Shown here piece after piece: positions 1 through 64,000 of a stretch of 64,000 nt of DNA; the stretch's first letter is position 1, and every line of letters starts with the position of its first letter. The stretch spans positions 186,001 to 250,000 of the forward strand of contig NZ_FMZU01000001.1 of NCBI RefSeq assembly GCF_900101545.1. Reading direction: 5' to 3'. The translations under genes and the position numbers were made by a program. This DNA comes from Variovorax sp. CF079 (GTDB lineage Bacteria > Pseudomonadota > Gammaproteobacteria > Burkholderiales > Burkholderiaceae_C). The notes beneath the pieces are model-generated. The model ran no database searches. It saw nothing but the letters and a program-made list of their open reading frames with translations, and had not been told where the DNA came from.

Positions 1-976
1 GCCGGTCAATGGCGGGGCCGATCAGGTCAGCGGCGTTCCGGTGGTGGAGGCGGTCGGGCAGGGCGGCTTGCTCGATGTGGTGGCCGATCCGGCTTTCGCG
101 AGCAACCGCCGCATCTACTTCAGCTACTCGGAACGCGATACGGGCAACGCCAGCCTCAACAGCACCGCGGTGGCGCGCGCCGAACTCGACGTCGCCGGCC
201 GCAGCCTGAGCAATTTCGTCGTCATCTATCGGCAGTTGCCCAGAGCGCAGAGCAATGCGCACTTCGGCTCGCGCCTGGTGTTCGATCGCAACGGCTACCT
301 CTTCGTGACCCTGGGCGAGCGCATGAACACCGACCAGCGCGGCTTCGCCCAGGACCTGACGCGCGGGCACGGCAAGGTGGTGCGCATCACCACCGATGGC
401 GTGCCGGCGCCGGGCAATCCCGACTTCGGCGTGGCCGGCGCGCAGCCCCATATCTGGAGCTACGGCCATCGCAATGTGCAGGGTGCCGCGCTGCATCCGG
501 CGACCGGCGATCTGTGGGTCAACGAGCATGGCCCGCAGGGCGGCGATGAAGTCAATCTCTCGCTGCCCGGCAGGAACTACGGCTGGCCCGTCATCAGCTA
601 CGGGCAGGAATACGGCACCCTCACGCAGGTCGGCGAAGGCACGGCCAAGGCCGGCATGGAGCAGCCCCTGACCTACTGGGAAAAGATCGACGGCTCGGCG
701 TGGACGCCGGGCACGGCGAAGTCCTCGATCGCGCCCAGCGGCATGGCCTTCTACACCGGCGATGCGCTGCCCGACTGGAAGGGCAGCCTGTTCGTCGGCG
801 CGCTGGCGGGCACGGCGCTGTGGCGGCTCACGCTCAACGGCAACACCGTGACCGGACGTGAACGTCTTCTGGCCGATCGCGGCGAGCGCATTCGCGATGT
901 CCGGCAGGGGCCAGACGGCTGGATCTACCTGCTGACCGACAGCGCCAACGGCAAGCTGCTGCGGCTGCAGCGCTAG
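1..976 (+). CDS. PQQ-dependent sugar dehydrogenase (5' partial)
   Basis: The reading frame is open from the left edge, so the N-terminus is missing. The visible 324 residues are the C-terminal three quarters of a soluble aldose-sugar dehydrogenase of the YliI/GdhB beta-propeller family, which oxidises sugars in the periplasm with PQQ and calcium. Diagnostic stretches are HFGSRLVFDRNGYLFVTLG, the SYGHRNVQG turn, NEHGPQGGDEVN and GRNYGWP, with a final blade containing GSLFVGALAG. No PQQ biosynthesis gene is in the window. Its TAG stop shares the four bases CTAG with the stop of the convergent TAXI gene. The family is secure; the actual sugar is not. Confidence 0.9.
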   Translation, partial: PVNGGADQVSGVPVVEAVGQGGLLDVVADPAFASNRRIYFSYSERDTGNASLNSTAVARAELDVAGRSLSNFVVIYRQLPRAQSNAHFGSRLVFDRNGYLFVTLGERMNTDQRGFAQDLTRGHGKVVRITTDGVPAPGNPDFGVAGAQPHIWSYGHRNVQGAALHPATGDLWVNEHGPQGGDEVNLSLPGRNYGWPVISYGQEYGTLTQVGEGTAKAGMEQPLTYWEKIDGSAWTPGTAKSSIAPSGMAFYTGDALPDWKGSLFVGALAGTALWRLTLNGNTVTGRERLLADRGERIRDVRQGPDGWIYLLTDSANGKLLRLQR

Positions 977-2385
977 ACTTTTGCGGTCTGGGGCACAACA
1001 ACGGCCGGCATGCGCGCCAGCACCCGTTTGCGCACCGCATAGATGTTGTTGCGCAGCGCGTAGAGCTCTTCGGCGTAGGAGAGCGGCACGGCCACCTTGT
1101 TGACCACGCGATCGAGGTCGTCCAATTCCTTGATGAGCGCCTCGCGCTCGCCGGTTCCGGCTTCGAGCTTGTTCTCGACCTCGCGCAGGCGCGCATACCA
1201 GCGGAACACGCGCCGGCGAACGCGGAACTGATAGAGGGGCGGCACCACGCGGCTAAGCGGCAGCATGAGCACCAGCAGGCCGCCGAGTACCAGCCACATG
1301 CGCTCCACCAGGTTGCTGGCCCAGAAGGGCAGATAACGCTGCCAGAAGGGCGGCGTGCCGTTGATGGCGCGGTCGCCCTCGGGGCTGACCGGCAGCTCGC
1401 TGGTGCGGGTGTTCGGGAAATCGCGCGCGCGGTTGAACCAGCCGGCGCCGCTGTGCAGCGTTTGCGCGCTCTGCGCGAACAGCTGGCGCAGGGCGGGATG
1501 GGTTTTCTCGCGTGCCAACAGCGAAGTGGTGGCAGCCAGCATCGACAGGTCCTGTGGCGGCAGGTCGACCGCGAGATCGACAACGCCGCGCGGCAGCGTC
1601 ACGTCCTGCAGGAAGGCGAAGCGCCGCGAATAGGCATCGCTCTGGCCGAACTCCATCAATTGGATGTCCGGTGCGCGCAGCAGCCGCTGCACCAGCGGCG
1701 ACTGCGGCGCCGAGGCCAGCACGATCACGTCGAGCAGGCCGGCCTGCAGCGCTTCGGTGGCGGGCGACTGCTCGAGGTTCGACAGCTGCAGCTTCTCCGG
1801 ATCCATGTGATTGGCACGGAACATCCGTTCCATGATCTCCGGCACGCCGCTGCCTGGCTTGTCGACGTTGACTCGCAGCTTCTGGAACTGCGCGATCGAA
1901 GTCAGCCGGCCGGTCTTGCGGTCGACCGCGCGCGCCGCGTCGCTGCGGTAGAAGAACCACAGCGGCTCGTAGAACAGGCTGCCGAGCGAGCTGAGCCCCG
2001 CTTCCTCGTCGGCCACCGGGTCGGCGCTGCCGCCGCGCACGAAGCCCACGTCGGCGCCGCCGCTGCGCAGCAGCTGCAGGTTGTCCTGCGAGCCGTCGGT
2101 CGGCTTGAGCTCGACCTCGATGCCGTTGGCCTTGAGCGCCGTGGCGTAGCGCTGGCCGAACTCGGCGTATGCGCTGCCGGCCGGGCCGGTCGCGAGCCTC
2201 ACGTGCTTGGGCGGCTGCGGCTCCAGCCACCAATAGGCGGCGATCAGCAGCCCGATGACGAGGAAGACCACGGGGCCGGCCGAGGCGATGAGGTCGCGGA
2301 TGGAGAGCAGGACGAGGCGGATGGTGCGAGGCATGCGGTGGGATGAAACGGTGCTCGGGGTCGCCGCGGGCGCGGCAGCGGGCAT
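973..2385 (-). CDS. TAXI-family solute-binding protein, membrane tethered
   Basis: A 470-residue protein with a hydrophobic N-terminal segment (IASAGPVVFLVIGLLIAAYW) and a TAXI-type substrate-binding domain (LATGPAGSAYAEFGQRYA, then the VGFVRGGSAD region). After the binding domain comes a second membrane segment near WLVLGGLLVLMLPL and a charged cytoplasmic tail of about 85 residues predicted to be helical. TAXI proteins normally deliver substrates such as glutamate to TRAP permeases, but no TRAP permease lies nearby and this form is anchored at both ends of the sensor domain. It may therefore sense rather than transport (inference). An internal ATG at 2334 (MPRTIRLV) is an equally plausible start. 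Confidence 0.82.
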   Translation of the reverse strand: MPAAAPAATPSTVSSHRMPRTIRLVLLSIRDLIASAGPVVFLVIGLLIAAYWWLEPQPPKHVRLATGPAGSAYAEFGQRYATALKANGIEVELKPTDGSQDNLQLLRSGGADVGFVRGGSADPVADEEAGLSSLGSLFYEPLWFFYRSDAARAVDRKTGRLTSIAQFQKLRVNVDKPGSGVPEIMERMFRANHMDPEKLQLSNLEQSPATEALQAGLLDVIVLASAPQSPLVQRLLRAPDIQLMEFGQSDAYSRRFAFLQDVTLPRGVVDLAVDLPPQDLSMLAATTSLLAREKTHPALRQLFAQSAQTLHSGAGWFNRARDFPNTRTSELPVSPEGDRAINGTPPFWQRYLPFWASNLVERMWLVLGGLLVLMLPLSRVVPPLYQFRVRRRVFRWYARLREVENKLEAGTGEREALIKELDDLDRVVNKVAVPLSYAEELYALRNNIYAVRKRVLARMPAVVVPQTAKV

Positions 2386-2438
2386 TTTGAGTGGCTTTGG
2401 ACAGCGCTGCGGTTACAAAGCGCGTGCGAGCGGCCCCT

Positions 2439-3458
2439 TCACCCCAGGTCCGCAGCGCAAGGAAAGTAGCTCTCCCCGATCCGCACCGTGCGCGCCGCCC
2501 GCACCGCCTGCAGCGTGGCCCGCGCCACGACCTCTGCGGCCATGGTGCCCAGCACCGTCATTCCGGGCGCATCGCCTTCGAGCGGCACGCGGCCGGTGGC
2601 GAGCGCGAACAGGGTGTCGCCGTCGCTCATGGTGTGAACCGGGTTGATCGCGCGCGCCAGGCCATCGTGGGCGACGGCCGCGAGCCGGTTGGCCTGCACC
2701 TTGCTGAGCACGGCGTCGGTCGCGATCACGCCCAGCGTGGTGTTGGTTCCGGCCAAGAGCGGCTGGGGCAGGTCGCCGCGCAGCAGTGCGCGGCGCGTGT
2801 CCAGCAGTGCGCGGCCATCTTCGGTGCGTGCGCCGGCCACCACCTGGGCCGTGTCGGGATCCAGCACGTCGCCGAGCGCATTGCAGGCGATCAGCGCGCC
2901 GACTGTCACGCCGTTGACGGTGATCGAGGCGGTGCCGATGCCGCCCTTCATCGCGCGGTGCACGCCGAACAGCTTGCCCACCAGCGCGCCGCTGCCGGCG
3001 CCCACATTGCCTTCGGCCGGAGCGGCTGTCGATGCGGCCGCGCAGGCCGCATAGCCGGCGGCGGCATCGGGCCGGATGCGCGCATCGCCGACGGGCAGGT
3101 CGAAGAGCACGGCGGCCGGCACGATCGGCAACCTGCCGAAGCGGACGTCGAAACCGATGCCATGCTCTTCCAGCCACTGCATCGCGCCATCGGCCGCCGC
3201 CAAGCCCCAGGCGCTGCCGCCCGCGAGCATCACGGCATGCACCTGCTGGACGAAGTTGCCCGGCGCGAGCAGGTCGGTCTCGCGCGTGCCGGGCGCGGCG
3301 CCGCGCACGTCCACGCCGGCGACCGCGCCTTCGCGCGCGAGGATCACGGTGCAGCCGGTGGGGCGGCGCGTATCGCTGAAGTGGCCGACTTCGATGCCCG
3401 AGACATCGGTGATGGCGCCCGCATGCGGGGCCGGGGAGGAGGCATGTTCATCAGACAT
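2439..3458 (-). CDS. P1 family (S58, DmpA/NylC-like) peptidase
   Basis: A 339-residue autoprocessing N-terminal nucleophile hydrolase of the DmpA/peptidase S58 family. Conserved features are ITDVSGIEVGH at the N-terminus, MLAGGSAWGLAAADG at 77-91, and GTNTTLGVIATDA from residue 237. In the nylon hydrolase NylC branch, cleavage falls between Asn and Thr, and the new N-terminal Thr becomes the nucleophile. The matching bond here is Asn239-Thr240. Family members hydrolyse N-terminal D- or L-amino acids, beta-peptides or amides; the substrate cannot be read from sequence. The start overlaps the end of the upstream CDF exporter by 8 bases, so both are probably on one transcript from the metal-type promoter at 4120-4150. 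Confidence 0.88.
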   Translation of the reverse strand: MSDEHASSPAPHAGAITDVSGIEVGHFSDTRRPTGCTVILAREGAVAGVDVRGAAPGTRETDLLAPGNFVQQVHAVMLAGGSAWGLAAADGAMQWLEEHGIGFDVRFGRLPIVPAAVLFDLPVGDARIRPDAAAGYAACAAASTAAPAEGNVGAGSGALVGKLFGVHRAMKGGIGTASITVNGVTVGALIACNALGDVLDPDTAQVVAGARTEDGRALLDTRRALLRGDLPQPLLAGTNTTLGVIATDAVLSKVQANRLAAVAHDGLARAINPVHTMSDGDTLFALATGRVPLEGDAPGMTVLGTMAAEVVARATLQAVRAARTVRIGESYFPCAADLG

Positions 3459-4098
3459 CGCCGGCGATTATGGGACCGCGGCGCAGTTCGCCGCGTGCCT
3501 GCCGCAGCACCGACCAGCCGCCGCTGATCGCGAGCGCCGCCATCGCGGCGGCCACCGCGAGGTCGGGCCAGGCGCTGCCGGTGCCGAACACGCCCAGCGC
3601 CGCGAGCATCACGGCCACATTGCCGATCGCGTCGTTGCGCGAGCAAAGCCACACGCTGCGCATGTTGGCGTCGCCTTCGCGGAAGGCGTAGAGCAGCAGC
3701 GCGACCAGCACGTTGACGCCCAGCGCCAGCGCGCCGACCAGGCCCATGGTCAGCGCCTCGGGCGGCACGCCCTGCGTGGCCGACCACAGCGCCTTGGCGG
3801 CCACGAAGACGCCGAAGCCCAGCATGCTGAGGCCCTTGAGCACTGCGGCGCGCGCGCGCCACGTGAGGCCCGCCGACAGCACGGCCAGGGTCACGCCGTA
3901 GTTGGCGGCATCGCCGAAGAAGTCGATCGCATCGGCCAGCAGAGAGACCGAGCCCGAACGAAAGCCGGCACCGATCTCCACGGCGAACATGAGCACGTTG
4001 AGTGCCAGCGCCACCCACAGCACGCGCCGGTAGCGCGGCGTGTCGGAGGCCGAAAGATGTTCGTGGTCGTGATCGTGATCGCAGCAGTTCGCAGACAT
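3451..4098 (-). CDS. CDF-family cation efflux protein
   Basis: A 215-residue inner-membrane cation diffusion facilitator that exports divalent metal (Zn, Co, Cd or similar) by proton exchange. The N-terminus is a metal-binding CCDHDHDHEH cluster. Membrane segments follow, with the TM2 metal motif LLADAIDFFGDAANY and the paired TM5 motif SRNDAIGN. It ends shortly after the last membrane segment and lacks the C-terminal cytoplasmic dimerisation domain of YiiP. A clear GGAG ribosome binding site precedes the ATG. It is divergent from a cysteine-rich MerR regulator and sits 21 bases downstream of a MerR-type promoter, which makes metal-induced expression likely. Confidence 0.9.
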   Translation of the reverse strand: MSANCCDHDHDHEHLSASDTPRYRRVLWVALALNVLMFAVEIGAGFRSGSVSLLADAIDFFGDAANYGVTLAVLSAGLTWRARAAVLKGLSMLGFGVFVAAKALWSATQGVPPEALTMGLVGALALGVNVLVALLLYAFREGDANMRSVWLCSRNDAIGNVAVMLAALGVFGTGSAWPDLAVAAAMAALAISGGWSVLRQARGELRRGPIIAGDV

Positions 4099-4119
4099 GG
4101 TTTCTCCAGTGATGGCACC

Positions 4120-4150
4120 ATTGGAAAGGTTGAAGTCACTGGAAGGTCAA
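4120..4150 (-). promoter_or_regulatory. MerR-class promoter of the CDF gene
   Basis: Read on the minus strand, TTGACC (4150-4145) is followed by exactly 19 bases and then TCCAAT (4125-4120). The overlong 19-base spacer is the hallmark of promoters that MerR proteins untwist. Transcription would begin about 15 bases upstream of the CDF start at 4098. The spacer holds an imperfect repeat of the CTTCCAGT type. The same -35, spacer length and -10 recur at 45918-45948. Confidence 0.62.
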
Positions 4151-4153
4151 GCC

Positions 4154-4627
4154 ATGGCAGTCGCAAACCCGCCCACCGTGCAGGGTTACCGCATCGGCGA
4201 TGCCGCCGCGCAGAGCGGCGTGAGCGCCACCAACATCCGCTATTACGAGAAGGAAGGGCTGATCGCGCCGCAGGCCCGCGGCGACAACAGCTACCGGCTC
4301 TACACCGATGCCGACGTGCACCGGCTGCGCTTCATCCGCCTGTGCCGCGCCATGGACATGTCGCTCGACGAGGTGCGCACCCTGCTCGGGCTCGACCTGC
4401 GCAGCAAGGCCGACTGCGCCGCCGCCTGCGTCGCGCTCGATGCGCATCTGGGCCATGTGCGCGAGCGCCTGCGCGAACTGCGTTCGCTCGAGAAGGACCT
4501 GATCGCGCTGCGCGACTGCTGCGACGGCACCGATGCGCAATGCCACATCATCGAAGCGCTGCATGCGCGGGCCGATCGGCAGCCGCTGGCGGGCGCGCAA
4601 CGCACGCGGCCTGCGCGCCACGTGTGA
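4154..4627 (+). CDS. MerR-family heavy-metal regulator (CadR/PbrR-like)
   Basis: A 157-residue MerR activator. The winged HTH covers GYRIGDAAAQSGVSATNIRYYEKEGLI (11-37). A dimerisation helix follows, then a metal-binding tail. Cysteines C88 (or C92), C122 and C130 match the three-cysteine pattern of CadR/PbrR/ZntR proteins that sense Cd, Pb or Zn. The start chosen is the ATG at 4154; a frame from an upstream GTG would run through the divergent promoter and add sequence absent from the family. Divergent from the CDF exporter, whose promoter it should control. The stop codon TGA provides the first base of the palindrome at 4627-4678. Confidence 0.92.
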   Translation: MAVANPPTVQGYRIGDAAAQSGVSATNIRYYEKEGLIAPQARGDNSYRLYTDADVHRLRFIRLCRAMDMSLDEVRTLLGLDLRSKADCAAACVALDAHLGHVRERLRELRSLEKDLIALRDCCDGTDAQCHIIEALHARADRQPLAGAQRTRPARHV

Positions 4628-4678
4628 GGGCCTGTTAGCGCTATTTGCGCGACCCCACAAATAGCGCTAACAGGCCCT
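4627..4678. repeat. Perfect 21-bp inverted repeat between convergent genes
   Basis: Arms 4627-4647 and 4658-4678 are exact reverse complements, separated by a 10-base loop. It fills the gap between the MerR stop (4627) and the GDPD stop (4682), so it could terminate transcription in both directions, although no long T-tract follows on either side. The outer part (AGGGCCTG...CAGGCCCT) and the GCTAACAGGCCCT half recur at 6297-6320. That suggests a dispersed palindromic repeat family rather than a one-off terminator. Confidence 0.8.
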
Positions 4679-4681
4679 GGC

Positions 4682-5674
4682 TCAGCGGGCGAGCCCGCGC
4701 GGCAGCGCCAGACCGCGTTCGCGCATCACATCGCGCAGCACCGCGGGATCGTCGGTGATGAGGCCATCGACCTGCCAGTCCATCAGCTTCGCCATGTCGG
4801 CGCGCTGGTTGACGGTCCAGGGCACGACCTGGAAGCCCAGCGATTGCGCTTCCTTCACCTGCGCGGCCGTGAGATCGTTGAAGGACGGCGACCAGACCAC
4901 TGCGCCCTTGCTCTCGCCCGCGGCGGCCTTCACCAGGCGCGGCACCGAGCCGAAGTCCTCGAGCCGCAGGCTCGAGGTCCAGCGGCTGTCCTTCAACGTG
5001 CGGCCGCTCGTGAGGTAGGCGCGCCGCATCTGCGGCGCCCACTGGCCGACCAGCGCGAGCGTGCGCCAGTCGAAGCTCTGCACGGTCACGCGCGGCGCCA
5101 GGCCGTATTTGTCGATCTCGGCGAGCAGGGCACGCACCATCTCATCGGACGGCGCGGTTTCGTCCGGGCGGGTCGGGTCCAGCTTGGTCTCGATGTTGAA
5201 GCGGAGCTGCGTCGCGCCGCGCTCGCGCACGCGCTCGAACAGCGCAGCCAGCGTCGGGATGCGTTCGCCGTCGCTCGCCAGCTGCTTCGCAAACTGCTTG
5301 CCGTAGCTGCTCGCGGGATCGATGCGGCCGACGTCGTAGGCCTGCAGTTGCGACAGCGTCAGCGAACGGATCGCGGGCCCCTTGGCCGTGAGAAAGGCGC
5401 CGCTCGCGTCGCGCGTGTGGTCCGGATTGAGCACGGTGTCGTGCGAGATCACCACCACGCCGTCGGCCGTGAGCCCGATATCGAGTTCGAGCGTGTCGAC
5501 GCCCAGGTCCATCGCGTTCGAGAAGGCGGCCAGCGTGTTCTCGGGTGCGAGGGCGCGGCCGCCGCGATGGGCTTGCAGGTCGAAGGCGCGCTTCGCGCCG
5601 GGGCCTGGCGAAACGCAGGCCGTGAGCAGCGAGGCCGCGATCAGCCAAGGCGCGAGGCGAGGGGTGAACTTCAT
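4682..5674 (-). CDS. Lipoprotein glycerophosphodiester phosphodiesterase
   Basis: A 330-residue GDPD/GlpQ-type phosphodiesterase that hydrolyses glycerophosphodiesters to glycerol-3-phosphate and an alcohol. The N-terminus has a signal peptide and lipobox (LLTAC, Cys20), so the enzyme is a lipid-anchored envelope protein. The TIM-barrel active-site signatures are all present: QAHRGGRALAPENT, ELDIGLTADGVVVISHD, and FNIETK further in. The start overlaps the stop of the upstream DUF1439 gene by four bases, so the pair is translationally coupled. Periplasmic placement suggests phospholipid headgroup scavenging (inference from family). Confidence 0.93.
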   Translation of the reverse strand: MKFTPRLAPWLIAASLLTACVSPGPGAKRAFDLQAHRGGRALAPENTLAAFSNAMDLGVDTLELDIGLTADGVVVISHDTVLNPDHTRDASGAFLTAKGPAIRSLTLSQLQAYDVGRIDPASSYGKQFAKQLASDGERIPTLAALFERVRERGATQLRFNIETKLDPTRPDETAPSDEMVRALLAEIDKYGLAPRVTVQSFDWRTLALVGQWAPQMRRAYLTSGRTLKDSRWTSSLRLEDFGSVPRLVKAAAGESKGAVVWSPSFNDLTAAQVKEAQSLGFQVVPWTVNQRADMAKLMDWQVDGLITDDPAVLRDVMRERGLALPRGLAR

Positions 5675-6249
5675 TTGAGTTCTACCTTGATGCCGTCCTG
5701 TTGCACGGTGATGTCACCGATCTCGTAGGTCTTGCGGCCCACGGTCAGCTCCTCGGCGGTGAAGGTGCGCAGTGGCTGGCCATGCAGCAGCTCCTGCGCG
5801 ACCAGCGCGCCGATCTGCTGCAGGCGTTCGGCGTCGCGCCCGGTCACGCCCTGCAGTTCGAGCCGTTCGGCCTTGGGCTGGTCGAGCCGCAGCGCACGCG
5901 TCGGTGCGTCGTACTTGAGCGCACTGCTGACCGAAACCACGCCTTCGACGGTGGACGGGCGCAACAGCGGGCTTGCAATGGAGAGCACGGCAGTGATCGC
6001 CGCGCGATTGGCACTCGCATCGAGGCCCAGCTGCGGGTCGCGCAGGCCGACGGTGAAGATCTCGGCATAGCGCTGCTGCACCGGAAAGCGCTTTGCGATC
6101 TGGGCCTGCAACTCCTCGCGGCTCGCGGTGTACTCGCTGGTGAAGAAGTTGAAGCCGGCGAGCACCGCGAAAGGCGCCGGCACTGCGGCGGCACCCAGCA
6201 GGGCGCGCAAGAGAAGGCGGCGGGAAATGAGTGAAGAGCGGTTGCGCAT
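5671..6249 (-). CDS. DUF1439 (YceB-like) envelope protein
   Basis: A 192-residue protein with a twin-arginine-like signal start (SRRLLLRALLGAAA) followed by a DUF1439 domain. Recognisable stretches are the AQIAKRFPV region, DPQLGLDASANR and a C-terminal VGRKTYEIGDITVQQDGIKVELK. E. coli YceB is a lipoprotein of the same family and unknown role, with a lipid-binding-like fold. No lipobox cysteine is visible here, so it is probably periplasmic and soluble or anchored by an uncleaved signal. It is the first gene of a two-gene unit with GDPD, flanked on both sides by the related palindromes. Confidence 0.85.
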   Translation of the reverse strand: MRNRSSLISRRLLLRALLGAAAVPAPFAVLAGFNFFTSEYTASREELQAQIAKRFPVQQRYAEIFTVGLRDPQLGLDASANRAAITAVLSIASPLLRPSTVEGVVSVSSALKYDAPTRALRLDQPKAERLELQGVTGRDAERLQQIGALVAQELLHGQPLRTFTAEELTVGRKTYEIGDITVQQDGIKVELK

Positions 6250-6296
6250 ATCGCTCGGAGCTTGCCACAGGCGGGAGGGTTCCCTCCGCGCCCGGC

Positions 6297-6320
6297 CTAG
6301 GGCCTGCTAACAGGCCCTAG
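6297..6320. repeat. Short palindrome related to the 4627 repeat
   Basis: Arms 6297-6306 (CTAGGGCCTG) and 6311-6320 (CAGGCCCTAG) form a perfect 10-bp stem with loop CTAA. The right half GCTAACAGGCCCT is identical to the right half of the larger palindrome at 4627-4678, as if the inner part had been deleted. It overlaps the TAG stop of the ABC transporter ATPase (6317-6319) and may end that operon's transcript. Confidence 0.75.
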
Positions 6321-7084
6321 TCGTGCAGCGAGGAAAGGAACTGTTTCAATTCCGCCGTCTGCGGATTGCCGAACAGATCGGCCGGCGGCCCCATCTCGTG
6401 CACGCGCCCCTGGTGCATGAAGATCACGCGGTCGCTGACCTTGCGCGCGAAGCTCATCTCGTGCGTCACCATGAGCAGGGTCATGCCCTCGTCGGCCAGC
6501 GATTCGACCACGCGCAGCACCTCGCCCACCAGTTCGGGGTCGAGCGCCGAAGTGATCTCGTCGCACAGCAGCACGGCCGGCTCCATCGCGAGCGCGCGCG
6601 CGATCGCCACGCGCTGCTGCTGGCCGCCGGAGAGCTGGTCGGGCATGGCGTCGAACTTCTCGGCCAGGCCGACGCGCTCGAGCAGCTTGCGCGCCTGCGA
6701 TGCGGCTTCCATGCCGCTGCGCTTCTTGACCAGCGTGGGCGCGAGCATCACGTTCTTGCCGACCGTCAGGTGCGGAAAGAGGTTGAAGCTCTGGAAGATC
6801 ATGCCCACGTGCTGGCGCAGCTCGCGCATCGCCATCGCGCTCTCGTGCAGCAGCGGCTTGCCGTCCACCGTGAGCGAGCCGTCCTGGAACACCTCAAGGC
6901 CGTTGATGCAGCGCAGCAGCGTGCTCTTGCCCGAGCCGCTCTTGCCGATGATGGCGATCACCTCGCCGCGCTTGACGTCGAGGTCGATGCCTTTCAGCAC
7001 CTCGTTGCTGCCGTAGGACTTGCGCAGCGCGGTGATGCGCACGATGGGCGCCGCGAGGGCAGGAGCTTCAGCGACGAGCGCCAT
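6317..7084 (-). CDS. Amino acid ABC transporter ATP-binding protein
   Basis: A 255-residue GlnQ/HisP-type ATPase. It has Walker A GKSGSGKST, the Q-loop region GMIFQSFNLFPHLT, the ABC signature LSGGQQQR, Walker B VLLCDEITSALDP and the H-loop TLLMVTHEM. It powers import through the two permeases encoded just upstream and overlaps the nearer one by 17 bases. Being last in the operon, its end coincides with the 6297-6320 palindrome. The specificity for polar amino acids is inferred from the PAAT-type partners. Confidence 0.95.
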   Translation of the reverse strand: MALVAEAPALAAPIVRITALRKSYGSNEVLKGIDLDVKRGEVIAIIGKSGSGKSTLLRCINGLEVFQDGSLTVDGKPLLHESAMAMRELRQHVGMIFQSFNLFPHLTVGKNVMLAPTLVKKRSGMEAASQARKLLERVGLAEKFDAMPDQLSGGQQQRVAIARALAMEPAVLLCDEITSALDPELVGEVLRVVESLADEGMTLLMVTHEMSFARKVSDRVIFMHQGRVHEMGPPADLFGNPQTAELKQFLSSLHD

Positions 7085-7721
7085 GGATCTTCCTTTCGAG
7101 GTTCTTGGCGTACAGGCTCACCGGGAAGCACAGCACGAAGTAGAGCAGGGCGACGCAGCTGAACACCACGAAGGGCTTGAAGGTTGCGTTCGAGATCATG
7201 CTCCCGGCCTTGGTGAGTTCGACGAAGCCGATCACCGAGGCCAGGGCGGTGCCCTTGATCACCTGCACCAGGAAGCCCACCGTCGGCGCGACCGCGATGC
7301 GCGTGGCCTGCGGCAGGATCACGTGGCGCATCTGCTCGCCGAAGCTCAGCGCGAGGCTTCCCGAGGCTTCCCATTGGCCCTTGGGAATGGAGGCCACGCA
7401 GCCGCGCCAGATCTCGGTGAGGAAGGCGCTGGTGTAGAGCGTGAGCGCCACCGCAGCGGCGGTCCAGGCCGACACCTCGATGCCGAAGAGCGCGATGCCG
7501 AAGTAGGCCAGGAACAATTGCATCAGCAGCGGCGTGCCCTGGAACAGCTGCACGTAGAGACCGATCAGCCGCTCGGCGAGGCGCCCGCCCGACAGGCGTA
7601 CGAAGAGCAGCACGGCGCCCACGAAGCCACCGCCGACGAAGGCGATCAGCGACAGCACCACGGTCCAGCGCAAGGCCAAGAGCAGGTTGCGCAGGATGTC
7701 CCAGAGGGAGAACTCGACCAT
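7068..7721 (-). CDS. Amino acid ABC transporter permease (second)
   Basis: A 217-residue HisM/GlnP-type permease. The ATG at 7721 (MVEFSLWDIL) is chosen because the frame upstream only shadows the preceding permease. Five hydrophobic segments are visible, with the EAA loop in GQWEASGSLALSFGEQMRHVILPQA, where the ATPase docks. It begins two bases after the stop of the first permease and ends 17 bases inside the ATPase gene, so all are co-translated. Confidence 0.92.
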   Translation of the reverse strand: MVEFSLWDILRNLLLALRWTVVLSLIAFVGGGFVGAVLLFVRLSGGRLAERLIGLYVQLFQGTPLLMQLFLAYFGIALFGIEVSAWTAAAVALTLYTSAFLTEIWRGCVASIPKGQWEASGSLALSFGEQMRHVILPQATRIAVAPTVGFLVQVIKGTALASVIGFVELTKAGSMISNATFKPFVVFSCVALLYFVLCFPVSLYAKNLERKIHGARR

Positions 7722-7723
7722 GG

Positions 7724-8386
7724 CTACTTTCCGAAGAAGAACTTCGGCCCCGCCCAGTTGAGCAGCCGACGCGCGCCCACCGAGAGCGCCAGGTAGATCG
7801 CCGTCGCGATGATGAAGGCCTCGAAAGCGCGGAAGTTGCGGCTCTGGATCAGATTGGCCGCATAGCTCAGCTCTTCGGTGGAAATCTGGCTGCATACGGC
7901 CGAGCCCAGCATCACGATGATGATCTGGCTCACCATCGCGGGCCATACCTTCTTCAGCGCGGGCGGGAGCACCACGCGGGTGAACACCTGCACCTTGTTG
8001 AGCGCCAGGCTGACCGCCGCTTCGATCTGCCCGCGCGGCGTGGCCTCGATGCCGGCGCGAATGATCTCGGTCGCATAGGCGCCGAGGTTCATCACCATCG
8101 CGATGACCGAGGCGACTTCGGGCGAGAGCTTGAATCCCGCCGCCGGCAGGCCGAAGAAGATGAAGAACAGCTGCACGATGAAGGGCGTGTTGCGGATCAG
8201 CTCGACGTAGCTGCCCACGATCCAGCGCAGCCAGGCCGGCCCGCTCGCGCGGGCCCATGCGCAGGCGATGCCGACCACCATGCCGATGAGCGTGGCGACG
8301 AGCGTGAGGCCCAGCGTCCACACGATGCCCTTGACGAGCAGTGGCCATTGGCCGAGCACGGCCCCGAAGTCGAACTCGATGCCCAT
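7724..8386 (-). CDS. Amino acid ABC transporter permease (first)
   Basis: A 220-residue PAAT-family permease with an N-terminal membrane segment (GIVWTLGLTLVATLIGMVVG), the typical SYVELIRNTPFIVQLFFIFFGLP stretch and the EAA motif GQIEAAVSLALNKVQVFTRVVLPPA. Together with the permease at 7068-7721 it would make the heterodimeric membrane channel for polar amino acid uptake. It starts 12 bases after the solute-binding protein. Confidence 0.93.
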   Translation of the reverse strand: MGIEFDFGAVLGQWPLLVKGIVWTLGLTLVATLIGMVVGIACAWARASGPAWLRWIVGSYVELIRNTPFIVQLFFIFFGLPAAGFKLSPEVASVIAMVMNLGAYATEIIRAGIEATPRGQIEAAVSLALNKVQVFTRVVLPPALKKVWPAMVSQIIIVMLGSAVCSQISTEELSYAANLIQSRNFRAFEAFIIATAIYLALSVGARRLLNWAGPKFFFGK

Positions 8387-8398
8387 GGCAGTGCCGTG

Positions 8399-9190
8399 TC
8401 AGAGCGGCAGATCGCCGGCTTCTTTGCCGAGGTACTTCTTCGACAGGGCGTCGAGCGTGCCGTCTTTCTTGGCGGCCGCGATGATCTCGTTGACCTTGGC
8501 CTTCAGCGCGTCCTCGCCCTTGGCGATGCCGACGAAGCAGGGGCTGTCTTTCAGCAGCAGCTTGTACTCGGCGCCGAGCTGCGGGTTCTTCTGCATCATG
8601 TTGCCGGCCACCGCAGCGCTGGTGGCGATGGTTTGCGTCTGGCCCGCGACGAAGGCCGCGATGGTCGCGTTGTTGTCCTCGAAGCGCTTGTAGTCGACGT
8701 TGGCCGGCGCCACCTTGGCGAGCTCCTGGTCTTCCATGGCGCCGCGCGTCACGGCCACCGACTTGCCGCCCATGTCGGCGAAGCTCTTGATGCTCAGGCT
8801 CTTGGCGGCGTACACGGCCTGGAAGAAGGGCGCGTAGGCGGCGCTGAAGTCGATCACCTTTTCGCGCTCGGCGTTCTTGCCCAGCGTGGAAATCACGAGG
8901 TCGGCCTTCTTGGTCTGCAGATAGGGAATGCGGTTGGCGCTGGTGACCGGCACCAGCTCGACCTTGACGCCCAGCTTGGCGCCGATCAGCTTGGCCATCT
9001 CCACATCCAGGCCCTGCGGCGCCATGTCGGGGCCGACGAAGCCGTAGGGCGGGTAGTCGGTGGGAACCGCGACCTTGAGGGTCTTGGACTTGAGCACGTT
9101 GTCGAGCGCGCTCTGGGCCTGGGCGGCACCGCAGGCGAGCAGCGCGGCCGATGCCAGGGCCAGCGCGAATTGGCGTTTGGAAAATTTCAT
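8399..9190 (-). CDS. Amino acid ABC transporter substrate-binding protein
   Basis: A 263-residue periplasmic binding protein of the SBP_bac_3 family. A signal peptide (ALALASAALLACGAAQAQ) precedes the mature domain, which opens with LKVAVPTDYPPYGFVGPD and contains GLDVEMAKLIGAKLG and KADLVISTLGKNAEREKVIDFS. These are hallmarks of polar amino acid receptors. A strong AGGAG ribosome binding site lies inside the end of the GntR gene, and the start overlaps the GntR stop by four bases. Ligand identity is unknown. Confidence 0.93.
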   Translation of the reverse strand: MKFSKRQFALALASAALLACGAAQAQSALDNVLKSKTLKVAVPTDYPPYGFVGPDMAPQGLDVEMAKLIGAKLGVKVELVPVTSANRIPYLQTKKADLVISTLGKNAEREKVIDFSAAYAPFFQAVYAAKSLSIKSFADMGGKSVAVTRGAMEDQELAKVAPANVDYKRFEDNNATIAAFVAGQTQTIATSAAVAGNMMQKNPQLGAEYKLLLKDSPCFVGIAKGEDALKAKVNEIIAAAKKDGTLDALSKKYLGKEAGDLPL

Positions 9191-9960
9191 AACAGGGCTC
9201 CTAGGTAGGTCGATGAATCGGGATCACGCAAAAGCTGTGCCTTGGTCTTGTCGTCGGCAGGCGCGTGGCGCAGCGGTGCGAGCGCGTCGCGCAACTGGGC
9301 CAGCGGGTCGGTGGGGTGCTGCACGCGCAGCGCGGACTGCACCGTGCCGATGTGCTCGGTCATCAGCGCCTCGGCGCCAGCGGTGTCGCCGCGCTCCAGC
9401 GCCGCGACGATGCGCACGTGGTCCTCGCAGGACTGCGCCGCGTCGTGCGAGGACTGGTAGAGCATCGCGATCAAGGTGGTGCGCGCGGTGAAGTCGCGCA
9501 GCGTGTCGGCCAGAAGCGAATTGCCCAGACACTCGGCCAGGCAGACGTGGAAGTCGCCCAGCAGGTAGCTGCGGTTGCCGATGTCGCTGTCCTTGAGGGC
9601 GGCCTTCTCGCGCTTCAGATGTGCCTTGAGCGCGCGCAGGGCCTCCTTGTCGATCGGGCCGGCGCTGCGGATCAGGCCCGACTCGATCACGCGGCGCGCC
9701 TCGAAGGCTTCGCGCGCCTCGGCCTGCGAGGGCTCGATCACGAACCAGCCGCGGCGTGCGCTCACGGTCACGATGCCGCGCGCCGCCAGCCGCGTGAGCG
9801 CCTCCCGCACGATGGTGCGGCTGCAGTCGAACAGCATCGCGAGTTGCTGCTCGCCCAGGCGCGAGCCGGGGGCGAGCTTCTGCGCCATCACCGCTTCAAC
9901 GATGCGCGCACTGATCTCGGGAGCGGAAATGGCCATGGCTTGCATATCAGCAGTTTTCAT
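9187..9960 (-). CDS. GntR-family (FCD) regulator of the ABC operon
   Basis: A 257-residue GntR regulator of the FadR/FCD class. The N-terminal winged HTH includes GSRLGEQQLAMLFDCSRTIVREALTRLAARG. The C-terminal FCD ligand domain has the DFHVCLAECLGNSLL stretch and the EDHVRIVAALERGD metal or ligand histidine region. It leads a five-gene operon with the amino acid importer and probably represses it until its amino acid or a metabolite binds. Three in-frame ATGs (9960, 9945, 9936) are possible; the first is used. A dyad at 9960-9975 overlaps that start and suggests autoregulation. Confidence 0.9.
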   Translation of the reverse strand: MKTADMQAMAISAPEISARIVEAVMAQKLAPGSRLGEQQLAMLFDCSRTIVREALTRLAARGIVTVSARRGWFVIEPSQAEAREAFEARRVIESGLIRSAGPIDKEALRALKAHLKREKAALKDSDIGNRSYLLGDFHVCLAECLGNSLLADTLRDFTARTTLIAMLYQSSHDAAQSCEDHVRIVAALERGDTAGAEALMTEHIGTVQSALRVQHPTDPLAQLRDALAPLRHAPADDKTKAQLLRDPDSSTYLGALL

Positions 9961-9975
9961 GCCAACTGGTATGCA
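9960..9975. promoter_or_regulatory. Candidate GntR operator
   Basis: An imperfect dyad TGCCAACTGGTATGCA (10 of 16 positions symmetric) lies at the start of the gntR gene, in the 130-base gap before the divergent histidine kinase. GntR/FCD regulators often bind short TGGTAT-type dyads at their own promoters. A second TGTGCACCA half-like element follows at about 9981-9989. Assignment rests on position only. Confidence 0.35.
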
Positions 9976-10090
9976 AGATCTGTGCACCAAATCGGGTGCT
10001 TGGCCCCCGGTTTGGTCAGGCTGACCGTCGGAAACGGCCGTTTTGGGTGCATCGCTCCGGCAGAATGCGGTCGATGTCGTGGAGTCCAGA

Positions 10091-12592
10091 GTGAACAGGC
10101 CTTTTCGTGTGCGAGTGCTGTTGACCGGGGCGGTGCTCGCGCTTGGGCTGTTCTTGACCTTTGCCGCGGCGCGTTTGCAACAGCAGAACATCGACGCAGC
10201 CACCAGGGCAAAGTTTGAGCGCCAGGTGGAACTCGTTGAAGCAGAAATCGAGCGGCGGTTCCGGCAGCCGGTGCATGGACTCAATGGAGCGCGCGGGATC
10301 TTTGCCGTCCATCCGGCAGTCAGCAGAAACGCTTTTCGCGCCTACGTGAACTCCCGCAACCTGCAGGAGGAGTTTCCTGGTGTCCGTGGATTCGGCTTTG
10401 CTCAGCGTGTGAGCCGGGACGACTTGCCCGATTTCGTCGCCGCCGAGCGACGCGACGAAGCTCCCCATTTCACCGTGCGGACTGTCGGCAATGCGCCCGA
10501 TCTGTACGTGATCAAATTCCTTGAACCCGTCGCGATCAGCCAACCGGCTCTGGGGTACGACATCGGGTCCGAAAGCACGCGCAGACAAGCGATCGAGCGT
10601 GCCGTGTCGACAGGGAGCCCCACGCTCAGCGGTCGCATCTTCCTGCAATCCGAAAGACAGCGCCCTGGCTTCCTCTACATGACGCCGGTGTATCGAAGCG
10701 GGAAGGATCCTGGCGTCATGCAACAGCGTCAGGCCGAATTGCTCGGGTTGCTGTTTTCCCCCATCGTGGCCGAAGACCTGCTCGCTGGCAGCGCGGGCGG
10801 CTCGGATCGGCAGATCGACTTTTCGTTGTACGACGGAGATGCGGAGCCTGGCAATCTTCTCTTCGCCAGCAAATCTCTTGCTGGCACTCCCGGGGGGAGC
10901 ACTCTGCACGCCGACGAAGGCACTTCGCGCAAGGCCGTGCAAGAAATGACCACGCGGCTGCCGATCGGTGGCAGGCAGCTGACCCTTCGCGTGAACACCA
11001 CGCCCGCCTTCGAGCACGACCTGGATCGCTGGATTCCGACGTCATTGCGCGTGGGCGGCGTGCTCGTGAGCCTTTTGTTGGCGCTCACCATGTGGTTGCT
11101 TGCCACAGGACGCGCACGTGCCTACGCACTGGCACAAGCTATGACGACCGATCTGGAGCGACTGGCGGCTGTCGTGCGGCACACCTCCAATTTGGTGGTG
11201 ATCACCGATCGGGATTGCAAGATCCAGTGGGTCAATGACGCGTTCGCGAGCTTCTATGGCTATACGTTCGAAGATGCGCGCGGTCAAACACCGCTTCAGC
11301 TTCTGGGCAGCGGCAGGACCGATCCCGAGACTTACGCCGTCATGAATCGCGCTGCCGAGGCGCAGACGAGCTGTCGCGTCGAAGTCGTCAATCGATCGAA
11401 GGACGGGACGCACCACGCCATCGAACTGGAGGTGCAGCCCCGCCACGACGCCCAGGGTCGCTTGACGGGATTCATGGAAATCGGCCTTGACGTCACCACC
11501 CGAAAACACGCTGAAGAGCAGCTGCGCCGCAATCACGCGATGCTGAAAAGCATCATGGAGAACCTGCCTTGTGGCCTGAGCGTGTTTGACGGCCAACTGC
11601 ATCTCGCCGCCAGCAATCAGCAGTTTCGCGAGCTGCTCGATCTGCCGGACGAACTCTTTTCAGGGCGATCGGTTCGCTTCGAGGACGTGGTTCGCAACAA
11701 CGCCGCGCGAGGCGAGTACGGCCCCGGACCTGTCGAGGACATCGTGGCTGGAATGCTCGAACGTGCGCAGTATCCGACGCGCATGTTGTTCGAGCGAGAG
11801 CGGCACGACGGCAAACCGCTCGAAGTGCGCAGTGCACCGATGCCTGGAGGCGGGTTCGTCACGACCTACATGGACATCTCGGAGCGAAAGAAGATCGAGC
11901 GGATGCAGCACGAGTTCATCTCGACCGTCTCGCATGAACTGCGTACGCCGCTGACGGCGATCTACGGTTCGCTCAGCCTGCTGGGTTCGGAAACGGCGGG
12001 TCCGCTGCCGCCCGATGTCCAAGAGCTTGTCGCCGTCGCACACAAGAGCTGTGAGCGATTGATGCGCCTGATCAGTGATGTCCTCGATGTCGAGCGTATC
12101 CAGGCGGGGCTGATGCACTACGCGAAATCAAGGCAAGCGCTGGCGCCGCTCGTCGACCAGGCCGTTGGCGCCATGCGGGCCTATGCCGATCAGTTCCACG
12201 TATCGCTCGAATTTGAAAGCCGTCTCGACAATCTGTACGTCGAAGTGGACCCGGACCGCATCGTTCAAGTCCTGGTGAACCTCATTTCCAACGCGGTCAA
12301 GTTCTCCAGGCCCAACCATCCGGTATCCGTTCGGATGTCCATGGTCGACGGGCAAATCCGTGTCGGCGTGTCGGATCAGGGTATCGGGATCCCGGCGGAG
12401 TTCCGCCCGCGAATCTTCGATCGATTTGCTCAAGCCGATGGGTCGGACCGTCGAGCACAAGGGGGAACCGGTCTTGGCCTGAACATCTGCAAGAGCATCG
12501 TCGAGGCCCACGGCGGGCGTATCGACTACATCAGCACCGTGGGTGTCGGCACGGAGTTCTTCTTCGACCTGCCTGGGGTTTCCGGCCCCTGA
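10091..12592 (+). CDS. CHASE-PAS-PAS sensor histidine kinase
   Basis: An 833-residue membrane hybrid-free histidine kinase. An N-terminal membrane segment (VLLTGAVLALGLFLTFAAA) is followed by a periplasmic CHASE domain (about 50-290, including GLNGARGIFAVHPAVSR and FPGVRGFGFAQRV). A second membrane segment (VGGVLVSLLLALTMWLLATG), two PAS domains, a HisKA helix with SHELRTPL (His615) and an HATPase domain (NLISNAVKFS, VSDQGIGIP, GGTGLGLNICKS) complete it. No receiver domain is fused. The GTG at 10091 has GGAG seven bases upstream; a TTG at 10043 is the alternative. It ends 10 bases from the convergent glycosyltransferase operon, whose lone receiver (15794-16189) is its likely phosphorylation partner. 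Confidence 0.92.
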   Translation: MNRPFRVRVLLTGAVLALGLFLTFAAARLQQQNIDAATRAKFERQVELVEAEIERRFRQPVHGLNGARGIFAVHPAVSRNAFRAYVNSRNLQEEFPGVRGFGFAQRVSRDDLPDFVAAERRDEAPHFTVRTVGNAPDLYVIKFLEPVAISQPALGYDIGSESTRRQAIERAVSTGSPTLSGRIFLQSERQRPGFLYMTPVYRSGKDPGVMQQRQAELLGLLFSPIVAEDLLAGSAGGSDRQIDFSLYDGDAEPGNLLFASKSLAGTPGGSTLHADEGTSRKAVQEMTTRLPIGGRQLTLRVNTTPAFEHDLDRWIPTSLRVGGVLVSLLLALTMWLLATGRARAYALAQAMTTDLERLAAVVRHTSNLVVITDRDCKIQWVNDAFASFYGYTFEDARGQTPLQLLGSGRTDPETYAVMNRAAEAQTSCRVEVVNRSKDGTHHAIELEVQPRHDAQGRLTGFMEIGLDVTTRKHAEEQLRRNHAMLKSIMENLPCGLSVFDGQLHLAASNQQFRELLDLPDELFSGRSVRFEDVVRNNAARGEYGPGPVEDIVAGMLERAQYPTRMLFERERHDGKPLEVRSAPMPGGGFVTTYMDISERKKIERMQHEFISTVSHELRTPLTAIYGSLSLLGSETAGPLPPDVQELVAVAHKSCERLMRLISDVLDVERIQAGLMHYAKSRQALAPLVDQAVGAMRAYADQFHVSLEFESRLDNLYVEVDPDRIVQVLVNLISNAVKFSRPNHPVSVRMSMVDGQIRVGVSDQGIGIPAEFRPRIFDRFAQADGSDRRAQGGTGLGLNICKSIVEAHGGRIDYISTVGVGTEFFFDLPGVSGP

Positions 12593-12602
12593 GCGGCCGG
12601 TC

Positions 12603-14009
12603 TCATTGACCCTTCCAGTGGGCCTTGCGCTTCATCGTTCCCCAGCGGGCCTTGTGCCGCACGGCCCATCGAACCAGCCCAATGAATCTCCAGGTCGTGT
12701 TGAGCTGACGATAGCCGAAGTTTTCCAGAAGAGCGACCAGGCCCAGCAGCGCCACTTGCCGAAGCTTCGGGTACAGATGGAAAGACATCTCCTCGAGCAA
12801 GAGGCCTGATGCTGAAAGCAGGACGCCCAATCCCAGCGCCAGGAACATGAATGCGCCGAACGCGGCCCAAGAAACCAGCCCCTGCAGGGCTGCAAAAAGC
12901 AGGAGGACGCAGCCGGCGACTTCGATCAAAGGTCCCAGCCATTCAAACAGGACCATGAATGGAAAAGCAAGCCATCCGGGTGCCCCGCCGCGCGAGCTGA
13001 ACATCAGGCCCCAGTTGCTGGTGAGGCTTTCGCAGAGGCCATGCTGCCATCGGATGCGTTGGTTTCGCAAGGTGGCCAAGTCTTCCGGGGCCTCGGTCCA
13101 GCAAACGGGCTCCGGGACGAATTCCATCCGGTAGGGCTGGCCGCGCTGGCGCAGGATGCGGTGCATGCGCACCACCAGTTCCATGTCTTCGCCGATGGTC
13201 CGCGTTCGGTAGCCACCCACTTCAACCACGGTGTTCGTGCGAAACAGCCCGAATGCGCCGGAGATGATCAGCATGGCGTTCAACTGTGACCACCCGAGCC
13301 GTCCGAACAGGAACGCGCGCAGGTATTCCACCACTTGGCAGAGTGCCAGGAAGTTGCGCGGCAACGCGACGCGTGTCAAGACGCCGTCTTGCACTTCGCA
13401 ACCGTTCAATATCCGCACCGTTCCCCCGCTCGCCACCATCCGGGGATCACGCAGGAATGGTTTGACCACCCGCTGCAGGCTGTCTCGCTCGAGCACGGAG
13501 TCGGCATCGACGCCGCAGAACAACGGATAGCGTGCGGCGTTGATGCCTGCGTTGAGCGCATCCGCCTTTCCGCCGTTTTCCTTGTCTACCACGCGCAGGT
13601 TGCGAAAGCGCGGGGAACGATAGACCGCACGTATCGGTGCGGTCTGGAGGCGCAGTCGATAGCTTTCGGGGAACGGGACGAGCGAAAACTCCTGCACCAG
13701 CATTTCCAGGGTCGCATCGCTCGAACCGTCATTGATGACGATCACCTCGAACTCCGAGTAGGTCAGCTGAAGCATGGAGCGCACCGACGCCGCGATGCTG
13801 GCCTGCTCGTTGAAGGCCGGCATCAGGATGCTGATGGCCGGCTCCAGTCCGGAGTAGATTTGCGGCAAGTCATCGAGCAGCTTGGCCTGGTTGTCCCGGT
13901 GGAGCCTGACGAGGCTCAGGAAATTGAGCGCGAGATAGGAACCGTTCAGCAGAACGAAGTAGCCAAAGATGAACCACGTCGCGAGTTCAACGATCAGCTG
14001 CTGTGTGAT
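12603..14009 (-). CDS. GT2 membrane glycosyltransferase (non-canonical start)
   Basis: A roughly 468-residue processive-type family 2 glycosyltransferase of the PgaC/BcsA/YaiP kind. One N-terminal membrane segment precedes the catalytic domain, with ISILMPAFNE, INDGSSD (D94), GVDADS (D168, D170), the acceptor-base motif GEDMEL (E274-D275) and the product-binding QRIRW motif (317-321). About three to four membrane segments follow. No ATG, GTG or TTG lies near the family start. Candidates are ATC at 14009, six bases after a GAGG Shine-Dalgarno, or CTG at 13997, overlapping the HEAT gene stop as CTGA. The operon context with a YaiO barrel points to exopolysaccharide synthesis. Confidence 0.85.
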   Translation of the reverse strand: MTQQLIVELATWFIFGYFVLLNGSYLALNFLSLVRLHRDNQAKLLDDLPQIYSGLEPAISILMPAFNEQASIAASVRSMLQLTYSEFEVIVINDGSSDATLEMLVQEFSLVPFPESYRLRLQTAPIRAVYRSPRFRNLRVVDKENGGKADALNAGINAARYPLFCGVDADSVLERDSLQRVVKPFLRDPRMVASGGTVRILNGCEVQDGVLTRVALPRNFLALCQVVEYLRAFLFGRLGWSQLNAMLIISGAFGLFRTNTVVEVGGYRTRTIGEDMELVVRMHRILRQRGQPYRMEFVPEPVCWTEAPEDLATLRNQRIRWQHGLCESLTSNWGLMFSSRGGAPGWLAFPFMVLFEWLGPLIEVAGCVLLLFAALQGLVSWAAFGAFMFLALGLGVLLSASGLLLEEMSFHLYPKLRQVALLGLVALLENFGYRQLNTTWRFIGLVRWAVRHKARWGTMKRKAHWKGQ

Positions 14010-15058
14010 AGGAGACCTCGTTCGGCAAAGACATGATCGAGCGCCAGCCGGCCCAACCGATCGTCGCTGAGGCGCTTGAGCCCGTCGAGACTTTCGTGTG
14101 CGAGGAACGGCAGGCTCACCAGCGCATGGGCTGCTCGGTAGCGGACCCACCATTCGCTGTCGCCGAGCATCGCAGCGAGTTGTGGAACGTCTGACGGGAC
14201 GGCCACGTGAGTCAGTGCATGGACAGCCCGCACCCTGACACGCCAGTCGGTGTGCGCCAGATGTGAGAGCACGGCGGGCCGGACAGCGAAGGTATTCACC
14301 AGGCGCAGCGCGGCCGCAATGATGGTGGGCTCTTTCTCCGAGTTGAGCAGGCCCAGCAGCGCAGCGTCGGGCAGTCGGGTGCGCAGCACTTCGAGCAACT
14401 GGAGGCCGCGCAGCTTCTGGGCGGACGGCAGCGCGGCGACCCTTGGAACAAGAAGCGACTCGAATGTGACGCGCGCTTCGCCCAGCATCCGCGCCAGCCG
14501 GGGAATTTCCCAATCCGGGCGATTCAGCACCGACGGCATGAGGTGGTGTGCTCCGGCGATGGGATCGATTTGAATCATCGCCCTGGCCGCGGTCAGCGAT
14601 GCAATGGTTTCTTTGGCTTGGACAACGATCTGCAGCGCGGCCCAGGCCCTGCTATCGCGCAGATGGCCCAGCGTCAACATGGCGAGCAGGCGCTCGGTTG
14701 GATTTCCGTCCCGGAGCAGGCGGCGGGCCAGCTCATCGCAGCGCAGTTGAAGAGCGATCTCGTTCAAACGGACTGTGGCATCGCCACGCAAGGACTCCTG
14801 CATGTAGTTCCACAATTTGAGAAAGGCGACCTGATCTTGCAATCTAAGCGGCGGCAGCAAGTACTGCGCAGGGCCTGACAAGGCACCCAAAAGCGCGGGC
14901 TGCCAAATCGCCTTGAACTCCTTCTGCTCCCTCTCTTGCCGCTTCAGTCGTTCGCGCAGAGCAATGATCAGCCCGGCCAGCACCAGGTTAAGACCCAGCA
15001 CGGCAACTCCGGCGATGAGACTGAAGGCCACCAGCGGCTCAAAAGCTGTATTGAACAC
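13994..15058 (-). CDS. HEAT-repeat membrane protein
   Basis: A 354-residue protein with one N-terminal membrane helix (LVAFSLIAGVAVLGLNLVLAGLIIAL) and a basic, coiled-coil-like linker. The rest is helical hairpin repeats of the HEAT type, such as AMLTLGHLRDSRAWAALQIVVQ, the HTDWRVRVRAVHALTHVAVPSDVPQLAAML pair and GDSEWWVRYRAAHALVSLP. HEAT arrays act as protein-binding scaffolds, so it may hold the glycosyltransferase or the outer-membrane barrel together at the inner membrane (inference). It overlaps the YaiO gene by 20 bases and runs into the glycosyltransferase. Confidence 0.85.
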   Translation of the reverse strand: MFNTAFEPLVAFSLIAGVAVLGLNLVLAGLIIALRERLKRQEREQKEFKAIWQPALLGALSGPAQYLLPPLRLQDQVAFLKLWNYMQESLRGDATVRLNEIALQLRCDELARRLLRDGNPTERLLAMLTLGHLRDSRAWAALQIVVQAKETIASLTAARAMIQIDPIAGAHHLMPSVLNRPDWEIPRLARMLGEARVTFESLLVPRVAALPSAQKLRGLQLLEVLRTRLPDAALLGLLNSEKEPTIIAAALRLVNTFAVRPAVLSHLAHTDWRVRVRAVHALTHVAVPSDVPQLAAMLGDSEWWVRYRAAHALVSLPFLAHESLDGLKRLSDDRLGRLALDHVFAERGLLSHSS

Positions 15059-15797
15059 CGAGTCGAATTCCGCTTCGGGAGTAGAAGGTGCCCTGGCGGA
15101 TTCGCTCCAGCGAGTACGTCAGGGCCCAGGCTGGATCGAACCAGTGCCGACCGGTCAAAGCCACGGTGCGGACGTCCGCCAATACCACGCGCTGCTCGCC
15201 GATCGCAGTCGCCTCCCGACCGGCCGCTAGGATCAGTCCCACGACATTCTTGTCTCCGTAGTAGTAGCTGCCCCGCAACTCGACCCCCTGCGCGTAGGTG
15301 CCCAGCGCTTGAGTTGGCCGCCACGCGACGGACCAGCTGAACGACGACACGTAGCGCTCCAGCCGCACGAGGCCCTGGCGGACCGTGGTGTTGTCATACG
15401 CGGTGGTCTTGAAGCCCCCGTGCAGCAGCCACGCGGGTGCGAACTCGTACTGGATCGCCGCCCCCAGCTCATGCCTGGGCAAGACGCGATGCGAGGGACT
15501 GAAGCTTGCTTCCATCGAGGCGACGAAGCGCGGGTCGAGCGGCACTGTGTAGGCCAGACCGGCCGAGGTGTCGTCAAGGCCGAACCGGTCTGTCCGCCTG
15601 ACATTCATGGAGAGGAGTTCGCGCGGGCCGTACGCGCGGGCGACCCGCAGCGACGTTTCCCGCCAGTCCGCGAATCCCTTGCTCAATGATTGGTGCTCGG
15701 CCGCGACTTCGATCGAATCCCCGTGATCGACGGGTCCGGCCCAGGCGGCGACGAGTGGCCCGGCAAACAGGATGCCGGCGACCGCACCACGCCTCAC
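15039..15797 (-). CDS. YaiO-family outer-membrane beta-barrel protein
   Basis: A 252-residue exported protein. A signal peptide (AVAGILFAGPLVAAWA) is followed by alternating beta strands ending in GIRLGVQYSF, with the terminal Phe typical of outer-membrane barrels. Stretches such as LSKGFADWRETSLRVARAYGPR, GSYYYGDKNVVGLILAAGREAT and LTGRHWFDPAWALTYSLER match the YaiO family. E. coli YaiO is an outer-membrane protein encoded next to the glycosyltransferase YaiP, the same pairing seen here. A role as export pore or envelope partner of the polysaccharide is inferred. It overlaps the receiver gene by four bases. Confidence 0.85.
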   Translation of the reverse strand: MRRGAVAGILFAGPLVAAWAGPVDHGDSIEVAAEHQSLSKGFADWRETSLRVARAYGPRELLSMNVRRTDRFGLDDTSAGLAYTVPLDPRFVASMEASFSPSHRVLPRHELGAAIQYEFAPAWLLHGGFKTTAYDNTTVRQGLVRLERYVSSFSWSVAWRPTQALGTYAQGVELRGSYYYGDKNVVGLILAAGREATAIGEQRVVLADVRTVALTGRHWFDPAWALTYSLERIRQGTFYSRSGIRLGVQYSF

Positions 15798-16189
15798 GAG
15801 GGTGCCTTTGCGTACCGGCGAACGCGCGCCAGCAGTTCGTTGGGAGCGAATGGCTTCTGGACGTAGTCGTTGGCACCTGCATCCAGCGCCCGCACCACGT
15901 CCTGCTCTTGCGCCTTGGCACTCAGCATCAAAATGGGGACGGACCGCCAGGTGATGCTGCCGCGGATCAGCCGGATGAGTTCGAAGCCGTCCACGAAGGG
16001 CAGCATGACGTCGAGCAAGGCGATGTGCGGCGGCGATTGAGCTTCGATGAACTCCTTGGCCTTGCGGCCGTCCCGCGCCAGGGCAACCTTGTACTGCTCC
16101 CGCTCCAGCATGAACTTCAACAGGTACGCAATATTCTCATCGTCCTCAACAACGAGAACCGAGGCCTGCTTCGTAGTCGGAAGGTTCAT
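15794..16189 (-). CDS. Single-domain response regulator
   Basis: A 131-residue CheY-type receiver with no output domain. The acidic pocket is E15-D16-D17, the phospho-acceptor D60 (IALLDVMLP), the switch residue S90 (LMLSAKAQE) and K112 (YVQKPF). It is the first gene of the YaiO-HEAT-GT operon, so phosphorylation probably regulates polysaccharide synthesis by protein contact, not DNA binding. The convergent CHASE kinase is the obvious donor. Confidence 0.93.
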   Translation of the reverse strand: MNLPTTKQASVLVVEDDENIAYLLKFMLEREQYKVALARDGRKAKEFIEAQSPPHIALLDVMLPFVDGFELIRLIRGSITWRSVPILMLSAKAQEQDVVRALDAGANDYVQKPFAPNELLARVRRYAKAPS

Positions 16190-16401
16190 AAGAGATGGCG
16201 GATGTTTGGATCAGCGCTTGCAGTGGACGTCGATCTTCCAGCGATGGAAATTCTCCGCAGATTGTGCGGCCAAATAGCGCCCTCGCGCGCTGTCCGAAGC
16301 GCGCGCGAGTCGCGGCTCGCATTGCGAGTCCGCCGACGTGGAACACCGAGTTCCAGGGTAACGTCGAAATGAAAACTAATGCGCTATCTGCGACTCAACA
16401 C
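16190..16401. other. Intergenic region upstream of the receiver operon
   Basis: A 212-base region between the Bug receptor's stop and the receiver start, both on the minus strand. A GC-rich hairpin with arms 16282-16290 and 16301-16309 (CTCGCGCGC type) could end the Bug transcript, but only a weak T-run follows on the minus strand. The operon promoter should lie here; I cannot assign clear -35/-10 boxes. Confidence 0.4.
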
Positions 16402-17367
16402 CTAGTCCATCTTTGCACCGGAGGCCTTGACTGCCTTTTCCCAGCGCGGGGTTTCAACCGCGAGGAACCTTGCGAAGTCCTCGCTATCGAGGAAAGCTGG
16501 GTCGGCGCCCTGACTCACCATACGATCACGCACCTCGGGGCTGGTTAGCACCTGCTTGAAGGCGTCGCTGAGCTTGGCCACCACGTCCTTCGGCGTGCCG
16601 GCCGGCGCAAGAAAACCGTAGAAGCCGACCACCTCGAAGCCCTTGATGCCGCTCTCGATCACGGTCGGGATATCGGGCAAGGCGGGATTGCGCGCGGCGC
16701 TGGTGACCGCGAGCGCGCGCACCTTGCCCTGCTTGTGATAGTTGGCTGCCTGCGGGATCGACTCGGCCATGAACTGGACCTGGCCGCCCATGAGGTCGGT
16801 GAAGGCCGGCGCGCTGCCGCGGTAGGGGATGTGGACCATGAAGAGGCCGGTGGCGGTCTTGAACATCTCCGGCACCAGGTGGCTGATGCCGCCGTTGCCG
16901 GCCGAGCCGTAGTTGATCTGCCCCGGGCGTGCCTTGGCATAGCGCACGAACTCCTGCAGGCTGTTGACCGGCAGCTTGGGCGTGACGAGCAGCGCCAGCG
17001 GCTGCATCGCGGTGCGCGCGATCGGCGTGAAGTCCTTCAGCGTGTTGTAGGGCAGCTTGCTGTAGAGCGCCCCGTTGATCACCGCCACGCCCGTGTTCGC
17101 CAGCATTAGCGTGTAGCCGTCGGCCGGACTCTTGGCCACCGCGTCGGCGCCCACCGATCCGCCCGCGCCGGGCTTGTAGTCGACCAGCACCGGCTGGCCG
17201 AGCACGGCCTGCAGCTTGTCGGTGAGCAGGCGCGCGTGCTGGTCCAGCGGACCCCCGGCCGGAAAGCCGATCACGACCTTGATGGGTTTTTCCGGAAAGG
17301 CGGCGGTGGCGTGGGCCGACGCCGCCATCCAAAAGGCCGCGATGAGCGTCCTGGTGCTGCTGTTCAT
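16402..17367 (-). CDS. Bug/TctC-type tripartite tricarboxylate receptor
   Basis: A 321-residue periplasmic substrate-binding protein. The ATG at 17367 is used because GAGGAG lies at good spacing before it; a longer frame adds no signal. A signal peptide ends near SAHATAAFP. The mature protein shows the family marks KVVIGFPAGGPLDQHARLL, VDYKPGAGGSVGADAVAKSPADGYTL and LVTPKLPVNSLQEFV. These receptors are highly expanded in Comamonadaceae and Burkholderiales. The TctA/TctB membrane partners are not in the window, so it is an orphan receptor and its ligand is unknown. Confidence 0.93.
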   Translation of the reverse strand: MNSSTRTLIAAFWMAASAHATAAFPEKPIKVVIGFPAGGPLDQHARLLTDKLQAVLGQPVLVDYKPGAGGSVGADAVAKSPADGYTLMLANTGVAVINGALYSKLPYNTLKDFTPIARTAMQPLALLVTPKLPVNSLQEFVRYAKARPGQINYGSAGNGGISHLVPEMFKTATGLFMVHIPYRGSAPAFTDLMGGQVQFMAESIPQAANYHKQGKVRALAVTSAARNPALPDIPTVIESGIKGFEVVGFYGFLAPAGTPKDVVAKLSDAFKQVLTSPEVRDRMVSQGADPAFLDSEDFARFLAVETPRWEKAVKASGAKMD

Positions 17368-17422
17368 GTTCGTCTCCTCGTTGTGGCGGACGATCATAAA
17401 CAGCGGCCCGCCGCCGCAGGCT

Positions 17423-17863
17423 TCAGCTGCGCAGCTTCGCCTTCAGGGTGATCTCGGGCACGCTGGCGAGCGCCTTGGAGAGCGGGCAGCCGGCCTTGGC
17501 GCCGGCCGCCAGTTCCTGGAACTTGGCGTCGTCGATACCGGGAATGGTGGCTTCGAGCTCGAGCTGGATGCGGTCGATCTTGAAGCCCGCGCCGTCGCGG
17601 GCCAGGCGCACCGCGGCCTTGGTGTCGATCGCGTCGGCCGTGAAGCCCGCGCCTTCGAGCGCGAAGGCCAGCGCCATCGTGAGGCAGCCGGCGTGTGCCG
17701 CGGCCAGGATCTCTTCGGGGTTGGTGCCGCGCTTGTCGTCCTCGAAGCGGCTGGCATAGCCGTAGGGGTAGTCCTTCAGCGCGCCGGTTTCGGTGCTGAT
17801 CTGGCCCTTGCCGGCCTTGCCGGCGCCTTCCCAGTGAACGCTTGCGTGCTTGTCTGCTGCCAT
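17423..17863 (-). CDS. OsmC-family peroxiredoxin
   Basis: A 146-residue OsmC/Ohr protein. The conserved catalytic set is present: Glu50/51 (NPEE), the peroxidatic Cys60 in AAHAGCLTMALA and the resolving Cys126 in KAGCPLSKAL. The VHWEGAGKAGKGQIST N-terminus fits the OsmC branch, which reduces organic hydroperoxides. An AAGGAG-type ribosome binding site stands before the ATG at 17863. It lies divergently, about 150 bases from the acyl-CoA ligase. Confidence 0.93.
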   Translation of the reverse strand: MAADKHASVHWEGAGKAGKGQISTETGALKDYPYGYASRFEDDKRGTNPEEILAAAHAGCLTMALAFALEGAGFTADAIDTKAAVRLARDGAGFKIDRIQLELEATIPGIDDAKFQELAAGAKAGCPLSKALASVPEITLKAKLRS

Positions 17864-18013
17864 GTGAGCTCCTTTGGTGGGTGGGGTGGAACGACCTGCC
17901 GTTGTACGGCAGAACGCGCCGGGAGTCACCCAGGTGACGCCGTCGGGGCTTCCCCGATGCGAGGCGCGCGCCCGGCATCGTAGGCTCGGAGCTGATTGGA
18001 GACTGATCACCGT

Positions 18014-19714
18014 ATGGACCGCCCGCACTACAAGTTCTGGCCAGAGCGCCTGCCTCGTTCGATCACCGTTCCCGCCACCTCGCTGTGGCACAACCTCGCC
18101 ACTTCCGCGGCGCGCTTTCCGGACAAGGCGGCCATGGTCTTCTTCGGCCGCGAGACCCGCTACCGCGAGCTCGCCGACCAGGTCGAGCGCCTGGCCGGCA
18201 CGCTGCATGCGCTGGGCGTGAAGCGAGGCGACCGCGTGATCCTCGACATGCAGAACTGCCCGCAGCTGGTGATCGCGCATTTCGCGATCCTCCGCGCCAA
18301 TGCGGTGGTGGTGCCGGTCAATCCGATGAACCGCGCCGAGGAGCTGAAGCACTACATCACCGATCCGGATGCCAGGGTCGCCATCACCACCGGTGACCTG
18401 GCGCCCGAGCTCGCCAAGGCGAGCGACGCGCTCGCGCCCAAGGACCGGCTGGCGCACATGATCGTCACCCAGTTCACCGACGCCTTCGATGCCGACACCG
18501 GCGGCGACGAGGCGCCGCCGCCGGTGTGGCGCGACTGGCTGCTGGCGCGCCATCCGCTGCCCGCGCTGGCGGACGGCGCCGTCATGGCGTGGACCGATGC
18601 GCTGAACTCCGGGCATGCGCCGCCCGAGCACGTGGTCGGCGCCAACGACATGGCGCTCCTGCCCTACACCAGCGGCACCACGGGCCTGCCCAAGGGCTGC
18701 ATCCACAACCATTCGAGCCCGATGCACAACGCCTTCGCGGGCCAGCTCTGGGGCCTGGGCTCGTGCGAGGCGGTGGTGCTGGCCGTGGTGCCGATGTTCC
18801 ACATCACCGGCGTGGTGAGCATGATGCACACCACGATCCTGGTCGGAGGCACGCTGGTCATCATGCCGCGCTGGGACCGCGAGGTGGCGGGGCGCCTGAT
18901 CTCGCGCCGCAAGGTCACGAGCTGGACCAACATCCCGACCATGGTCATCGACCTGATGGCCAGCCCCAACTTCGCGAACTTCGACCTCAGCAGCCTCACC
19001 TACATCGGCGGCGGCGGCGCGGCGATGCCGCAGGCGGTGGCGCAGCGGCTGCTGGAGCAGTACGGGCTGAAGTACCAGGAGGGCTACGGCCTCACCGAGA
19101 CCGCGGCGCCCTCGCACACCAACCCTTTCGAGAACCCCAAGCAGCAGTGCCTGGGCATCCCCTACCTGAGCACCGATGCGCGCGTGGTCGACCCCGACAC
19201 CTTGAAGGAGATGCCGATCGGCGAATCGGGCGAGATCATCATCCACGGCCCCGAGGTGTTCCAGGGCTACTGGAAGCGGCCCGACGCCACGGCCGCGGCC
19301 TTCGTCGACTTCGAGGGCAAGCGCTTCTTCCGCTCCGGCGACATGGGCCGCATGGACGAGGACGGCTACTTCTTCATGACCGACCGACTCAAGCGGATGA
19401 TCAACGCCAGTGGCTTCAAGGTCTGGCCGGCCGAGGTCGAACTGCTGATGTTCCGCCACCCGGCGATCCAGGAAGCCTGCGTGATCTCCATGAAGGACGA
19501 CTACCGCGGCGAGTCGGTCAAGGCCGTGGTGGTGCTGCGCGCCACGCACAAGAACACCACCGAAAAGGACATCATCGACTGGTGCCGCGAGAACATGGCG
19601 GTCTACAAGATTCCGCGCGCGGTGCAGTTCGTCGATGCGCTGCCCAAGAGCGGCAGCGGCAAGGTGATGTGGCGGCTGCTACAGGAGGCGGAGAGCAAGG
19701 GAACGGGGTCCTAG
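18014..19714 (+). CDS. Acyl-CoA synthetase (AMP-forming ligase)
   Basis: A 566-residue ANL-superfamily enzyme that activates a carboxylic acid to acyl-AMP and then acyl-CoA. The P-loop is YTSGTTGLPKGC, the A5 motif GYGLTETAAPS, the hinge segment YFFMTDRLKRMINASGFKV and the C-terminal catalytic Lys region SGSGKVMW. The length and the EVELLMFRHPAIQEACV section fit medium- or long-chain fatty acid ligases; the chain length is unknown. ATG 18014 is preferred over TTG 17996. Its stop shares CTAG with the convergent RidA gene. Confidence 0.93.
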   Translation: MDRPHYKFWPERLPRSITVPATSLWHNLATSAARFPDKAAMVFFGRETRYRELADQVERLAGTLHALGVKRGDRVILDMQNCPQLVIAHFAILRANAVVVPVNPMNRAEELKHYITDPDARVAITTGDLAPELAKASDALAPKDRLAHMIVTQFTDAFDADTGGDEAPPPVWRDWLLARHPLPALADGAVMAWTDALNSGHAPPEHVVGANDMALLPYTSGTTGLPKGCIHNHSSPMHNAFAGQLWGLGSCEAVVLAVVPMFHITGVVSMMHTTILVGGTLVIMPRWDREVAGRLISRRKVTSWTNIPTMVIDLMASPNFANFDLSSLTYIGGGGAAMPQAVAQRLLEQYGLKYQEGYGLTETAAPSHTNPFENPKQQCLGIPYLSTDARVVDPDTLKEMPIGESGEIIIHGPEVFQGYWKRPDATAAAFVDFEGKRFFRSGDMGRMDEDGYFFMTDRLKRMINASGFKVWPAEVELLMFRHPAIQEACVISMKDDYRGESVKAVVVLRATHKNTTEKDIIDWCRENMAVYKIPRAVQFVDALPKSGSGKVMWRLLQEAESKGTGS

Positions 19715-20196
19715 TCGCGGATTTCGACCTCGGCTTCGATCTCCACCGGAATGTCGAACGGCAGCTCGGCCATGCCGACTGCGCTGCGTGCGTGCGCGCC
19801 GACCTCGCGCCCGTAGAGCTCGAGGATCAGGTCGGAGAAGCCGTTGATCACGGACGGCATGCGGTCGAAGCCCGGTGCCGCGTTGACCATGCCGAACACG
19901 CGGACCCAGGCCGTGATGCGGTCCAGGTCGCCGAGCGCGCGCTTCAGGCTGCCGAGCATGCCCAGCGCGGTCAGGCGCGCCGCCTCGTAACCATCCTCGA
20001 GCGTGAGCTCGCGCCCGACCTTGCCGAGCGGCTCGGCGAGCGAGCCGTCGGCATGCTGCGGTCCGTGGCCCGAGATCAGCGCCCGCTGTCCGACGATGCG
20101 CACCCAGGGAAAGGGCAGCACCGCGCCGGCGGGCATTGCAATCGGCGGCGGGAGCACCAGGCCCAGGGATTTGAGTTTGTGTTCGATGTGCGTCAT
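19711..20196 (-). CDS. RidA-family (YjgF/UK114-like) protein
   Basis: A 161-residue member of the Rid superfamily (Rid2-like, with an N-terminal extension). The core includes LISGHGPQHADGSL, YEAARLTALGMLGSLKRALGDLDRI and VGMAELPFDIPVEIEAEVEI. RidA enzymes hydrolyse reactive enamine/imine intermediates released by PLP enzymes. The canonical catalytic Arg is not clearly placed (the ARSAVGMAELP region provides one), so activity may differ. It is the last gene of a run of overlapping repair-type genes and overlaps YpeA-like GNAT by four bases. Confidence 0.88.
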   Translation of the reverse strand: MTHIEHKLKSLGLVLPPPIAMPAGAVLPFPWVRIVGQRALISGHGPQHADGSLAEPLGKVGRELTLEDGYEAARLTALGMLGSLKRALGDLDRITAWVRVFGMVNAAPGFDRMPSVINGFSDLILELYGREVGAHARSAVGMAELPFDIPVEIEAEVEIRD

Positions 20197-20615
20197 GGGG
20201 TGTCGTGAATGAGCCGTCGTCCGAGGCTGACCACGTCGTCCTGCGTGTACCCGAGCTTGCGGTAGAACGCGATGACCTCGGCATTGGACGAGCGGATCAG
20301 CAGGTTGATCTTGGGGCAACCGCGTTCGATGAGCAACTGTTCCGCTTCCTGCATCAGCGCCCGGCCGATCGACAGCCTGCGATGCTGCGGCGATACCGCA
20401 AGGTAGTAGACCCAGCCGCGGTGGCCGTCGAAGCCGACCATCGCGGAGCCGAGCAGCGCGTCGTTCTCGGTGGCGACCAGAAAGAGCTCGGGCTGTTCGC
20501 CCAGCTTGCGCTGGATGTCGCGGTGCGGATCGTTCCACGGGCGCGTGAGGCCGCATGCGTGCCAGAGTGCGACGACGCTGCCTTCATCGGAGGGCTGGAA
20601 AGGGCGAATCTTCAT
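20193..20615 (-). CDS. GNAT acetyltransferase (YpeA-like)
   Basis: A 140-residue GNAT N-acetyltransferase. The acetyl-CoA-binding motif A is WVYYLAVSPQHRRLSIGRALMQEAE, and motif B is the SSNAEVIAFYRKLGYTQDD stretch. The N-terminus (MKIRPFQPSDEGSVVALWHACGLTRPWNDP) is characteristic of the YpeA subfamily. The acceptor substrate is unknown. It overlaps both neighbours by four bases in an ATGA pattern. Confidence 0.92.
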   Translation of the reverse strand: MKIRPFQPSDEGSVVALWHACGLTRPWNDPHRDIQRKLGEQPELFLVATENDALLGSAMVGFDGHRGWVYYLAVSPQHRRLSIGRALMQEAEQLLIERGCPKINLLIRSSNAEVIAFYRKLGYTQDDVVSLGRRLIHDTP

Positions 20616-21178
20616 TTATTCGAACGGCGTGGTGATGAAAGTTTGAGGCGCATCACGTGGCGGCGTTTGCCTTCGCGCCCCACCTCGGTGAAGCCTGCCT
20701 CCGCGAACACAGGCACGAAGCCCATGAAACGGTAGCTTGGCGAGTCGGCGTCCACGGGATAGGCCTCGATCATCTTCGCGCCATGCGACCGCGCGTGGCG
20801 CACCGCGGCGGCGATGAGCTGTCGCGAAATCCCCGTGCCGCGCAGTCTTCGGACGACGAAGAAGCAGGCGATCGACCAGATGCCGTCGTCGGCGCTCTGG
20901 TCGCCGACCAGGCGCCGGTAGGTCGAGCGCGGCGCAATGGAACACCACGCCACGGGCTCCTCGCCGGCATAGGCCAGCAGGCCCACCGGTGTGCCCGAGC
21001 AGACGCGCTCTTTCATCGCCGCCTTGCGGCTGGCGTCGTCCGCTTCCTTGGCTTCCGCGGACGATGCGCGCCAGGCCATGCACCAGCAATACTTGGGGCT
21101 TCCCTTGGCTTCGAACAGGCGCTCGAAGTCCGGCCAGCGCTCGGCGGAGACCTCGTGGAAGGCGAGCGGCTTTTCCAC
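20612..21178 (-). CDS. GNAT-family acetyltransferase
   Basis: A 188-residue GNAT-fold protein read from the GTG at 21178. The acyl-CoA-binding part is WSIACFFVVRRLRGTGISRQLIAAAVRHARSHGA, preceded by EPVAWCSIAPRSTYRRL. The N-terminal SPKYCWCMAWR segment and the DASRKAAMKERV helix are typical of an uncharacterised GNAT subfamily often annotated only as acetyltransferase. The GTG follows the thioesterase stop by 14 bases, and the end overlaps the YpeA-like gene by four. Confidence 0.85.
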   Translation of the reverse strand: MEKPLAFHEVSAERWPDFERLFEAKGSPKYCWCMAWRASSAEAKEADDASRKAAMKERVCSGTPVGLLAYAGEEPVAWCSIAPRSTYRRLVGDQSADDGIWSIACFFVVRRLRGTGISRQLIAAAVRHARSHGAKMIEAYPVDADSPSYRFMGFVPVFAEAGFTEVGREGKRRHVMRLKLSSPRRSNK

Positions 21179-21192
21179 GGGGCTTTCGGCGC

Positions 21193-21612
21193 TCAGCCGC
21201 TCTGCTTGGCGTACAGAACCATCTGCGTACAACGGAAGAGGGCGATGGTCTTGCCCGTCTCCCGGTGCTTCACCACGGCATCCCATACCTGCGTCGTCTT
21301 TCCGAGATGGGCCGCGGCTGCCGTGCATTCGATGGTGCCGTCGCGCGCGGTGCCGAGATGGTTGGACTTGAGCTCGAGGGTCGTGAAGCCCGTCGCGCCT
21401 TCGGGCAGGTTGGCGACGCAGCCGTAGCCGCAGGAGGTGTCGGCCAAGGTGACCACGCTCCCCGCATGGAGGTAGCCGTTGGGCGCCATGAGCGATGTCT
21501 TCACGGCCAGTTCGGACCGCACTTCCGAGAGGCTCGCGTGCGTGATGACGATGCCGAGATGGCCGGGCAGGTTTTCTGCGCCGCGCTGGTTGAGTTGTTC
21601 GGGAGTCAACAT
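21193..21612 (-). CDS. PaaI-type hotdog thioesterase
   Basis: A 139-residue hotdog-fold thioesterase. The central helix region GYLHAGSVVTLADTSCGYGC holds the HAGS nucleophile-positioning turn and the acidic residue of the PaaI/YbgC families, followed by LKSNHLGTARDGTIECTAAA. Such enzymes hydrolyse acyl-CoA thioesters, often aryl or short-chain. It lies mid-operon between a VOC protein and a GNAT. Confidence 0.9.
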   Translation of the reverse strand: MLTPEQLNQRGAENLPGHLGIVITHASLSEVRSELAVKTSLMAPNGYLHAGSVVTLADTSCGYGCVANLPEGATGFTTLELKSNHLGTARDGTIECTAAAAHLGKTTQVWDAVVKHRETGKTIALFRCTQMVLYAKQSG

Positions 21613-21639
21613 GGGATGAACGCGATTCGATGGAAAGGA

Positions 21640-22047
21640 TCAATTGTCGGGCGGTCCCTTGAGTTCGATCACGTTGCCCTCCGGATCGGTGATATAGATG
21701 GAAGGCCCCTCGCCCTCGGCGCCGTTTCGTGTCGCCAGCGGGCCGGCTTCGACCTTGTGGGCTTCGAGGTGGCGGCGAATGGCGGCCTCGTCGAAGGGCT
21801 CGACGCGAAAGCAGAAGTGATCGAGGTTGCGCCCCTCCTTGCCCGGCGCAGCACCGCCGGCGCGGCCGAGTTCGCCGTCCACCGGAACGAGGTCGACGAG
21901 CGAGCGCCCGGCGCGGAGCTGAACGAGGCCGATGGCATCCTGCCGCCGCTCGATCGTGCAGCCGAGCACCTCGCAGTAGAAGCGAAGCATCCGGTCGAGA
22001 TCGATGACGCGCAGGACGAGGTGGTCGATGTCGCGGATGTGGATCAT
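21640..22047 (-). CDS. VOC-family (glyoxalase-fold) protein
   Basis: A 135-residue vicinal oxygen chelate protein. The two beta-alpha-beta modules are visible as IRDIDHLVLRVIDLDRMLRFYCEVLG and NLDHFCFRVEPFDEAAIRRHLEAH, ending with SIYITDPEGNVIELKGPPD. The metal ligands would be His9 region, His in NLDHF and Glu in NVIEL. VOC proteins include glyoxalases, dioxygenases and fosfomycin or bleomycin resistance proteins; the exact job is not evident. It overlaps the upstream GNAT by four bases. Confidence 0.9.
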   Translation of the reverse strand: MIHIRDIDHLVLRVIDLDRMLRFYCEVLGCTIERRQDAIGLVQLRAGRSLVDLVPVDGELGRAGGAAPGKEGRNLDHFCFRVEPFDEAAIRRHLEAHKVEAGPLATRNGAEGEGPSIYITDPEGNVIELKGPPDN

Positions 22048-22610
22048 TGTGTGCTCCAGGTGGATAGGTCGCCGGTCGATCGCGTGCGCAGCATCAGCAG
22101 GGCAGGGCCGTCGGGCGTCATGACTTCTCCGTGCGCAACGAAGCCGGCCTTCGCGTAGCTGCGGATGGCGCGCCCGTTGTCCGGCGAAGGATCGGTTTGC
22201 ACTTTGCTGACCTCGGGGTCCAGAAACAGGCGGTCGACGAATGCGCGCACCATCGCGCTGCCGAGGCCCGCTCCGAGCTCTTCCGCGTTGGCAAGGAACT
22301 GGTCGATGCCGCGCGCACCGGGGTCGGTTTCTTCCTCCCACCAGCCGTCGCCGGAACCCATGACTACGTAGCACTGGATGAAGCCGATGGGGCGAGCTCC
22401 GAGCAGGGCGATATAGCCGTGCGTCGTGTCGCGGCCGGCGTCGGTCAACGGCGCGAACTCCTCTTCGACCTCGGCTCGCGTGGGGGAGGGCTGCCACCAT
22501 TGGCTGACGTGCGGACGGCACAGCCATTCGTGAAGCATCGGAAGGTCCGTCATCTCGAGCGGCCGGAACGACAGGGATTCAGGCGGTTTCTCGCTCATGG
22601 TGGACCACAT
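22044..22610 (-). CDS. AAC(6')-like GNAT acetyltransferase
   Basis: A 188-residue GNAT resembling aminoglycoside 6'-N-acetyltransferases and siderophore acetylases. The hallmark stretches are LHEWLCRPHVSQWW, IGFIQCYVV, ARGIDQFLANAEELGAGLGSAMVRAFVD and VQTDPSPDNGRAIRSYAKAGF. Chromosomal homologues often acetylate other amines, so drug resistance should not be assumed. A second Met at 22598 (MSEKPPES) is a possible start. It overlaps NUDIX by 32 bases (20 with the second start). Confidence 0.87.
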   Translation of the reverse strand: MWSTMSEKPPESLSFRPLEMTDLPMLHEWLCRPHVSQWWQPSPTRAEVEEEFAPLTDAGRDTTHGYIALLGARPIGFIQCYVVMGSGDGWWEEETDPGARGIDQFLANAEELGAGLGSAMVRAFVDRLFLDPEVSKVQTDPSPDNGRAIRSYAKAGFVAHGEVMTPDGPALLMLRTRSTGDLSTWSTQ

Positions 22611-23061
22611 GTTCGAACGGAAGCGCAGGCGACGCCAGCGCGCGCGCCAGGAACGACGGCCGGATATCGAGTTTGCCGAGCCTTGCGCAGTCGAACCACT
22701 CGAAGGTCAACGCGAGTTCGCCCTCGCTGCCCATGAAGGGCCCGGGTCCTGCGAGCAGGCGCGAACCCGGGGAGAGCTCTGCCAGGAAGTACAGGCCGAT
22801 TTCGTGGTGCTCGCGCCCGCGGTGGTTGAAGAAGTTCTCCACCACCCACAGCATGCGTTCGCAATGCACGGTCTCCGCCAGTTCTTCCTGCAGCTCGCGC
22901 ACGACTGCGGCGGCAGCGGTTTCGCCGGGCTCGACCCGTCCGCCGGGCACCGACCAGAACGGATCGCCCTCGATACGGTGCAGCAGCACAGCGCCCTCGT
23001 GCAGCACGACCGCTGCGGCTCGCAGGTTGAAGCGATGCGTGTCGGCGTCGAAAGAGATCAT
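22579..23061 (-). CDS. NUDIX hydrolase
   Basis: A 160-residue NUDIX pyrophosphohydrolase. The 23-residue Nudix box is complete, beginning GGRVEPGETAAAAVVRELQEEL, with the catalytic REXXEE glutamates. Early RAAAVVLHEGAVLLHRIEG and late EIGLYFLAEL flank it. The start is placed at the ATG at 23061 because the longer frame is non-homologous. The substrate, a nucleoside diphosphate linked to X, is undetermined. It sits 22 bases after NDH-2. Confidence 0.92.
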   Translation of the reverse strand: MISFDADTHRFNLRAAAVVLHEGAVLLHRIEGDPFWSVPGGRVEPGETAAAAVVRELQEELAETVHCERMLWVVENFFNHRGREHHEIGLYFLAELSPGSRLLAGPGPFMGSEGELALTFEWFDCARLGKLDIRPSFLARALASPALPFEHVVHHERETA

Positions 23062-23083
23062 GGCCGCCGGCGGAACCGTCCGC

Positions 23084-24430
23084 TCAGGACTCTCCCCTGC
23101 CCCTGACCTCCGCCACCACCCGCGCATGCCGCTGGAAGCTCCAGTACGCGCTGGCCCAGTCCATCAGCACCACGATGCGATTGCGGAAGCCGATCAGGAA
23201 ATAAGCGTGGGCGAACAGCCAGAACAGCCAGGCCAGCCGGCCCGAGAAGCGCAGCGGCCCGAAGGGCGTGCCGAGGTCGACCACGGCCGAGTTGCGGCCG
23301 ATGGTCGCGAGGTTGCCGTAGTCGCGGTAGCGGAAGGGCACCGTTTCCTTGCCCGCGATGCGGCGCAGGATGTTCACCGCCGCGGCGCGGCCCATCTGCT
23401 TGGCGCCGGGCGAGACGCCGGGCACCGGCTTCGGCTCCTTGCCCGGCCGGTGGCTCATGGCGGCCGCGAGGTCGCCGACCACGCTGATGTCCGGATGGCC
23501 CGGCACGTTGAGGTCGGGCAGCACCTTGACGCGGCCGGCGCGGTCGGTCTCGGCCCCGGTCGCGGCGGCCAGCAGGCGGCCCAGCGGCGAGGCGGCCACG
23601 CCGGCAGCCCAGATCACGCAGTGGCAGTCGATGCGGTGGCTGCCGGTGCCGGCGCCGCCGTCGCTGAAGGGCGATTCGACCGTGAGCCCGGTCTCGTCGA
23701 TGATCGTGACCTTGGCGTTGAGGCGCACCTGCACGCCGAGTTTCTGCAATTGCTCCAGCGCGCGCTGGCTCAGGCTTTCGGGCATGGCCTGCAACACGCG
23801 CGGGCCGCCCTCGATCAGCAGCACCTCGGCGCTGCCCGGGTCGATGCGGCGGAACTCGCCTTCCAGCGTATGGCGCGCGATCTCGGCCAGCGTGCCGGCC
23901 ATCTCGACGCCGGTGGGGCCGGCGCCGATCACCGCGAAGGTCAGCAACGCGCGGCGCCGCGCCGGGTCGGGCTCGATCTCGGCGGCCTCGAAGCTCATCA
24001 GCACGCGGCGGCGGATCTCGAAGGCATCGGCCAGTGTCTTCAGGCCCGGTGCCATTCGCGCCCAGCCGTCGTTGCCGAAATAGCTGTGGGTGGCGCCGGC
24101 GGCCACGATCAGGTGATCCCAGCCGAGGCGGGTGCCGCTGGCCAGCTGCACCTCGTGCGCAACCGGATCGATCTGCGTGACTTCGCCGAGCAGGGTGGTG
24201 ATGTTGGGCTGGCGGCGGAACAGGAGGCGCACCGGCGCTGCGATCGAGGGCGCCGCCAGCCCGGCAGTCGCCACCTGGTAGAGCAGCGGCTGGAACAGGT
24301 GGTGGTTGGTCTTGTCGACGACGGTGACGTCCACATCGGCGCCTTGCAGCTTTCGCGCCGCCTCCAGGCCCCCGAATCCGCAGCCGACGATGACGATACG
24401 GGGGCGCTGGGAGGGGGTAGTCGTACTCAT
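23084..24430 (-). CDS. ndh: Type II NADH:quinone oxidoreductase
   Basis: A 448-residue two-dinucleotide-binding flavoprotein. The FAD site is PRIVIVGCGFGGLEAARKL near the start, followed by VDKTNHHLFQPLLYQVATAGL (a typical NDH-2 signature). The NAD site is VIGAGPTGVEMAGTLAEI. The C-terminus has the membrane-facing amphipathic helices (FSGRLAWLFWLFAHAYFLIGFRNRIVV). It would pass electrons from NADH to quinone without pumping protons. The ATG at 24430 is used. It leads the run of small genes down to RidA and is divergent from egtB. Confidence 0.9.
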   Translation of the reverse strand: MSTTTPSQRPRIVIVGCGFGGLEAARKLQGADVDVTVVDKTNHHLFQPLLYQVATAGLAAPSIAAPVRLLFRRQPNITTLLGEVTQIDPVAHEVQLASGTRLGWDHLIVAAGATHSYFGNDGWARMAPGLKTLADAFEIRRRVLMSFEAAEIEPDPARRRALLTFAVIGAGPTGVEMAGTLAEIARHTLEGEFRRIDPGSAEVLLIEGGPRVLQAMPESLSQRALEQLQKLGVQVRLNAKVTIIDETGLTVESPFSDGGAGTGSHRIDCHCVIWAAGVAASPLGRLLAAATGAETDRAGRVKVLPDLNVPGHPDISVVGDLAAAMSHRPGKEPKPVPGVSPGAKQMGRAAAVNILRRIAGKETVPFRYRDYGNLATIGRNSAVVDLGTPFGPLRFSGRLAWLFWLFAHAYFLIGFRNRIVVLMDWASAYWSFQRHARVVAEVRGRGES

Positions 24431-24567
24431 CCGCCGGATGATACGCAGGGCTCTGGCACGCACCAGCGTCTTGTGCCAAAGTGTCGCGTTCGACTGCGCG
24501 GGCTTGTCCTACGGCACCCGCCTGTCTCCATGGGCTAAAACCTTTCGATCCAAAAATTGGAGACCCC

Positions 24568-25818
24568 ATGAATCTCATCCGGCCGGCCGCGCCTGCTGCA
24601 GACGAGCTGCGCGATCGTTTCCAGGCGGTGCGTGCGCAAAGCCTCGCGCTCGCGGCGCCCCTCTCGGCCGAAGACCAGTGCATCCAGTCGATGCCCGATG
24701 CCAGCCCGACCAAATGGCACCTGGCCCATACCACCTGGTTCTTCGAGACCGTGCTGCTGCAGCCGCATGCCACGGGCTACCGCGTCTTCGATCCGCGTTT
24801 TCACTATCTCTTCAACTCCTACTACGAGGCGCTGGGCCCGCGCCATCCGCGGCCGCAGCGCGGGCTTCTGACGCGGCCTTCGCTCGATGAGGTGCATGCC
24901 TACCGCCGCCACGTCGACGAAGCGGTGGAGGCGCTGCTCGAGACGGCGGGCGAGGGCCGGGACTGGGATGCGATCGCGGCGTTCGTCACGCTCGGGCTGC
25001 ATCACGAACAGCAGCACCAGGAGCTCATCGTCACCGACATCCTGCATGCCCTGTCCTGCAACCCGCTGCTGCCCGCGTACCGGGCCGCGGCGGGGCCGGC
25101 GCTTCGGCTGGCCTCGGTACCGCCGCCGATGCAATGGCTGCCGCAGTCCGGCGGCCTGGTCGAGGTCGGCCATGGCGGCGCAGGCTTCGCCTTCGACAAC
25201 GAGACACCGCGCCACGCGGCGCTGCTGCGGCCCTATGCCATCGCCGATCGGCTCGTGAACTGCGGCGACTATGCGCAGTTCATTGCCGATGGCGCCTACC
25301 AGCGGCCCGAACTCTGGCTGTCCGACGGCTGGGCCGCGGTACAGGCCCAGGGCTGGCGCTGCCCGGCCTACTGGCTCGCGCCCGACGATCCGCGGCTTGC
25401 CCACCAAGGTGCGACGGCGGGCTGGCATGTCTTCGGCCTGCACGGCGTGCGGCCGCTGGAGCCCGAGGCGCCAGTGGCCCAGCTGAGCTTCTACGAAGCG
25501 GCCGCGTTCGCCGAATGGGCCGGCGCGCGGCTGCCGACCGAGTTCGAATGGGAGGCCGCACACGACGCGCCCGGCATCATGCAGATGAGCGGCCAGGTGT
25601 GGCAGTGGACGCGTTCTTCCTACGACCCATACCCGGGCTTTCGCCCGCTCGCGGGCATCGCGGCGGAATACAACGGCAAGTTCATGGTCGGCCAGCTGGT
25701 GCTGCGCGGCGGCAGCGTCGCCACGCCCGAAGGGCACACGCGCCCCAGCTACCGCAACTTCTTCCCGCCGGCCGCGCGCTGGCAGTTCTCGGGGCTGCGG
25801 CTCGCGAAGGAGCTCTGA
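24568..25818 (+). CDS. egtB: Ergothioneine biosynthesis protein EgtB
   Basis: A 416-residue sulfoxide synthase joining hercynine to a cysteine-derived thiol. The N-terminal DinB-like domain provides iron ligands: H54 in HLAHTTWFFE and H146/H150 in GLHHEQQHQEL. The C-terminal FGE-sulfatase domain has ARLPTEFEWEAA, GQVWQWTRSSYDPYPGF, RGGSVATPEGHTRPSYRNFFPP and a final SGLRLA. GGAG lies at good spacing before the ATG at 24568. Its stop overlaps egtD by one base (TGATG). No egtA, egtC or egtE lies alongside. Confidence 0.95.
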   Translation: MNLIRPAAPAADELRDRFQAVRAQSLALAAPLSAEDQCIQSMPDASPTKWHLAHTTWFFETVLLQPHATGYRVFDPRFHYLFNSYYEALGPRHPRPQRGLLTRPSLDEVHAYRRHVDEAVEALLETAGEGRDWDAIAAFVTLGLHHEQQHQELIVTDILHALSCNPLLPAYRAAAGPALRLASVPPPMQWLPQSGGLVEVGHGGAGFAFDNETPRHAALLRPYAIADRLVNCGDYAQFIADGAYQRPELWLSDGWAAVQAQGWRCPAYWLAPDDPRLAHQGATAGWHVFGLHGVRPLEPEAPVAQLSFYEAAAFAEWAGARLPTEFEWEAAHDAPGIMQMSGQVWQWTRSSYDPYPGFRPLAGIAAEYNGKFMVGQLVLRGGSVATPEGHTRPSYRNFFPPAARWQFSGLRLAKEL

Positions 25819-26804
25819 TGGGCAATCCTGCATTCAACCTCCACGCGTTTCGCACCGCGCAGCGGGCCGCGCCGCTTTCCAATTTCGGCCGCGAGCTGTT
25901 CGCGGGCCTGAGCCGCGGCGCGCGCAGCATCCCGCCGAAGTTCTTCTACGACGTCGCGGGATCGGCGCTGTTCGACCGCATCTGCGAGCTGCCCGAGTAC
26001 TACCCGACGCGCACCGAGCTGCGCATCCTCACCGAGTGCGCCTCCGAGATCGCGGCCCAGATCGGCCCGAAGGCCGAGATCATCGAATTCGGCGCCGGTT
26101 CGCTCACCAAGGTGCGGCTCTTGCTCGACGCACTCGATGCGCCGAAGCGCTATGTGCCGATCGATATTTCCGGCGAGCACCTCGAAGCGGCGGCACAACG
26201 CCTGCGCGACGACTATCCGCGGCTGGCGGTGCAGCCCCTGGTGGCCGACTACACCATGCCGCTGGTGCTGCCCGCGCGCGGCGAGGGCATGGGCCAGCGC
26301 GTTGGCTTCTTTCCCGGCTCGACCCTGGGCAACTTCAGTCCCGATGAAGCGCTCGCCTTCCTGCAACTGGCCCAGCGCCTGCTGCGCGGCGGCGGCCTGC
26401 TGCTCGGCGTCGACCTGGTCAAGGACCCGGCGCTGCTGCATGCGGCCTACAACGATGCGCAGGGCGTGACCGCGGCCTTCAACCTCAACCTGCTGCGCCG
26501 CGCCAACGCCGAGCTCGACACCGATTTCGACCTCGACGGCTTCACGCATGCGGCCTTCTACAACGCGCCGCTGCGGCGCATCGAGATGCACCTGGTGAGC
26601 CGCCGCGCGCAGACCGTCACGCTCGACGGCCAGCGTTTCGCCTTCGACGAGGGCGAAACCATCCACACCGAAAACTCGCACAAGTTCACCGCCGAAGGCC
26701 TGCGTGCGCTCGCGGTGAAGGCGGGCTTCAGGCCGGCCGCGGTGTGGACCGATCCCGAGCGCCTGTTCAGCGTCCACTGGCTGCAATCGCCCGCGGCACA
26801 ATAA
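25818..26804 (+). CDS. egtD: L-histidine N-alpha-methyltransferase EgtD
   Basis: A 328-residue SAM-dependent methyltransferase that trimethylates histidine to hercynine, the first step of ergothioneine synthesis. Family marks are SIPPKFFYDVAGSALFDRICELPEYYPTRTE, the SAM motif IIEFGAGSLTKVRLLLDAL, FFPGSTLGNFSPDEA and the C-terminal IHTENSHKFTAEGL. Length is as expected. It is coupled to egtB by a one-base overlap. A perfect hairpin lies in the 37-base gap to the next gene. Confidence 0.96.
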   Translation: MGNPAFNLHAFRTAQRAAPLSNFGRELFAGLSRGARSIPPKFFYDVAGSALFDRICELPEYYPTRTELRILTECASEIAAQIGPKAEIIEFGAGSLTKVRLLLDALDAPKRYVPIDISGEHLEAAAQRLRDDYPRLAVQPLVADYTMPLVLPARGEGMGQRVGFFPGSTLGNFSPDEALAFLQLAQRLLRGGGLLLGVDLVKDPALLHAAYNDAQGVTAAFNLNLLRRANAELDTDFDLDGFTHAAFYNAPLRRIEMHLVSRRAQTVTLDGQRFAFDEGETIHTENSHKFTAEGLRALAVKAGFRPAAVWTDPERLFSVHWLQSPAAQ

Positions 26805-26810
26805 GGTGCT

Positions 26811-26829
26811 GCCCGCGTTCTGCGGGCAT
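26811..26829 (+). other. Hairpin between egtD and the DUF427 gene
   Basis: A perfect 7-bp stem (TGCCCGC, 26811-26817; GCGGGCA, 26823-26829) with a five-base loop sits just before the ribosome binding site of the DUF427 gene. It lacks a T-tract, so it is not a classic terminator. It could shield the start or stabilise the upstream mRNA. Confidence 0.35.
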
Positions 26830-26841
26830 GGAGACCTTGTC

Positions 26842-27123
26842 ATGAAAGCAACCTGGAACGGCGTCACCATCGCCGAGAGCGACGACACCGTGCTCGTCGA
26901 AGGCAACCACTACTTCCCCATGAGCTCGCTCAAGCGCGAGCACGTGACCTTCAGCAACCACAAGACCACCTGCCCCTGGAAGGGCAGCGCAAGCTACTAC
27001 TCGCTGCTGGTCAACGGCGAGCTCCACACCGATGCCGCCTGGTATTACGCCGACCCCAAGCCCGAAGCGGAGATGGTCCGGGACCGCGTCGCCTTCTGGA
27101 AGGACGTGAAGGTGACGGAGTGA
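26842..27123 (+). CDS. DUF427 domain protein
   Basis: A 93-residue protein of the DUF427 family. The family signature is nearly complete: VEGNHYFPMSSL, then HKTTCPWKGSASYYSLLVNGE, then DAAWYYADPKPEAE. The function is unknown; homologues are small beta-rich cytosolic proteins widespread in bacteria and fungi. It ends with a four-base overlap on the 2-oxoglutarate dioxygenase, so the two are made together, and it follows egtD by 37 bases. Confidence 0.92.
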   Translation: MKATWNGVTIAESDDTVLVEGNHYFPMSSLKREHVTFSNHKTTCPWKGSASYYSLLVNGELHTDAAWYYADPKPEAEMVRDRVAFWKDVKVTE

Positions 27124-27863
27124 GCGGCGGCCTCTTCAATCCGCCGTTCACGCCGCCCGATCGACTCGTCGCCGCATTGCGCCAGGACGGCTACGTCGTC
27201 CTGAGTCCGCAAGGCGTGGCCGAGTGGCTGGGTACCTCGCTGACCGAATTCGACGCGCTGCACGGCGACTGGGACCAACTGCCGCCCGACGAATACCTGA
27301 AGGACGGCGGCCGCTATCGCACGCGGCGCCATGCCTGCTTCACGGTCGAGGATGCGGCGCTCGAACAGGTGCCGCACCGCGCACACTGGCAGCCGGTGGA
27401 ATACAACGCGCTGCATGGCGGCATGCAGCGCTGGTTCGCGCCGATGGAAGCGGGAACGTTGGCGCAGCCTGCATGGCAGCGGCTGCTGCGCGGCCTGGGC
27501 GGCGTGGCGAGCGGCCTGCGCGGCACGCAGCGCTGGTACGTGGAGGCGCACCAGTTCCGCATCGACACCGCCGATGGCATCGGCCGGCCGACGCCGGAGG
27601 GCGCGCACCGCGACGGCGTCGACCTGGTGGCGGTCGCGCTGATCGGGCGCCATAACATCAAGGGCGGCGAAACGCGCGTGTTCGAGGCCGCGGGCCGTCG
27701 CGGCGAACGCTTCACGATGACCGAGCCCTGGACGCTGCTCCTGCTCGACGACGCGCGCATGATCCACGAGTCGACGCCGATCCAGCCGCTGGTCGAAGGC
27801 CAGCCGGGCTGGCGCGACACGCTGGTCGTGACCTGCCGCGCCGACGCATTTCAAGGCGATTGA
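27120..27863 (+). CDS. 2-oxoglutarate/Fe(II) dioxygenase (PF10014 type)
   Basis: A 247-residue protein of the 2OG-Fe dioxygenase family that includes amino acid hydroxylases such as the L-isoleucine 4-hydroxylase IDO. The facial triad is seen as HRD in PEGAHRDGVDLVAVALIGR plus the distal His in DDARMIHESTP; an Arg in GWRDTLVVTCR may hold 2-oxoglutarate. Upstream YLKDGGRYRTRRHACF is also family-typical. It would hydroxylate a free amino acid or small metabolite. Location behind egtBD makes a hercynine or ergothioneine-related substrate conceivable, but that is a guess. Confidence 0.88.
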   Translation: MSGGLFNPPFTPPDRLVAALRQDGYVVLSPQGVAEWLGTSLTEFDALHGDWDQLPPDEYLKDGGRYRTRRHACFTVEDAALEQVPHRAHWQPVEYNALHGGMQRWFAPMEAGTLAQPAWQRLLRGLGGVASGLRGTQRWYVEAHQFRIDTADGIGRPTPEGAHRDGVDLVAVALIGRHNIKGGETRVFEAAGRRGERFTMTEPWTLLLLDDARMIHESTPIQPLVEGQPGWRDTLVVTCRADAFQGD

Positions 27864-27967
27864 CGCCACTTGCCGGACCGTAGCCGTCCTACAGTCCGGC
27901 CCTCTCCCTGGATGTAAATTCGGGGTCCGGCTCGCCCTGCGAGCCCTGCGAACGAAAGAGGTCTGCC

Positions 27968-28405
27968 ATGTTCAATCACATCCTGGTCCCGATCGATGGA
28001 TCCGAAACGTCGATGCTTGCGGTCAGCAAGGCCAGCGGACTGGCGCTGGCATTCGGCAGCCGCATCACCCTGATCCACGTGGTGGACAACTATCCTTTCA
28101 TCGGCGTGGGCGCCGACTATGCGCTCGGCCAGAACGAATACCTCGCAGCCGCCACCAGCAGCGCCAACGCGGCGCTGGCGCGCGGTGTCGCGGCGCTGGC
28201 GGCGGAAGGGCTGCACAGCGACCAGCGCGTGATCGACGGCCACGTGGTGCACGAAGGCATCGTCGATACCGCCGAGGCGATCGCGGCCGACCTGATCGTG
28301 ATGGGCTCGCACGGGCGCTCCGGCATCGAGAAACTGCTGCTCGGCAGCGTGACGCAGCGGGTGCTGCAGGATTCGAAAGTCCCCGTGCTGGTGGTCAAGG
28401 GCTGA
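27968..28405 (+). CDS. Universal stress protein (UspA family)
   Basis: A 145-residue single Usp domain. It begins FNHILVPIDGSETS and ends with the nucleotide-binding signature GSHGRSGIEKLLLGSVTQRVL, which fits the ATP-binding branch. These proteins are induced by growth arrest and energy stress. A GAGG site precedes the ATG, with a 104-base gap from the dioxygenase, so it probably has its own promoter. Confidence 0.94.
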   Translation: MFNHILVPIDGSETSMLAVSKASGLALAFGSRITLIHVVDNYPFIGVGADYALGQNEYLAAATSSANAALARGVAALAAEGLHSDQRVIDGHVVHEGIVDTAEAIAADLIVMGSHGRSGIEKLLLGSVTQRVLQDSKVPVLVVKG

Positions 28406-28427
28406 GGGCCGGAGGCAAAGGCTTTTT

Positions 28428-29069
28428 TCAGGCAAACGGCGGCGGACTCTCGAAACGCCGTACTCGCCCGTCGGCAGGGTGCATGAACTCGAGCGCGCTC
28501 GCGTGCAACAGCAGCCTCGGCGCGCGTTGCCGCACTTCCTCGCTGCCATAGAGCGCATCGCCGAGGATCGGGTGGCCGATCGACAGCAGATGAACCCGCA
28601 ACTGATGGCTGCGGCCGGTCAGCGGCTCCAGCCACAGGTGGCTCGCATGGCGCTCGGGCAGCTGGCGCTTCACGCGCCATCGCGTCTGGCTCGGCTTGCC
28701 TGATTCGGGATCGATCTTCTGCAGCGGCCTTCGCGGCCAATCGGCTGCCAGCGGCGCATCGATCAGCGCCCATTCGTCGGTGAGCGGCAGCAGCCCGTCG
28801 ACGATCGCTTCATAGCGCTTGCGCATTCGCCGCTGCGCGAAGGCATCGCCGAGCGCGCGCTGCATCGCGGGGCTGCGTGCCATCAGCACCAGGCCGCTGG
28901 TGGCCATGTCGAGCCGGTGCACCACCAGCGCATCGGGCCAGCGCTGCAGCGCCCGCGCACTGAGGCAGTCCTGCTTGTCCTCGCCGCGCCCGGGCACGCA
29001 CAGCAGGCCGGCGGGCTTGTCGAGCACCAGCAGCTGGGGGTCTTCGTGGATCACGCGCAGCGAAGTCAT
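28428..29069 (-). CDS. RluA-family pseudouridine synthase
   Basis: A 213-residue synthase that isomerises uridine in rRNA or tRNA. The catalytic Asp is in VVHRLDMATSGLVLMA, with the earlier DPQLLVLDKPAGLLCVPG and later PLTGRSHQLRVHLLSIGHPILGD motifs. It lacks an S4 RNA-binding domain, as in E. coli RluA (23S U746 and tRNA U32), which is the closest architecture. It is convergent with Usp and divergent from the MFS exporter. Confidence 0.92.
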   Translation of the reverse strand: MTSLRVIHEDPQLLVLDKPAGLLCVPGRGEDKQDCLSARALQRWPDALVVHRLDMATSGLVLMARSPAMQRALGDAFAQRRMRKRYEAIVDGLLPLTDEWALIDAPLAADWPRRPLQKIDPESGKPSQTRWRVKRQLPERHASHLWLEPLTGRSHQLRVHLLSIGHPILGDALYGSEEVRQRAPRLLLHASALEFMHPADGRVRRFESPPPFA

Positions 29070-29117
29070 TGGCCTAGCAAGTCTAGAAGCCTTTGATGCT
29101 CAGCTATCCTCGATGCA

Positions 29118-30356
29118 ATGTCCGCCCGCGCCGCCTCGCCGAATTTTTCCGATCTCACGCGCGAGCGGCCCTTCATGCGGCTGTGGACCGCGCGGCTCTT
29201 CGGCTCGGCCGCCGCCCAGATGCTGCTGGTCGCGATCGGTTGGCACATGTACGAGCTCACCGGCAGCGCCTGGGATCTCGGCCTGGTCGGGCTCTACCAG
29301 TTCGTGCCGGCGCTGCTGCTGGCGTTGCTGGCGGGCCACATCGTCGACCGCCACCATCGCGGCCGCATCGTCGCCGCCTGCCTCGCGGTGCAAGGCGCGG
29401 TCGCGCTGCTGCTCCTCGGCGCCGTCTACACGCATCAGGACTCGCGCGGATTGCTGCTCGGCCTGTCGCTGGTGCTGGGCGCGGTGCGCGCCTTCCAGAT
29501 GCCGGCGCAGCAGGCGCTGACGCCGCTGCTCGTGCCACCGCTGATGCTGCCGCGCGCGATGGCCTTCAGCTCGGCCGGCATGCAGGGCGCGATCATCGGC
29601 GGGCCGGCGCTGGGCGGTCTGCTGTTCGCGGCGGGCACGGGCGTGGTGTACGGCGCGAGCCTGCTGTTCTTCGCCGTCGGCAGCCTGCTGCTGATGCAGC
29701 TGCGCTACGACCACATGCCGGCGCCGCGCGAGCCGGTCACGCTGGCGACGGTACTGGCAGGCGTGGATTTCATCTGGAAGCGCAAGCCCGTGCTCGGCGC
29801 CGTCTCGCTCGACCTGTTCGCGGTGCTGCTCGGCGGCGCGGTCGCGCTGCTGCCGATCTTCGCCAAGGACATCCTGCACACGGGGCCCTGGGGCCTGGGC
29901 CTGTTGCGCAGCGCGCCGGCGGTCGGTGCGCTGGCGATGTCGATCATGCTGACGCGCCGGCCCATCGAGCGGCACGTGGGGCGCACGCTGCTGATGGCGG
30001 TGGGTGCCTTCGGCGTCTGCATGGTGATGTTCGGCCTCTCGCGCAGCTTCCTCGTCTCGCTGATCGCGCTTGCGGTCTCGGGCGGCGCCGACATGGTCAA
30101 CGTCGTGATCCGGCAGACGCTGGTGCAGCTCGAAACGCCGGACGCGATGCGCGGCCGCGTGAGCGCCGTCAACTCGATCTTCATCGGCGCCAGCAACCAG
30201 CTCGGCGAGTTCGAGTCGGGCGCCACCGCGGCACTGCTGGGGCCGGTGGGCTCCGTGGTGACGGGCGGCGTCGGCACGGTGCTGGTGGCGCTCGCCTGGT
30301 TCCGGCTCTTTCCCTCGCTCGCGCAGCGCGACCGGATCGTTCGGTCAGAAGTGTGA
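29118..30356 (+). CDS. MFS exporter (EntS/MFS_3 family)
   Basis: A 412-residue 12-helix major facilitator. The N-terminus FMRLWTARLFGSAAAQMLLVAIGWHMYELTGSAWDLGLVGLYQFVPALLLALLAGHIVDRHHRGR carries the TM2-3 loop motif of the enterobactin exporter EntS group. DAMRGRVSAVNSIFIGASNQLGEFESG is also typical of this branch. No siderophore genes are nearby, so the substrate is not known. The last 12 bases overlap the convergent ferredoxin gene. Confidence 0.9.
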   Translation: MSARAASPNFSDLTRERPFMRLWTARLFGSAAAQMLLVAIGWHMYELTGSAWDLGLVGLYQFVPALLLALLAGHIVDRHHRGRIVAACLAVQGAVALLLLGAVYTHQDSRGLLLGLSLVLGAVRAFQMPAQQALTPLLVPPLMLPRAMAFSSAGMQGAIIGGPALGGLLFAAGTGVVYGASLLFFAVGSLLLMQLRYDHMPAPREPVTLATVLAGVDFIWKRKPVLGAVSLDLFAVLLGGAVALLPIFAKDILHTGPWGLGLLRSAPAVGALAMSIMLTRRPIERHVGRTLLMAVGAFGVCMVMFGLSRSFLVSLIALAVSGGADMVNVVIRQTLVQLETPDAMRGRVSAVNSIFIGASNQLGEFESGATAALLGPVGSVVTGGVGTVLVALAWFRLFPSLAQRDRIVRSEV

Positions 30357-30626
30357 AAACGCGTGCGGCACGTCGAGCGTGACATCGCCCAGCGGCTCGG
30401 CCACGCAGGGCAGGATCCAGCCCTCGGCCTTCTCGTCGGCGCTCACGCCCGGCCACTCGATGCGGTAGCGCACCTCGCCGGCCCTCAGCTTGCTGATGCA
30501 GGTCCGGCAGGTGCCGTTGCGGCAGGAACTCGGCAGCTCGATGCCGGCCGCAGCGGCGGACTGCAGCAGCGTGAGCCCGGGCTCGGTGTCGAAGTCGAAC
30601 CCGCCGGGCTCGATGCGCGCCTTCAT
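30345..30626 (-). CDS. 2Fe-2S ferredoxin
   Basis: A 93-residue plant-type [2Fe-2S] ferredoxin domain. The four cysteines are in [14 protein letters not shown] (three) and ILPCVAEP (the fourth). The spacing CX4CX2C is standard. It begins in a four-base overlap with the VF530 gene, which suggests co-translation although no functional link is known. The electron donor and acceptor are unidentified. Confidence 0.92.
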
Positions 30627-30883
30627 GGCGGCGTGCCGCGCGAGGCCTGTCGCCGCTCTTCGCGCAGCATGAAGAGGTAGAGGCTTTCGACCTTCTCGCG
30701 CGCCCACGGCGTCTTGCGCAGGAACTTGAGGCTGGAGGCCACGCTCGGGTCGCTGGTGAAGCAGCGCAGCGGGATGCGCTCGCCCAGGCCCTGCCAGCCA
30801 TAGTGCGCCGCCAGCGCCGTCACGATGGCCTCGAGCGTGAGCCCGTGCAAGGGGTTGCGGGGCTGCTGCGGCGCCGTCGTCAC
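30623..30883 (-). CDS. VF530-family DNA-binding protein
   Basis: An 86-residue protein of the VF530 (DUF2132) family, small helical DNA-binding proteins named after a Vibrio fischeri structure. It contains [57 protein letters not shown], almost the whole family consensus. The start is a GTG that overlaps the upstream small gene by four bases. Function in the cell is unknown. Confidence 0.92.
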
Positions 30884-31026
30884 TTGTTCTTGAGCTTGCC
30901 GCGCGGGATGACCGCGGTGGTGATGGTGCGCACCGGTTCGATGCCTGCGCCTGGCGGTTTCGGCGGGGAGCTGTCCTTCTTGGGTTTCTTGGCTTCCTTG
31001 TTGCTGCGCTGTTGACTCTTGGCCAT
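30880..31026 (-). CDS. Small basic protein
   Basis: A 48-residue lysine- and proline-rich protein ([18 protein letters not shown], then SSPPKPPG and a short [15 protein letters not shown] tail). The ATG at 31026 has GGAG at good spacing; a longer frame starting at 31122 would be non-coding. It is coupled by a four-base overlap to the VF530 gene. Its charge suggests nucleic acid association, but there is no recognised domain. Confidence 0.7.
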
Positions 31027-31120
31027 GGTGATTCTCCGGATAGATGCGAATGCAGCAGGAAGTTTAGGGCCTGCCGGCGCGGCGACAATACGGCCCTTTA
31101 CCGTTCGTTCCGCCGCATCC

Positions 31121-31636
31121 ATGTCCGACTACGAAGTTCGCCCCGCCACCATGCGCGATGCCAAAGCCATCGCCGAAGTTCACGCCGCCGCCGCCCGGGC
31201 CGCCTACACGGGCATCCTGCCCGAAGACCAGCTGCGCGCGCTGGCGCCGTCCACGCGCGAAGCGAAATGGCGCGAGGCGATCGAGTTCAGCGAGCCGCAG
31301 GTGCATGTGGCGGTGCTGGGCGAGGAGGTGGTCGGCTTCGTCGGCTTCGACCGTTCGCGCGATGCCAAGACACCTTCGACCACCGGCGAAATCTGGGCCA
31401 TCTACGTCAAGCCGGAACACTGGGGCAAGGGCGTCGGCGTCGCGCTGTGGGATGCCGCGCGCGACGGCCTCGAGGAAGAGGGCTGCACGCTGGTCACCAT
31501 CTGGGTGCCGCTGCGCAACGACCGCGCGATGCGCTTCCATGAACTGGCCGGCTTCAAGCGCGAGATGAAGACCGCCAAGACGACCTCGATCGGTGGTATC
31601 AAGATCGAAGAGATCCGCCTCAAACGCAACGTCTAA
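31121..31636 (+). CDS. GNAT-family acetyltransferase
   Basis: A 171-residue GNAT enzyme. The fold is clear from YEVRPATMRDAKAIAEVHAAAARAAYTGILPEDQL, then IWAIYVKPEHWGKGVGVALWDAARDGLEEEGC (acetyl-CoA pyrophosphate loop) and WVPLRNDRAMRFHELAGF. The subfamily is common in soil proteobacteria but the acceptor is not known. The start at 31121 is an ATG; the gene lies 12 bases before the DUF808 gene and could share its transcript. Confidence 0.9.
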   Translation: MSDYEVRPATMRDAKAIAEVHAAAARAAYTGILPEDQLRALAPSTREAKWREAIEFSEPQVHVAVLGEEVVGFVGFDRSRDAKTPSTTGEIWAIYVKPEHWGKGVGVALWDAARDGLEEEGCTLVTIWVPLRNDRAMRFHELAGFKREMKTAKTTSIGGIKIEEIRLKRNV

Positions 31637-31648
31637 AAATAAATCACG

Positions 31649-32554
31649 ATGGCGACCAGTCTGCTGCTTCTGCTCGACGACATTGCGACCGTTCTCGACG
31701 ACGTTTCCATCCTCACCAAGCTTGCCGCCAAGAAGACCGCCGGCGTGCTGGGCGACGACCTGGCGCTCAACGCGCAGCAGGTCTCGGGCGTCAAGGCCGA
31801 GCGCGAGCTGCCGGTGGTGTGGGCGGTGTGCAAGGGCTCCTTCATCAACAAGGCGATCCTGGTGCCGGCGGCGCTGGCCATCGGCACCTGGCTGCCCTGG
31901 CTGGTGACGCCGCTCCTGATGATCGGCGGCGCCTTCCTGTGTTTCGAGGGCTGCGAAAAGCTCGCGCACAAGTTCCTGCACAAGGACGAACACGCGGCCG
32001 ACACGGCGCGCCACGAGCATGCGGTTTCCGACCCCGGCGTTGACGTGGTCGCGGCCGAGAAGGACAAGATCAAGGGCGCGGTGCGCACCGACTTCATCCT
32101 GTCGGCGGAGATCATCGCGATCACGCTGGGGACGGTACAGGGCCAGCCCTTCGTGACGCAGTTGAGCGTGCTGGTCGGCATCGCGCTGGTCATGACCGTC
32201 GGTGTCTACGGCCTGGTGGCGGGCATCGTGAAGCTCGACGACGCCGGGCTCTATCTGAGCCAGCGCGAAGGCGCGGGCTCGCGAGCGCTCGGCCGCGGCA
32301 TCCTCGCGGCGGCGCCCTGGCTCATGAAGGCGCTCTCCATCGCCGGCACCGCCGCCATGTTCCTGGTCGGCGGCGGCATCCTGGTGCACGGCGTGCCGGC
32401 CCTGGGCCATGCGGTCGAGGCCTGGGCGCTGAACGCAGCCAGCCTGGTCGGCGGCCTCGGTTCGATGGGCGCCAATGCGGGCGTCGGCATCGTGGCCGGC
32501 GCGATCGTGCTGGGCGTGGTCGAGCTCGTGAAAAAAGCGCTCAAGAAGCGCTGA
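31649..32554 (+). CDS. DUF808 (YedI-like) inner-membrane protein
   Basis: A 301-residue membrane protein of the DUF808/YedI family. It opens with the diagnostic [44 protein letters not shown], followed by [26 protein letters not shown] and about seven membrane helices. It ends with [12 protein letters not shown]. Function is unknown; homologues are widespread. It overlaps the convergent mnmH by 14 bases. Confidence 0.92.
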
Positions 32555-33608
32555 GTTCCTGGCCGGCCCCGGCCCCGGCCACGCGGCGCGCGATCGCCTC
32601 GACGCCTTCGTCCGAAAGGTCGTCGACGCGCAAGACCTGCCGTTCGTCCCAGCGCGCGAAATGGCTGGCCTGCGACCGCTTGTAGGCCGGGTCGTAATGC
32701 AACGCGGTCAGCTCCGCGAACAGCGAGGGCAGGTTGCGCTCGGCGGCCCATTGCTGCCAGCGCGCGATCACGACCTTGCCGTGCAATTCCTTCAGCATGG
32801 CGAGCTGGCGCGAAAGCGCCTCCGGGTCGTCGCCGAGGTAGGCGTAGTCGCGCAGCAGGTAGGCCAGGCGCGCTTCGGGCGTGGCGTCGATCTCGATCAC
32901 GCGGCTCGCGCGCATGCGCTCCATCAGCGCCGTGGGTACGTTGAGGCGGCCGATGCGGCGGCTCTCGCCCTCGACGTAGAGCGGCTTTTGCGGATCGATG
33001 CGGTCCAGCAGCTCGGCGATGCGCGTCTCGAAGGCGGTCTGCGAAGGTTGCGGCACGCCGGGCAGGGCGCCGAGCAGCGAGCCCTTGTGGGCGGCGAAGC
33101 CTTCGAGGTCGAGCACCTGCTCGCCCTGTGCCGCCATGGCCTGCAGCACACGCGTCTTGGCGCTGCCGGTGGCGCCGCACAGCACGCGCAGCTCGAGCCG
33201 CGGGCACAGCGTTTCGATCCGCGTGATCACGTGGCGGCGCCAGCTCTTGTAGCCGCCGGCGAGCTGCTGCGCGTCCCAGCCGACGAGGCGCAGCCAGGTC
33301 GTCATCGAGCCGCTGCGCAGGCCGCCGCGCCAGCAATAGATGAGCGGCTTCCAGTCGGCTGGCCGGTCGGCGAACTGCGCCTTCAGGTGCCGGGCGATGT
33401 TCGCGGCCACCATGGCGCCGCCGACCCGGCGCGCTTCGAAGGCGCCCTGTTGCTTGTAGAGCGTGCCGACAATGCGGCGCTCTTCGTCGTCCAGCACCGG
33501 GCAGTTGATCGCGCCGGGGATGTGGTCGATCGCGAACTCGGCCGGCGAGCGCGCATCGATGAGCGTGTCGAAGCGTTGGCGGTCGCCCACGCGCACCGGG
33601 TCGCGCAT
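32541..33608 (-). CDS. mnmH: tRNA 2-selenouridine/geranyl-2-thiouridine synthase
   Basis: A 355-residue MnmH (SelU/YbbB). An N-terminal rhodanese domain carries the catalytic Cys92 in [16 protein letters not shown]-terminal P-loop domain has GATGSAKT (145-152) and the [13 protein letters not shown] region. It geranylates and then selenates 2-thiouridine at the tRNA wobble position. The P-loop is unusual because the usual Gly before Lys is Ala. selD is not in the window. A 73-residue membrane protein is fused by overlap to its start (TGATG). Confidence 0.93.
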
Positions 33609-33829
33609 CAGCGGCCTCCGGACTTTTTCGCGCGCTGGAACAGGTCGACCGCGACCAGCGCCACGCCGAGCACCAGCGCGAACCAGCCGACCACGTAAGC
33701 CCCGCCTATCGTCTCGCGCCAGGCGGGCGACTGCAGGAAGTGCGGCGCGAGCAGCACCGCCGCGCCGATGAGGATGCACATGAGGCCGCGCTCGAGCATG
33801 CGCGGCGCTCTGGGGGATCTGGAAGCCAT
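33608..33829 (-). CDS. Small membrane protein
   Basis: A 73-residue protein with two hydrophobic segments (LMCILIGAAVLLAPHFL and GAYVVGWFALVLGVALVAVDLF) and a basic tail (RAKKSGGR). No family is recognised. It is translationally coupled to mnmH by a one-base overlap, a context seen in other Burkholderiales by expectation only. A second start at 33799 (MLERG) is possible. Confidence 0.75.
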   Translation of the reverse strand: MASRSPRAPRMLERGLMCILIGAAVLLAPHFLQSPAWRETIGGAYVVGWFALVLGVALVAVDLFQRAKKSGGR

Positions 33830-33893
33830 GCCCGAGTTTACGGGGCGGCACTGCGCACCAACTTCGGGCGATCCACGCCGATTCCGTGAATTA

Positions 33894-33952
33894 TTTCCTT
33901 AGGACATGTAAACCTAAGAACTACATTCTTAAGTATTCATTTTCATAAGAAA
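33894..33952. promoter_or_regulatory. Heptad-like half-sites upstream of the autotransporter
   Basis: This AT-rich stretch differs sharply from its GC-rich surroundings. It holds four related half-sites: TTTCCTTA (33894-33901), CTAAGAA (33914-33920), TTCTTAA (33926-33932) and ATAAGAAA (33945-33952). Orientation alternates, and centre-to-centre spacing is about 19.5, 12 and 19.5 bases. They resemble the TTTCCTA heptads bound by BvgA/NarL-type regulators. The last one overlaps the ribosome binding site, so repression or activation could both be imagined. Confidence 0.45.
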
Positions 33953-33959
33953 GAAGCGC

Positions 33960-36908
33960 ATGAACCGCGTTTTCCGGGTGGTCTGGAGCCCCTCGCAAGG
34001 GATCTGGGCCGTGGCCTCCGAACTGGCGCGCGGCGTTGGCAAGTCGAGCACGAAGGCGCCCGCCTTGGCCATGGTTCTGTTGGGCCTGGTCGGCACTGCC
34101 GCCGCCGATTGCGCCAGCGGCGGCAGCAACACCATCACCTGCACCGCCGGCACCCCGCAGACCTTCGTCGTCATCGGCGGCTACGACGCCACGCCCGGCG
34201 GCTCGGTGGACGTGCAGCAGAACGCGGTGATCAGCACCGTCGACCTGCCCGCCATCAGCATGGGCGACAACGGCACGATCCTGATCCAGCGCAATGCCAC
34301 GGTGCAGAACCACGCGGCGGGCAGCGCCAACGGCCACTACGGCACCGGCGCCAACACCATCGAGTTCCGTTCGGGCAACACGCTCACGATCGAGCAGGGC
34401 GCCAAGCTGCTGTCCAACGGCACCGCCTACAACGCGGAAGCCGTCAACGCGCACGGCAGCGGCAACCTGATCGTCAACCACGGCGAAATCCGTTCGCAGG
34501 CCGGCGGCGCCGCCATCTGGTTCGAATCGTCGACCGGCGCGAACACGGTGATCAATGGCGAAACCGGCGTCATCGAATACCAGGGCGGCGCGGGCAACAT
34601 CATGGGCGTCGCCGGCACGATGGCGATCGCTTTCACCAATCAGGGGCGGCTCGTCGGATCGCTGAACTTCGCCAATGCGAACGACACGTTGAACGTCTAC
34701 ACCGGCTCGTCGATCACCGGCAGCATCAACGGCGGCGGCGGCAGCAACCTGCTGACCCTGAACGGCAGCGGCACCGACACCTTCGCCCAGACGCTGTCGA
34801 ACTTCCAGACGCTGGTGAAGAACGACAGCGGTACCTGGACCTTCACCAACGCGCTGCCCGGTTCGGGCATCACCAGCACGCGGGTCGCCGGCGGCACGCT
34901 GATCCTCGGCGCCAACGCCAGCAGCTACACCGGCAGCATGACGGTGGATGCGGCCGGGATCCTGCAGACCAGCGCGCAGTTCGCGCCGCTGGCCATCACC
35001 GACAACGGCCTGGTGCGCTTCGCGCAGCCCGATGATGCGAGCTACACCGGGCTGCTGTCCGGCACGGGCGGCATCGAGAAGACCGGTGCCGGCAGGCTCA
35101 CGCTCACACTCGACCAGGCGATCACGGGCACCACCACCGTCAGCGCCGGCACGCTGGAATTGGGCAACGGCGGCACGAGCGGCAGCGTGGTGGGCGACAT
35201 CGTCAACAACGCGACGCTGATTGCGAACCGCTCGAACACGCTGAACCTCGCCGGCGCCATCAGCGGCAGCGGCGCGCTGCGCCAAGTGGGCAGCGGCACC
35301 ACGGTGCTCTCGGGCGCCAGCAGCTACAGCGGCGCGACCACGGTCGCGGCGGGCACCTTGAAGGCGGCCGCGGCCAACACCTTCAGCGCTGCTTCCGCGC
35401 ACACCGTGGCCTCCGGCGCGACGCTCGATACCGCAGGCTTCAACCAGCGCATCGCCTCGCTGAGCAATTCGGGCACCGTCAACCTGCTGAGCGCCGCCGC
35501 CGGCAGCACGCTCACCGTGACCGGCGCCTACATCGGCAACGGCGGCGTGCTGAAGCTCGGCACGGTGCTCGGCGGCAGCAACAGCCTGAGCGATCGCCTG
35601 GTGCTGAGCGGCCCGGGCGCCAGTGCGAGCGGCAAGACCACGGTTCGCATCACCAACCTCGGCGGTCTCGGCGCGCAGACCACCGGCAACGGCATCGAGG
35701 TGGTGAGCGCGCGCAACGGCGCCACCACCACCGCTCAGCGCACGCGCGACGCCTTCGCGCTGGCCAATGGCCACGTCGATGCCGGCGCCTTCGAGTACCG
35801 CCTGTACGCGGCCGATGTCCAGGGCGCAGGCGAGAACTGGTACCTGCGTTCCGAGACGACCCTTGCGTCCCCGGTGGCGCCTGTCAATCCGGACGCGCCC
35901 ACCAGCACGACCGCGGACACGACCGTCAAACTGGCCCTGCCGCTGGTGACCGTGCCGACCTACCGCGCCGAAGTCCCGCTCTTCGCGGCACTGCCGGCGC
36001 AACTGCGCCAGGCCGACCTCGGCATGCTGGGCAACCTGCACCGCCGCATCGGCGACGAGGCGGCCCCGGCGGCCGGCGACGCGCCGCGCCGCGCCTGGGC
36101 CCGTGCCGTCTACGGCGACCTCGATATCGGCCAGGACAGCGTCGCTCGCGCGCACAGCCGCGGCCACGTGAGCGGCCTGCAGGCCGGCACCGATCTGCTC
36201 GCCGCCGGCAACTGGCGCGCCGGCCTCTACGTCGGCTTCCTGGACGGCGGCGCCGATGTGAGCGGCAATGCGCGGGGCACCCTCGGGCGCGTCGGCAGCA
36301 CCGACTTGCAATCGCGCTACCTGGGCGGCTACGCCACCTGGATGGACGCAAGCGGCCTCTATGCCGACGCCGTGCTGCAGGCCGGCCGCCATCGCACCAC
36401 CGTGCGCCCCGACGGCAACCCGAACGCATCGGGCAGGGCCGAGAGCCTGACGGCCTCGATCGAAGCCGGCCAGTCCTTCGCCCTTTCCGAAAGCTGGCGC
36501 ATCGAGCCGCAGGCGCAGCTGATCTATCAGCGCGCCCACTTCGACGATGTGCTGATCGGCGGCGCGACTGTGCGGCAGCACGCCGACGGCGGCTGGATCG
36601 GCCGCCTGGGCGTGCGCATCAAGGGCGAACTCGCCACCGGCGTCGGGCGGCTGCAGCCCTATGCGCGCGCGAACCTGTACCGCGCGAGCGGCGGCACGGA
36701 TGTCGCCGAGTTCATCGGCCCGGCGGCCACCACGCGCATCGCGAGTGCCGCCGGCTACAGCTCGGGCGAAGTGGCCGGTGGCTTCGCGCTGGCCGTGACG
36801 CCGGCCACCAGCGTCTACGGCGAAGTGGGGCGCGTCTTCGCCCTCGGCGGCGAGGCACGGGTGAAGTCCTCGGTGCAGGGTTCGGTGGGCGTCAAGCTGC
36901 GCTGGTAG
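33960..36908 (+). CDS. Type V autotransporter with extended signal peptide
   Basis: A 982-residue autotransporter. The first 35 residues are an extended signal peptide region (MNRVFRVVWSPSQGIWAVASELARG), followed by a hydrophobic core ending near GTAAAD. The passenger is a Ser/Thr/Gly/Asn-rich beta-helix with three or more passenger-associated repeats, for example GSGTTVLSGASSYSGATTVAAGTLK. A Pro-rich linker precedes a C-terminal AIDA-type barrel of about 270 residues ending in KLRW. No protease or esterase catalytic motif is visible in the passenger, so adhesion or biofilm is the safest inference. Confidence 0.93.
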   Translation: MNRVFRVVWSPSQGIWAVASELARGVGKSSTKAPALAMVLLGLVGTAAADCASGGSNTITCTAGTPQTFVVIGGYDATPGGSVDVQQNAVISTVDLPAISMGDNGTILIQRNATVQNHAAGSANGHYGTGANTIEFRSGNTLTIEQGAKLLSNGTAYNAEAVNAHGSGNLIVNHGEIRSQAGGAAIWFESSTGANTVINGETGVIEYQGGAGNIMGVAGTMAIAFTNQGRLVGSLNFANANDTLNVYTGSSITGSINGGGGSNLLTLNGSGTDTFAQTLSNFQTLVKNDSGTWTFTNALPGSGITSTRVAGGTLILGANASSYTGSMTVDAAGILQTSAQFAPLAITDNGLVRFAQPDDASYTGLLSGTGGIEKTGAGRLTLTLDQAITGTTTVSAGTLELGNGGTSGSVVGDIVNNATLIANRSNTLNLAGAISGSGALRQVGSGTTVLSGASSYSGATTVAAGTLKAAAANTFSAASAHTVASGATLDTAGFNQRIASLSNSGTVNLLSAAAGSTLTVTGAYIGNGGVLKLGTVLGGSNSLSDRLVLSGPGASASGKTTVRITNLGGLGAQTTGNGIEVVSARNGATTTAQRTRDAFALANGHVDAGAFEYRLYAADVQGAGENWYLRSETTLASPVAPVNPDAPTSTTADTTVKLALPLVTVPTYRAEVPLFAALPAQLRQADLGMLGNLHRRIGDEAAPAAGDAPRRAWARAVYGDLDIGQDSVARAHSRGHVSGLQAGTDLLAAGNWRAGLYVGFLDGGADVSGNARGTLGRVGSTDLQSRYLGGYATWMDASGLYADAVLQAGRHRTTVRPDGNPNASGRAESLTASIEAGQSFALSESWRIEPQAQLIYQRAHFDDVLIGGATVRQHADGGWIGRLGVRIKGELATGVGRLQPYARANLYRASGGTDVAEFIGPAATTRIASAAGYSSGEVAGGFALAVTPATSVYGEVGRVFALGGEARVKSSVQGSVGVKLRW

Positions 36909-36989
36909 GCGGGTTTTCGCGCGCCGGCGGCGCGTGGCGGTGTTTGGGTTCAAATATCGCTTCCGCGACCACTCGCCATACCGCCGACC

Positions 36990-37409
36990 ATGGGATCCAT
37001 CCGCCATCGCCTCCTCGCCGCTTCCGCACGAACCATCGCCCCTTTTCTGCTGACCGTCGCCGCGACGGGCGCAGCCGCTCAGCAGCAGGATGCGGACCGC
37101 TTCCCCGCGGCCGCCATGGGCTTCCTCGGCACCGAGCTTCCCGCGATGGATGCGGCCATCGCCAACAAGGACCGCGACTACTTCGAGGATGCGATGGGCC
37201 GCATGCTCGACTTCTCCGACAGCTGGGGCTTCAAGACGCGCGCCAATCCGGCGCTGGCGCGCTATCCGATGTGCACCGAGGCGGTGACCGATTTCCTCGT
37301 CGTGGGCCTGTGCCGCTTCAAGCTCTCGGCCGACACCTGCCAGCCGACGCTCACCACGAACTTCAACACCAACCTGCAGCGCTGCCGCGAGCTGGCCGCG
37401 CGCAACTGA
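36990..37409 (+). CDS. Exported protein of unknown function
   Basis: A 139-residue protein with a signal peptide (IAPFLLTVAATGAAAQ) and a helical mature domain containing four cysteines (in PMCTEAV, GLCRFK, DTCQP and QRCREL), which probably form two disulfides. No family is recognised. It follows the autotransporter by 80 bases and precedes the crotonase gene by 15. Confidence 0.75.
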   Translation: MGSIRHRLLAASARTIAPFLLTVAATGAAAQQQDADRFPAAAMGFLGTELPAMDAAIANKDRDYFEDAMGRMLDFSDSWGFKTRANPALARYPMCTEAVTDFLVVGLCRFKLSADTCQPTLTTNFNTNLQRCRELAARN

Positions 37410-37424
37410 AGAAAAGGCTGCGCT

Positions 37425-38222
37425 ATGGACTACGCCCGCTACCAGACCCTCGCGATCACGCGCCGCGGCGAAGGTGGCGCGGTGCTCGACATCCAGATGC
37501 GCGCGCAGAACGGCAAGCTGCCCACTGCGGGCCATGACGGCCACCGCGAGCTGGCCGAGATCTGGCGCGACGTGTCGGCCGACGACACGGTGCGCTGCGC
37601 CGTGCTGCGCGGCGAGGGCATGGGCTTCTCGGGCGGCGGCGACCTGGCGATGGTCGAGCAGATGAGCACCGACGACGCCACGCGCGTGCGCGTCTGGAAG
37701 GAAGCGCGCGACCTGGTCTACAACCTCGTCAACTGCGACAAGCCGATCGTCAGCGCGATGCACGGGCCGGCCGTGGGCGCCGGCCTGGTGGCGGGCCTGC
37801 TGGCCGACATCTCGATCGCGAGCAAGAGCGCGAAGATCGTCGACGGCCACACGCGGCTGGGCGTCGCGGCCGGCGACCATGCGGCGATCGTCTGGCCCCT
37901 CTTGTGCGGCATGGCGAAGGCCAAGTACTACCTGCTGCTGTGCGAACCCGTGAGCGGCGAGGAGGCCGAGCGCATTGGCCTGGTCTCGCTCGCGGTGGAA
38001 GAGGCCGAGCTGCTGCCGCGCGCCTACGAGCTGGCCGACAAGCTGGCCGCCGGCAGCCAGAGCGCGATCCGCTTCACCAAGTACGCGCTCAACAACTGGC
38101 TGCGCCTGGCCGGCCCGAGCTTCGACGCCTCGCTGGCGCTCGAGTTCATGGGCTTTGCGGGGCCCGACGTGCGCGAGGGCGTGGCTTCGCTGCGCGAGCG
38201 CAGGGCGCCCAGGTTCTCTTAG
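37425..38222 (+). CDS. Enoyl-CoA hydratase/isomerase family protein
   Basis: A 265-residue crotonase-fold protein. The oxyanion-hole segments are [19 protein letters not shown] and [43 protein letters not shown]. The usual catalytic Glu of hydratases (in the E...G.P position) appears replaced by Asp in the GDHAA turn, so the reaction may differ from enoyl hydration. The length fits the family. The stop shares TTAG with the convergent DUF2817 gene. Confidence 0.88.
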
Positions 38223-39337
38223 GCGTTCCTGAGCCCCTGCACGGTCTGCAGCAAGGCCGTGCGCGCCTGGCCCAGCACCATGCCCTTCCATTCGTCGTTG
38301 TCGCAATAGAAGGCGTCGCGCAGCTGCTGGCGAATGGCGCGCTGCTGTTCGGCCGGCGCTTGCGCGTGACTGCGCAGCCAGGTGTCGGCACGCAGGCGAT
38401 TCAGCACTTCGAGGTCGGGCAGGGTGCCGAACTCCAGGCCCATCAGCGCCACGCTGGCCTGCGGGCATTCGTCGTAGACGGCCGAAACCACCGGCCCCGA
38501 CACGTCGGCCGAGGCCGACTGGCCGTCGAAGGGCGCGAACACGTCGGCGCCCCACCAGGCGCGCGCCTGGGCGAGGCCGTCCGGGCGGCCCGGGTAGATC
38601 TTCTCGCCGTGGCCGTAGGGACCGAGCCCGGTGTGGATGTCGATCCAGCCGATGTGCGTCGCGGCGGCGCCGAACTTGCGCAGGATGCCGCGCATGGTGC
38701 GGTTGCTCCATGACGGCGCCTTGCCGCCATAGAACACGCCGTCGGGCGCGACGTACTGGCCGGTCGTGACGGCGGCGCGCCAGGCGCGCATGCCGTGCTT
38801 GTCGATGTAGGCGGCCATCGCCGCCTCGTCGTCGGCGCTGGGCGGCCAGGTCGCCGGCAGCACGAAAGGCTCGACCTCTGCGTAAGCTTCATTGACCGGC
38901 AGCGGCGCATCGAAGTCGATGTGGTTGCGGTTCAGGTCGATGTTGTCTTCGTTGGTGCGGTGCAGGTGCGAGAAGCCGTGCGGATTGACCGCATGCACCA
39001 GCAGCAGGCCGATGCCCGCCTGCTTGAGGCGCGAGAGCAGGTCGTCGTCGTGCAGCGTCGCGATCTGGCAGCCCGAGCCGCAGAAGCCCTCGGGCCCGTG
39101 TGTCCCGGAGCTGACGATCAAGAGCCTGGCCGCGCCGGGCGTGCCGAGGTAGGCCGTGTCGGCCGCCAGCGTTTCGCCCAGGGCGCCGCGATGGGTTTCG
39201 AGCACGAAGGATTCGAGGGCCGCGCCGCGCGCCGCGGCGGCATCGAGGAACTTGCGGCGGGCTTCGGCGTAGGTGCCGGAGAAGTATCGAGCGGCAGCGC
39301 TGCTATGCACGGGCAGTCCTTGAAGAGGGCTCGGCAT
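38219..39337 (-). CDS. DUF2817 M14-like zinc peptidase/deacylase
   Basis: A 372-residue protein of the DUF2817 family, related to M14 carboxypeptidases and aspartoacylases. The zinc-binding motif is [15 protein letters not shown] (HxxE), with the third ligand in [12 protein letters not shown] and [14 protein letters not shown] lining the site; a catalytic Glu lies in MGLEFGT. It has no signal peptide, so it would act in the cytoplasm. It overlaps the upstream MHS symporter by 35 bases, which suggests that the symporter brings in the amide or acyl substrate it cleaves (inference). Confidence 0.87.
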
Positions 39338-40643
39338 CCGGCCGGTGGGCCGAGGCGTCGTCGATGTCCTTGCCGGTGAAGTCCTTGAGCCAGAGCAGGC
39401 CGAGGAACGACACCAGCGTCATTCCCAGCAGATACCAGGCCGGCGCCAGCTTGCTGCCGGTGGCGTTGACCAGCCAGGTGCTGACGAAGGGCGAGAAGCC
39501 GCCGAATATCGAAACGCCCACGCTGTAGACCAGCGACATGCCGCTCGCGCGCACGTGCTTGGGAAACATCTCGGGCAGCATCGTGATGGCGGGCACGGTC
39601 TGCACCACCAGCGCGATGCTCAGCAAGCCCACCACGGTGAACAGCACGGCCGGCGTGGGCGAGAGGTTGAGCCACAGAAAGCCCGGATAGATCAGCACCA
39701 TCATCGCGATGCGGCCCCAGACGATCAGTCGCTTGCGGCCGGCGCGATCGGACAGGAGGCCCACCAGCGGCGCGAGCCCGAAGGACAGGAGCCCTGTGAG
39801 CGCGGCGCCGAACAGCGCCACCGTCGGCGGCAGGCCCAGTTGGCGCACCGCATAGGTGGGCATGTAGAAGGTCACGACATAGGCGGCCGCGGTGCCGCCG
39901 GTGATGGCGAGGATGGCCGACAGCACGGTCTTCCCGTGCTCGCCGCACACTTCGGCGAGGCTGCTCCTGCGCGGCGCCGCACCGGCCGCCGGCTCGGCCT
40001 TGACGTCGAGCGATTCCTCGAGATGGCGGCGGATGTACATGCCCACCGGCGCGATCAGCATGCCGATGACGAAGGGCACGCGCCAGCCCCAGCTCTCCAT
40101 GCCCTGCGGCCCGAGCGCGAACGAGAGCCCGCCCACCACCGCGGCGCCGAGCAAGATGCCCAGGCCCTGGCTCGCGAACTGCCAGCTCGCCAGGTAGCCG
40201 CGGTTGGCCGGCGTGGCGTGCTCGACCAGCAAGGTGGTGGACGCGCCCACCTCGCCGCCGGCCGAGAAGCCCTGGATCAGCCGCGCCAGCACGATGAGCA
40301 CGGGCGCCGCGACGCCGATCTGCGCATAGGTGGGCGCCACCGCGATCATTGCGCAGCCCAGCGCCATCAGGAAGATGGTCAGCGTCATCGCCTTCTTGCG
40401 CCCGGCGCGATCGGCATAGGCGCCGATCACGATGCCGCCCAGCGGCCGCATGATGAAGCCGACGCCGAAGCTCGCCACCGTCAGCAGCAGCTGGCCGTAG
40501 CTGTCGAAGGTCGGGAAGAAGAGCTTGCCGATCACCAGGGCCAGGAAGCCGTAGACGGTGAAGTCGAAGAACTCGAGGGCGTTGCCGATGGTGGTGGCGA
40601 CGATGGTCCTGCGCCGGCTGATCGGCGTGATGGGAGAGGTCAC
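39303..40643 (-). CDS. MFS metabolite:H+ symporter (MHS family)
   Basis: A 446-residue 12-helix transporter. The GTG at 40643 has AGGA six bases upstream. Family marks are TIVATTIGNALEFFDFTVYGFLA, the loop GAYADRAGRKKAMTLTIFLMALG and LIQGFSAGGEVGASTTLLVEHATPANRGYLASWQ. MHS members carry organic acids, amino acid derivatives or osmolytes. It is first of a two-gene operon with the DUF2817 peptidase. Confidence 0.9.
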   Translation of the reverse strand: MTSPITPISRRRTIVATTIGNALEFFDFTVYGFLALVIGKLFFPTFDSYGQLLLTVASFGVGFIMRPLGGIVIGAYADRAGRKKAMTLTIFLMALGCAMIAVAPTYAQIGVAAPVLIVLARLIQGFSAGGEVGASTTLLVEHATPANRGYLASWQFASQGLGILLGAAVVGGLSFALGPQGMESWGWRVPFVIGMLIAPVGMYIRRHLEESLDVKAEPAAGAAPRRSSLAEVCGEHGKTVLSAILAITGGTAAAYVVTFYMPTYAVRQLGLPPTVALFGAALTGLLSFGLAPLVGLLSDRAGRKRLIVWGRIAMMVLIYPGFLWLNLSPTPAVLFTVVGLLSIALVVQTVPAITMLPEMFPKHVRASGMSLVYSVGVSIFGGFSPFVSTWLVNATGSKLAPAWYLLGMTLVSFLGLLWLKDFTGKDIDDASAHRPDAEPSSRTARA

Positions 40644-40754
40644 GAGAATTCCTGTTCTTGTTGGCGCGTCGCGCCGGATGCTAGCAGCCGATGGCGACAA
40701 GCGCCGCAGGCAAGGCACACTCGCGTCATCCAATCCCAAGCCAGACCCTTCATC

Positions 40755-41417
40755 ATGTCCCTTGCCCCCATCGAAATCGAAACCGGCCCCCACCCCACCG
40801 CCACCGTGCTCCTCATGCACGGCCTCGGCGCCGACGGCAACGACTTCGTGCCGATCGCCAACGAGCTCGACCTGTCGGCCGTCGGGCCGGTGCGCTTCGT
40901 GTTCCCCAATGCGCCGGTGATTCCGGTCACCATCAACGGCGGCTACCGTATGCCGGCCTGGTACGACATCGCTGCAGCCGATCTCGTGAAGCGCGAGGAC
41001 GAAGCCGGACTGCGCCGCTCGCAGGCCGCGATCGAGGCGCTGATCGCGAACGAGAAGGCCCGCGGCATCGCGGCCGGCCGGATCGTGGTCGCCGGCTTTT
41101 CGCAGGGCTGCGCGATGGCGCTCCTGACCGGGCTGCGCCATGCCGAGCGGCTGGCCGGCATCGTCGGCCTGTCGGGCTACCTGCCGCTGGCCGCGACCAC
41201 GGCCGCCGAGCGCCATGCGGCCAACCACGACACGCCGGTCTTCCTGGGCCACGGCACGCGCGACGGCGTGGTGCAGATCGAACGCGCCCGGGCCTCGCGC
41301 GATGCGCTGGCCGCGCTCGGCCATGCGGTCGAATGGCACGAGTACCCGATGGAGCACTCGGTGTGCATGGAAGAGATCGCCGATCTCAACCGCTTCCTGC
41401 TGCGCGTGCTGGGCTGA
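40755..41417 (+). CDS. Alpha/beta hydrolase (carboxylesterase family)
   Basis: A 220-residue serine hydrolase of the acyl-protein thioesterase/EstB-like group. The nucleophile elbow is VVAGFSQGCAMAL. The oxyanion loop is LLMHGLGADGNDF. The Asp is in GTRDGVVQIER and the His in PMEHSVCMEEI. It is small, cytosolic and probably acts on short acyl esters. A divergent pair with the MHS operon; its end lies three bases from the convergent DUF2252 gene. Confidence 0.92.
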   Translation: MSLAPIEIETGPHPTATVLLMHGLGADGNDFVPIANELDLSAVGPVRFVFPNAPVIPVTINGGYRMPAWYDIAAADLVKREDEAGLRRSQAAIEALIANEKARGIAAGRIVVAGFSQGCAMALLTGLRHAERLAGIVGLSGYLPLAATTAAERHAANHDTPVFLGHGTRDGVVQIERARASRDALAALGHAVEWHEYPMEHSVCMEEIADLNRFLLRVLG

Positions 41418-41420
41418 AGA

Positions 41421-42641
41421 TCAGCGCGTGAATGCGCCGTCGTCGAAGGCTTCGCCGTAGGCCTTCCAGTCGGCGGCGACATCGGCGGCGCAGTCCCGCG
41501 ACGCATCGAGCAGCGGCTGGCGCCACTTGCGGCTGTGGCCATGGGCGACGAGTTCGTCGGCGATGGCCGAGCCTTGCCGCCCAGCGCTGCGCAGCTGGCC
41601 CCACGCGACCATGCGGCCCATGGTGCGCAGCACCTGCTCCAGCGTCTTCAGCTTCTGCGCCGAGCGATCCAGTGTCACGCGGTCTTCCGAAGGCTGCAGG
41701 TGGCGCAGCACGAAGGGCGCGCGGCCCATGCGCAGCGGCTGCAGCAGGCCGGCCGACACCGCCTGCACGCGCTGCTGCAGCGCCACCGCGCGCTGGGCTT
41801 CGTTCTTCCATGCCGGCTGGGTTGTCTTCAGGTGCGCCAGCAGCGAAGAGGCGTTGACCTGCTTCAGATCGAGCAGGCCGTTGCCGCCGGGCGAGCCCTT
41901 GCCATTGACGAGGATCACATAGCGCTCCACGCCCAGGCTGCCGGTGCCGGCGATGCGCCGCGCCACATCGAGCACCCGGTAGTAGTCCGGGTTCGGCTGC
42001 TTCTCGGCGAAGCTGCGGATGGCTTCGGTGACGCTCGCGCGCTGCTCGCGGCTCGCGGGCAGCGCTTTCTTGCCGTCGGTGCGCAGCTTGCGCCGGAACC
42101 GGCTGCGCTTGCCTCCTGTGCGTTTGAGCTTGGTGCGTTCGTCGAGGAAGGGCACGCGCTTGCGCTCGCGCAGGCCGCGCAGCAGCGCGCCCACCAGCCC
42201 GTCGGCCGTGTCCCGCTCGACCCAGCGCACCTCGCCCTGCGCCAGCGTCTCGGCGTAGGCGTCGAGGAAAGCGCGGCACAGCTGCTGCGCTTCCTGGCGA
42301 CGCAGCGAGAGGGTGGCGGCGCCGACGCGCACGCTGGCCAGGAAGCGCACCAGGTCCCAGGCGGTCGGGGCGAGGGCGGACTCGTCGAAGTCGTTGATGT
42401 CGAAATACACCAGGCCGTTGTCGCCCTTGAAGCTGCCGAAGTTCTCGAGGTGCAGATCGCCGCACACCCAGCCGAGCGGCGAGGCGGGCAGGACGCCGGG
42501 CGCGAGGCGTTCGTAGAAGCGGTGGCAGCTGCCGCGCAGGAACACGAAGGGGCTCTTGCGCATGGCCTCGTACTTCATCTGCAGGCGCTCGGGATCGCGG
42601 CCCGCATTGAATGCCTGTACGCTGCGCGCGACGTCGATCAT
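41421..42641 (-). CDS. DUF2252 protein
   Basis: A 406-residue DUF2252 protein with a kinase-like nucleotide-binding core. The signature is VCGDLHLENFGSFKGDNG (from residue 59) and the YFDINDFDESALAPTAWDLVRF stretch, which resembles the HxD and DFG loops of aminoglycoside phosphotransferase-like kinases. The function is unknown. A basic segment (KLKRTGGKRSRFRRKLR) lies mid-protein. No clear operon partner; it is convergent with the esterase. Confidence 0.9.
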   Translation of the reverse strand: MIDVARSVQAFNAGRDPERLQMKYEAMRKSPFVFLRGSCHRFYERLAPGVLPASPLGWVCGDLHLENFGSFKGDNGLVYFDINDFDESALAPTAWDLVRFLASVRVGAATLSLRRQEAQQLCRAFLDAYAETLAQGEVRWVERDTADGLVGALLRGLRERKRVPFLDERTKLKRTGGKRSRFRRKLRTDGKKALPASREQRASVTEAIRSFAEKQPNPDYYRVLDVARRIAGTGSLGVERYVILVNGKGSPGGNGLLDLKQVNASSLLAHLKTTQPAWKNEAQRAVALQQRVQAVSAGLLQPLRMGRAPFVLRHLQPSEDRVTLDRSAQKLKTLEQVLRTMGRMVAWGQLRSAGRQGSAIADELVAHGHSRKWRQPLLDASRDCAADVAADWKAYGEAFDDGAFTR

Positions 42642-42785
42642 GGTTTCCCCTGAGTCGCCGGAGGGATGGCCGGCACCGTCGCGGGGTATAGCAGAAACGG
42701 CGTTTTCGCTTCAAATACCGAGGCGAGCAAGCCGTTCGCGGCCGTGCTACCTTCCGCCCCACAAAGATTCACGGGTCATAACGAC

Positions 42786-44366
42786 ATGAGCAAACTGCAC
42801 GAGCGCCTGGGAGCGCTCACACCCGCGCGACTGAAGGGAGTCCGTAGAGGCATCGAGAAGGAGAGCCTGCGTGCCCAGCCCGACGGCACGCTGGCGCTGA
42901 CGCCGCATCCGGCGGCGCTCGGTTCGGCGCTCACCCACCCGCACATCACCACCGATTTCAGCGAGTCGCAGCTCGAGCTCATCACCGGCGTGCACACCGA
43001 CGTGGAGGCCTGCCTGGCCGAGCTCACGCAGGTGCACCAGTTCACCTACCGCGTGCTTCATGAAGCCGGCGACGAACGGCTCTGGGTCTCGAGCATGCCC
43101 TGCGGCCTGCCGGCCGACGAGACCATTCCGATCGGGCGCTACGGCGCCTCCAACGTGGGGCGCGCCAAGAGCGTCTACCGCATGGGCCTGAGCCACCGCT
43201 ACGGCCGGCGCATGCAGACCATCTCGGGCATCCACTACAACTGGTCGCTGCCCGAGGTGTCGAGCGAGCAGTACTTCGCGCTGATCCGCAACTTCCGCCG
43301 CCACGCCTTTTTGCTGCTCTACCTGTTCGGCGCCTCGCCGGCGCTGTGCTCGAGCTTCGTGGCCGGGCGGCCACACGAGCTACAGCCGCTGGGCGAAGGC
43401 AGCATGCACATGCCGCACGGCACCTCGCTGCGCATGGGGCGGCTGGGCTACCAGAGCGAGGCACAGGCCTCGCTGGCGGTGAGCTACAACAGCCTCGACG
43501 GCTACGGCGCCTCGCTGCAGGACGCGCTCACGCGGCCCTGGCCGGCCTACGAGGCGATCGGCATCCGCAATCCCGGCGGCGACTACAACCAGCTCGCCAC
43601 CAGCCTGCTGCAGATCGAGAACGAGTTCTACGGCACCATCCGTCCCAAGCGCGTGATCTACCCCGGCGAGCGGCCGCTGCATGCGCTGCGCGAGCGCGGT
43701 GTCGAGTATGTGGAAGTCCGCCTGATGGACCTCGATCCCTTCGAGCCGATCGGCATCGCCGCGCCCACCATGCGCTTTCTCGACGTGTTCCTGCTGCATT
43801 GCCTGCTGGCCGACAGCCCGCCCGACACGCGCGAGGAGATTGCCGAGCTGGCCCACAACCAGCACCTCACGGCTGCACGCGGCCGCGAGCCCGGCCTCAA
43901 GCTGCAGCGCGGCGGGCGAGACGTTGCGCTCACCGAATGGGGCGCCGAGCTGCTGGAGCAATTCGGCCCGATCGCCGCCGCGCTCGACGCCGCGCACGGT
44001 GGCACCCGGCATGCCGAAGCGGTGCGCGCGGCAGAGAAAGGCCTGGCCGACCCGGCCACCCTGCCTTCTGCGCGCGTGCTCGAGGCGATGGCGCGCGCGC
44101 ACGACAACTCCTTCATCAGCTTCGTGCGGGCGCAGTCCGAACGCACGCGCACCGAGCTGCTGGCCTTGCCCTTTTCCGCCGAAGAACGCGCGAACTTCGA
44201 ACGCATGACGCAGAGTTCGATCGATGCCCAGAAGGAGATCGAGGCGAACGACAGCATGCCCTTCGAGATCTACCGCGAGCAGTACGTCTCGCCGGCGCGC
44301 CTGGGCTTCAAGAACCACTGGGCGGAAATGCCGCCGCTCGCCGTCAGCCAGCCCGCGGCCTGGTGA
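42786..44366 (+). CDS. gshA: Glutamate--cysteine ligase
   Basis: A 526-residue type 1 (E. coli-like) gamma-glutamylcysteine synthetase, the first step of glutathione synthesis. Typical stretches are RGIEKESLRAQPDGTLALTPHPAALGSALTHPHITTDFSESQLELITG, GLSHRYGRRMQTISGIHYNWSLP, NPGGDYNQLATSLLQIENEFYGTIRPKR and VEVRLMDLDPFEPIG. The ATG at 42786 fits the family start. It overlaps the convergent cyclodeaminase-type gene by 23 bases. gshB is elsewhere. Confidence 0.95.
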   Translation: MSKLHERLGALTPARLKGVRRGIEKESLRAQPDGTLALTPHPAALGSALTHPHITTDFSESQLELITGVHTDVEACLAELTQVHQFTYRVLHEAGDERLWVSSMPCGLPADETIPIGRYGASNVGRAKSVYRMGLSHRYGRRMQTISGIHYNWSLPEVSSEQYFALIRNFRRHAFLLLYLFGASPALCSSFVAGRPHELQPLGEGSMHMPHGTSLRMGRLGYQSEAQASLAVSYNSLDGYGASLQDALTRPWPAYEAIGIRNPGGDYNQLATSLLQIENEFYGTIRPKRVIYPGERPLHALRERGVEYVEVRLMDLDPFEPIGIAAPTMRFLDVFLLHCLLADSPPDTREEIAELAHNQHLTAARGREPGLKLQRGGRDVALTEWGAELLEQFGPIAAALDAAHGGTRHAEAVRAAEKGLADPATLPSARVLEAMARAHDNSFISFVRAQSERTRTELLALPFSAEERANFERMTQSSIDAQKEIEANDSMPFEIYREQYVSPARLGFKNHWAEMPPLAVSQPAAW

Positions 44367-45375
44367 GGCGGAACAGGTTCTTGGGGTCGCCCGCGGACGG
44401 CACGAGCGCGATGTCCTGTCCTGCGCCATGCTGCAGCGCGAGCGCGTGGATCAGGCGCAGCGCGGAGTAGTCCTCCAGCGCGAAGCCCACCGAGTCGAAC
44501 ACCGTCACCTGGTCCTCGCTCTGCCGGCCGGCCTCGGCGCCGGCCAGCACGCGCCACAGCTCGACCACCGGAAAATCGGCCGCCATCTGCTGGATCTCGC
44601 CCTCGATCCGGGTCTGCGGCTCGTACTCGACGAACACGCGCGCGGCGCGCAGCACTTCCGCATGCAGCTCGGTCTTGCCCGGGCAGTCGCCGCCGATCGC
44701 GTTGAGGTGCATGCCGGGTTCGAGCATCTCGGGCGTGACGATGGTGGCGCGCGCCTTGCGCGCCGTCAGCGTGCTGACGATGTCGGCGCCGCGCACCGCT
44801 TCGGCGACGCTCGCGGCACGCCGCACGCGCAGGGCCGGCCAGGCCGCCAGGTTGCGCTCCAGCTTGTCCATCGCCTGGGCGTCGATGTCGTAGATCCGCA
44901 GTTCGTCGATGCCCAGCAGCGCGTGGAAGGCCAGGGCCTGGAACTCGCTCTGGGCGCCGTTGCCGATGAGGGCCATGCGGCGCGATCCCGGCCGCGCCAC
45001 GGCCTGCGCGGCCAGGGCCGACATGGCGGCGGTGCGCAGCGCGGTGGTCAGCGTGAGCTCCGACAGCAGCACAGGCAGGCCGGTCTGCACCTCGGCCAGC
45101 ACGCCGAAGGCCATCACCGTCGGCAGGCCATGGGCCGTGTTGCCGGGGTGGCCGTTGACGTACTTGAAGGCGTAGCGCTGTCCGTTCGACACCGGCATCA
45201 GCTCGATCACGCCGAGCGCCGAATGGCTGGCCAGCCGGGCCGACTTGTCGAACTCGGGCCAGCGCAGGAAATCTTCCCTGATGGTGTCGGCCAGCGCCTC
45301 CAGGAAGCGGGATGTTCCGAGGGCCTGAACCAGGCCGGAAAGCGCCTGGACATCTACGAAGCGTGTTGTTGCCAT
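44344..45375 (-). CDS. Ornithine cyclodeaminase/mu-crystallin family protein
   Basis: A 343-residue NAD(H)-dependent enzyme of the OCD/mu-crystallin family. The nucleotide site is RRMALIGNGAQSEFQALAFHALLGIDELRIYD. AFKYVNGHPGNTAHGLPTVMAFGVLAEVQTG and NAIGGDCPGKTELHAEVLRAARVFVEYEPQTRIEGEI are typical of true ornithine cyclodeaminases rather than alanine dehydrogenases. It may convert ornithine to proline and ammonia. A dyad and a lone receiver lie upstream on the other strand. Confidence 0.9.
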   Translation of the reverse strand: MATTRFVDVQALSGLVQALGTSRFLEALADTIREDFLRWPEFDKSARLASHSALGVIELMPVSNGQRYAFKYVNGHPGNTAHGLPTVMAFGVLAEVQTGLPVLLSELTLTTALRTAAMSALAAQAVARPGSRRMALIGNGAQSEFQALAFHALLGIDELRIYDIDAQAMDKLERNLAAWPALRVRRAASVAEAVRGADIVSTLTARKARATIVTPEMLEPGMHLNAIGGDCPGKTELHAEVLRAARVFVEYEPQTRIEGEIQQMAADFPVVELWRVLAGAEAGRQSEDQVTVFDSVGFALEDYSALRLIHALALQHGAGQDIALVPSAGDPKNLFRLTRPRAG

Positions 45376-45403
45376 GCTTATTGAAGAACTTCCGTGCTAA
45401 TCG

Positions 45404-45421
45404 GGTAGGTCTATGCCTACC
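45404..45421. promoter_or_regulatory. Dyad between the cyclodeaminase and receiver genes
   Basis: GGTAGG (45404-45409) and CCTACC (45416-45421) form a perfect inverted repeat around TCTATG, in the 128-base divergent gap. Its size suits a dimeric regulator. No binding protein can be assigned, and the lone receiver next to it has no DNA-binding domain. Confidence 0.4.
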
Positions 45422-45503
45422 TGCATTGGCCGAGATGGCTCACCGCGGCGCTGAAATCGCAGCTCATCATGACATCAAGCATCCATATTCACATGTGCCC
45501 CCA

Positions 45504-45884
45504 ATGACAACGAAGACCTATCTGGTCGAAGACAACGCCGTGATTCGCGAGAACCTCGTCGGATTCCTCGAAGACATTGCCGATGCCACCGTCGTCGCCC
45601 ATGCGAGCGGGGAGGCCGAGGCGGTGGACTGGCTGCGCAATCATCGCGACAGCTGGGACGTGGCCATCGTCGACCTGTTCCTAGACCAGGGCAACGGCCT
45701 TGGTGTCGTCAGTGCCTGCCGCGAGAGGGCCAGGCATCAGAAGGTGGTGGTCCTGAGCAACTACGCGACGCCCGACATGCGGGCGCGCACCAAGGCGCTG
45801 GGCGCCGACGCCTTCTTCGACAAGTCGGCAGAAATCGAACTGCTGCTCGACTACTGCGAGAAGCTGAGTCGCCGCAACGACTGA
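45504..45884 (+). CDS. Stand-alone response regulator receiver
   Basis: A 126-residue receiver without output domain. Key residues are E9-D10 in LVEDN, phospho-acceptor D57 in AIVDLFLD, switch S85 in VVLSNYA and K107 in FFDKSAE. The ATG at 45504 starts exactly at the conserved domain. The long LFLDQGNGLGVV loop after D57 resembles receivers of LuxR-type regulators. No kinase gene is adjacent, so its partner is unknown. Confidence 0.9.
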   Translation: MTTKTYLVEDNAVIRENLVGFLEDIADATVVAHASGEAEAVDWLRNHRDSWDVAIVDLFLDQGNGLGVVSACRERARHQKVVVLSNYATPDMRARTKALGADAFFDKSAEIELLLDYCEKLSRRND

Positions 45885-45917
45885 GGCCCGGCTTCCGCCC
45901 TGGCGGAAAAATCGCTC

Positions 45918-45948
45918 TTGACCTAGAGTGCGCTGGAGCATTTCCAAT
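45918..45948 (+). promoter_or_regulatory. MerR-class promoter of the NTF2/MerR pair
   Basis: TTGACC (45918-45923), a 19-base spacer and TCCAAT (45943-45948) lie 39 bases before the next ATG. The spacer holds the dyad-like TAGAGTGCGCTGGAG. The -35, spacer length and -10 are identical to the metal-type promoter at 4120-4150. It would be opened by the MerR protein encoded two genes on (autoregulation, inferred). Confidence 0.62.
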
Positions 45949-45987
45949 GGTTTCGCCGGGTCGTCCGGTGAACACGGGAAATACGCC

Positions 45988-46401
45988 ATGAACGCCATCG
46001 AGAACAAGAGATTCATCCAGGGCATCCACGCCGAGCTCGCCAAGGGCAACGGCAAGCCTTTCGTCGACAGCCTCGCCGAGGACTTCAGCTGGATCATGAA
46101 GGGGCGCACGTCCTGGTCACGCACCTACAAGGGCAAGCAGGTCGTGCAGAACGAACTGCTCAAGCCCCTGTACGCGCAATTCGAAGGCCGCTACCTCAAC
46201 ACGGCCGAGCGCTTCATCGCCGAAGACGACTTCGTGGTCGTGCAGTGCAACGGCGAGGTCGCCACCAAGCTCGGCAAGCGCTACGACAACCAGTACTGCT
46301 TCATCTACCGGCTGGCCGGCGGCAAGGTGATCGAGCTCACGGAGTACCTCGACACCGCGCTCGTCGACGAAGCGCTGGAGGCGCCGGCGCGTGCCAGGTA
46401 G
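45988..46401 (+). CDS. NTF2/SnoaL-like protein
   Basis: A 137-residue protein with an NTF2-like (alpha+beta cone) fold of the SnoaL kind. NKRFIQGIHAELAKGNGKPFVDSLAEDFSWIMKGRTSWSRTYKGK and VVVQCNGEVATKLGKRYDNQYCFIYRLAGGKVIELTEYLD are characteristic of ketosteroid isomerase-like small-molecule binders. It shares 11 bases with the MerR gene that follows and both depend on the 45918 promoter. The likely role is binding or altering the MerR effector. Confidence 0.87.
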   Translation: MNAIENKRFIQGIHAELAKGNGKPFVDSLAEDFSWIMKGRTSWSRTYKGKQVVQNELLKPLYAQFEGRYLNTAERFIAEDDFVVVQCNGEVATKLGKRYDNQYCFIYRLAGGKVIELTEYLDTALVDEALEAPARAR

Positions 46402-46846
46402 CGCCTTTCGCATCGGCGAGCTGGCCACGCGCACCGGCCGCAGCGTGCATGCCATCCGCTGGTACGAGGCGCAGGGCCTGGTGCCCGGCGTGGCGCGCGA
46501 CGAAGGCGGGCGGCGCGTCTACGGCGAGCTGCACGTGAGCTGGCTCGACCTGATGGAGCGGCTGCGCGCGACCGGCATGTCGATCGCCGAGATGCGCGAG
46601 TACACCGCGCTGGTGATGCAGGGCAGCCGTACGCTGCGCCAGCGCCGCGACATGCTGGCCGGCCACCGCGAGCGCGTGAACGCCACCATCGCCGAATGGC
46701 GGCGCGCGCTGACGCTGGTCGACAAGAAGATCGACTTCTACGATGCCTGGATGCAGACCGGCCAGCGGCCGCCGCTGATCCCGGCCGACACGCCGCGCGC
46801 CGTGCGCAAGAAGGCGCTGCCCGCGCCCGCGATCAGGAAGCGATGA
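46391..46846 (+). CDS. MerR-family regulator
   Basis: A 151-residue MerR regulator read from GTG 46391. The winged HTH is FRIGELATRTGRSVHAIRWYEAQGLVPGVARDEGGRRVYGE, followed by a coiled helix (RRDMLAGHRERVNATIAEWRRALTLVDKKIDFYDAWMQTG). It has no cysteine cluster, so the effector is probably an organic molecule, not a metal. The basic tail RKKALPAPAIRKR is unusual. Co-translated with the NTF2-like protein. Confidence 0.91.
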   Translation: MPGSAFRIGELATRTGRSVHAIRWYEAQGLVPGVARDEGGRRVYGELHVSWLDLMERLRATGMSIAEMREYTALVMQGSRTLRQRRDMLAGHRERVNATIAEWRRALTLVDKKIDFYDAWMQTGQRPPLIPADTPRAVRKKALPAPAIRKR

Positions 46847-46855
46847 AGCTGGCGC

Positions 46856-47212
46856 TCATTCGACGACCGCGCCGCCGTCCTTGCGGATCGATTCGCGCCC
46901 GTGCTTGCTGAGGCGGCCCAGCGCGCTGTCCAGTGCGCGCTTGAGCTTGTCAGCCGCGCCGCGGAAAGCCTCGTCGAGATTCGGCGCGTGCTGCGTCACG
47001 GCCACCGGCTGATGGCGCGCGAGGCGCGCCTCCATCGCGCAGCGCTTGTCGCCGCCGCCGCTGGCATCATGGTTCTGGTCGCTCAGGTGCACTTCGACCC
47101 GCGTCACGTCGGCCGCGAAACGGCTCAATGCATGCCTGATCTCCTCATTGGCCCAGCGTTCCAGGGCATCCTTGTTCTCGACGCCGTTGCTGGTGTTCAC
47201 TTGTATCTGCAT
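46856..47212 (-). CDS. HPF/RaiA-family ribosome-associated protein
   Basis: A 118-residue protein of the ribosome hibernation/sigma-54 modulation family. It has the conserved IQVNTSNGVENKDALERWANEEIRHALSRFAADVTRVEVHLSDQN opening and the PVAVTQHAPNLDEAFRGAADKLKRALDSALGRL helix. It has no long C-terminal extension, as in short HPF or YfiA. It may bind ribosomes in stationary phase. It is convergent with the MerR gene. Confidence 0.87.
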   Translation of the reverse strand: MQIQVNTSNGVENKDALERWANEEIRHALSRFAADVTRVEVHLSDQNHDASGGGDKRCAMEARLARHQPVAVTQHAPNLDEAFRGAADKLKRALDSALGRLSKHGRESIRKDGGAVVE

Positions 47213-47320
47213 GTCAGGTACCTTTCGCGCTCATCTGCTGATGAACAAGACCGACTTTGCGCCCAACCCAGGCTCCGTGCGTAAGCATTTGGAGCATGCG
47301 ACCGAAGGAGTTTCCAAGTC

Positions 47321-48229
47321 ATGCCCTCCGTGCCCGACCTTTCCGGCGGTGTTGCCTTCGTACGCGGCAACTACGTGCCCATCGCCGAGGCCGCCATCCC
47401 CATCACCGACTGGGGCTTTCTGCGCTCCGACGCCACCTACGACGTGGTCACTGTGTGGGAAGGCGCCTTCTTCCGGCTCGATGCGCATCTGGAGCGCTTC
47501 ATGTGCAGCTGCGAGCGCTTCCGGCTCGACCCCGGCCTCACGACGGCGCAGATCACCGAGGTGCTGACCGAATGCGTGCGCAGAAGCGGCCTGCGGAATT
47601 CCTATGTCGAGATGATCGTCACGCGCGGCCAGCCGCCCTGGGGCTCGCGCGATCCGCGCCAGGCGGTCAATCGCTTCTACGCCTTCGCCGTGCCCTTCGT
47701 GTGGATCGCCAACGAGGTGCAGCGCGAGCGCGGCCTGCACCTGAAAGTGAGCGAGGTGCAGCGCATCCCGGCGAGCTCGGTCGATCCGAAGGCCAAGAAC
47801 TACCACTGGAACGACCTCACCATGGGCCTCCTGGGCGCGCTCGATGCGGGCGCCGACACCGTGGTGCTGACCGATGCGGCCGGCAACGTGGTCGAAGGTC
47901 CGGGCTTCAACGTCTTCTGCGTGCGCGGCGGTACCGTCGTCACGCCGAAGGACGGCGTGCTCGAAGGCATCTCGCGGCGCACCGTGATCGAGATCGCAGA
48001 GACGCTCGGCATGCGGGTCGAGCTGCGTGACCTGCCGGCCGAGGAGTTGCGCAGCGCCGACGAAGCTTTTCTGAGCACCTCCGGTGGTGGCGTGCTGCCG
48101 GTGACGCGGGTGGACGACCAGGTGCTGGGCGACGGCGTGCCCGGCCCGGTGACGCAGCGCCTGCTCCAGACCTACTGGGACTGGCACCGCGACCCGGCCT
48201 ACAGCCGGCCCATCGCCTACGGCCGGTGA
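47321..48229 (+). CDS. Class IV aminotransferase
   Basis: A 302-residue fold-type IV PLP enzyme (branched-chain or D-amino acid aminotransferase family). The PLP Lys is K159 in DPKAKNYHWNDL; EGPGFNVFCV and ISRRTVIEIAETLGMRVE are the phosphate-site motifs, and SDATYDVVTVWEGAFFRLDAHLERF fits the N-terminal domain. AAGGAG stands before the ATG at 47321. Substrate choice (branched chain, D-Ala or amine) cannot be decided. Confidence 0.9.
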   Translation: MPSVPDLSGGVAFVRGNYVPIAEAAIPITDWGFLRSDATYDVVTVWEGAFFRLDAHLERFMCSCERFRLDPGLTTAQITEVLTECVRRSGLRNSYVEMIVTRGQPPWGSRDPRQAVNRFYAFAVPFVWIANEVQRERGLHLKVSEVQRIPASSVDPKAKNYHWNDLTMGLLGALDAGADTVVLTDAAGNVVEGPGFNVFCVRGGTVVTPKDGVLEGISRRTVIEIAETLGMRVELRDLPAEELRSADEAFLSTSGGGVLPVTRVDDQVLGDGVPGPVTQRLLQTYWDWHRDPAYSRPIAYGR

Positions 48230-48230
48230 A

Positions 48231-48821
48231 TCAGGGCAGCGAGACCCGGTTCAGCGTCGCCGGATCGCCCACGATGCTCTTCACCGTGCCGCCCGGCTCG
48301 AACATCACCTGGTATTCGGCCCAGGTATCGAGCCAGTAGCGCCACACGGGGGCGTCCAGCTTCGGGTTCTCGCTGCTGACGGGGTAGCCCAGCGCCATCA
48401 GCACCTGCTCGCGCGTCATGCCGGGCGTCACCTTCATCGCCGCGATGGCTGCGCGCGTCTTCTCCGGGTAGCCGACCAGCTTGATCTTCGGGTCCTCGGT
48501 CACGACATAGCGCTGCCCGAACGCGGTGGTCGGGATGTCGCGGCTGTAGTCGTTCTTGAGCCGTTGCGGGCGGCCGCCGATGTCCAGGTCGACCCAGCGG
48601 AAGTCGTAGCCGGTGATGCGCGCGGGAGTGCCCGCGGCCACGATGCTCATGCCCTGCTCGTCGTAGTTGATGTCGCTGATCTGCTTGCCGTAGCTGCGCA
48701 TGTTGCAGCACAGGTAGCCCTGGATCATCGGACCCTGCGGCGGCGCAGGACGCTGGGCGTGAGCGGCGGACAGGGGAAGGGTGGCCGCCAGGACGGCGGC
48801 CAGGGCGAAGCGCTGGAACAT
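48231..48821 (-). CDS. Exported protein with BamE/SmpA-like region
   Basis: A 196-residue protein with a signal peptide ending near SAAHAQ. In the C-terminal half, VTPGMTREQVLMALGYPVSSENPKLDAPVWRYWLD resembles the BamE/SmpA fold used by outer-membrane assembly factors. The N-terminal QGYLCCNMRSYGKQ has a Cys-Cys pair. The middle is a lipocalin-like beta region. It lies convergent with the aminotransferase, one base away. Function is unknown. Confidence 0.72.
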   Translation of the reverse strand: MFQRFALAAVLAATLPLSAAHAQRPAPPQGPMIQGYLCCNMRSYGKQISDINYDEQGMSIVAAGTPARITGYDFRWVDLDIGGRPQRLKNDYSRDIPTTAFGQRYVVTEDPKIKLVGYPEKTRAAIAAMKVTPGMTREQVLMALGYPVSSENPKLDAPVWRYWLDTWAEYQVMFEPGGTVKSIVGDPATLNRVSLP

Positions 48822-48904
48822 CGGAACTCCCTCGTTGAATGTTGTTGGGCGCTGCGAGCCGGGGTGGCGCGCAGCGCGAGGGATTCTAGAGGCGTTGTTA
48901 CAAC

Positions 48905-50080
48905 TCAGCGTGCTACAAAGTCTCGAAATCGCGGCCGATCGCCGGCCGCAGGGGCGCGCTGCTTGAGCCCGAACAGCGGCCGCAGCCAGCCGATGCGGCG
49001 GATCAGCCCGTCGCTCAGCGCCCAGCAGCCGAGCACCGTCAGTGCCACCAGCAAGACCGGCTCCAGCACCGGGCCGAGCCGCCATGACGCGAGCGCGACG
49101 GCGCCGGCAACGATCAGCGTCTGGTGCAGCATGTACCAGGGGTAGACCGACTCGTTGGCCCAGCCCAGCCAGGGCCAGGGGCGGTCGAGGTAACGATGGG
49201 CGAAGCCCAGGATGGCCGCGAGCGCGCTCCACAGGTAGAGCGCGCGCAGCACGCGCAACAGCCGAATATCGGCGCCGGCCAGCTTCAGCGCGAAGTAGGC
49301 GATGAGGGGGGCCGCCGCCAGCGCCAGCGCCCAGCCGCGCACCCGCGCCAGCTCGCGCCAGAGGCCGGCATCGATTCCCATCCAGTAGCCGTAGAGAAAG
49401 ACCGTGAAGTAGAGGGCATGCAGGTACCAGTCGTGGATCAGGTCGTGGGTGGCCGGGAAGCGCGGCCCGAGCACCAGCGTGAAGAGCACGAGCGGCAGGG
49501 CCGGCAGCACCAGCAGCCGCCAGCGCCGCAGACCGGTGAAGGCGGCGCGCAGCCGCTGTCCGGCGGCCGATCGCAGCACCGGCAGCAGCAGCACCACCAG
49601 CGCCGTGTAGGCGAAGAGGTAGGGCAGGTACCACAGGTGGTTCCAGGTCATGCCGAAATCGGAGCCGGCGAAGGCGCCCTTGGGCCAGGGTCCCATCGCG
49701 AGGTAGCGTGCCATGAAGGCGCCGAATCCCGGCGCCACCAGCCCCTTGGCCACGGCTTCGGCGTAGGCCTGGTAGGGCACCACCACCGTCATGCCGATCG
49801 CCAGCGGCAGCAGCAGCCGCAGCGCACGCTGTCCGACCAGGCGCAGCGGCTCCTGGCCGCGCAACAGAAAACCCAGCGCCACGCCCGACACCAGGAACAC
49901 CAGGTCCATGCGCCAGATGTTGACGGCCTGCATCGGCCATTGCAGCCAGTGGGCGGCATGCGGGCTCTTGAGGTGCCAGGGCCAGTCGGCCACGTAGTAC
50001 ATCGCCACGTGGTAGAGGATCAGCAGCAGGAAGGCCAGCGCGCGCAGCGCATCGATGTCGTGTCGTCGGTCGGTGCTCAT
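48905..50080 (-). CDS. Acyltransferase 3 / OpgC-like membrane protein
   Basis: A 391-residue acyltransferase-3 family membrane protein with about ten helices. The catalytic His-containing loop is DIDALRALAFLLLILYHVAMYYV near the start; LVFLVSGVALGFLLRG and HLWYLPYLFAYTALVV are family features. These enzymes transfer acetyl or succinyl groups to extracellular glycans. It is divergent from a membrane LytTR protein, a pairing that suggests regulation. Confidence 0.88.
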   Translation of the reverse strand: MSTDRRHDIDALRALAFLLLILYHVAMYYVADWPWHLKSPHAAHWLQWPMQAVNIWRMDLVFLVSGVALGFLLRGQEPLRLVGQRALRLLLPLAIGMTVVVPYQAYAEAVAKGLVAPGFGAFMARYLAMGPWPKGAFAGSDFGMTWNHLWYLPYLFAYTALVVLLLPVLRSAAGQRLRAAFTGLRRWRLLVLPALPLVLFTLVLGPRFPATHDLIHDWYLHALYFTVFLYGYWMGIDAGLWRELARVRGWALALAAAPLIAYFALKLAGADIRLLRVLRALYLWSALAAILGFAHRYLDRPWPWLGWANESVYPWYMLHQTLIVAGAVALASWRLGPVLEPVLLVALTVLGCWALSDGLIRRIGWLRPLFGLKQRAPAAGDRPRFRDFVAR

Positions 50081-50233
50081 GGTCCGGCTCCTTGGATGGC
50101 AAGGCGGCCATGGTGGCCTGCGGTTCGGTGCGCAGGGGCGGCCAGGGGACGATCCGCCGGCGCTTTGTGACGAGCGGCGGCTCCGGAGGGACGAAATTCG
50201 GCCGTCCCGATCCGGATTCACGAGAATCCCGCC

Positions 50234-51103
50234 ATGCCGAAGAACCTGTTCGAACGCTACCAGCCCTATCGGCGGCGGGCCGAGATCGCCTTCTGGGTGA
50301 TCGTGATGGCGCTGCAGGCGGTCTTCAACACCGCCGTCGCCGTGGTCGACGCGGGCAAGTTGGGACGCGAGGTGCCCCTGTGGCAGCCGGTGGCCTGGGA
50401 GCTTTCCAGTCATCTTGTGCTGCTCGCGCTGGTGCCGGCGGTGTTCGCTTTCGAGCGCCGCTTCCCGCTCAACCTGGCCACGCTCGGCCGCAACTGGGCC
50501 TGGCACTTGGCCGGCAGCGTGGTCTTCAGCCTGGTGCATGTGGCCGGCATGGTGGCGCTGCGCCATTTGGTCTATGCGCTGGCCGGCAGCCAGTACGACT
50601 TCGGCCCCTGGGGCGAGAAGTGGTTCTACGAGTACCTCAAGGACGTGCGCACCTACGCGCTCTTCCTCGTGACCTTGCTGGGCTACCGGCTTTTCATGCT
50701 GCGGCTGCAGGGCGAGGCGCGCGTGCTCGATGCGCCGGAGGGTGCGGCCGAGCCCGCGCCGCCCGCGCCCGAGGCGGCGCCGCAGCGGCCCGAGCGCTTT
50801 TTGGTGCGCAAGCTCAGGCGCGAGTTCCTGATCGCGGCCAGCGACATCGACTGGCTGCAGGCCCAGGGCAACTACGTCGGCCTGCGCGTCAACGGGCATG
50901 ACTACCTGCTGCGCGCCACGCTGACCGACTTCCTGGCCCAGCTCGATCCGGCCCGCTATGCGCGCGTGCACCGCAGCTACGCGGCCAACCTGGACCGGGT
51001 GGCCGAGATCGAGCCGCTCGACGGCGGCGACGCCCGGCTGCACATGCGCGACGGCACGCAGATCCCCTGCAGCCGGCGCTACCGCGACGCGCTGCGGGCC
51101 TGA
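50234..51103 (+). CDS. Membrane-embedded LytTR DNA-binding regulator
   Basis: A 289-residue protein with four N-terminal membrane helices (about 17-155) and a C-terminal LytTR DNA-binding domain (about 190-289: LRREFLIAASDIDWLQAQGNYVGLRVNGHDYLLRATLTDFLAQL and RVHRSYAANLDRVAEIEPLDGG). There is no receiver domain, so the membrane region must sense the signal directly. The linker is Pro/Ala/Glu rich. The 153-base gap to the divergent acyltransferase probably holds both promoters. Confidence 0.9.
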   Translation: MPKNLFERYQPYRRRAEIAFWVIVMALQAVFNTAVAVVDAGKLGREVPLWQPVAWELSSHLVLLALVPAVFAFERRFPLNLATLGRNWAWHLAGSVVFSLVHVAGMVALRHLVYALAGSQYDFGPWGEKWFYEYLKDVRTYALFLVTLLGYRLFMLRLQGEARVLDAPEGAAEPAPPAPEAAPQRPERFLVRKLRREFLIAASDIDWLQAQGNYVGLRVNGHDYLLRATLTDFLAQLDPARYARVHRSYAANLDRVAEIEPLDGGDARLHMRDGTQIPCSRRYRDALRA

Positions 51104-51161
51104 GCTTCGGGCCGCGGCGACAATCGCAGGCCTTCCCGCAGCAAGAGAAAGAACATTCCCG

Positions 51162-52112
51162 ATGGCCATCCAGTGGTTCCCCGGTCACATGCACTTGACC
51201 CAGAAGGCCATCGCCGAACGGATCAAGGACATCGACGTCGTCATCGAGCTGCTCGATGCGCGCCTGCCGGGCTCCAGCGCCAACCCGATGCTGGCCGAAC
51301 TCACCGGCCACAAGCCGGGCCTCAAGGTGCTCAACAAGCAGGACCTGGCCGATCCCGAACGCACCGCGCTCTGGCTGGCCCACTACAACGCGCAGCCGGC
51401 CACGCGCGCGATCGGCCTCGATGCCAGCCAGACCGCGCCGGCGCGGCAACTGATCGACGCCTGCCACGAACTCGCGCCGAACCGCGGCGGCATGGCCAAG
51501 CCGATGCGCGTGCTGATCTGCGGCATTCCCAACGTCGGCAAATCCACGCTGATCAACACGCTGACCGGCAGCCGCAAGGCCAAGACCGGCGACGAGGCCG
51601 GCATCACCAAGCTCGAGCAGCGCATCGTGCTGGCCGACGACTTCTATCTTTGGGACACGCCCGGCATGCTGTGGCCGCGCATCATCGTGGCCAAGAGCGG
51701 CTACAACCTGGCCGCCAGCGGCGCCATCGGCCGCAATGCCTTCGACGAGGAAGAGGTGGCCCTGGAACTGCTCGACTACCTGAAGCGCGACTACGCGGGC
51801 CTGGTCGAGGCGCGCTTCAAGCTCGAATCGATCGAGGGCTTCCGCGACGAGCAGGTGCTCGAAGCCATCGGCCGCAAGCGCGGCGCGCTGCTCGGCCGCG
51901 GCCGCGTGAACCTGCAGAAGGCGGCCGAGGTCGTGATGCACGAATTCCGCAGCGGCAACATGGGCCGCATCACGCTGGAGACGCCGCAGGAGTTTGCCGG
52001 GTGGCTCGCGGCGGGGCAGTTGCTGGATGCGGAGCGCCGGGCGAAGAAGGAAGCGCGCTCGCGCAAGAAGCGCCCTCCCGAGCAGGAAGACAGCCCGCCC
52101 GAGAGACCCTAG
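51162..52112 (+). CDS. ylqF: Ribosome biogenesis GTPase YlqF/RbgA
   Basis: A 316-residue circularly permuted GTPase required in late assembly of the 50S subunit. G4 (NKQD at 66-69), G1 (GIPNVGKST) and G3 (DTPGM) follow in the permuted order. The N-terminal WFPGHM and C-terminal RGRVNLQKAAEVVMHEFRSGNMGRITLE are family typical. The ATG is at 51162. The tail is very basic and acidic in turn (ERRAKKEARSRKKRPPEQED). It ends four bases from the convergent sigma gene. Confidence 0.95.
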   Translation: MAIQWFPGHMHLTQKAIAERIKDIDVVIELLDARLPGSSANPMLAELTGHKPGLKVLNKQDLADPERTALWLAHYNAQPATRAIGLDASQTAPARQLIDACHELAPNRGGMAKPMRVLICGIPNVGKSTLINTLTGSRKAKTGDEAGITKLEQRIVLADDFYLWDTPGMLWPRIIVAKSGYNLAASGAIGRNAFDEEEVALELLDYLKRDYAGLVEARFKLESIEGFRDEQVLEAIGRKRGALLGRGRVNLQKAAEVVMHEFRSGNMGRITLETPQEFAGWLAAGQLLDAERRAKKEARSRKKRPPEQEDSPPERP

Positions 52113-52115
52113 CAG

Positions 52116-53036
52116 CTAGTCGAATTCGATCTGCGCTTCCTGTGCGATGTAGCGCACGTAGTAGAAATCGCGGATTGCGCTCACCCGATCGTCCTGCCAG
52201 CTCAATTCGATGAAGTAGTTCGGCCGCGCCGCGCCCGGCGGGGAGAAAACCGCCAGCACCTCGCGGCCGTCGAGCCAGCCCGGCACCAGGTGCCAGTCGG
52301 GGAGCTTGGCGTAGTTGCCGAAGTAGGGCGCCACGTTGCGCCGGCCTGCCGCCTTGCGCCGCGACACCAGGTCGAGCCGCACTTCGTCGGCGAGCATGGC
52401 GCGCACGCCGTCCCAGTCATGGGCGTTGAACAGGCTTGCATAGCGCACCAGCGCCGGCTGGAAGGCGCGCGCCGGCGTTGGCGGCGGCGCGACTTCGGAC
52501 AGCTCGCGCAGCAGCACGCGCCCGCGGTGCAACGCGGCCTTGACGGCCGGCACGCTCAGTTCGAGTTCGCTGGCGATCTCCTCCAACGAATGGTCCAGCA
52601 CGTCCTTGAGGATCACGCAGCCGCGCTGCGCCGGCGCGAGCTGAAGAAAGAGAGAGAGGGCGGCATGCACGGCCTGATGCCGCGCCAGCGCCTGGTCGGG
52701 CTCGCGCGCCTCGTCGTCCGCGATCTCGGATGCTGCGTCGAGGGGCTCGGTCTTCAGGTACGCATCGTGCCGCCAGCGGTCGACCGCCCGGTTGTGGGCG
52801 ATGCGAAAAAGCCATGGGCGCAGCGGCGGCAGCTCCTTCAGTTCCGACAGCTGGTAGTAGGCGCGTGCCAGCGTGTCCTGGACCACGTCTTCGCCGTCGG
52901 CGACCGAGCCGGTCATGCGCGTGCAGTAGCGATGCAGCTCGGGCCGCACCTCGTCGACGAGCGCCAGGAACTGCCGGCGCGCCTCTTCCAGCGTGCCGAG
53001 GATCGCGTCGTGCGTGTCACTTGCCGAAGAAGCCAT
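52116..53036 (-). CDS. ECF-type sigma factor with SnoaL-like extension
   Basis: A 306-residue sigma factor. Region 2 is YCTRMTGSVADGEDVVQDTLARAYYQ through RPWLFRIAHNRAVDRWRHD, and region 4 is LAPAQRGCVILKDVLDHSLEEIASELELSVPAVKAALHRGRVLLRE. A C-terminal domain of about 110 residues (ALVRYASLFNAHDWDGVRAML onwards) is SnoaL/NTF2-like, as in ECF41/SigJ sigma factors, but the DGGGK-type motif of ECF41 is not present. No anti-sigma gene is adjacent; the extension may self-regulate. It overlaps the upstream ABM-like gene by 20 bases. Confidence 0.88.
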   Translation of the reverse strand: MASSASDTHDAILGTLEEARRQFLALVDEVRPELHRYCTRMTGSVADGEDVVQDTLARAYYQLSELKELPPLRPWLFRIAHNRAVDRWRHDAYLKTEPLDAASEIADDEAREPDQALARHQAVHAALSLFLQLAPAQRGCVILKDVLDHSLEEIASELELSVPAVKAALHRGRVLLRELSEVAPPPTPARAFQPALVRYASLFNAHDWDGVRAMLADEVRLDLVSRRKAAGRRNVAPYFGNYAKLPDWHLVPGWLDGREVLAVFSPPGAARPNYFIELSWQDDRVSAIRDFYYVRYIAQEAQIEFD

Positions 53037-53322
53037 AGGACCCGATCTCCTCCAGTTCCGTCGTGACCGGCGGCGTCTCGCAGCGCTCGCGGATCTCCGC
53101 CGTGAAGGCCTTGAAGGCGGGAAGCGCCGTCAAGGCATTGGCACCGTCCGCGGCCTCATGTGAAACGAGGTGGACGAAGCTCACGCCATCCGCCAGCTTG
53201 AAGGTGGCGTAGTGCAGGCCAGGCGGTCGGGCCTGATGGAGCGCTTCGTACACCGCGCGGACGTAGCTTTCATTCTCGGCCACCCGGTCGGCCTTCACCT
53301 TGTATTGCACCATGCGTTTCAT
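53017..53322 (-). CDS. ABM-like dimeric alpha-beta barrel protein
   Basis: A 101-residue protein with a ferredoxin-like (ABM/Dabb) fold: MKRMVQYKVKADRVAENESYVRAVYEALHQARPPGLHYATFKLADGVSFVHLV. Such proteins include small heme-free monooxygenases and quinone-forming enzymes, but key residues are not diagnostic. It overlaps the MFS gene by four bases and the sigma gene by 20, so it is central in the operon. Confidence 0.75.
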   Translation of the reverse strand: MKRMVQYKVKADRVAENESYVRAVYEALHQARPPGLHYATFKLADGVSFVHLVSHEAADGANALTALPAFKAFTAEIRERCETPPVTTELEEIGSYGFFGK

Positions 53323-54737
53323 GATCGGAGTCCTTTCTCCGGCAAAGGCCGGAACAGCTTGTTCTCTGTCGGGAGCCACCAGGCCGCGAACGCGGCCAGC
53401 AGCGAAAGCGCGGCAGCAACGCCCATTGCCTGCGTGAAGCCCAGGCTGAAAGCCGGCGGCGAGGCCAGGCTGCCGGCGCGGGCAAACACCTCGACCAGGA
53501 GCGCGATGCCGAACATTCCGCCCAGGTAGCGAAACATGTTGAAGGTGCCGGAGGCCTTGCCGATCTCCACGGGCGCCACCGCGCTCAGCACTGCGCTCTG
53601 GGCCGCGGGCATGGCCATCGAGACGCCGGCACCGCCGACGATCAGCGGCAGGACGAGCTGGGCATAGGGAAGATCGGGCGCCGCGATCAGCGCGATCCAG
53701 GCGCTGCCGATGGCCTGCAGCAGCACGCCGCAGACGACCAGCGGCCGTTCGCCGAAGCGGTTGACCAGGCTGCCCGCCAGGGGCGCGACCACGAACAGCG
53801 TGGCCGTCCATGGCAAGAGCCGCAGCCCCGCGCCGAGCGGGCCCGCGCCCTGCGACTGCAGAAACTGCGGCAGGAAGAACACCGTGCCGTACATCGGCGC
53901 GTAGAAAAGAAAGCTGGCCGCAATGCCGGATGAGAAGCCGCGCGAGCGGAACAGCGAGAGCGGCAGCAGCGGCGCAACTGCGCGCCGCTCCCAGGCCAGG
54001 AAGCCGATCGCCAGCAGCAGGCCGGCCGCCAGCGCCCCGGCCACTTCGAAGCTGGCCCAGGCGGCCTCGTGCCCGCGCGTCAGTCCCCACACCGCGCCCA
54101 GGATCGCGCCGGTGGCGAGCAGCACGCCCGGAAGGTCGAGCGCGGCGGCCGGCCCGCGGCTCTCCGGGATGCGGCGCAGCATGAGCGGAGCGACGACCAG
54201 CCCGATCGGAACGTTGATCCAGAAGATCCATCGCCAGTCAAGGCCTTCGGCCACTGCGCCGCCCGCGGCCGGCCCGACGATCAGGGCCAGCCCGGTGACG
54301 CCGCTGAAGATGCCGAGCGCCCGGGCCCGCGTCTCCTTGGGAACGGCCGCGCTCAAGAGCGCCATCGCCAGCGGCATCGCCAGTGCCGCGCCGACCCCTT
54401 GCAGGGCGCGCGCGGCGATCAGCCAGGCGACGCTGCCCGCCATCGCACAGCCGACCGAGGCGAGGACGAAGATCGCGAGGCCCGCGACCAGCGTGCGCCG
54501 GCGCCCGAAGCGATCGCCGAGCGCCGCACCGCTCATGAGCAGCACGGCGAAGCTCAGGTTGTAGGCATTGACGGTCCATTCCAGCGCTTCGATCGGTGCG
54601 CCGAAATCCTTGCCGATCGCGCTCAGGGCGGTCGTGACCACCAGCGCGTCGAGCGCGATCATGAAAGAGGTCAGCGAGGCCAGCGCGAGAACCCAGCGCG
54701 GGGAGGGGGCCACGTGAAATGTCGGGTCGTAGGTCAT
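53319..54737 (-). CDS. MFS drug/metabolite exporter (DHA2, 14 helices)
   Basis: A 472-residue EmrB/QacA-type exporter with 14 membrane segments. Motifs are FMIALDALVVTTALSAIGKDFGA (motif D1), LGDRFGRRRTLVAGLAIFVLAS (motif A), and ALGIFSGVTGLALIVGPAAGGAVAEGLDWRWIFWINVPIGL (motif C with antiporter signature). The ATG at 54737 is used. It leads an operon with ABM-like and ECF sigma genes and faces the Fic-wHTH gene across a duplicated operator. Confidence 0.92.
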   Translation of the reverse strand: MTYDPTFHVAPSPRWVLALASLTSFMIALDALVVTTALSAIGKDFGAPIEALEWTVNAYNLSFAVLLMSGAALGDRFGRRRTLVAGLAIFVLASVGCAMAGSVAWLIAARALQGVGAALAMPLAMALLSAAVPKETRARALGIFSGVTGLALIVGPAAGGAVAEGLDWRWIFWINVPIGLVVAPLMLRRIPESRGPAAALDLPGVLLATGAILGAVWGLTRGHEAAWASFEVAGALAAGLLLAIGFLAWERRAVAPLLPLSLFRSRGFSSGIAASFLFYAPMYGTVFFLPQFLQSQGAGPLGAGLRLLPWTATLFVVAPLAGSLVNRFGERPLVVCGVLLQAIGSAWIALIAAPDLPYAQLVLPLIVGGAGVSMAMPAAQSAVLSAVAPVEIGKASGTFNMFRYLGGMFGIALLVEVFARAGSLASPPAFSLGFTQAMGVAAALSLLAAFAAWWLPTENKLFRPLPEKGLRS

Positions 54738-54787
54738 ACGACGAGGACGAACGGGGCGCGGGAAAGGATGCGGTGCGAGGAATCCAA

Positions 54788-54849
54788 TGAAGCGCAAAGC
54801 CGTTCTTTACGCTTCAAATTTGAAGCGCAAATGGATAAGATGCGCTTCA
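54788..54849. promoter_or_regulatory. Duplicated TGAAGCG-N15-CGCTTCA operator
   Basis: Four identical half-sites make two inverted pairs: TGAAGCG (54788-54794) with CGCTTCA (54810-54816), and TGAAGCG (54821-54827) with CGCTTCA (54843-54849). Both pairs have a 15-base spacer and are displaced by exactly 33 bases, three helical turns. The inner two half-sites form an 18-bp perfect palindrome (54810-54827). The array runs between the MFS operon and the Fic gene, over the latter's possible starts. It looks like a cooperative repressor operator. Confidence 0.7.
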
Positions 54850-55991
54850 TGTGGATCTGGCAGGCCGCCGATTGGCCTCATTTCAAGTTCGACGCGCAGG
54901 CGCTGCAGCCGGCGCTGGCCGCGGCTCGCGTTGCGCAAGGACGGATGCTCGGCGTAGCGAGCGGCCTTCAACTGGTCGATCTGGGCGAACTGCAGCTCAC
55001 CGAATGGGCGCAGGAAGCCGTCGCCACCGCGCAGATCGAGGGCGAAATGCTGCAGATCAATTCGGTGCGCGCGTCGGCCGCGCGCCGTCTGGGCTTGACG
55101 CAGAGCAGTCGCGCGCGGCTGACCCAGCGCGAACCCCGTGCCGAAGCCACGCTGGATGTGATCGAGGCCGCGGTCGCGCAATGGCAGCAGCCACTGACCG
55201 AGGCCAGCCTTTTCGATTGGCATGCTGCGCTGTTCCCCAACGGCCGTAGCGACATCACGCGCATCGTGACGGGTGCCTACCGCACGCACCCCGAGCCCAT
55301 GCAGATCGTCACGCCGAGGCTGGGCAAGCCGGACACGGTGCACTACGAGGCGCCGGCCTCGCGCGATGTGCCGTCGCAGATGCGCCTGCTGGTGGACTGG
55401 TTCAACAATGCGGAGCTTCGCGCCGGCATGGACGGCATCGTGCGTGCCGCGCTGGCGCATCTCTGGTTCGAAACCATCCATCCCTTCGAGGACGGCAACG
55501 GCCGCATCGGCCGGGCGCTGAGCGATCTGGCGTTGGCGCAGGACACGCGCAGCAGCCAGCGCCTGTTCAGCCTCTCCCAGCAGATCTGGCTCGACCGCCA
55601 GGGCTACTACGCGCATCTTCACAGTGCATCCTGCCAAACGCAGATGGACGTCACATCCTGGGTACTGTGGTTCGTGGGGCGCGTCGAACAGGCATGTCTT
55701 GCCACGCTGAGCCAGATGCAGACCGCAGCCGACAAGAGCGCGTTCCGGCTCGGCATCCAGGCGGCTCACCCTGAACTTACGCCCAGCCAGCGCAAGGTGC
55801 TGAACAAGCTCTTCGACACCCAGCCCGCAGGCTTTGCGGGCGGCATGAGCACGGAGAAGTACGTCGCGATCACCGGCGTATCGCGTGCCACCGCCTACCG
55901 CGAACTCACGCGGCTTGCCGAATGGGGGCTGCTTGCGCGAACAGGGCAGGGGCGAGGCACGCGCTACGCACTGGTGCCCGGCGAGGCCTAG
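54831..55991 (+). CDS. Class II Fic protein with C-terminal winged HTH
   Basis: A 386-residue protein. The N-terminal domain carries an inhibitory helix motif TAQIEG (T66 to G71, the [ST]xxxE[GN] pattern). The Fic core has the complete catalytic loop HPFEDGNGRIGR (H217-R228), so it should transfer AMP or another nucleotide to a protein hydroxyl. The C-terminus (YVAITGVSRATAYRELTRLAEWGLLARTGQGRGTRYAL) is a winged HTH. ATG 54831 or 54840 may start the protein; both lie in the operator, which suggests autorepression. Confidence 0.92.
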   Translation: MDKMRFMWIWQAADWPHFKFDAQALQPALAAARVAQGRMLGVASGLQLVDLGELQLTEWAQEAVATAQIEGEMLQINSVRASAARRLGLTQSSRARLTQREPRAEATLDVIEAAVAQWQQPLTEASLFDWHAALFPNGRSDITRIVTGAYRTHPEPMQIVTPRLGKPDTVHYEAPASRDVPSQMRLLVDWFNNAELRAGMDGIVRAALAHLWFETIHPFEDGNGRIGRALSDLALAQDTRSSQRLFSLSQQIWLDRQGYYAHLHSASCQTQMDVTSWVLWFVGRVEQACLATLSQMQTAADKSAFRLGIQAAHPELTPSQRKVLNKLFDTQPAGFAGGMSTEKYVAITGVSRATAYRELTRLAEWGLLARTGQGRGTRYALVPGEA

Positions 55992-56114
55992 TCTCACGTC
56001 CACAGGCCTCGGAACATGCGCACAGTGCGGTCGCCAGCGGGAAAATCCCGGGCGCGGCGCCATGCCGCCAAGTCAAGATGCAAACTCATCCTTCACTCCA
56101 GCCGGAGCCTACCC

Positions 56115-56402
56115 ATGCACTACGTCCTCGCGCGCATCACCGTCAAACCTGAGGTCGTCGAACTCGCCAAGGGCATCCTCGTCGACCTGGCGACCAAGTC
56201 GCGACAGGAACCGGGTTGCATGGGCTATGAGCTCTACCAGCAGGCCGAGGCGCCGCACGTGTTCCAGACTGTCGAGCAGTGGCAGGCCAAGGCGCATGCC
56301 GATGCGCACATGGCGACCGTGCACGTGGGCGCGGCGATCGCGGCCGCGGGGCCGCTGTTTGCGGCGGCGCCGGAGATCGTGGCCTACAGCAGGTTGGTCT
56401 AG
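56115..56402 (+). CDS. YgiN-like antibiotic biosynthesis monooxygenase domain protein
   Basis: A 95-residue dimeric ABM-fold protein: HYVLARITVKPEVVELAKGILVDLATKSRQEPGCMGYELYQQAEAPHVFQTVEQWQAKAHADAHMATVHV. YgiN relatives oxidise menadiol-like quinols or simply bind them. A GGAG-type site precedes the ATG. Its stop shares CTAG with the convergent hsdS. Confidence 0.88.
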   Translation: MHYVLARITVKPEVVELAKGILVDLATKSRQEPGCMGYELYQQAEAPHVFQTVEQWQAKAHADAHMATVHVGAAIAAAGPLFAAAPEIVAYSRLV

Positions 56403-57607
56403 GGTCTGAAGATCCTGGCGAGCAGGGCCTCGAAGGTTGCCTCGGCATTGGCCAGCGCGGCCTGCTGCTGGAGCGAGATCGAGTGCAGGGCCGTCGCATG
56501 TTCGGCAAATGCCTGCTGATGCGCGTGCGGCGCAACCATGATCGGCAGCGTACGGAGCCTTTCCTTCGAGATGTTGAGCATCGACGCGGCCGTTCCGCTG
56601 GCCATCAATCGAAGCCGTCTTCGGATGGCCGGCGCCGTCAGCAGCGCCCACAGGTAGAGCGGATGCACGCCCGATTCGGGCCGCAGGCAGAGGCGGAAGA
56701 TCAGGTCGGGCAGGAGGATGCGGCCCTGGGTGTCCCAGACATAGGCCGGCGTGCCCACGAGCTCCAGCGTGTTCTTGCGGCTGAGCAGGAGATCGCCGCG
56801 CCGGACCTCGCAGCGCGCATCGGGCACTTCCTTGTCGGGCAGGGTCTTGTGGTCCGACTCGTTGTAGGCGGCATGCTTCAGCGCGCTCAGGCGCAGCACG
56901 CCCCATTCGTCGGGCGCCTTCGGCCGGTCGTGGCAGCGCGGGCTCTTGCCGCTGTCGATGCGCTCGAGCACATCGCCCAGCGTCGCCACCGGCCAACTCT
57001 TGGGATTGGCGGTGGCGTCGCCGAACATGTCGGCGTGGATGGCGAGGATCAGCTGCTCGGTCTTCTTGCGCGCTTCGCGCCGAAGCCGGACGATGCCTTC
57101 CGCGCAGGACAGCACGTCGACCATGCGGCGCTGCTCGGCCAGCGCGGGCACCAGAATGGCAGCGCCCGCCATGAAGGCCGCGGGCACGCGCTGCTGGCCG
57201 GCGGTGCCGGTGAAGCTTCTGCGCGCCTCGCGCCGAAAGCGCTGCTGGCGCACGAAGTAGTAGAGCCACTCGGGCAGAACGGATTCTTTCGCGCGCAGCA
57301 CGTGGAACTCGGTGGAACCGAAGCCGCGTCCACCGGCCAGGCCGCGCGCGATGGCGGCCTTGCCGTTCTCCATGCACGGCGTGATCTTGGCGAACAGCAC
57401 ATCGTCCTCGGCGAAGGGGGTATAGCCCTTCTTCACTTCGGCGAAGCGGCGCGTCAGGCGCTGCTCGATGGTGCCGGAAGTCTCGTTCACCGCGGCCATC
57501 GGGACGAAGCCGACTTCACTGTCTTCCTGCAGGTCGTGCGACTTCGGCAACCTCGGGTTGATGTCGCAGACCTCGCCGAGCAGCGCGATGCGGGCCGCCG
57601 GCATCAT
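56399..57607 (-). CDS. hsdS: Type I restriction-modification specificity subunit
   Basis: A 402-residue HsdS. Two target-recognition halves are visible, one from the start (LLGEVCDINPRL) through GSTEFHVLRAKESVLPEWLYYFVRQQRFRREARRSFTGTAGQQRVP, and one from the VATLGDVLERIDSGKSPRC repeat, each followed by a coiled-coil spacer (EQRRMVDVLSCAEGIVRLRREARKKTEQLI; QQAFAEHATALHSISLQQQAALANAEATFEALL). The recognition sequence is not predictable. It begins inside the hsdM stop (ATGATG). Confidence 0.92.
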   Translation of the reverse strand: MMPAARIALLGEVCDINPRLPKSHDLQEDSEVGFVPMAAVNETSGTIEQRLTRRFAEVKKGYTPFAEDDVLFAKITPCMENGKAAIARGLAGGRGFGSTEFHVLRAKESVLPEWLYYFVRQQRFRREARRSFTGTAGQQRVPAAFMAGAAILVPALAEQRRMVDVLSCAEGIVRLRREARKKTEQLILAIHADMFGDATANPKSWPVATLGDVLERIDSGKSPRCHDRPKAPDEWGVLRLSALKHAAYNESDHKTLPDKEVPDARCEVRRGDLLLSRKNTLELVGTPAYVWDTQGRILLPDLIFRLCLRPESGVHPLYLWALLTAPAIRRRLRLMASGTAASMLNISKERLRTLPIMVAPHAHQQAFAEHATALHSISLQQQAALANAEATFEALLARIFRP

Positions 57608-59271
57608 GGAATGCGCTCCGCCAGCGCGGCGCGCAGCGCCTCGATCTCTTCCACGATCTCGGCCTCGATCGCCGCCAGTTCGCCGAGCAGCTCGCGCGGA
57701 TCCAGGTGCTCGACCTGCGCCTGGCTCATCGGCCGGTAGCGGCTGGCCGACAGGTTGAAGTCGTTGGCGCGCAACGCGGCCGCGTCGGCGAACCACCATT
57801 TCTCGGTCCACTCGGCGTCCGCATCGCGCGCCTGCCAGCGCGCCCAGGCTGCATCGCGACGCGCGTAGGCCTGCGACAGCGCGGGCAGGTCGTCGGCTTC
57901 GATGGGCGTGTCGTGGTTGGCGTCGAGCCGGTAGCCGTCGTCGTCGGCATGCAGGAACTGCACGCGCCCGGTGCGCCCGCCGCGGCGGAAGAACAGCACC
58001 GAGGTCTTGACGCCCGAGTAGGGCTGGAACACGCCGCTGGGCAGGCTCAGCACGGCCTCGACACGATGCTGCTCGATCAGCTGGCGGCGCAGCTCGCGGT
58101 GTGCGAGCGTGGAGCCGAAGAGCACGCCCTCCGGCACCACCACCGCGGCCCGGCCGTCGGGGCGCAGGCTGTCGAGCATGTACTTGAGGAACAGCAGCTC
58201 GGTGGCGCTGGTGCTGCCGATCTTCACCTCGTCGACGATGCGGTCCTTGTCGACCCGGCCCGAGAAGGGCGGGTTCGCCAGCACCACGTGGAAGCCTTCG
58301 GCCGGCAGGCCCAGTGCGGCCTTGTAGCCGGCGTCGAGCGAGGTGGTCAGCACGTTGCGCTGCAGGATGCGCACATGGGCCAGGCCGCGCAGCGTGAGGT
58401 TCATGGTTGCCAGCCGCACCATCTTCGGGTCGACGTCGTCGCCGAAGAAGGTGGCGGTCTGCAGCGTGGAAAGCTGGTCGGCCGAGAGCTTGTCGCCCAG
58501 GCCGCGCAGGTGCGTCTTGCCGTCGAGCTCGGCCTCCGCGATGCCGCCGGGCGAGGAGTTCGCGAGCCGGATCTGGTTGTAGGCCACCACCAGAAAGCCC
58601 GCGGTGCCGGCGGCGGGGTCGTAGACCGTCTCGCCGACCTGCGGATCGACCATCTCGACGATGGTTCGGATGATGTGGCGCGGCGTACGGAACTGGCCCA
58701 ACTCACCGGCCTGCTTCAGCTGGCGCAGCACGTGCTCGAACAGATCGCCCTTGGTGTCGGCATCGGCCTGGTCGAGCCGCAGGCCGTCCACCAGGCGGAT
58801 GACCTGCGTCAGCACCGTGGGATCGTCGATGCCCAGGCGCGCGCCGCGCATGAAATCGTAGGCCGAGGCTTCGCCGATCTCGGCGAAGAAGGGAAACACC
58901 TCGTCGCGCACGAAGCGCACCAGCGCCTCGCCCGACAGCTCGCGCGACCAGAGCGACCAGCGAAAGCGGTTGCGCGGAACGGTCGGCTCGCCGGTGTGCA
59001 GCACGGTGGCGGGCAGGTTGCCTTCGCGCGCGGCCGACACGAAGGCATTCAAGGGATTTCGGAGCTCCCACTCGCCATCGAACAGGCTGATGGGACGCGT
59101 CTTCAGCATGCGGGCGCGTGCCTTGGCCTCGGCGTCGATGCCCTCGACGAGATAGAAGAAGAACAGGAAGGACAGCTGCTCGGCGTTGTTGACCGGGTCC
59201 GGGTAGCCACCGCCAAAAAGGTAATCGCGAATCTGGTCGATGGACCGTCGCATGTCGGCAGTCAGGGGCAT
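57604..59271 (-). CDS. hsdM: Type I restriction-modification DNA methylase
   Basis: A 555-residue N6-adenine methyltransferase. An N-terminal bundle (RRSIDQIRDYLFGGGYPDPVNNAEQLSFLFFFYLVEG) precedes SAM motif I (YDPAAGTAGFLVVAYNQI), the GQFRTPRHIIRTIVEMVDPQVGE segment and catalytic motif IV (NPPFSGRV). It pairs with HsdS for sequence-specific methylation. No hsdR is adjacent on either side, so the pair may act as an orphan methylase or use a distant endonuclease. Confidence 0.94.
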   Translation of the reverse strand: MPLTADMRRSIDQIRDYLFGGGYPDPVNNAEQLSFLFFFYLVEGIDAEAKARARMLKTRPISLFDGEWELRNPLNAFVSAAREGNLPATVLHTGEPTVPRNRFRWSLWSRELSGEALVRFVRDEVFPFFAEIGEASAYDFMRGARLGIDDPTVLTQVIRLVDGLRLDQADADTKGDLFEHVLRQLKQAGELGQFRTPRHIIRTIVEMVDPQVGETVYDPAAGTAGFLVVAYNQIRLANSSPGGIAEAELDGKTHLRGLGDKLSADQLSTLQTATFFGDDVDPKMVRLATMNLTLRGLAHVRILQRNVLTTSLDAGYKAALGLPAEGFHVVLANPPFSGRVDKDRIVDEVKIGSTSATELLFLKYMLDSLRPDGRAAVVVPEGVLFGSTLAHRELRRQLIEQHRVEAVLSLPSGVFQPYSGVKTSVLFFRRGGRTGRVQFLHADDDGYRLDANHDTPIEADDLPALSQAYARRDAAWARWQARDADAEWTEKWWFADAAALRANDFNLSASRYRPMSQAQVEHLDPRELLGELAAIEAEIVEEIEALRAALAERIP

Positions 59272-59401
59272 GAGGGCAAGGCGCTCGAAGAATTTGTGTT
59301 TGTGGGTCGCGAGTCTACGAGGCAATTGGGAGGGGGTTGACGGCCTCCACCGTGGCGGCGCGGCTGTAGCAAACTCAGGGACCTCTCAAGAACACCCCGC
59401 C

Positions 59402-60340
59402 ATGCCTCCCATCCCGCCCCAGCTCGAAGTCACCCAGCCCGATCTTTCCGCCTACCGCCAAGGCAACACCGGCGTCGACTATGTCCACCGCTTCGAATCC
59501 GGCAAGCCCGGCCCGCATGTGCTGATCAACGCGCTGACCCACGGCAACGAGATCTGCGGCATGGCGGCCGCCACCCATCTGCTCGACAGCGGCGTGCGCC
59601 CGAAGACCGGCACGCTCACGGTGAGCTTCGCCCACGTGGAGGCCTACAACGCCTTCGACCCGGACCAGCCCTTCGAAAACCGCCAGCTCGTCCACAACCT
59701 GAACCGCATCTGGTCCGACGAGTGGCTGGACGGCCCCGAGGACAGCCCCGAGCTGCGCCGCGCCCGCGAACTGCGGCCCGTCGTGGCCGCGGCCGACCAC
59801 ATCCTCGACATCCACTCGACCAGCCAGCCCGTGGCGCCCTTCTGGGTCTACCCGGCCTTCGCGCGCAACACCGCGGTGGCGCTGGCGATCGGACGCCCCG
59901 CGATCCACCTGCTCATGCCCAAGGGCCTGGGTTCGGGCACGCCGCTGATCCAGCATGGCCGCCACGGCGAGGAGGAGAGCCCGGCCGGCGCAGCCATGGT
60001 GGTCGAGTGCGGCCAGCACTTCCTGCAGGCCACGGCCGACTTGGCCACCGCAGTGAGCCTGGATTTTCTGGCCCATTTCGGCCTGATCGAGCGCGACCCG
60101 GCCACGCCGGCGCCCGGACCGCAGCAGCGCTTTGAGCTGCTGGAAACGCGGATGGTCAAGACCGAGGAGTTCCGCTTCGTGCGGCCGCTGCTCGGCTTCG
60201 AGGTGTTCGCCAAGGGCGAGCTGATCGCGACCGATGGGGCGGAGGAGATTCGGGCGCTCTGCGAGGACTGCACCGTGCTCATGCCGGCGCGGGTGCCGAT
60301 CGTGGGGCGAGAGGCGGTGTACCTGACGCGGCCGCTCTAG
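59402..60340 (+). CDS. Succinylglutamate desuccinylase/aspartoacylase family
   Basis: A 312-residue M14-type zinc hydrolase. The zinc ligands are HGNE in NALTHGNEICG and His in ILDIHSTSQPVAPF; the catalytic Glu is in VVECGQHF. The FENRQLVHNLNRIW stretch resembles aspartoacylase substrate binding. It would remove an acyl group from an N-acylated amino acid in the cytosol. Divergent from hsdM and convergent with glnS. Confidence 0.91.
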   Translation: MPPIPPQLEVTQPDLSAYRQGNTGVDYVHRFESGKPGPHVLINALTHGNEICGMAAATHLLDSGVRPKTGTLTVSFAHVEAYNAFDPDQPFENRQLVHNLNRIWSDEWLDGPEDSPELRRARELRPVVAAADHILDIHSTSQPVAPFWVYPAFARNTAVALAIGRPAIHLLMPKGLGSGTPLIQHGRHGEEESPAGAAMVVECGQHFLQATADLATAVSLDFLAHFGLIERDPATPAPGPQQRFELLETRMVKTEEFRFVRPLLGFEVFAKGELIATDGAEEIRALCEDCTVLMPARVPIVGREAVYLTRPL

Positions 60341-60354
60341 ACCCCGGCGACCGG

Positions 60355-62148
60355 CTACTTGCCCCAGCTGTCCTTCATGCCGGCCGCGCGATTGAACACG
60401 AGCCCGTTGCCCTGGTGCGTGTCCAGCACGAAGTAGCCGTGCCGTTCGAACTGGAAGCCAGCGCCGCCGGCGGGCTTGGCCAGCGCGGGCTCGACATAAG
60501 CGCTGGCCGTGATCAGGCTCGTGGCGTTGAGGTCTTCCTCCAGTTCGCCGCCGCCCGGCTGGGGCGCAGCGAAAAGGCGTTCGTAGAGCCGCACCTCGGC
60601 CGGCACCGCATCGGCCGCCGCCACCCAGGTGATGTTTCCCTTCACCTTGATCGCATCCGCGCCGGGCGTTCCGCTCTTGGTGTCCGGCACCAGCTTGGCC
60701 TGCACTTCGACGAGCTTGCCGTCCGCGTCCCGCGTGCCGCCGGTGCATTCGATGACGTGGCCGTACTTGAGCCGCACCTTGTTGCCCGGGAACAGGCGGA
60801 AAAAGCCCTTGGGCTGCACGTCCTCGTAGTCGGTGCGCTCGATCCAGACCTCGCGGCCCAGCTTGAAGCTGCGCTTGCCCATCTCGGGGTGGTGCGGATG
60901 CACGGGGGCCGTGCATTCGTCCAAAAAGCCGGCGCCCATCAGCTCGTCCCAGTTGGTGATGACCAGCTTGACCGGGTCGAGCACGGCCATGGCGCGCGGG
61001 GCGATCGGGTCGAGGGTGTCGCGCAGCGCGGCTTCGAGGCTGGCGTAGTCGATCCAGCCGCCGGACTTGGTGACGCCCGAGCGTTCGCAGAAAAGCTTGA
61101 GTGCCTCGGGCGTGTAGCCGCGGCGGCGCAGGCCGGCCAGGGTCGGCATGCGGGGGTCGTCCCAGCCGTCGACATGGCCTTCTTCCACCAATTGGCGCAG
61201 CTTGCGCTTGCTGGTGATCACGTGGGTCACGTTGAGGCGCGCGAACTCGTACTGGCGCGGGTGCGGCGTGGCGATCAGGCCGCCCTCGGCCAGGCGGTCG
61301 AGCAGCCAGTCGTAGAAGGGGCGCTGATCTTCGAATTCCAGCGTGCAGATGCTGTGGGTGATCTGCTCCAGCGCGTCCTCGATCGGGTGCGCGAAGGTGT
61401 ACATCGGGTAGATGCACCAGGTGTCGCCGGTGTTGTGGTGCGTCGCGCGGCGGATGCGGTAGAGCGCCGGGTCGCGCATGTTGATGTTGGCGCTTCCCAT
61501 GTCGATCTTGGCGCGCAGCACGGCGGCGCCGTCGGCGAGCCGGCCGTCGCGCATGGCGCGGAAGCGCTCGAGGTTCTGCTCGGGCGTGCGGCTGCGGAAG
61601 GGGCTGTCGGTGCCCGGGGTGTTGAAGTCGCCGCGGGTGGCGCGGATTTCCTCGGCGCTCTGCTCGTCGACGTAGGCCAGGCCGGCGCCGATCAGGTACT
61701 CGGCCGCGCGGTACATGAAGTCGAAGTAGTTGCTCGCGAAGTAGACGTGCTCGTTGGGCGCGCCGAGCCGGGCCGGATCGTCGGCCAGCACAGTGTCGTA
61801 TCCGAGCCACTTCACGGCGTCGCGGATGGCGTCGACGTACTCCTGCTCTTCCTTCTCGGGGTTGGTGTCGTCGAAGCGCAGATGGCACACGCCGCCGTAT
61901 TCCCTGGCCAGCTCGAAGTTGAGCCAGATGCTCTTGGCGTGGCCGATGTGCAGATAGCCGTTGGGCTCGGGCGGGAAGCGCAGGCGCACCCGGGCCGGGT
62001 CCTGCATGCCCTGGGCATGGTGCGCCGCATCGCCGGGAGAACCGCCCCATTGGCGGCCGGCATAGTGGCCCTGTTCGAGGTCGTTTTCGATGACGTGGCG
62101 CAGGAAATTGCTCGGTTTGGCGGTATCGTGGTCGGCAGGGGAAGTCAT
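60355..62148 (-). CDS. glnS: Glutamine--tRNA ligase
   Basis: A 597-residue class I synthetase that charges tRNA-Gln. The HIGH motif is HIGHAKS (67-70) in RFPPEPNGYLHIGHAKSIWLNFELAREYGGVCHLRFDDTNPEKEEQEYV, and the KMSKS-like loop is VITSKRKLRQLV. The anticodon-binding beta barrels follow. Slightly longer than E. coli GlnS. It is the only tRNA ligase in the window. Confidence 0.97.
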   Translation of the reverse strand: MTSPADHDTAKPSNFLRHVIENDLEQGHYAGRQWGGSPGDAAHHAQGMQDPARVRLRFPPEPNGYLHIGHAKSIWLNFELAREYGGVCHLRFDDTNPEKEEQEYVDAIRDAVKWLGYDTVLADDPARLGAPNEHVYFASNYFDFMYRAAEYLIGAGLAYVDEQSAEEIRATRGDFNTPGTDSPFRSRTPEQNLERFRAMRDGRLADGAAVLRAKIDMGSANINMRDPALYRIRRATHHNTGDTWCIYPMYTFAHPIEDALEQITHSICTLEFEDQRPFYDWLLDRLAEGGLIATPHPRQYEFARLNVTHVITSKRKLRQLVEEGHVDGWDDPRMPTLAGLRRRGYTPEALKLFCERSGVTKSGGWIDYASLEAALRDTLDPIAPRAMAVLDPVKLVITNWDELMGAGFLDECTAPVHPHHPEMGKRSFKLGREVWIERTDYEDVQPKGFFRLFPGNKVRLKYGHVIECTGGTRDADGKLVEVQAKLVPDTKSGTPGADAIKVKGNITWVAAADAVPAEVRLYERLFAAPQPGGGELEEDLNATSLITASAYVEPALAKPAGGAGFQFERHGYFVLDTHQGNGLVFNRAAGMKDSWGK

Positions 62149-62285
62149 CCGTTCATTCTAGGTGGGCCCCTCGCGGCGTTACCTTTTGCAACTTTCTTCA
62201 CCCAGCGATGTGAACGGAGTTCACAGTTGGCGCGTTCAATACAGGCATGGGCGATTTGCGCCCTCCCAACAAGGAGTCCCACAAA

Positions 62286-62660
62286 ATGAGCCTCACTCGT
62301 TCCACTTTCTTCAAATGGGCTGCCGCCGGTGCGGTCGCAGCGGGCGCATTGTTCACGGCGGCCTCGGCCAATGCTCGCGGCGACGTGAGCTGGTCGGTCG
62401 GCATCAGCGCACCCGGTGTGGCAGTCGGCGTGGCGGCTCCGCCGGTGTACTACGCGCCGCCGCCGGTCTACTACCGTCCGGCTCCCGTGTACTACGCGCC
62501 GCCGCCGCCGGTCTACTACCGTCCGGCCCCCGTGTACTACGGCCCGCCGGCCCCGGTTTACTACCGTCAGCCGTATGGCTACTACCGTCATCACTACTAT
62601 CGCGGCCACGGCTACGGCCACGGCCATGGCCATGGCCATGGTCACGGCCACTGGCGCTGA
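62286..62660 (+). CDS. Pro/Tyr/His-rich exported protein
   Basis: A 124-residue protein with a signal peptide (AAAGAVAAGALFTAASANARG), then a low-complexity region of six VYY units joined by Pro/Ala/Arg (PPPVYYRPAPVYYAPP type). It ends in a GHGYGHGHGHGHGHGHWR metal-binding tail. A strong AAGGAG site precedes the ATG. The tandem repeats arose by slippage of a 17- to 18-base unit. It is envelope-associated, possibly metal binding; unrecognised otherwise. A strong terminator follows. Confidence 0.8.
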   Translation: MSLTRSTFFKWAAAGAVAAGALFTAASANARGDVSWSVGISAPGVAVGVAAPPVYYAPPPVYYRPAPVYYAPPPPVYYRPAPVYYGPPAPVYYRQPYGYYRHHYYRGHGYGHGHGHGHGHGHWR

Positions 62661-62690
62661 GCGCAGACAGATACGATTGCCTGCTGTCAC

Positions 62691-62724
62691 ATGAAAAAAC
62701 CGGCCTCAGGGCCGGTTTTTTCAT
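62691..62724. terminator. Bidirectional rho-independent terminator
   Basis: Arms 62691-62705 and 62710-62724 are a perfect 15-bp inverted repeat with loop TCAG. The GC stem (CCGGCC/GGCCGG) is flanked by six A on the left and six T on the right, so it works on both strands: for the 62286 gene (+) and for the LytTR regulator ending at 62738 (-). Confidence 0.92.
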
Positions 62725-62737
62725 GGGTGCCTTCTTT

Positions 62738-63571
62738 TCACATGGCGCGAAACAGGTGGGCATAGAGGCGGCTGACCGGGATTTTTTCCCGGCGGCCACG
62801 CAGGGCCAGATGCAGCTTGCCGGCCTCGTCGCGGTGCACCGATTCGATGGCTTCGCTGCGCACCACCATGGCGCGGTGCACCTGCCAGAAGGCGCCGGCG
62901 TCGAGCTGCGGCAGCAACTGCTTGAGCGGCGTGCGGATCAGGTATTCGTGGCTGGCGGTCAGCACGCGCACGTACTTGTCGGCCGCCTCGAAGTACTGCA
63001 CCTCGTCGATCGGGACCATGCGCACCGTGTTCCCGGAGGTGCCAGCCTCGCTGGCGGCGATCAGCTTGAGGGGCATCGCGCCCGCCGGAACCGCGGCCGC
63101 GCCGCCGGCCGTCGCCAGCAGCTTGCGCCATTGCGAGAGGGTGCTGGCCAGCGCGTCGTCGGCCGGTACCGCGGGGGAATTGCGAAGTTCCAGCGCGTCC
63201 TTCAGGCGCGCGACGGTGCGCTGCAGGCGTTCGGTCTGCACCGGCTTCAGCACGTAGTCGATGGCCTGGGCGTCGAAGGCGCGGGCCGCGTACTCGTCGT
63301 AGGCGGTCACGAACACCAGCTGCGGCATCGGTGCCTCGTCGGCGGGCCAGGCATCGGCCAGTTCGGCGGCGGCGGCTAGGCCGTCCTGGCCCGGCATGCG
63401 GATGTCGAAGAACAGCACCTGCGGCAGCAGGCGCAGCGCCTCACGCACCGCGCTCTGGCCGTCGCCCACGGTGGCGAGCACCTGCAGTTCGGGCCAGGCG
63501 GCGGCGAGTTCGGCACGCAGGGCCTGGGCCAGCAGCGGTTCGTCTTCGGCGATGAGGGCGGTGGGTTTCAT
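62738..63571 (-). CDS. LytTR response regulator
   Basis: A 277-residue regulator. The receiver has D10/E11, phospho-acceptor D56 in FFDIRMPG, T89 in VFVTAYDEY and K109 in DYVLKP. The C-terminal LytTR domain contains VQYFEAADKYVRVLTASHEYLIRTPLKQLLPQL and VHRAMVVRSEAIESV. It is of the AlgR/YehT kind. Coupled by a four-base overlap to the sensor kinase. Confidence 0.94.
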   Translation of the reverse strand: MKPTALIAEDEPLLAQALRAELAAAWPELQVLATVGDGQSAVREALRLLPQVLFFDIRMPGQDGLAAAAELADAWPADEAPMPQLVFVTAYDEYAARAFDAQAIDYVLKPVQTERLQRTVARLKDALELRNSPAVPADDALASTLSQWRKLLATAGGAAAVPAGAMPLKLIAASEAGTSGNTVRMVPIDEVQYFEAADKYVRVLTASHEYLIRTPLKQLLPQLDAGAFWQVHRAMVVRSEAIESVHRDEAGKLHLALRGRREKIPVSRLYAHLFRAM

Positions 63572-64000
63572 GCAGGCAAGGGAAGGGTGATGGTGGCGCG
63601 GGTGCCGCCGGCTGGACCCGCGCTCAGGTCCAGCGAGCTTTGCGGGCCGTACACGGTGGCGAGCCGCTCGCGCACCTGCGCGAGGCCGAAGCCGCCATCT
63701 TCGGAGGGCGGCCGGGTGTTGTCGATGCCCACGCCGGTATCACACACGTCGATGAGGAGATTCCGGCCTTCGCGCCGCGCGCCGACCGCGATCTCGCCGC
63801 CTCCCACTTTGGGCTCGAGGCCGTGCCGGATGGCGTTTTCGACCAGCGGCTGCAGCAAGAGCGGCGGCACCGGCACCTCGCGCAGGTCCTCGGGCAGATC
63901 GAGCCTGTAGGCGAGCCGTGCGCCCATGCGCACCGACATCAGTTCGAGGTAGTCGCGCAGGCGCTGGAACTCGGCCGCCAGCGGATGCGCGAGCGCGCGC
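63568..64000 (-). CDS. LytS/YehU-type sensor histidine kinase (3' end only)
   Basis: The frame is open to the right edge, so only the C-terminal 143 residues are seen. They include the His_kinase end (FQRLRDYLELMSVRMG) and the HATPase domain LLLQPLVENAIRHGLEPKVGGGEI, DTGVGI and GGFGLAQVRERLATVYG, then GGTRATITLPLP. It phosphorylates the LytTR regulator that follows with a four-base overlap. The sensing domain lies outside the window. Confidence 0.93.
   Translation of the reverse strand, partial: RALAHPLAAEFQRLRDYLELMSVRMGARLAYRLDLPEDLREVPVPPLLLQPLVENAIRHGLEPKVGGGEIAVGARREGRNLLIDVCDTGVGIDNTRPPSEDGGFGLAQVRERLATVYGPQSSLDLSAGPAGGTRATITLPLPA

What the first reader, a model, noticed from the sequence alone, without database searches (positions are those of the whole stretch)
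10091..16189. A two-component-controlled YaiO/HEAT/GT2 locus, a candidate undescribed polysaccharide system
Seen in sequence: four minus-strand genes (receiver 15794-16189, YaiO barrel 15039-15797, HEAT membrane protein 13994-15058, GT2 enzyme) overlap each other end to end, and a CHASE-PAS-PAS kinase converges from the other side ending 10 bases away. Known: E. coli yaiO and the glycosyltransferase yaiP are neighbours of unclear role, and lone receivers can act by protein contact. Inference: a single-domain receiver phosphorylated by the CHASE kinase gates glycan synthesis, with the HEAT protein as inner-membrane scaffold and YaiO as outer-membrane partner. There is no PgaA/B or BcsC-type factor, so export would differ from known systems.
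Basis: partly seen in the sequence, partly recalled or inferred. Interest (0 to 1): 0.75.

Follow-up and report, generated by a model that had tools for sequence, protein, structure and literature searches.

The report
Kinase-linked surface polysaccharide synthase block
A compact five-gene block in a soil bacterium looks like a machine that makes and exports a sugar polymer and is probably switched by a phosphorylated receiver protein; its core genes recur side by side in very distant bacteria, and we found no description of it.

Summary
In detail: four overlapping minus-strand genes (receiver, YaiO barrel, HEAT membrane protein, GT2) meet a CHASE-PAS-PAS kinase tail to tail, 10 bp apart. (1) It is one block: a congener lacks window 9991-16395. 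(2) Among the 80 nearest GT relatives, from nine phyla, HEAT directly precedes GT in 71 and a receiver precedes HEAT in 74. In an even sample of 274 class genomes all 14 GT genes sit beside HEAT, but a receiver is there in only 6 of 13 checked. (3) Profiles made without the window rank this kinase first of 43 and this receiver first of 68 matches in its own genome. (4) YaiO is absent from 9 of 9 Bacillota/Actinomycetota genomes that keep receiver-HEAT-GT, as expected of an outer-membrane exporter; 27 of 50 YaiO proteins carry TPRs. (5) One Spirochaetales GT is fused to an Hpt domain. Best reading: a synthase-dependent polysaccharide system gated by phosphotransfer through receiver and HEAT protein. 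Product and gating contact are unproven. Novelty: new variant of a known kind.

The parts
9991..16395 (.). Whole block, absent at this site in six compared congeners; sharpest edges given by L132
   Evidence: blastn of window against L132-L137: in L132 window 9990 and 16396 are 18 bp apart; the other five have less sharp edges
10091..12592 (+). Sensor histidine kinase: two hydrophobic stretches around a CHASE domain, then PAS_4, PAS_7, HisKA, HATPase_c
   Evidence: Pfam; first of 43 matches in the own genome for a profile of linked kinases made without it; hydropathy
12603..13997 (-). GT2 membrane synthase, 464 aa if it starts at CTG; NDGS, DAD, GEDME, QRxRW
   Evidence: Pfam, alignment of 30 relatives, profile match to hyaluronan synthase over positions 12-413, start
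13994..15058 (-). HEAT-repeat protein: long N-terminal helix 7-60 with one hydrophobic stretch, then 17 solenoid helices
   Evidence: Pfam PF13646, AlphaFold2 model pLDDT 95.4, hydropathy
15039..15797 (-). YaiO-family 14-strand outer-membrane barrel, no TPR in this copy
   Evidence: TIGR04390 158.8 bits, model pLDDT 92.0 with 14 strands, structure comparison
15794..16189 (-). Single-domain receiver, 131 aa, phospho-acceptor D60, no output domain
   Evidence: Pfam, alignment of 75 receivers, first of 68 matches in the own genome for a profile made without it

Best explanation
The block encodes a compact synthase-dependent polysaccharide system under phosphotransfer control. The CHASE kinase senses an outside ligand and phosphorylates the single-domain receiver at D60. 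The receiver has no output domain, so it acts by contact: most likely it docks on the cytoplasmic HEAT solenoid, which is anchored in the inner membrane beside the GT2 synthase, and so switches the synthase on. GT2 polymerises a nucleotide sugar and pushes the chain across the inner membrane; YaiO is the outer-membrane exit. Shown: gene content, presence as one block, conserved neighbourhood, catalytic motifs, a canonical receiver, predicted barrel and solenoid folds, absence of YaiO in Bacillota/Actinomycetota. Inferred: phosphotransfer within this pair, receiver-HEAT-GT contact, direction of control, a polymer as product. My odds: synthase plus export about 0.85; gating by receiver contact about 0.6.
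For: HEAT directly upstream of GT in 71 of 80 nearest relatives, receiver upstream of HEAT in 74 of 80, in nine phyla. HEAT beside GT in 14 of 14 GT genes found in 274 evenly drawn class genomes (13, one weak case). One block, absent from congeners, same five genes at another site in congener G337. Window-free profiles put this kinase (354 against 231 bits) and this receiver (174.5 against 131) first in the own genome. YaiO in 0 of 9 Bacillota/Actinomycetota genomes and 22 of 25 others searched. TPR-YaiO in 27 of 50. GT motifs and hyaluronan synthase profile match. One GT-Hpt fusion. Deacetylase-like, hydrolase-like, sulfatase-family and epimerase genes beside relatives. Precedent of a lone receiver activating a polysaccharide enzyme: EpsW-EpsZ, PMC12802240.
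Against: A receiver was present in only 5 of 12 fetched class-sample loci, so HEAT-GT can work without it. No strong kinase in 36 of 80 stretches, though many are short. Phospho-acceptor D is E in 4 of 75 receivers. Receiver-GGDEF fusions in L072, L077, L080 leave room for c-di-GMP. The GT-Hpt fusion is a single case. No complex was modelled and no product is known; no deacetylase or hydrolase gene lies in the block. The solenoid fold is generic.
Confidence: 0.6

Rival explanations
1. The synthase-export part is right, but the receiver does not touch it: it passes phosphate on to another protein, tunes the kinase, or steers another target, and is in the operon only to be co-expressed.
For: HEAT-GT without a receiver in 7 of 12 fetched class-sample loci. 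Hpt-REC and receiver-GGDEF fusions show the relay can branch. Extra receivers lie in several loci.
Against: The receiver is next to HEAT or YaiO in 74 of 80 nearest relatives, has no output domain of its own in the window, and in L071 the GT itself carries an Hpt domain.
Confidence: 0.25
2. The GT makes a short or lipid-linked glycan or modifies an envelope component, and YaiO is an envelope protein that does not export a polymer.
For: No product is known; the window has no deacetylase, hydrolase or TPR part; the YaiO fold is shared with fatty-acid and small-molecule channels such as TodX and FadL.
Against: QRxRW-type motifs and a profile match over most of hyaluronan synthase, best E. coli match PgaC, TPR-YaiO and polysaccharide-enzyme neighbours in relatives.
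Confidence: 0.13
3. The neighbourhood is a local accident of this strain.
For: Only 5 of 101 congeners have the HEAT gene.
Against: Synteny in nine phyla and 14 of 14 in an even class sample; the genes travel as a block.
Confidence: 0.01

Closest known systems
PgaABCD (poly-GlcNAc system)
   Same: Membrane GT2 synthase plus outer-membrane barrel; many relatives have TPR-YaiO and a few a deacetylase-like gene
   Different: PgaC 29% over 287 aa and 133 of 422 bits for the PgaC model; HEAT protein and receiver in place of PgaD; no PgaB-like gene in the block
EpsW-EpsZ of Myxococcus xanthus (PMC12802240; abstract and two sections read)
   Same: Lone receiver in polysaccharide synthesis, acting after translation by contact in that system
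   Different: EpsZ is a phosphoglycosyl transferase of a Wzx/Wzy pathway, here a GT2 synthase with a HEAT partner; contact not tested here
NfrBA of E. coli (PMC8669469; passages read)
   Same: GT2 synthase with an outer-membrane TPR-barrel protein, gated at the synthase
   Different: [quoted passage not shown] no such domain found in the five proteins; NfrB gave no blastp hit to the window GT
yaiO-yaiX-yaiP-yaiS of E. coli K-12
   Same: YaiO near a GT2 gene
   Different: YaiP 28% over 224 aa, YaiO 14%; no HEAT or receiver gene in that stretch
XagABCD of Xanthomonas (PMC3609779, PMC3826837, PMC4643136; passages read)
   Same: GT-centred biofilm polysaccharide operon
   Different: No HEAT or receiver gene named in the passages; sequences not compared here

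Membership tests
synthase-dependent polysaccharide secretion system | Inner-membrane processive GT2 synthase | tested here: met
   Motifs invariant in 30 relatives, hyaluronan synthase profile match 12-413; activity itself not testable here
synthase-dependent polysaccharide secretion system | Outer-membrane barrel, usually with TPRs | tested here: met
   14-strand barrel model; TPRs absent in the window, present in 27 of 50 relatives and window together
synthase-dependent polysaccharide secretion system | Exported polymer as product | not testable with these tools
   needs biochemistry
PgaABCD | GT above the PgaC family cut-off | tested here: not met
   133.2 against 422.3 bits
NfrB-type c-di-GMP-gated synthase | MshEN or other known c-di-GMP-binding domain on the synthase | tested here: not met
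   Pfam scan of the five proteins shows none
YaiO family | TIGR04390 and PF19413 above cut-off | tested here: met
   158.8 of 32 and 67.6 of 23.9 bits
EpsW-type control | Single-domain receiver without output domain | tested here: met
   PF00072 only, 131 aa
EpsW-type control | Target is a large monotopic phosphoglycosyl transferase | tested here: not met
   the enzyme in the block is GT2
EpsW-type control | Direct contact with, and activation of, the sugar enzyme | not testable with these tools
   no complex prediction on hand
two-component pair | Kinase and receiver are specific partners | tested here: inconclusive
   strong genomic support; phosphotransfer not testable

The most novel reading that the evidence does not exclude
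An old, cross-phylum class of polysaccharide synthase whose dedicated partner is a membrane-anchored HEAT solenoid that reads the phosphorylation state of a lone receiver (or of an Hpt domain fused to the synthase), so that a two-component relay rather than c-di-GMP gates polymer synthesis directly; YaiO barrels, with or without TPRs, are its outer-membrane exit.
Probability: 0.5. Interest if true: 0.8.

Novelty: new variant of a known kind. Interest (0 to 1): 0.64.

Why it matters
A gene set that ties YaiO to a synthase, and lacks YaiO in the lineages without an outer membrane that were searched, gives the YaiO family a testable job; I saw no stated role for it in the searches made. If the receiver-HEAT step is right, phosphotransfer joins c-di-GMP as a direct switch of synthase-dependent polysaccharides, in bacteria from Variovorax and Massilia to Nitrospira, Halomonas, Solirubrobacter and alkaliphilic Bacillota. 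The 6.4-kb block is small enough to move into a laboratory host.

Tried and rejected
Chance neighbourhood: rejected. XagABCD as the same system: followed as passages in three papers; no HEAT or receiver gene is named there and sequences were not compared, so this is left open rather than excluded. Leptothrix sheath genes: listing only, not followed. A print description of the receiver-HEAT-GT set: nine searches of the open-licence library showed none in their listings; most subscription papers are not held. A further gene shared by all loci: none seen. What recurs is a hydrolase-like family (A8) in Massilia, Nitrospira, Lysobacter and a few others, and another family (A9) in four Bacillota loci; neither is in the block, and A8 found nothing in the own genome (no positive control). 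A9 had no PDB match. HEAT fold: matches are artificial alphaReps, importin-alpha and other solenoids, so the fold tells no function. Receivers with E in place of the phospho-acceptor D occur only in loci without a strong kinase (4 of 30 against 0 of 45, Fisher p 0.023); this is uncorrected, not adjusted for kinship, and some of those contigs are short, so I give it little weight. Limits: the profiles behind searches were built from hits in the same loci, so gene positions are independent evidence but scores are not; L068 and L069 bear the same strain number; the 80 loci are the best of 581 and so biased to near relatives. In one search, 36 genomes matched HEAT at 1e-15: 13 beside GT, one (G225) cut by a contig end, and 22 partial matches, mostly in frames near 800 aa, without GT.
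Full report
What is there. The window lies in a 6.85-Mb assembly, contig C19. Its GT pairs with that of Variovorax soli in the tree, and congener G344 has a contig of the same length, 56,210 bases, as the Variovorax soli record L034, so the genus is most likely Variovorax. Between a GntR/FCD regulator gene (9187-9990) and a TctC gene (16402-17397) sit five genes. On the minus strand: a single-domain receiver (15794-16189), a YaiO barrel (15039-15797), a HEAT protein (13994-15058) and a GT2 enzyme (12603-13997), overlapping each other. On the plus strand a CHASE-PAS-PAS kinase (10091-12592) ends 10 bases from the GT stop. GT has no ATG, GTG or TTG near its start; congener L116 shows the same CTGA overlap with the HEAT stop, so a CTG start by re-initiation is likely (inference).

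It is one block. Six congeners were compared at this site. In L132, window positions 9990 and 16396 are 18 bp apart, so 9991-16395 is the extra piece. The other five also lack it: in four the flanks are 5 to 553 bp apart with window edges between 9168 and 9978 on the left, and in L133 the homology on the left stops already at 6270. In congener G337 (L116) the same order, including the converging kinase, is 78% identical in DNA over 4.7 kb, with flanks that do not match the window. Of 101 congeners, 5 including this one have the HEAT gene at E 1e-40. The four others all have receiver, YaiO, HEAT and GT in order; three of the four have the kinase within the stretch taken, adjacent, about 1 kb and about 6.4 kb away.

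Conservation among nearest relatives. They fall in nine phyla by record title, some being metagenome bins. The HEAT match ends 3-189 bp before the GT match in 71 of 80. In six more (five Nitrospira-type, one Armatimonadetes) it lies 2.1-6.3 kb upstream; in the last three, also of the Nitrospira type, the contig ends first. A receiver lies upstream of HEAT in 74 of 80; the three without one that are not cut (L053, L055, L061) form one well-supported clade, which reads as one loss. YaiO lies between receiver and HEAT in 41, elsewhere in the stretch in 11, and is not seen in 28. A kinase of the same subfamily, 240 bits or more, is in 44.

A sample not chosen by neighbourhood. In 274 genomes drawn evenly from the class, GT was found in 14 at E 1e-70. 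HEAT lies beside it in all 14: 13, one (G268) only by the local profile at 43 bits. In G086 the two genes face each other; in G099 the pair is degraded. Twelve of the loci were fetched: a receiver sits in 5 of 12, and a YaiO domain in 12 of 12, one of them at only 18 bits. With the window that is 6 of 13 for the receiver; G055 was not fetched. So HEAT-GT is the fixed core, YaiO the usual partner in this class, and the receiver frequent but not universal.

Do kinase and receiver belong together? A profile of 20 cluster-linked kinases of other genera, without the window, was run on the own genome: of 43 matches the window's kinase is first with 354 bits, the next has 231. The same with 27 receivers: first of 68 matches, 174.5 against 131. 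The linked kinases share the transmitter but not the sensor: of 42 scanned, 18 match dCache_1, 14 CHASE3 and only the window's CHASE. In Halomonas relatives and Solirubrobacter the kinase gene directly precedes the receiver gene in the same direction. This fits a conserved relay with exchangeable inputs; phosphotransfer itself is untested.

Is there a physical link from relay to synthase? In a Spirochaetales contig (L071) the GT carries a C-terminal Hpt domain, 41.3 bits against a cut-off of 24.6, and a further receiver gene follows at once. It is one case, and fusions were not searched for systematically. In other lineages the receiver is part of Hpt-REC (L018), REC-GGDEF-REC with Hpt (L077, L080) or GGDEF-REC (L072) proteins, with the C-terminal receiver next to HEAT; there c-di-GMP may join in. 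The window's receiver has the residues of a working receiver; over 75 receivers the phospho-acceptor is D in 71 and E in 4.

YaiO and export. The model (pLDDT 92.0) is a 14-strand barrel, close to TodX, Omp33, FadL, OmpG and CymA in a second look at Foldseek's hits (Z 18.8-21.1 over 192-224 residues); that shows a fold, not a cargo. TIGR04390 was sought in 34 of the 80 genomes, 28 of them chosen because their stretch showed no YaiO and 6 as controls with one: 22 have it. The nine Bacillota and Actinomycetota genomes have none (two of these records bear one strain number, and one, L041, is a metagenome bin whose GT groups with proteobacteria); 22 of the other 25 have one. Completeness of these genomes is not told.

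HEAT and GT. The HEAT model (pLDDT 95.4) is one long N-terminal helix and 17 solenoid helices. Its hydrophobic stretch is followed by a positively charged run, so the solenoid should be cytoplasmic (positive-inside rule recalled). GT has NDGS, DAD, GEDME and QRxRW invariant in 30 aligned relatives; its profile matches hyaluronan synthase over positions 12-413 and cellulose synthase in part. In E. coli, PgaC (29% over 287 aa) and YaiP (28% over 224 aa) match and NfrB does not, against 44% or more to the window within the family. Relatives' loci also hold a deacetylase-like gene (Nitrospira, Armatimonadetes; matches below cut-off), a family without Pfam name that matches a deposited 'putative GH97' (10yv, E 6.5e-14) and has an invariant D-x-E, sulfatase-family genes and nucleotide-sugar epimerase-like genes. 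This is the company of a polysaccharide.

How it works. Sensing outside by CHASE, kinase, receiver, HEAT, GT, then YaiO: I put about 0.85 on synthase plus export and about 0.6 on gating by receiver contact. EpsW-EpsZ of Myxococcus is a recent precedent for a lone phosphorylated receiver that activates a polysaccharide enzyme by contact (abstract and sections 11 and 12 read); it differs in enzyme class, and no HEAT partner appears in what I read. NfrB shows the c-di-GMP way to gate a compact GT2-barrel system (passages read). No description of the receiver-HEAT-GT set appeared in the nine searches of the open-licence library.

Verdict. A real and widespread variant of synthase-dependent polysaccharide systems, undescribed as far as these searches reach. 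The unit and the pairing are well supported; the contact step and the product are open.

Noticed in passing
L071:7932-9656: GT2 of this family with a C-terminal Hpt domain in one open frame, followed at once by another receiver gene.
   Followed up: partly
L077:5154-6809, L080:5211-6857, L072:5552-6811: Receiver next to HEAT is fused to GGDEF, with Hpt in L077 and L080, a possible joint phosphorelay and c-di-GMP input.
   Followed up: partly
L007:9454-11124, L033:5631-7355, L023:6365-8005, L053:13212-14168: Family without Pfam name beside the GT with an invariant D-x-E, matching a deposited 'putative GH97'.
   Followed up: partly
L081:4268-6415, L065:2933-5365, L077:1-1467, L080:2-1483: Another unnamed large family near the cluster in four Bacillota loci; the motifs look like a glycoside hydrolase to me, but no library match was found.
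   Followed up: partly
L004, L005, L007-L011, L013-L017, L038, L054 (Massilia and kin): YaiO is missing between receiver and HEAT, yet each of these 14 genomes has a TIGR04390 match outside the stretch held.
   Followed up: partly
L022, L033, L040, L065: Receivers with E in place of the phospho-acceptor D; none has a strong kinase in the stretch.
   Followed up: partly
window 13994-13997: Likely CTG start of GT in a CTGA overlap with the HEAT stop, shared with congener L116; other congeners have ATG.
   Followed up: partly
L107 (G099): HEAT-GT pair in decay: a stop inside GT and only a HEAT fragment.
   Followed up: no
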